Origin: an uncultured Lachnospiraceae bacterium
Lineage (GTDB): Bacteria > Bacillota > Clostridia > Lachnospirales > Lachnospiraceae
Assembly (NCBI GenBank): GCA_905236275.1
Contig: CAJOPI010000185.1
Location: forward strand, 1-12,460
Direction: 5' to 3'
Length of the DNA stretch: 12,460 nucleotides
How positions within the stretch are numbered: the stretch's first letter is position 1; each line of letters starts with the position of its first letter. Made by a program: the position numbers and the translations under genes. The notes under the pieces were generated by a model, which was given only the letters and a program-made list of their open reading frames with translations, was not told where the DNA came from and did not search any database. Shown piece by piece: positions 1 to 12,460 of this stretch.

Positions 1-59
1 AATAGCTCTAAAGCTTACAACAGAAAGATTTTTCAGAATCCGATCAAACAAGAAAACCA

Positions 60-88
60 TTGACAAAACCACATAAATAAGCTATTAG
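60..88 (+). promoter_or_regulatory. Promoter for the pyruvate kinase-like gene
   Basis: A perfect -35 box TTGACA (60-65) is followed after 17 bp by TATTAG (83-88), which matches 4 of 6 bases of the -10 consensus. Transcription would start near 95, just before the ribosome site AAGGAG at 102-107. This is a sigma-A type promoter seen in sequence only. Confidence 0.55.
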
Positions 89-112
89 TTAAATTGCTTG
101 CAAGGAGAGCCT

Positions 113-166
113 ATGAATTCAGTTTTTATCCAAGAATTGCGAAATGAGAAAAAGTGGAGATTATGA
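113..166 (+). CDS. Possible 17-codon leader peptide upstream of the pyruvate kinase-like gene
   Basis: ATG at 113 follows a good ribosome site (AAGGAG, 102-107) and opens a 17-residue frame, MNSVFIQELRNEKKWRL, that ends with TGA at 164-166. The stop overlaps the tandem ATGATG (163-168) where the kinase-like gene starts, an arrangement that allows translational coupling. The peptide has no family I recognise and no run of one regulatory codon, so classic attenuation is not indicated. It could be chance, but the best ribosome site in this leader belongs to it and not to the downstream gene. Confidence 0.35.
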   Translation: MNSVFIQELRNEKKWRL

Positions 167-1146
167 TGGATATTTTCGGGACACTGGGACCTGCGTGTTA
201 TAAGCGGGAGATTTTGAAGAAAATGTTTTCGTTGGGAATGACAGGTATTAGAATAAATCTTTCCCACGTGATGCTTTCTGAATGCAGGGACAAAATCAGA
301 ACAATACGGGAGACTGCCGCTGAGTATTCTGTTGAGCCAAAGATATTGGTGGATTTGCATGGACCGGAACTCAGGATTGGAAAAACCGATGGATTGATAA
401 AGCTTTCCGAAGGGGATGAAGTATCCCTCGGAGCTAAGGGAATACCACTTGATGAAAAGATAATCGCGAATATCAAAGTTAATGATGAGCTACTGCTTGA
501 TGACGGGAAGATACTTCTGAAAGTTATTTCGGAAAGTGAAGCTTTTGTCGATTGTCATGTTGTTCGGGCAGGAGTGCTTTCTTCGGGCAAAAATATTGCA
601 GTAGTTGGAAAAAGAATTGCAATGGATACTTTGACGCGGGAAGACATTATAAATATACAGGATGCTGCAGAACTTGGAATTTACGGTGTTATGCAGCCTT
701 TTGTCAAAAACATGCAGGATCTTTTGGATGTCAGAAAAGCACTGGATGAAGCCGGTGGAAAGAGGATAAAAATCTATGCAAAAATTGAGAATACGGAAGG
801 GGTCAGTTCGATAAGGGATTTCTTTGGTCTTTGCGATGAGATAGTCATTGCAAGAGGCGACCTAGGAAATTCCATGCCTCTTTGGGAGCTTCCGTCAGTA
901 CAAAAAAGAATTGCTGCTATCTGTCGTGAAAACAATGTTCCGTTCATGGTCGTAACACAGATGCTTTCTTCGATGGAACACTGCAAGGTACCAACGAGAG
1001 CAGAGGTCAGTGATATATACAATGCGGTTGCTGATGGTGCGGCATCTGTAATGGTCACAGGCGAAACGGCCAAAGGTGAATACCCTGCTGAAGTTATCAG
1101 ATATTTAGCGAACACTGCAAATGCCGCAATTATGGAATCAGAATGA
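166..1146 (+). CDS. Pyruvate kinase-like protein lacking the C-terminal domain
   Basis: The protein resembles the catalytic part of pyruvate kinase, which transfers phosphate from phosphoenolpyruvate to ADP. Visible landmarks are the GTLGPAC start, the IRINLSH segment (K+ and substrate site), VDLHGPELR opening the B domain, AKIEN with the catalytic Lys, the metal-binding IARGDLG, TQMLSSM, PTRAEVSD and MVTGETAKGEYP. Canonical enzymes have about 470 residues or more. This one stops after about 326, just past the TIM barrel, so the C-terminal domain that carries allosteric and interface functions is absent. The usual DTKGPE reads DLHGPE. The reading frame is intact and a terminator follows directly, so this looks like a natural short form and not a broken gene. 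The start at 166 is preferred because GGAG (156-159) lies 6 bp upstream; GTG 154 and ATG 163 are alternatives. Whether it has kinase activity cannot be told from sequence. Confidence 0.85.
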   Translation: MDIFGTLGPACYKREILKKMFSLGMTGIRINLSHVMLSECRDKIRTIRETAAEYSVEPKILVDLHGPELRIGKTDGLIKLSEGDEVSLGAKGIPLDEKIIANIKVNDELLLDDGKILLKVISESEAFVDCHVVRAGVLSSGKNIAVVGKRIAMDTLTREDIINIQDAAELGIYGVMQPFVKNMQDLLDVRKALDEAGGKRIKIYAKIENTEGVSSIRDFFGLCDEIVIARGDLGNSMPLWELPSVQKRIAAICRENNVPFMVVTQMLSSMEHCKVPTRAEVSDIYNAVADGAASVMVTGETAKGEYPAEVIRYLANTANAAIMESE

Positions 1147-1152
1147 TATTTG

Positions 1153-1196
1153 CCCAAAAGAGCAGGTACAATGCCTGTTCTTTTGGGGTCTGTTTA
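1153..1196 (+). terminator. Terminator of the pyruvate kinase-like gene
   Basis: Arms 1153-1166 (CCCAAAAGAGCAGG) and 1174-1187 pair over 14 bp with one G-U pair around a 7-base loop. The T-containing tail GTCTGTTT follows. It starts 6 bp after the stop codon. It may also end the converging recombinase transcript, though the A/T tract on that side is poor. Confidence 0.8.
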
Positions 1197-1236
1197 AGCA
1201 AAAACTGAAAAAAACCGAATATTAAATTGAATACAA

Positions 1237-2298
1237 TCATTTGCTTTCATCATCACCGAACAGATCATAATTAGCCACAGACCTCCTGTGTTCCTCATCA
1301 ACAGCAGCGTAATGCTTTACTGTGGTATTCACATCCTTATGACCAAGTACGTCGGCGACCATATAAATGTCCCCTGAAGAATTATAAAGGCTTGTTCCAA
1401 AGGTACGACGAAGTTTATGTGGATGCACACGATCTGTAAGTTTGGCACCTTCCCCATATTTTTTCAGCATATCCTCAATGCTTCTTACGGAAAGCCTGTT
1501 GTTTTTCAGTGAAATAAAAAGAGCTTCTTCCTTTGGATTATTTGTGAGCAAGGGACGCTCATTTTTTATGTAATCACGTAGTGTATTGCGAATCTTTTCA
1601 TTTATGTAAAGAACAGCTTCCTTGCCACCTTTCCTTACAATCTTTATAGTATTGTCCTCAAAATTTACATCATTTAAATCAAGTCCGGCGCATTCAGACA
1701 CCCGGATACCAAGATTTAGCAGTAAAATGACAATTGCAAGATCTCTTTTTGCAGTATTTTTTGATCTGGCAGCACCTCTGTCAGTTTTTGCTTTGGTTTC
1801 TTCGATAGCTCGTATAAGCCTTTTTGCTTCATCAACATCCAGACGTTTTATGTCGTTCTCCTCGAATTTGCGGTTTTTATCTGCTTTAAGGGTTGGATCT
1901 TCAGTAATATAACCTTTGTCAGTCATATAACCAAAAAAATTCCGGAGTGTTGCCATTTTGCGAGCAAGCGTGCGATTACTGACCATATGCCCGGAACCAC
2001 CGTCATTCATTACCATGTATTTCTGAAATTCATTAATGTCTTCGGCATTAAGAACTCCCAGAATTTCCAGAGGAATATCCCTGATCTGCAACGACCTGCA
2101 ACGTGGATTACGATCCTTGAGGAATTCAAAGAAAAGCACCACATCCTTGGCATATGCAATTGCCGTATTTATCTGATACTTAAGTACACATGAATCTAAA
2201 TATGAATGTGTATATATTGGAAGGAAATCTTTAATAGCTTCAATTTTGTTCAGCTTTTCCTTCTTTAATCTCGCATAATATCTGGAATCTTTACCCAT
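1237..2298 (-). CDS. Tyrosine recombinase (XerC/D-like integrase)
   Basis: A site-specific tyrosine recombinase of 353 residues. The N-terminal half (about 30-125) looks like the SAM-like core-binding domain. The catalytic domain carries the full set: R199 (GIRVSE), K223 (VRKGGK), H294 and R297 (HPHKLRRTF), H320 (VLGH) and nucleophile Y330 (VKHYAAV). The start at 2298 is chosen because GGAGGG lies 6 bp upstream. An upstream in-frame extension to ATG 2346 would begin at or before the predicted transcription start, so it is rejected. The protein is longer than typical XerC/XerD (about 300). No excisionase, phage gene or obvious attachment site lies beside it, so it could be a chromosomal Xer-type protein of Clostridia or a lone integrase. 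It converges on the pyruvate kinase-like gene and is transcribed alone. Confidence 0.9.
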   Translation of the reverse strand: MGKDSRYYARLKKEKLNKIEAIKDFLPIYTHSYLDSCVLKYQINTAIAYAKDVVLFFEFLKDRNPRCRSLQIRDIPLEILGVLNAEDINEFQKYMVMNDGGSGHMVSNRTLARKMATLRNFFGYMTDKGYITEDPTLKADKNRKFEENDIKRLDVDEAKRLIRAIEETKAKTDRGAARSKNTAKRDLAIVILLLNLGIRVSECAGLDLNDVNFEDNTIKIVRKGGKEAVLYINEKIRNTLRDYIKNERPLLTNNPKEEALFISLKNNRLSVRSIEDMLKKYGEGAKLTDRVHPHKLRRTFGTSLYNSSGDIYMVADVLGHKDVNTTVKHYAAVDEEHRRSVANYDLFGDDESK

Positions 2299-2344
2299 AT
2301 AATCCCTCCGGGTTTTATAAAAACCTGATTTTTGTTTCATATAC

Positions 2345-2373
2345 ATTATACCACATAAAATTGGAATTTAACG
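2345..2373 (-). promoter_or_regulatory. Extended -10 promoter of the recombinase gene
   Basis: On the minus strand TGGTATAAT (TATAAT at 2350-2345) is a perfect -10 box with the TGN extension. The -35 region is poor, as is common for extended -10 promoters. The start point would be near 2338, about 40 bases before the preferred start codon. Confidence 0.65.
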
Positions 2374-2397
2374 CGGTATAATTATTTAATTCATAAC

Positions 2398-2439
2398 TTC
2401 ATACTCGCTTCTGCGCACTTGCTGCATTGTGAGTATGAA
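2398..2439. repeat. Inverted repeat between the alcohol dehydrogenase and recombinase genes
   Basis: TTCATACTC (2398-2406) and GAGTATGAA (2431-2439) form a perfect 9-bp dyad around 24 bases. It lies 38 bp past the dehydrogenase stop and lacks a T tract on the minus-strand 3' side. It may act as a weak terminator or as a recombinase-related site; neither can be decided from this window. Confidence 0.45.
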
Positions 2440-2477
2440 AAGATAAAGAAATACAGACCAAAAGTAAACGCAATTAT

Positions 2478-3650
2478 TTATTTTTTACTATCCAAAGCTA
2501 TATTCAATATATCAACGACAGCCTTTGCATCAAGCTTGATATAGTGTCCAACGCTTCCGTTTCTCGTAGCACGTTTTGCCATCTCTTCAAAATCCTTATC
2601 ATCTATATTCAGTTCTTTAAGGCTTGTAGCTATTCCCAGTTTTTTATAGAATCCTTCAAGTCTGTCCGCAAGGATATATGCTCTCTCTTCTTCCTTGTAA
2701 TCATGCGCATCGACCCCGAATACCCTTGTTGCTAAAAGTGCCGCTCTCCAGGGCTTAACCTTAGCCGCATATCTGACCCATGCAGTTATGACAACTGCCA
2801 TTCCTTCACCGTGGGTTATATTGTATTGGGCTGAAAGTTCGTGTTCTATCCTGTGTGAACCCCAGTCAGCCGCTCTGCCGGCATCAAGGAAATTATTATG
2901 TGATACGCTTGCAAGCCACTGGATCTCTCCCCTTGCATTTATATCCTGCGGATCCTTCTTTAATCTGTCAGCATTTAATAGAAGCGCCCTTACTGCTCCT
3001 TCTATAAGATAATCCGTTGTATCGGAATATTTTGTATCCGAAAAATATCTTTCAAGGAGATGTGTAAGAACATCCGCAATACCTACTGCCGTCTGGTACC
3101 AGGGAAGCTTCACCGTGAAGCGCGGATTCATTATGGCGAACTTAGGAATTATCCTGTCGTCTTCAAAGCCGAGCTTCCATTCTCCGTTTGAAATTATTGC
3201 TGCATTTGAGGTTTCAGAACCGCTTGATGCCGTTGTTGCAATAACACCTATCGGAAGCACCCTTTCCGGCAGAATACCCTTTTCAAAAAAGTCCCAGCTG
3301 TCGCCGTCATAAGGAATACCGATCGAAACTGCCTTAGCCGTATCGATAGAGCTTCCGCCGCCTACCGCAAGGATAAAGTCAACACCTGCCGACCTTCCTT
3401 CATCAACCAGTTTTCTTACCAGTGCGATATCGGGATTCGGAACAACCTCTCCGTTTTCAATAAGCTTTATACCTCTTTCCTCTGTTTCTTTCTTTATCTC
3501 ATCATAAATCCCGAGATCTTTTATAAATTCACCGCTGTATACGAGGAGGACTGAACTCGCCTTGTTTTCCTCTAAAAGTTCTCCTATCTGTTTCTCACTG
3601 TCCTCACCAAAAACTATTTTTGCCGGATTGTAATAATTAAATGCTATCAT
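2478..3650 (-). CDS. Iron-containing alcohol dehydrogenase, butanol dehydrogenase (YqhD/BdhA) type
   Basis: A cytosolic group III alcohol dehydrogenase of 390 residues, the usual family length, which reduces aldehydes such as butyraldehyde to alcohols with NAD(P)H. The N-terminal nucleotide-binding domain has the GGGSSIDTAK motif (97-106). The metal-binding residues are all visible in the helical C-terminal domain: D193, H197 (GIADVLTH), H266 and H280 (HRIEHELSA...THGEG), with the same spacing as E. coli YqhD D194/H198/H267/H281. GGAG lies 8 bp upstream of the start codon. The gene is 93 bp after metQ on the same strand with only a weak hairpin between, so read-through is possible, but no metabolic link to methionine uptake is evident. 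Substrate and cofactor preference cannot be assigned. Confidence 0.93.
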   Translation of the reverse strand: MIAFNYYNPAKIVFGEDSEKQIGELLEENKASSVLLVYSGEFIKDLGIYDEIKKETEERGIKLIENGEVVPNPDIALVRKLVDEGRSAGVDFILAVGGGSSIDTAKAVSIGIPYDGDSWDFFEKGILPERVLPIGVIATTASSGSETSNAAIISNGEWKLGFEDDRIIPKFAIMNPRFTVKLPWYQTAVGIADVLTHLLERYFSDTKYSDTTDYLIEGAVRALLLNADRLKKDPQDINARGEIQWLASVSHNNFLDAGRAADWGSHRIEHELSAQYNITHGEGMAVVITAWVRYAAKVKPWRAALLATRVFGVDAHDYKEEERAYILADRLEGFYKKLGIATSLKELNIDDKDFEEMAKRATRNGSVGHYIKLDAKAVVDILNIALDSKK

Positions 3651-3684
3651 ACTATATCTCCTATCCTATCTTTAAGATACTGCT

Positions 3685-3715
3685 AAAGCGTACCCCGAAT
3701 GAAAGGATACGCCTT
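3685..3715 (-). terminator. Hairpin after metQ, weak terminator
   Basis: Arms 3705-3715 and 3685-3695 pair over 11 bp including two G-U pairs with a 9-base loop. On the minus strand the stem ends in TTT but no U tract follows, so termination after metQ is probably incomplete and some transcripts may continue into the dehydrogenase gene. Confidence 0.5.
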
Positions 3716-3743
3716 AACTACATTTATCAAATTACCTTATTAC

Positions 3744-4649
3744 TCATTTTAACGAAACTACTGCTCCATCGTATGTGCTTTCGATATAATCTTTGATCTC
3801 ACTTCCCTGAAGAACTTCTACAAGAGCCTTAACTGCTGCGTCATTTTCTTTCTCAGGGCTTGTTGCGATAATATTTCCGTAGGTCTGGGCTGCAAGTCCG
3901 TCATTAGCTTCAACTGCAAGCGCCTGACTTACATGAAGTCCGCCCTCAATTGCGTAGTTACCGTTGATGACTGCAACATCTACATCGGGAAGTGCTGCAA
4001 CAAGCTGCTCAGGTGCAAGCTCCTTGAATTTGATATTCTTAGGATTCTCAACGATATCTGCTACAGTTGCTTCGATACCTGCATCATCCTTAAGTGTAAG
4101 AAGGCCTTCCTGTGCGAGAAGAAGAAGCGCTCTAGCCTCGTTTGTCACGTTATTCGGAACCGCTACAAGTGCTCCGTCCGGGAGATCTTTCAGATCTGTT
4201 GTCTTTCCTGCATAAATTCCGAAAGGCTCGTAGTGGATCGCTCCTACAGATACGAGATCCGAACCGTTCTCTTCATTGAACTGATCAAGATAAGGAACGT
4301 GCTGGAAGTAGTTTGCATCAAGGCTTCCCTCGATAACGCCTGTATTAGGAGTAATGGAATCTTCAAGCTTAACGATTTCAAGATCGATACCCTGCTCCGC
4401 AAGTATAGGCTTTGCAACTTCAAGTATCTCCGAATGAGGAGTGATATTTGCTCCAACCTTGATCTTTACTGTCTCAGTACTTTCGGATGCAGCTGAGCTC
4501 TCTGCGCTCTCGCTCGCTCCCTCAGTTACCGGCTCTGCTTTCTCTGCCGCAACCTTCGCTTCTTCAACCTTTGCTGTTGCTGATCCGCATCCGACTGTTC
4601 CAAATGCAACTATTGCTGCCAATCCTGATGCTATAAGTCTTTTTCTCAT
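3744..4649 (-). CDS. metQ: Methionine ABC transporter substrate-binding lipoprotein MetQ (NlpA family)
   Basis: The extracellular, membrane-anchored binding protein that delivers methionine to the MetNI transporter. The N-terminus is a lipoprotein signal: MRKR, a hydrophobic stretch and a lipobox ending VGC with the lipidated Cys at 21. A Ser/Glu/Ala-rich linker follows to about residue 60. The NlpA fold then starts at VKIKVGANITPHSEIL and includes NYFQHVPYLDQF, VGAIHYEPFGIY, VPNNVTNEARALLLL and VAVINGNYAIEGGL, all typical of MetQ. The 301-residue length fits the family. GGAGGA lies 6-8 bp before ATG 4649. Unlike a standard metNIQ operon, about 400 bp separate it from metI, with a terminator and a separate promoter between, which allows separate and higher expression. 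The ligand could be D- or L-methionine or a derivative. Confidence 0.93.
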   Translation of the reverse strand: MRKRLIASGLAAIVAFGTVGCGSATAKVEEAKVAAEKAEPVTEGASESAESSAASESTETVKIKVGANITPHSEILEVAKPILAEQGIDLEIVKLEDSITPNTGVIEGSLDANYFQHVPYLDQFNEENGSDLVSVGAIHYEPFGIYAGKTTDLKDLPDGALVAVPNNVTNEARALLLLAQEGLLTLKDDAGIEATVADIVENPKNIKFKELAPEQLVAALPDVDVAVINGNYAIEGGLHVSQALAVEANDGLAAQTYGNIIATSPEKENDAAVKALVEVLQGSEIKDYIESTYDGAVVSLK

Positions 4650-4720
4650 AATATTCTCCTCCGCTTTTCTTATTCTTTGTTTCTTTTGCCTTTGTTTTTG
4701 TGTTGCTCTTTATGGGTAAT

Positions 4721-4749
4721 ACTATAACCGCTCTAAATCATTTCGTAAA
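4721..4749 (-). promoter_or_regulatory. Promoter of metQ
   Basis: On the minus strand TTTACG (4749-4744) and TATAGT (4726-4721) are separated by 17 bp. The -10 matches 5 of 6 bases and the -35 4 of 6. Transcription would start near 4714. The weak -35 fits a promoter that needs an activator. Confidence 0.6.
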
Positions 4750-4767
4750 ATACATGAAATCTATTGT

Positions 4768-4788
4768 CTGTTATAAGAATTACCTATA
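4768..4788 (-). promoter_or_regulatory. MET-box-like site upstream of metQ
   Basis: On the plus strand CTGT runs into a TATA-N9-TATA site (17 bp, 4772-4788) containing CCTATA at its right end. The same CTGTTATA-N7-CCTATA string occurs at 7110-7130 and 8200-8220. The site ends exactly 22 bp upstream of the predicted -35 and is centred near -66, the usual LysR-type activator position. The streptococcal MET-box (recalled as TATAGTTtnaaACTATA) has the same TATA-N9-TATA layout. The regulator is inferred. Confidence 0.55.
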
Positions 4789-4827
4789 GCCGTAAAAAAA
4801 ATCTAACCGTATTTAACGATAAGAAAC

Positions 4828-4859
4828 AAAAAGGAAGCTTCCTCAGCTGCTTCCTTTTT
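4828..4859 (-). terminator. Intrinsic terminator between metI and metQ
   Basis: AAAAAGGAAGC (4828-4838) and its perfect complement (4849-4859) form an 11-bp stem with a 10-base loop. On the minus strand it is followed by TTTTTGTTTCTT, a good U tract. The plus-strand side also ends in T6, so it may be bidirectional. It would end the metNI transcript before the metQ promoter. Confidence 0.8.
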
Positions 4860-4968
4860 TCTGCTAATAGATATAACACTCGCGGATTCTCAATCGACTC
4901 AAAATTCCCTGTGCCCTTTATGCCTGTGTGCTCATTCCCCATAAATTTATAAATCATGGTTATATCAT

Positions 4969-5009
4969 AATACGACCAATTAAGATTCTGATTCCGAATT
5001 GGTCGTATT
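4969..5009. repeat. Long perfect inverted repeat just after metI
   Basis: AATACGACCAATT (4969-4981) and AATTGGTCGTATT (4997-5009) form a perfect 13-bp dyad around a 15-base loop, 38 bp past the metI stop. On the minus strand no U tract follows, so it is more likely an mRNA-stabilising 3' hairpin or an operator-like element than a main terminator. In the rest of the 398-bp gap between metI and metQ I see no further gene. Confidence 0.55.
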
Positions 5010-5047
5010 TTCTATCATATTAACCAAGTTAAAATCCGAAACATTTC

Positions 5048-5701
5048 TCACGCCTTTCTTGAACTCTTCGAAAGCTTTGTTCCTGCTGCCTGAATGAGCA
5101 TTACCATGATCACAAGCATTGCGACCGTAGTCCAGAGAACCGTTTTTTCATATCTGTAATAACCATACTGCAGGGCTATCGCACCAAGTCCGCCGCCTCC
5201 GATAACTCCTGCCATTGCAGAATATCCGAGAACCGTTGCAACATTTATGGCAGCGCCGAGGATAAGTGACGGAACTGCTTCAGGCAGTATGAAATGTAAA
5301 ACTATGAAAAACGGGCTTGCACCCATTGAGTCCGCTGCTTCAATGATACCGGACGGCACTTCATTTAATGATGACTCCACCATCCTTGCAATGATCGGAA
5401 CCGCACCTATAGTCAGCGGCACGATCGAAGCTACCGTTCCGATTGATGAACCAACGATAAGTCTCGTCAACGGGATCATCAGTACAAGGAGTATGAGAAA
5501 AGGGAGCGATCTTAAGATATTTACTATCGTTCCGAGTATCAGATTCAGACCCCTGTTCTCAAAAAGATGTCCTTTTGCCGTTGTATATAAAAGTACTCCT
5601 AACGGAAGTCCTAAGATATAAGCAAAGAGCGATGAGAAAAATGTCATCTGAAATGTCTCCACTATTCCTTGTAAAATTGCCTCTTTAATATATTCATCCA
5701 T
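5048..5701 (-). CDS. metI: Methionine ABC transporter permease MetI
   Basis: The 217-residue inner-membrane permease of the MetNIQ importer; two copies form the channel. About five hydrophobic segments are visible (around 15-40, 55-80, 85-105, 135-165 and 188-207). The cytoplasmic coupling loop that contacts MetN is recognisable as EAADSMGASPFFIVLHFILP (121-140), followed by the conserved glycine-rich SAMAGVIGGGGLG (161-173). The length is that of the family. The start codon lies 2 bp after the metN stop and its ribosome site GGAGG is inside the last metN codons, so translation of the two is probably coupled. Confidence 0.95.
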   Translation of the reverse strand: MDEYIKEAILQGIVETFQMTFFSSLFAYILGLPLGVLLYTTAKGHLFENRGLNLILGTIVNILRSLPFLILLVLMIPLTRLIVGSSIGTVASIVPLTIGAVPIIARMVESSLNEVPSGIIEAADSMGASPFFIVLHFILPEAVPSLILGAAINVATVLGYSAMAGVIGGGGLGAIALQYGYYRYEKTVLWTTVAMLVIMVMLIQAAGTKLSKSSRKA

Positions 5702-5703
5702 AC

Positions 5704-6738
5704 TTAGCTCACCTCCACTATACTCAGACCTTTTCCTCTGAAATAATCAAGAACGACCTTACTGTCTTCTTCGTCCTTTGGCAGCTCAACTACCATCTGT
5801 CCAAATCCGATACCACCCACGCTCTTTGTATTTGCACTTAAAATATTGACCTTTCTGCCCGTTTCCTCTACAAGATTTGATATGAAAGGTTCATTAGCCG
5901 ACTGCCCGTCAAAAGCAATCCTCACAATATGGCTGTCAGTTGATGAAGCATCAAAAGGATTTACACTGTCAGCCTCCCCGTTAGGCAGGAGAAGATATTT
6001 GGCGGCAGCAGATTTTGGAGAAGTGAAAACCTCCGTCACGTTTCCGATTTCCGCAAGGACTCCCTTTTCAATGATCGCCACGCGGTCACATATTTTCTCA
6101 ACCACCGACATTTCATGTGTGATGATTATTACTGTAAGTTTTCTCGTCCTGTTTATCTCTTTTAAGAGTTCAAGAATCTCCTCTGTGATCTTCGGATCTA
6201 GTGCCGAAGTAGCTTCATCGCAGAGAAGCACCTTCGGATCCGAAGCCAGCGCTCTCGCAATGGCAACCCTCTGTCTCTGACCTCCCGAAAGCTGTGCCGG
6301 ATAGGAATTCTTTTTATCCTCAAGTCCTACTACCTTAAGCATGTCAAGAGCTGTCTTTTTTCTCTCCGCACGCGGGATCTTTGCAATTTTAAGAGGTATC
6401 ATCACGTTTTCAATAACGGTTTTCTGCATGAGCAGATTGAAGCCCTGAAATATCATCGAGATAGACTGTCTTGCCTTACGGAGCTCTTTTGGAGCCAGTT
6501 TTCCCAAATCTTCCCCGAAAAAGCGGATTTCACCTTCGTAGATCTCTTCAAGGCGGTTAAGTGTCCGCACAAGTGTAGACTTTCCCGCACCGCTCATTCC
6601 TATTATTCCGAAAATTTCGCCTTCATGAATATCAAGGCTTATATCCTTAAGAGCTGTAAACTCCTTATTGTCGTTTTTATATATCTTCGTTACATTTTTC
6701 AATTCGTAGACTTTTTTTTCATCATTCATAATACTCAT
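5704..6738 (-). CDS. metN: Methionine ABC transporter ATP-binding protein MetN with NIL domain
   Basis: The cytoplasmic ATPase of the MetNIQ importer, 344 residues. ABC motifs are complete: Walker A GMSGAGKST (47-55), Q-loop Q98, signature LSGGQ (150-154), Walker B LLCDE (171-175), D-loop SALDP and H-loop H208. A NIL domain follows at about 266-344; in E. coli MetN this domain binds methionine and inhibits transport when the internal pool is high, so feedback control is likely here too. GGGG abuts ATG 6738 directly but stands 9 bp from an in-frame ATG at 6729, so the true start may be 6729, giving 341 residues. It forms a tight pair with metI (2-bp gap). Confidence 0.95.
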   Translation of the reverse strand: MSIMNDEKKVYELKNVTKIYKNDNKEFTALKDISLDIHEGEIFGIIGMSGAGKSTLVRTLNRLEEIYEGEIRFFGEDLGKLAPKELRKARQSISMIFQGFNLLMQKTVIENVMIPLKIAKIPRAERKKTALDMLKVVGLEDKKNSYPAQLSGGQRQRVAIARALASDPKVLLCDEATSALDPKITEEILELLKEINRTRKLTVIIITHEMSVVEKICDRVAIIEKGVLAEIGNVTEVFTSPKSAAAKYLLLPNGEADSVNPFDASSTDSHIVRIAFDGQSANEPFISNLVEETGRKVNILSANTKSVGGIGFGQMVVELPKDEEDSKVVLDYFRGKGLSIVEVS

Positions 6739-6744
6739 CCCCGA

Positions 6745-6761
6745 TATAGCTTTTCTTTATA
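6745..6761 (+). promoter_or_regulatory. Weak inverted copy of the MET-box-like site before metN
   Basis: TATAGCTTTTCTTTATA has the TATA-N9-TATA layout and is followed by ACGA, so it resembles the three better sites when those are read on the minus strand. It ends only 6 bp before the metN start, in the region of a possible -10 (TATAAA on the minus strand, 6761-6756). If functional at that place it would block and not activate. This could be a chance match in AT-rich DNA. Confidence 0.25.
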
Positions 6762-6770
6762 ACGATCTGT

Positions 6771-6814
6771 AAAAGTAAAGGCAGGAACCGAATGGGGTAC
6801 CTGCCCTGACTTTT
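6771..6814 (-). terminator. Terminator-like hairpin in front of metN
   Basis: GGCAGG-A-ACC (6779-6788) pairs with GGT-A-CCTGCC (6795-6804) around a short loop, with one mismatch in the stem, and AAAAGT/ACTTTT arms can extend it. On the minus strand TTTACTTTT follows. It lies inside the last codons of the decayed reading frame and 33 bp before metN. It may end the upstream transcript or act as an attenuator in the metNI leader; no S-box or T-box aptamer was found with it. A smaller hairpin (AGTCTC/GAGACT, 6823-6840) stands just upstream. Confidence 0.6.
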
Positions 6815-7062
6815 GAAAATACAGTCTCGAATGAGAGACTTAATTGGCTCAGTAAAATATTTGATTGACCAAGCTCTGTAAGAGCCTCCTTCTCGTCATA
6901 CTGAAGGTTCGCCGGATCAAGTCCGAGCCCCTTCACATCACTTATAAAGAAAAGTGAGCAGAGCTGGCATGAATTTGTGGTTGAAATTGCATGTGCATAA
7001 AGAACCGCATCCTCCTCTGTTTCTATTTTTTTGTTTTTCTGAATTTGCTTTATCTGAGTTAG

Positions 7063-7091
7063 ATGATACAGCGACTTAAAGCTCCTGTCTA
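7063..7091 (-). promoter_or_regulatory. Promoter of the metNI leader unit
   Basis: On the minus strand TAGACA (7091-7086, 5 of 6) and TATCAT (7068-7063, 5 of 6) stand 17 bp apart, placing the start near 7056. It lies inside the nominal 5' end of the decayed gene and may be the main source of metNI transcription. Confidence 0.6.
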
Positions 7092-7132
7092 ATTTCAAAA
7101 AATTATCAACTGTTATAAGTTCAGCCTATATC
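7087..7132. repeat. Direct repeat, copy 1 (46 bp, promoter region)
   Basis: This segment matches 8177-8222 at 40 of 46 positions, including 22 identical bases at its left end. It includes most of the predicted -35 box and the whole MET-box-like site. Five of the six differences lie inside the 7-base centre of the site. The copies are 1,090 bp apart and bracket the palindrome-rich gap plus the esterase gene. Confidence 0.8.
7110..7130 (-). promoter_or_regulatory. MET-box-like site upstream of the metNI leader unit
   Basis: CTGT precedes TATA-N9-TATA (7114-7130) on the plus strand with the CCTATA end. It stands 22 bp upstream of the predicted -35 and is centred near -66. It matches the metQ site at every position of CTGTTATA-N7-CCTATA. 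Confidence 0.55.
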
Positions 7133-7217
7133 TGCAATAAAAAAATTACAGGGGCAGAAAACATAGACACACAAGGTCTTCCAATCCGCGCGCGTCGCAT
7201 CATACGCACAAAGTGTG
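7133..7217. other. Non-coding stretch with a GC-rich patch
   Basis: No supported gene. A short CG-rich patch (CCGCGCGCGTCG, 7187-7198) stands out against the AT-rich surroundings, followed by a small CACA/TGTG dyad next to the large palindrome. No function can be assigned. Confidence 0.3.
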
Positions 7218-7266
7218 TTTTTTAATTCATAGGGGATTGCAACGCAAATTCCTATGAATTAAAAAA
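7218..7266. repeat. 16-bp perfect palindrome with T tract outside-left and A tract outside-right
   Basis: TTTTTTAATTCATAGG (7218-7233) pairs perfectly with 7251-7266 around 17 bases, in which TTGC-AAC-GCAA can form an inner stem. The T run is in the 5' arm and the A run in the 3' arm on both strands, the reverse of an intrinsic terminator. A cruciform or small mobile palindromic element is more likely. Confidence 0.7.
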
Positions 7267-7269
7267 GAA

Positions 7270-7292
7270 GATAGCCTGATCAACAGACTATC
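7270..7292. repeat. Small hairpin GATAG/CTATC
   Basis: GATAG-C-CTG (7270-7278) pairs with CAG-A-CTATC (7284-7292) with one internal mismatch and a 5-base loop. It directly follows the 16-bp palindrome and is part of the structured block. Confidence 0.45.
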
Positions 7293-7310
7293 CCATTGAG
7301 AAATATAAAA

Positions 7311-7365
7311 TGATGCCAGGGTCATTGTGGAAATTGCGTAGCAATGGAGCAATGCGTGGGCATCA
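7311..7365. repeat. Nested hairpin element TGATGCC...GGCATCA
   Basis: Three concentric stems are visible: TGATGCC/GGCATCA (7311-7317 with 7359-7365), CATTG/CAATG (7323-7327 with 7350-7354) and ATTGC/GCAAT (7333-7337 with 7341-7345) with a 3-base tip. Concentric pairing like this suggests a folded RNA or a REP-like repeat. Confidence 0.6.
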
Positions 7366-7395
7366 GTTGGGGGCAAAATGCCTTTTGCCCCCAAC
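7366..7395. repeat. 13-bp perfect hairpin of G5/C5 core
   Basis: GTTGGGGGCAAAA (7366-7378) pairs perfectly with 7383-7395 around the loop TGCC. It abuts the nested element with no spacer and lies 35 bp beyond the esterase stop codon. No U tract follows on the minus strand, so it is not a standard terminator but could stabilise the 3' end of the esterase mRNA. Confidence 0.7.
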
Positions 7396-7430
7396 ATCAT
7401 AAAATTAATAAAATATAATAGGAAGCATTT

Positions 7431-8072
7431 TCAAGCGGCATTAGCCATCAGCACTGTTTCCGTTAACTTCTGCCATACCGCATCCGCAAATATCCTATGT
7501 GAATAATCATCAAGATGCTCATTATCTATTTCACTGGACTTCGCATAATCCGATGCTGCAAGAAAGTTCACACCTCTCCTGTCAGCTATCGTCCTGTATA
7601 CTTCTTTAAGTTTCTTACTTGTTGCTACCGACTCAGTTCCGAATTCGGGATCTTTCTCCGGTCTCCACACATCTTCACCAAGGTCTATCGGTGATATAAG
7701 AAGAATTTTTTCAACCGGAAGATATTTTTGAACGATATCCAGACATCGTTCTATTCCCTTCCCTATAGTGTGGGCCGAAACATTATAAACACTCTTGCAG
7801 TCATTCGTTCCAAGCATGATTATCGCATAATCAAGAGGTGTCTGGCTTTCCAGAATTATCGGAAGCGTTGCCACTCCCTTTCTTCCGGCTCTCAGCTCGT
7901 CTTCAAATACGGTTGTCCTGCCGCAAAGTCCTTCCTCGATAACCCTGATCTCATCACTCTTCCCATCCAATATGCTTGTCCACCTGACACCCCACGGATA
8001 TCTCTTAAAAGGCGAAGTTCCGGGGATAAGACCCCATGTATTAGAATCGCCAAATGCAAGTATTTTTTTCAT
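7431..8072 (-). CDS. SGNH/GDSL hydrolase, arylesterase/acyltransferase (MsAcT-like) type
   Basis: A 213-residue cytosolic esterase of the SGNH superfamily with no signal peptide. Block I is FGDSNTWG with nucleophile S10, block II includes G48 in EEGLCGRTT, block III is GTND (88-91), and block V is D183-N-E-H186 as the catalytic Asp and His. The RYPWGVRW, EEGLCGRTT, LPIILESQTPLD and IIMLGTNDCKS segments closely recall the Mycobacterium smegmatis acyltransferase/arylesterase MsAcT. Start 8072 is preferred over the in-frame ATG at 8087 because GGAGG stands 6 bp before it. The natural substrate is unknown; small acyl esters are typical. Its upstream region duplicates the promoter of the metNI leader, including the MET-box-like site, so it may be co-regulated with methionine uptake. 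Confidence 0.9.
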   Translation of the reverse strand: MKKILAFGDSNTWGLIPGTSPFKRYPWGVRWTSILDGKSDEIRVIEEGLCGRTTVFEDELRAGRKGVATLPIILESQTPLDYAIIMLGTNDCKSVYNVSAHTIGKGIERCLDIVQKYLPVEKILLISPIDLGEDVWRPEKDPEFGTESVATSKKLKEVYRTIADRRGVNFLAASDYAKSSEIDNEHLDDYSHRIFADAVWQKLTETVLMANAA

Positions 8073-8152
8073 ACAGCACCTCCTCATTTCATCGCTTAGT
8101 TCAGAATGATACTGTCTCTATAAAATCTTTCTAATATCCTTACCTGTCATTA

Positions 8153-8181
8153 ATCTTATAGCATATTGATTTTTCAGTCTA
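8153..8181 (-). promoter_or_regulatory. Likely promoter of the SGNH hydrolase gene
   Basis: By alignment with the other copy of the direct repeat, TAGACT (8181-8176) is the -35 (4 of 6). The -10 would be TAAGAT (8158-8153, spacer 17) or TATAAG (8160-8155, spacer 15). Both elements are weak, as expected for an activator-dependent promoter. The leader would be about 75 bases. Confidence 0.45.
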
Positions 8182-8222
8182 ATTTCAAAAAATTATCATC
8201 TGTTATATCTTTTCCCTATATC
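8177..8222. repeat. Direct repeat, copy 2 (46 bp, promoter region)
   Basis: This segment matches 7087-7132 at 40 of 46 positions. Here it lies in front of an intact esterase gene, whereas the other copy lies over the 5' end of the decayed gene. It is more likely a duplicated promoter block than transposon ends, since both copies hold ordered promoter parts. Confidence 0.8.
8200..8220 (-). promoter_or_regulatory. MET-box-like site upstream of the SGNH hydrolase gene
   Basis: CTGTTATA-N7-CCTATA on the plus strand, TATA-N9-TATA at 8204-8220, ends 22 bp from the predicted -35, as at the other two sites. Its 7-base centre differs from the other direct-repeat copy while the ends are unchanged, which suggests the ends are the conserved part. 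Confidence 0.5.
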
Positions 8223-8309
8223 ACAATGATTTAGTGCTGCCTTTCTGCATCTGACTGTTGAGACAGCCTTCAATTATGCCAGGACTAAGGTACACCCCTA
8301 TCTTATTTG

Positions 8310-8350
8310 CGAGTGGAACTAACCCGACAGTTCCACTCGTTTTCTATAAA
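8310..8350 (+). terminator. Terminator-like hairpin of an unknown transcript
   Basis: CGAGTGGAACT (8310-8320) and AGTTCCACTCG (8329-8339) form a perfect 11-bp stem with an 8-base loop, followed by TTTTCTATAAA. This is a good plus-strand terminator, but no plus-strand gene precedes it in the 1 kb upstream, so it would end either an unannotated small RNA or antisense transcription. Confidence 0.6.
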
Positions 8351-8421
8351 CAGATATCCATGCAAATATTTGGCATAAGGAGCAGATATATGATCACTAA
8401 AACCAAGATTAGAAAAAACCA

Positions 8422-8448
8422 TCAGAAGGATTCAATTGTTCCTTCTGA
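8422..8448. repeat. Hairpin TCAGAAGGA/TCCTTCTGA
   Basis: A perfect 9-bp stem with a 9-base loop, 92 bp upstream of the AAA-ATPase-like gene. T8 appears only after 22 further bases (8472-8478 region), so it is not a clear terminator. It may shape the leader of the downstream gene. Confidence 0.4.
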
Positions 8449-8492
8449 CAGGCTATTATGGGATAAATAAGTTTTTTTAGGCTCTTTATTGT

Positions 8493-8537
8493 AAAAACTC
8501 CTCCACTACGCTAAACTGATAATCAGGAGGGATTTTT
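8493..8537 (+). promoter_or_regulatory. Hairpin that buries the ribosome site of the AAA-ATPase-like gene
   Basis: AAAAACTCCTCC (8493-8504) can pair with GGAGGGATTTTT (8526-8537): five G-C or A-U pairs over the ribosome site GGAGG, one G-U, one mismatch and five A-U pairs, with a 21-base loop. The whole Shine-Dalgarno sequence would be masked, which would keep translation low unless the fold is opened. Confidence 0.5.
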
Positions 8538-8539
8538 CC

Positions 8540-10306
8540 ATGAAGAAAATTGGAATTGGATATGAAAACTACAAAGATTTTGTCGATAATGATATGTATT
8601 ATATCGATAAAACGCTTTTAATCCGCGATATCCTTGGAAAAGGCGGCAAGGTGAGCCTCTTCACGCGTCCCAGACGTTTTGGAAAGACACTTGCTCTTTC
8701 TACTATCCGCACATTTTTTGAACTTGAATACGACTATGACGGAAATATCATAGATAAACATCGTTATTTTGAGGGAAAGAAAATTATGCAGTGTGGGGAT
8801 TCTTTTCTCTCAAAAATGGGGAAGTTCCCTGTGATAAAACTTTCTCTTAAATCTGCAAAACAACCTGATTTTAATACTGCTATATTAAAACTTCGTGAGG
8901 AAATAGTAAATGAATTCAGGCGGCATATTTACCTTCTTGAATCTGATTTTTTGACAAATAACGATAAAGAATTATTCAGGGAACTTTTGAACGGAATTGT
9001 CACTTGGAATAGAAAGTTCAACGATATTTCAGATGATGAAGAAATGAAAAAGGCAATAAAAGCTGAATATGGCAAGTATTCAACTTCTTTAAAAACCCTG
9101 TCCGAGTTGCTTCAAATGCATCATAAAGAAAATGTTATTATACTGCTGGACGAATATGACGTTCCACTTGAGAATGCTTACTACAACGGTTTCTATAAAG
9201 AAATGGTCGATTTTATCCGCTCACTTTTCGAGTCAGCCTTAAAGACTAATGATGCACTTGAATTTGCTGTAGTTACAGGCTGTCTGCGGATTAGTAAGGA
9301 AAGCATATTTACAGGGTTAAATAATTTGGTTGTAAACTCTGTCAGAAGCACAGATTTCGGAGAATACTTTGGCTTTACCCCGGAAGAGACCTTAAATATG
9401 CTTGATGATTATGGACTTGAAAAAAATCACGATATAGTCAGGGAATGGTATGACGGATATCTTTTTGGCGATAGTGAAGTTTATAATCCATGGAGTGTCA
9501 CACAATATGTATATGAACATATCAATGCTCCGGTCCGCCTTGCCGAACCTTACTGGTCTAATACATCATCAAACACAATAATAAAAGACCTGATCAGTAA
9601 TGCGGATGAAACTGCAAGGGAAGAACTTGACCTTCTTATAAATGGCGGTACCGTTGAGAAACGTATACATGAAGATATTACTTATGATGATATACATACA
9701 GAGCCTGATAATCTCTGGAATTTTCTCTTTTTCACCGGTTATATGAGAAAAGTTTCCGAACGAGCTGTAGGCGAAGACATATATCTAACTATGTGCATTC
9801 CCAACAGAGAAATAAGAAGTATCTACAGTCATCAGATAAGTCTCTGGTTTGAGAACATTGTGCGTGCGACCGATCACAACTCTTTCCGTCAGACAGTCTT
9901 AAATAAAGACACACAGACCATGGAAGACTATTTATCAGACCTCATGGAGAAAAGCATCAGTACTTTTGATTCTTCCGAAAGTTTTTATCATGGTCTCCTG
10001 CTCTCTCTCCTTTACGGAGTACCCCACTACGTTCCAAAGTCCAACCGCGAAGCAGGCGACGGTCGCCCCGATATAGTCCTCTGCCCTAACCGTCCGAAAG
10101 ACCCGGCTTACATTTTTGAATTTAAGGTAAGGAAAAAATTCAATGAAATGGACGATGGCATTCAGGAAGCTTTTAAGCAGATAAAAGATAAGCGCTATGA
10201 AGACGGTGTTTTAGAGGACGGCTACGCAGTAGTTCTCTCTTATGCCATATGTTTTTGTAAAAAAAGCTGCATTGTCAGATTGAAACCAGAAGGAGCATCG
10301 CACTAA
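8540..10306 (+). CDS. AAA-ATPase-like protein with C-terminal PD-(D/E)XK nuclease domain
   Basis: A 588-residue protein of the AAA-ATPase-like family (Pfam AAA-ATPase_like joined to PDDEXK_9, the former DUF1703 type), common in many copies in Lachnospiraceae and Bacteroidales. The N-terminus MKKIGIGYENYKDFVDNDMY and YIDKT are typical. The P-loop is RPRRFGKT (43-50) and Walker B is ILLDEYD (201-207). The central part includes EWYDGYLFG and VYNPWSV. The C-terminal nuclease-like fold shows D511 (GRPDIV) and E527-x-K529 (FEFKV), the PD-(D/E)XK triad. The role of the family is not established; a nucleic acid-acting or defence function is a guess. GGAGG stands 9 bp before the start. The gene is monocistronic, ending in a terminator whose loop holds the stop codon. 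Confidence 0.9.
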   Translation: MKKIGIGYENYKDFVDNDMYYIDKTLLIRDILGKGGKVSLFTRPRRFGKTLALSTIRTFFELEYDYDGNIIDKHRYFEGKKIMQCGDSFLSKMGKFPVIKLSLKSAKQPDFNTAILKLREEIVNEFRRHIYLLESDFLTNNDKELFRELLNGIVTWNRKFNDISDDEEMKKAIKAEYGKYSTSLKTLSELLQMHHKENVIILLDEYDVPLENAYYNGFYKEMVDFIRSLFESALKTNDALEFAVVTGCLRISKESIFTGLNNLVVNSVRSTDFGEYFGFTPEETLNMLDDYGLEKNHDIVREWYDGYLFGDSEVYNPWSVTQYVYEHINAPVRLAEPYWSNTSSNTIIKDLISNADETAREELDLLINGGTVEKRIHEDITYDDIHTEPDNLWNFLFFTGYMRKVSERAVGEDIYLTMCIPNREIRSIYSHQISLWFENIVRATDHNSFRQTVLNKDTQTMEDYLSDLMEKSISTFDSSESFYHGLLLSLLYGVPHYVPKSNREAGDGRPDIVLCPNRPKDPAYIFEFKVRKKFNEMDDGIQEAFKQIKDKRYEDGVLEDGYAVVLSYAICFCKKSCIVRLKPEGASH

Positions 10307-10325
10307 GCGATGCTCCCTTTATTTA
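10292..10325 (+). terminator. Terminator overlapping the end of the AAA-ATPase-like gene
   Basis: GGAGCATCGC (10292-10301) pairs perfectly with GCGATGCTCC (10307-10316) over 10 bp around the 5-base loop ACTAA, followed by CTTTATTTAT. The loop contains the stop codon TAA (10304-10306), so the last codons form the 5' arm. Confidence 0.85.
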
Positions 10326-10438
10326 TATACAGATGCTCTTCATTGGGATAGGCTTGTAGAAGACCATGGCTTCTTTTTCATATAAATATACGAACTATTC
10401 CCACAAATCTGCCAAAAAATTTCAATAATTGTGTTGTT

Positions 10439-10536
10439 TACGGTGAAATGTCCGCAAATGAAAAGTCTGTATGGAGCTTGCTGTTTGCATCAGGCTATTT
10501 AAAAACAGTGGAAACAAGGGATATTGAAGCAAAATT
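10439..10536 (+). pseudogene. Remnant of a second AAA-ATPase-like gene
   Basis: In the frame that runs into hipB, YGEMSANEKSVWSLLFASGY followed by LKTVE matches the conserved region just before the nuclease domain of AAA-ATPase-like proteins. The intact neighbour has DNLWNFLFFTGYMRKVSE at the equivalent place. The frame is open back to 10352, but the earlier part shows no family resemblance, and everything after about residue KL (10536) is replaced by the hipB promoter. It looks like a small fossil of a gene mostly deleted. Fusion to HipB is unlikely, because hipB has its own promoter and ribosome site. Confidence 0.6.
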
Positions 10537-10550
10537 GATGTTTATAATAA

Positions 10551-10579
10551 TTGACATATTTGGTATATGTATATATTAT
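10551..10579 (+). promoter_or_regulatory. hipBA promoter with internal palindrome
   Basis: TTGACA (10551-10556, perfect) and TATTAT (10574-10579, 5 of 6) stand 17 bp apart. The palindrome ACATAT-TTGGT-ATATGT (10554-10570) lies within the -35 and spacer, the right place for an operator. Binding by HipB, as in other hipBA operons, is inferred. Confidence 0.75.
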
Positions 10580-10615
10580 TATAAATACAAACTATATTTT
10601 TTTACCGGAGGAAAT

Positions 10616-10933
10616 ATGAGAAGGAAAAATCCTGTAATAATGCCAAAAACAAAGAAAAAAATTGCCCAGGTTGGCGATCAGATAAAACTTGCCCGGCTCA
10701 GACGCAAATACACAGCTGAAATTATAGCTGAGAGAGCAGGAATAAGCAGGGCAACTTTATGGAAAATAGAAAAAGGTGATCCGGGCGTAGCTTTTGGAAT
10801 TTATGCAAAAGTTCTCAATGCTATAGGATTAGGAGATGACATCCTTCTTTTGGCAAAAGATGATGAACTAGGTCGTGCGCTTCAGGATGCAGAACTTTTG
10901 AACAAGGGAAAAAAGAAGGACATTGACAAATGA
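10616..10933 (+). CDS. hipB: HipB-like antitoxin, Xre-family DNA-binding protein
   Basis: A small 105-residue helix-turn-helix protein. The Xre-type HTH covers about residues 19-75: IKLARLRRKYTAEIIAERAG, then ISRATLWKIEKGDPGVAFGIYAKVL. The basic N-terminus and the charged C-terminal tail lie outside it. In HipBA systems the protein binds and neutralises HipA and represses the operon. The start at 10616 is supported by GGAGG 5 bp upstream and by the promoter at 10551-10579; an in-frame upstream extension to 10448 is the AAA-ATPase-like fossil and would begin before the promoter. The 3' end overlaps hipA by ATGA, a typical antitoxin-toxin coupling. Confidence 0.88.
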   Translation: MRRKNPVIMPKTKKKIAQVGDQIKLARLRRKYTAEIIAERAGISRATLWKIEKGDPGVAFGIYAKVLNAIGLGDDILLLAKDDELGRALQDAELLNKGKKKDIDK

Positions 10934-12162
10934 GGATTTACGAAATTCATGCCGGATGGTCTGACGTAGCAGAAAAAATCGGCGATATATTTATAGAAAA
11001 TTCAAGAGGTCGTGAGATCATATCTTTCGCTTATGATGATAAATGGTTATTAGATAATCCTTCATTCATGCTTGACCCAGATATATTAAATGTCAGAGGA
11101 CGCCAATATATTCCGGATAAGAAACTATCTTTCGGCTTTCTTTCAGATACAGCCCCTGACAGATGGGGACGGAAACTAATTGACCGGAGAGAAAGAATTG
11201 ATGCGAAAAAAGAAAAACGTCCTATACGAACGCTTTTTGAGAGTGATTACATTTTGGGCGTTAATGACAAAGGGAGAATCGGAGCCTTACGCTATTATGA
11301 TGACGAGAGGAAGGTTTATATGTCTGAAAGGGATATGCTTTCAGCCCCGCCGATAACAGAATTAAGAAGGCTTGAACAGGCTTCGCTTAATCTTGAAAAA
11401 GGCGATGACCCCGATGAAGAGAAATGGTTCCGAGATCTGATTGAACCCGGTTCTTCACTGGGTGGAGCAAGACCAAAGGCAAATCTGCTTGATGAAAGAG
11501 GAAATATGTGGATTGCCAAGTTCCCGTCCAAAAATGATGATTATAATGTTGGTGCCTGGGAGATGGTTCTGCATGATCTACAGCAAAAATGTGGTATTAC
11601 TGTTCCTGATGCCATGCTGATGAATGTCTCCGACGCAGGAAGTACATTTTTGGTAAAACGCTTTGATCGTAATGGTGAAAAACGTATTCATTTTGCCTCA
11701 GCAATGACAATGCTCGGTGAAACCGATAATTCAACAAATGAAATCAGCTATATTGATATCGCGGAAGTTATCGAAAGCATTTGTAATGAACCTGAGAAGA
11801 ATCTCCATCAGCTTTGGGACAGGATGGTTTTCAATATTTGTTCTTCCAACACTGACGATCATCTAAGGAATCATGGATTTCTATATAGCGGAAGTGCCTG
11901 GGAATTGTCACCTGCTTATGATGTAAACCCTTCAACTGATAAGGACAGACTTTCTCTTCTTATTGCTGATGATAATACAAAAGATTTAGATGCAGCTTTA
12001 GAAGTTTCTGATTATTTCAGATATTCAAAAAAAGAAGCTCGTGATCGTATAAAAGAAATACAAGATATCATCAAAAAAAACCGTAAAATTTTAGCGAATA
12101 AGTATCGAATTCCCAGATCAGAGCAGAAAAGCATGGACTCAGCTTTTGAAATGTCTTTCTGA
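10930..12162 (+). CDS. hipA: HipA-like serine/threonine kinase toxin
   Basis: A 410-residue HipA-family protein. In E. coli, HipA phosphorylates glutamyl-tRNA synthetase and halts growth; the target here is unknown. The N-terminal domain (about 10-125) has FAYDDKWL and FGFLSDTAPDRWG as in the coupling domain. The kinase core has the Gly-rich loop GSSLGGARPKA (174-184) with Ser at 175/176 near the autophosphorylation position, a Lys in WIAKFPS (197), the catalytic loop NTDDHLRNHGF (307-317) with D309, and the metal-binding D331 in SPAYDVNPS. These correspond to E. coli HipA D309 and D332, so the enzyme appears intact. Start ATG overlaps the hipB stop by 4 bp; AAGGA lies 9 bp upstream. The length is slightly less than the usual 430-440. 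Confidence 0.92.
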   Translation: MRIYEIHAGWSDVAEKIGDIFIENSRGREIISFAYDDKWLLDNPSFMLDPDILNVRGRQYIPDKKLSFGFLSDTAPDRWGRKLIDRRERIDAKKEKRPIRTLFESDYILGVNDKGRIGALRYYDDERKVYMSERDMLSAPPITELRRLEQASLNLEKGDDPDEEKWFRDLIEPGSSLGGARPKANLLDERGNMWIAKFPSKNDDYNVGAWEMVLHDLQQKCGITVPDAMLMNVSDAGSTFLVKRFDRNGEKRIHFASAMTMLGETDNSTNEISYIDIAEVIESICNEPEKNLHQLWDRMVFNICSSNTDDHLRNHGFLYSGSAWELSPAYDVNPSTDKDRLSLLIADDNTKDLDAALEVSDYFRYSKKEARDRIKEIQDIIKKNRKILANKYRIPRSEQKSMDSAFEMSF

Positions 12163-12186
12163 AAACGAAGGCATCAAAATGAGCCT

Positions 12187-12232
12187 AAAAGAAAAGGGAC
12201 TTCGCACCTGGTGCAAGCCCCTTTTCTTTTAT
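12187..12232 (+). terminator. Long terminator after hipA
   Basis: AAAAGAAAAGGG (12187-12198) pairs perfectly with 12219-12230 over 12 bp. Inside, CTT-C-GCAC (12200-12207) pairs with GTGC-AAG (12211-12217) with one bulge, giving a near-continuous stem with a CTG tip. The 3' arm itself supplies the T-rich run CTTTTCTTTTATT. It could work in both directions. Confidence 0.85.
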
Positions 12233-12288
12233 TCAGCATTCTGCATTACACCCGGAGCAAGTTGCCCGACAAATGGGGCTATTGTACG

Positions 12289-12328
12289 TTGAAAAGTGTA
12301 ATACATCTCCTTATTATAAGCTATAATA
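12289..12328 (+). promoter_or_regulatory. Promoter of the lipoprotein gene with a perfect dyad at the -10
   Basis: TTGAAA (12289-12294, 5 of 6) and TATTAT (12312-12317, 5 of 6) stand 17 bp apart. TATTATAAGCTATAATA (12312-12328) is a perfect 7-bp dyad around AGC that covers the -10 and the start point, a plausible repressor site. A second -10 match, TATAAT at 12322, forms its right half. Confidence 0.5.
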
Positions 12329-12356
12329 GAGATGGATTTTAGATGGAGGATTAAAG

Positions 12357-12460
12357 ATGAAAAGAAAACTTTTATCGGTTCTTTTGGTGATATGTCTTTT
12401 GGTGGGCTGTGGTAATAACGCTGGTGAAAATGAAGCTTCTGCTCCTGATGCCGGTGAAAG
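12357..12460 (+). CDS. N-terminus of a lipoprotein, cut by the window end
   Basis: The first 34 residues start MKRKLLSVLLVICLLVGC, a clear lipoprotein signal with lipobox LVGC and the lipidated Cys at 18, then a GNNAGENEASAPDAGE linker rich in Ala, Gly, Asn and Glu. Such linkers are typical of Gram-positive surface solute-binding proteins or other lipoproteins; the function cannot be given because the domain lies outside the window. GGAGG stands 7 bp before the start, and the gene follows the hipA terminator with its own promoter, so it is independent of the toxin pair. Confidence 0.85.
   Translation, partial: MKRKLLSVLLVICLLVGCGNNAGENEASAPDAGE

Follow-up and report, generated by a model that had tools for sequence, protein, structure and literature searches.

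MET-box-like sites at fixed promoter spacing before metQ, metNI and a GDSL esterase gene in a Lachnospiraceae genome: probable boxes of a LysR-type activator

Genes and repeated sites at the locus

The window, by which we mean the whole 12,460-nucleotide stretch of DNA that was analysed, carries on its minus strand a metQ gene followed by a gene for an iron alcohol dehydrogenase (FeADH), a metNI pair and a GDSL esterase (hydrolase) gene (Table 1). The FeADH gene also adjoins metQ in loci L103, L106 and L107. For the esterase, inspection by eye makes a start at 8072, behind AGGAGG, the more likely one.

Table 1. Features of the three units in the window.
Feature	Position	Strand	Details
FeADH gene	2478..3650	(-)	Downstream of metQ; without a box of its own
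metQ, NlpA/MetQ lipoprotein	3744..4649	(-)	Pfam PF03180; TIGR00363 match below its cut-off
metQ promoter	4721..4749	(-)	-35 TTTACG 4749-4744, 17 bp, -10 TATAGT 4726-4721; putative start near 4714
21-bp box upstream of metQ	4770..4790	(-)	GCTATAGGTAATTCTTATAAC; 17-bp core 4772-4788; 21-bp form from cross-species conservation
metI, permease	5048..5701	(-)	Pfam; NF008049 above its cut-off
metN, methionine ABC transporter ATPase with NIL domain	5704..6738	(-)	Pfam; TIGR02314 match below cut-off
Decayed remnant of 184-aa gene	6885..7017	(-)	117/133 bases identical to the intact C269 copy
metNI promoter	7063..7091	(-)	-35 TAGACA 7091-7086, 17 bp, -10 TATCAT 7068-7063; putative start near 7056
21-bp box before metNI	7112..7132	(-)	GATATAGGCTGAACTTATAAC; by homology once the box of the 184-aa gene
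GDSL hydrolase gene	7431..8087	(-)	Pfam PF13472
Esterase promoter	8153..8181	(-)	-35 TAGACT 8181-8176, 17 bp, -10 TAAGAT 8158-8153; putative start near 8147
21-bp box upstream of esterase	8202..8222	(-)	GATATAGGGAAAAGATATAAC; right arm ATATA departs from (C/T)TATA

A motif search of the window recovered exactly three copies of CTGTTATA-N7-CCTATA (4768-4788, 7110-7130 and 8200-8220), preceding metQ, metNI and the esterase gene in a common orientation relative to these minus-strand genes, just as the original prediction had placed them. At each site the 17-bp box is followed by 22 bp, the -35 hexamer, 17 bp and the -10 hexamer; the predicted distance of 22 bp is therefore exact when counted from the 17-bp box. 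At all three sites, 60 bp separate the centre of the box from the end of the -10, which puts the centre at about -66 from the putative start, in line with the predicted centring near -65. With up to three mismatches allowed, the window holds eight matches against 1.32 expected, two of the eight being opposite-strand readings of the metQ and metN sites, and none of 200 shuffles reached eight.

The contention that this arrangement is hard to explain by chance stands on these counts, but the metN and esterase sites are not independent of each other, because the two promoters agree in 26 of the 28 bases that follow the box, as expected from duplication. Both also resemble the promoter of a gene for a 184-aa protein on contig C269 of the same genome, and one might propose from this that the likeness reflects a duplicated promoter segment only, without regulatory meaning. 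However, metQ and metY share little with these two promoters beyond the box and its spacing, other species have the same box before the same genes, and an esterase homologue in locus L283 has the box with a different promoter; we consider that this explanation has hardly any probability left and is largely excluded already.

What had been called the metNI leader does contain a promoter, but the remainder is, to judge from its homology, a decayed piece of the 184-aa gene. The intact gene adjoins a LysR gene on contig C269, and its product, the function of which is uncharacterised, is strongly conserved, has a CxxC motif and is predicted to fold into an all-helical structure (mean pLDDT 75.9). 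A structured RNA leader (S-box or T-box) before the genes was considered and rejected, as nothing in the window matched Rfam at gathering scores; the one SAM riboswitch that was detected in the genome lies upstream of metK.

The -35 and -10 hexamers of the three promoters are weak, and a consensus promoter scan showed no excess of promoter-like sites (31, compared with 31.7 in shuffles), so that the hexamer assignments rest on cross-species conservation; the spacing of the metQ promoter is kept in other species.

Form of the motif and its occurrence in the genome

The outer arms of the box follow TATAG...(C/T)TATA over 17 bp, with TATAG-N7-TTATA at both metQ and metN. As the full streptococcal consensus (TATAGTTTNAAACTATA / TATAGTTTnAAACTATA) has no copy in the genome, we class the sites as MET-box-like rather than as MET boxes. 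When the 2.5-Mb draft genome was searched for CTGTTATA-N7-CCTATA with up to two mismatches, the three sites of the window were the sole exact matches, the total of 35 did not exceed the 41 of the reversed control, and both matches with one mismatch fell within ORFs; the 14-position motif, which was to have been used for a genome-wide scan, is thus not predictive. A better form is GnTATAG-N7-YTATAnC at fixed spacing to the -35 and -10. The loose box by itself showed no enrichment in the genome (23 matches versus 43 in the control) and was less frequent than its reversed control in most of 61 genomes, so a composite motif or gene context is needed. We used a composite of the box and RC-N5-ATA-N8-RWATT, formulated after inspecting boxes at the loci of relatives. 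In this genome it matches exactly at metQ, metN, metY and the 184-aa gene beside the LysR gene, while the esterase site departs from it by one mismatch; the box therefore stands upstream of genes of both methionine transport and synthesis (metQ, metN and metY).

Recurrence in other species and association with a LysR family

In Lachnospiraceae as well as other Clostridia, the box recurs with its fixed promoter spacing before metY, metN, metQ and the 184-aa gene, and in some cases before LysR. The composite was found with up to two mismatches in 29 of 30 stretches chosen from relatives, where most matches precede one of the following: metY, a PLP enzyme with a 184-aa-type gene, metQ, metE (G044), or genes for an SDF symporter, a cyclase-family protein, a C26 hydrolase (G001) or a family-3 binding protein. 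One relative (G013) has metY, Rrf2, PLP, LysR, metN, metI and metQ in a single cluster, in which metY and metN are each preceded by a box. As to conservation upstream of metQ, the box recurs in other species, but only 4 of 33 metQ loci in relatives carry an exact copy ahead of metQ or metN.

We then took 80 LysR loci from named genomes (883,737 bases), the best 80 of 581 relatives and hence the closest ones rather than a random sample. These contain 39 strict boxes compared with three in the reversed control, all 39 of them intergenic, and the composite gave 27 matches versus none at up to one mismatch and 51 versus one at up to two. For 26 of the 39 strict boxes there is one unambiguous gene within 250 bp, and these 26, examined without use of the composite, have the flanking G and C, GnATT, a -35 and an extended -10, all at fixed spacing. 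Among the same best 80 of 581, a box precedes metY in 9 of 11 cases and the 184-aa gene in 5 of 5, metI in none of 15 and FeADH in none of 7; only 9 of 22 metN genes and one of the five esterase (GDSL) homologues that lie inside these loci are directly boxed.

Of 295 genomes of the order, 84 have a strong LysR match; the composite with up to one mismatch occurred in 50 of these and in 36 of the 211 others (p 3e-12), whereas the reversed control occurred in 18 of 84 and 38 of 211, respectively (p 0.51); the counts include chance matches, the 36 of 211 without a strong LysR being close to the reversed-control rate. The remaining 34 of the 84 strong-LysR genomes have no composite match. Within the genus, the composite at this threshold is absent from 4 of 16 LysR-bearing genomes and present in 2 of 21 without LysR, and when the nine genomes inspected in writing the composite are set aside the comparison becomes 3 of 7 versus 2 of 21 (p 0.08).

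The regulator of the boxed genes is probably the LysR gene beside the 184-aa gene (G000:C269:3129-4052), whose product has HTH_1 and LysR_substrate domains, and another LysR could be missing from the assembly, which is 81.5% complete. A search of solved structures gave general LysR relatives only, and no NCBIfam model reached its cut-off among the best 25 of 47 matched. The best LysR of a Streptococcus-like genome (G351) nests in the same family, with the C269 protein in another subclade and several forks open; the two are 44% identical, and the G351 protein may be MtaR. In G351 the canonical MET box TATAGTTTGAAACTATA precedes both an M20 peptidase gene and a metB-csd-like pair, and one of these two promoters (L326) repeats the 22-bp and 17-bp spacing.

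LysR activators typically have a site near -66, a T-N11-A palindrome and a further element next to the -35, as seen here, which stands against binding of the box by a different regulator, for instance the Rrf2 (CymR/IscR-like) protein whose gene precedes metY. Several loci do have an Rrf2 gene adjoining metY or LysR, and in the 80 LysR loci (best 80 of 581 relatives) a box lies upstream of 2 of 12 such genes, but the association found in the 295 genomes is with LysR, which was the factor compared. In addition, the available text of PMC5359408 reports the streptococcal MET box confirmed for CmhR by promoter mutation, and we regard an Rrf2 regulator as very improbable.

A probable clostridial counterpart of MtaR/MetR/CmhR

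It seems most likely, with a probability of roughly 0.8, that the three sites are boxes recognised by a LysR-type activator which controls sulfur-amino-acid genes, a clostridial counterpart of MtaR/MetR/CmhR, with the C269 LysR as the most likely regulator. The computed basis of this reading is the sites themselves, their fixed spacing, their recurrence before the same genes, the association with a LysR family and the nesting of the Streptococcus-like LysR; binding, activation, effector and start sites are predicted from it. The original prediction of a MET-box-like LysR site is upheld by recurrence of the box, with its spacing, before methionine and cysteine genes and by its enrichment around one LysR family, and the streptococcal likeness is in keeping with the placing of the G351 LysR, from a MET-box-bearing genome, and with the one promoter of identical spacing in that genome.

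According to the parts of the literature available to us (PMC2627894, PMC5359408, PMC7058034), the regulon of Streptococcaceae likewise has a LysR-family regulator, a 17-bp palindrome with TATAG...CTATA arms and metQ among its targets, and, as noted for L326, the promoter spacing is also alike. In both cases metK is left to a riboswitch, SMK in streptococci (PMC5359408, available text) and SAM here. However, the streptococcal centre TTTnAAA is not kept, the LysR belongs to another subclade in a clostridial host, and the predicted targets include the 184-aa gene, the GDSL esterase and metY. The clostridial S-box (SAM) riboswitch, as described in the accessible part of PMC2940859, also controls methionine-related genes in other clostridia, but it is an RNA element.

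The same box and LysR family might instead follow the signal and logic of cysteine control (CmbR/CysR-like), since cysK-like genes (PALP domain for L262) are among the predicted targets in L262 and L283 (best 80 of 581 relatives), as are a family-3 binding protein, an SDF symporter and a C26 hydrolase elsewhere. However, metN, metQ and metY dominate the targets, which also include metE (G044) and a gene identified by eye as metH-like (G063). The lspA-side LysR of the Streptococcus-like genome does not group with the family, although its branch is long. CmbR of S. pneumoniae, a cysteine regulator of the LysR family with an overlapping pathway, differs in its operator (GYGATAAAAAWWAYTTATMAC) and is described as a repressor in the available text of PMC5131005. 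We therefore think cysteine control unlikely and favour methionine control.

Under methionine control, a LysR dimer would hold the box palindrome (GnTATAG-N7-YTATAnC) near -66 and a second dimer would contact the conserved GnATT beside the -35. When methionine is short, homocysteine or a related intermediate may, by analogy with streptococci, serve as co-inducer, and the co-inducer-bound LysR would help RNA polymerase onto a promoter with a weak -35. The predicted targets in this genome are metQ-FeADH, metNI, the GDSL esterase, the 184-aa gene beside LysR, and metY.

The literature matches listed included, judged by title or start of abstract, no work on Lachnospiraceae with a MET box or a regulator of the MtaR type, in a search whose scope did not extend to RegPrecise or to most subscription papers. 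In its available text, PMC5359408 ascribes S-boxes to the methionine genes of Bacillales and Clostridia and dates the origin of the streptococcal mechanism to the time after the lineage had separated from other Firmicutes. In contrast, our data suggest that the box, its spacing and the LysR family are also present in Lachnospiraceae and other Clostridia. The chances are about even that the MET-box LysR switch is a widespread system of Bacillota rather than a streptococcal invention, and that in this Lachnospiraceae-like genus it governs methionine and cysteine uptake and sulfhydrylation, with the SAM riboswitch kept for metK and two new components of sulfur-amino-acid metabolism, the 184-aa CxxC protein and the GDSL esterase, marked by the regulon. 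The gain is a predicted regulon, together with its site and regulator, that is open to direct test, and a link to sulfur metabolism for two genes of unknown role.

Box copies in the window and in the draft genome

The original prediction described a 14-position motif, ending in N7-CCTATA, before metQ, metI/metN and an esterase gene, and we found exact matches at all three positions (listed in the table). The claimed constant spacing also held, with 22 bp between box and -35 element at each site, and all three promoters have 17 bp between -35 and -10. The draft genome (2.51 Mb, 453 contigs, 81.5% complete) contains no exact copy of the motif beyond these three. As a guide to other methionine or cysteine genes the motif failed: both copies with one mismatch lie within reading frames, and matches with up to two mismatches numbered 35, compared with 41 for the reversed pattern, so that the strict motif is correct locally but a poor predictor genome-wide. 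The 17-bp core, TATAG-N7-YTATA (the box), was listed at 20 places, 16 of them other than metQ, metN, metY and a gene for a 184-aa protein, and at least 13 of the 16 lie within ORFs; because its total is under that of the control (23 versus 43), the loose box alone is no proof.

Features of the window and of contigs C269 and C171 of the same genome
Feature	Location	Strand	Remarks
Pyruvate kinase barrel-domain gene	154-1146	plus	330 aa
metQ	3744-4649	minus	motif at 4768-4788, oriented with gene
metI/metN	5048-6738	minus	motif at 7110-7130, oriented with genes
ORF before metN	6757-7098		
Piece of 184-aa gene body	6885-7017		133 bp
Inverted repeat	7218-7266		23-nt arms, 3-nt loop
GDSL hydrolase (esterase)	7431-8087	minus	motif at 8200-8220, oriented with gene
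AAA-ATPase-like gene	8540-10306	plus	PD-(D/E)XK_9 nuclease domain
Regulator-like gene and HipA-like gene	10448-12162	plus	HipA_C
Intact 184-aa gene	L014:777-1331	minus	on contig C269; CxxC protein
Further box	C269:3102-3118		between LysR and 184-aa genes
Further box	C171:1612-1628		before metY, behind an Rrf2 gene

The inverted repeat, 87% complementary and flanked by T and A runs, sits between the metN promoter and the esterase gene. Beyond the esterase promoter, on the opposite strand, lies the AAA-ATPase-like gene, followed by a small helix-turn-helix-like regulator (by eye) and the HipA-like gene, likely a toxin–antitoxin type pair. The product of the pyruvate kinase gene gave no match to the C-terminal pyruvate kinase domain.

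Origin of the metN upstream region

The three window sites are only partly independent: over the 28 bases 3' of the box, the metN and esterase promoters are identical at 26, whereas the metQ promoter matches one or the other at only 15 or 16. On contig C269, a LysR gene is followed by the 184-aa gene, and the window sequence before metN corresponds to the promoter of the latter (72 of 85 bases identical) and to part of its body (117 of 133 identical); the remaining body gave no BLAST match. The ORF before metN thus contains the remains of a gene, whose own box was probably the one now at 7110. At L320 and L321, separate boxes precede the 184-aa gene, metN and metQ.

The 184-aa protein, predicted to be all-helical, has no Pfam match and only a weak YciW-related NCBIfam match (28 bits, cut-off 310); five other LysR loci encode it at 89-92% identity. 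No box stands directly upstream of four more distant homologues (L080, L103, L106 and L107). At the last three of these loci, metQ, an Fe-alcohol dehydrogenase, the 184-aa-type gene, a PLP enzyme and metN/metI form one cluster, which suggests a shared sulfur-compound pathway.

The composite site and its candidate regulator

From box-anchored promoters of relatives we wrote a composite of box and promoter-proximal bases, TATAR-N7-YTATA-RC-N5-ATA-N8-RWATT. In a scan of 61 genomes it matched exactly at four places in the genome of the window (metQ, metN, the 184-aa gene and metY), with one mismatch at one, the esterase, and exactly in ten other genomes. Thirty stretches were fetched, most picked from composite matches and mainly from genus members; 29 contain it at up to two mismatches, with downstream genes typically 35-174 bp away. 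The downstream gene is metY in seven genomes, and in G008 and G016 a PLP enzyme precedes a 184-aa-type gene; other sites stand before an SDF symporter, a cyclase-family protein, a family-3 binding protein, metQ, metE and a 459-aa protein without a Pfam match (glutamate–cysteine ligase-like by eye only). At four sites the mechanically called ORF starts at or within the site, and in the counter-examples (G034, G035 and G006:C7) the gene is distant or unrelated, or the site lies within a long ORF. An exact box precedes metQ or metN in only 4 of 33 metQ loci of relatives, and G006 and G028 have it at one of two metQ copies.

The genome has three LysR matches, one of them a fragment lying at the edge of a contig. 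The LysR of C269 is matched at E ≤ 1e-20 in 25 of the 61 genomes, some of the matches forming a more distant clade at 40-43% identity; in G013 the gene lies between metY and metNIQ, and the boxes there are TATAGGCTGAGGCTATA and TATAGTCTGAAACTATA. Of 581 related loci in named genomes, we examined the best 80 (883,737 bases; 40 of the 80 titled Lachnospiraceae, the rest mainly other Clostridia). In these 80, the strict box TATAG-N7-CTATA occurred 39 times, always outside ORFs of at least 90 aa, against three for the reversed pattern, and the composite 27 versus 0 times at up to one mismatch and 51 versus 1 at up to two. The 26 strict boxes with one unambiguous gene within 250 bp were aligned without use of the composite (13 omitted); they share G two bases 5' and C two bases 3' of the box (23/26 each), the sequence GnATT with its last base at +23 (G in 18, A in 25 and the two Ts in 23 and 24 of 26), a -35 from +23 that is weakly conserved, and at +46 a -10 TATnnT, which follows a G at +44 in 19 of 26. 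The next genes 3' of strict boxes include metN, metQ, metY, the 184-aa gene, LysR itself, cysK-like genes and PLP enzymes, with a few others. Scoring TATAR-N7-YTATA within 350 bp (genes with <150 bp upstream excluded), the boxed genes in the same 80 loci were the 184-aa gene (5/5), metY (9/11), metN (9/22), metQ (6/22), LysR (9/81), Rrf2 (2/12), other PLP (2/18) and GDSL (1/5), against none for metI (0/15), FeADH (0/7) and other ABC (0/22); a scrambled box gave 0 or 1 per class.

Esterase homologues, 35-56% identical, occur within five of these best 80 loci. They overlap the LysR start at L267 and L289 and lie directly 5' of LysR at L279, with no box nearby at these three; at L265 the homologue is second behind a boxed Rrf2 gene, and only that at L283 has a box directly upstream. 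The esterase is probably a regulon member.

Among 295 genomes of the order, the composite at up to one mismatch was found in 50 of the 84 whose LysR match is strong (at least 340 bits, a threshold we set) versus 36 of 211 others (p 3e-12, optimistic as the genomes are related), and in 47/81 versus 36/211 once the genomes used to derive it (G000, G037 and G043) were left out; the reversed composite gave 18/84 versus 38/211 (p 0.51). For the 37 genomes of the genus, with LysR taken as present at ≥47% identity, the figures were 12 of 16 LysR-bearing and 2 of 21 LysR-less genomes, or 3/7 versus 2/21 (p 0.08) on removing nine genomes inspected beforehand. We regard the window box as a genuine, conserved putative regulatory site of a predicted MET-box-like LysR regulon of sulfur-amino-acid genes, with the C269 LysR as its likely regulator.

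A second LysR clade in the genus (L098-L105, 39-43% identical) has no strict box in the fetched stretches; in the tree it joins the lspA-side LysR from a Streptococcus-like genome, though not with strong support, and is possibly a CmbR counterpart.

Relation to the streptococcal MET box and the SAM riboswitch

The published MET box is TATAGTTTnAAACTATA (PMC2627894), and for CmhR promoter mutation confirmed it (PMC5359408); homocysteine is the reported trigger for MetR/MtaR binding (PMC7058034). Our sites do not match the full streptococcal consensus, which is present in exact form in 4 of 398 genomes from the phylum. One of the four, G351, carries two exact copies: one precedes an M20 peptidase gene (Pfam), the other a metB-like gene with a csd-like gene behind it (both named by eye), and from this we infer that G351 is a Streptococcus. 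At its locus L326 the box is followed by 22 bp, TAGACG, 17 bp and TAAAAT, matching the window spacing, whereas its metB promoter fits less well, with the -10 one base closer and a poor -35. The best G351 LysR scores 439 bits against the C269 LysR family and is 44% identical to the C269 protein; it nests within the family in a clade of seven that is starred in the tree, the other six being non-streptococcal (G014, G037, G044, G053, G059 and G063), and the C269 protein groups with G013, apart from that clade. The L326 spacing and this nesting suggest that the predicted site and LysR would work like MtaR, as homologues though not necessarily strict orthologues.

SAM riboswitches occur in 38 of 61 genomes, with metK in 25 of 30 riboswitch loci read; the genome of the window has one, upstream of metK. 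Because metK is present at all 19 genus riboswitch loci read (nine further genus matches being outside this count), the SAM riboswitch goes with metK in the genus, and in this genome the uptake and sulfhydrylase genes carry the LysR box.
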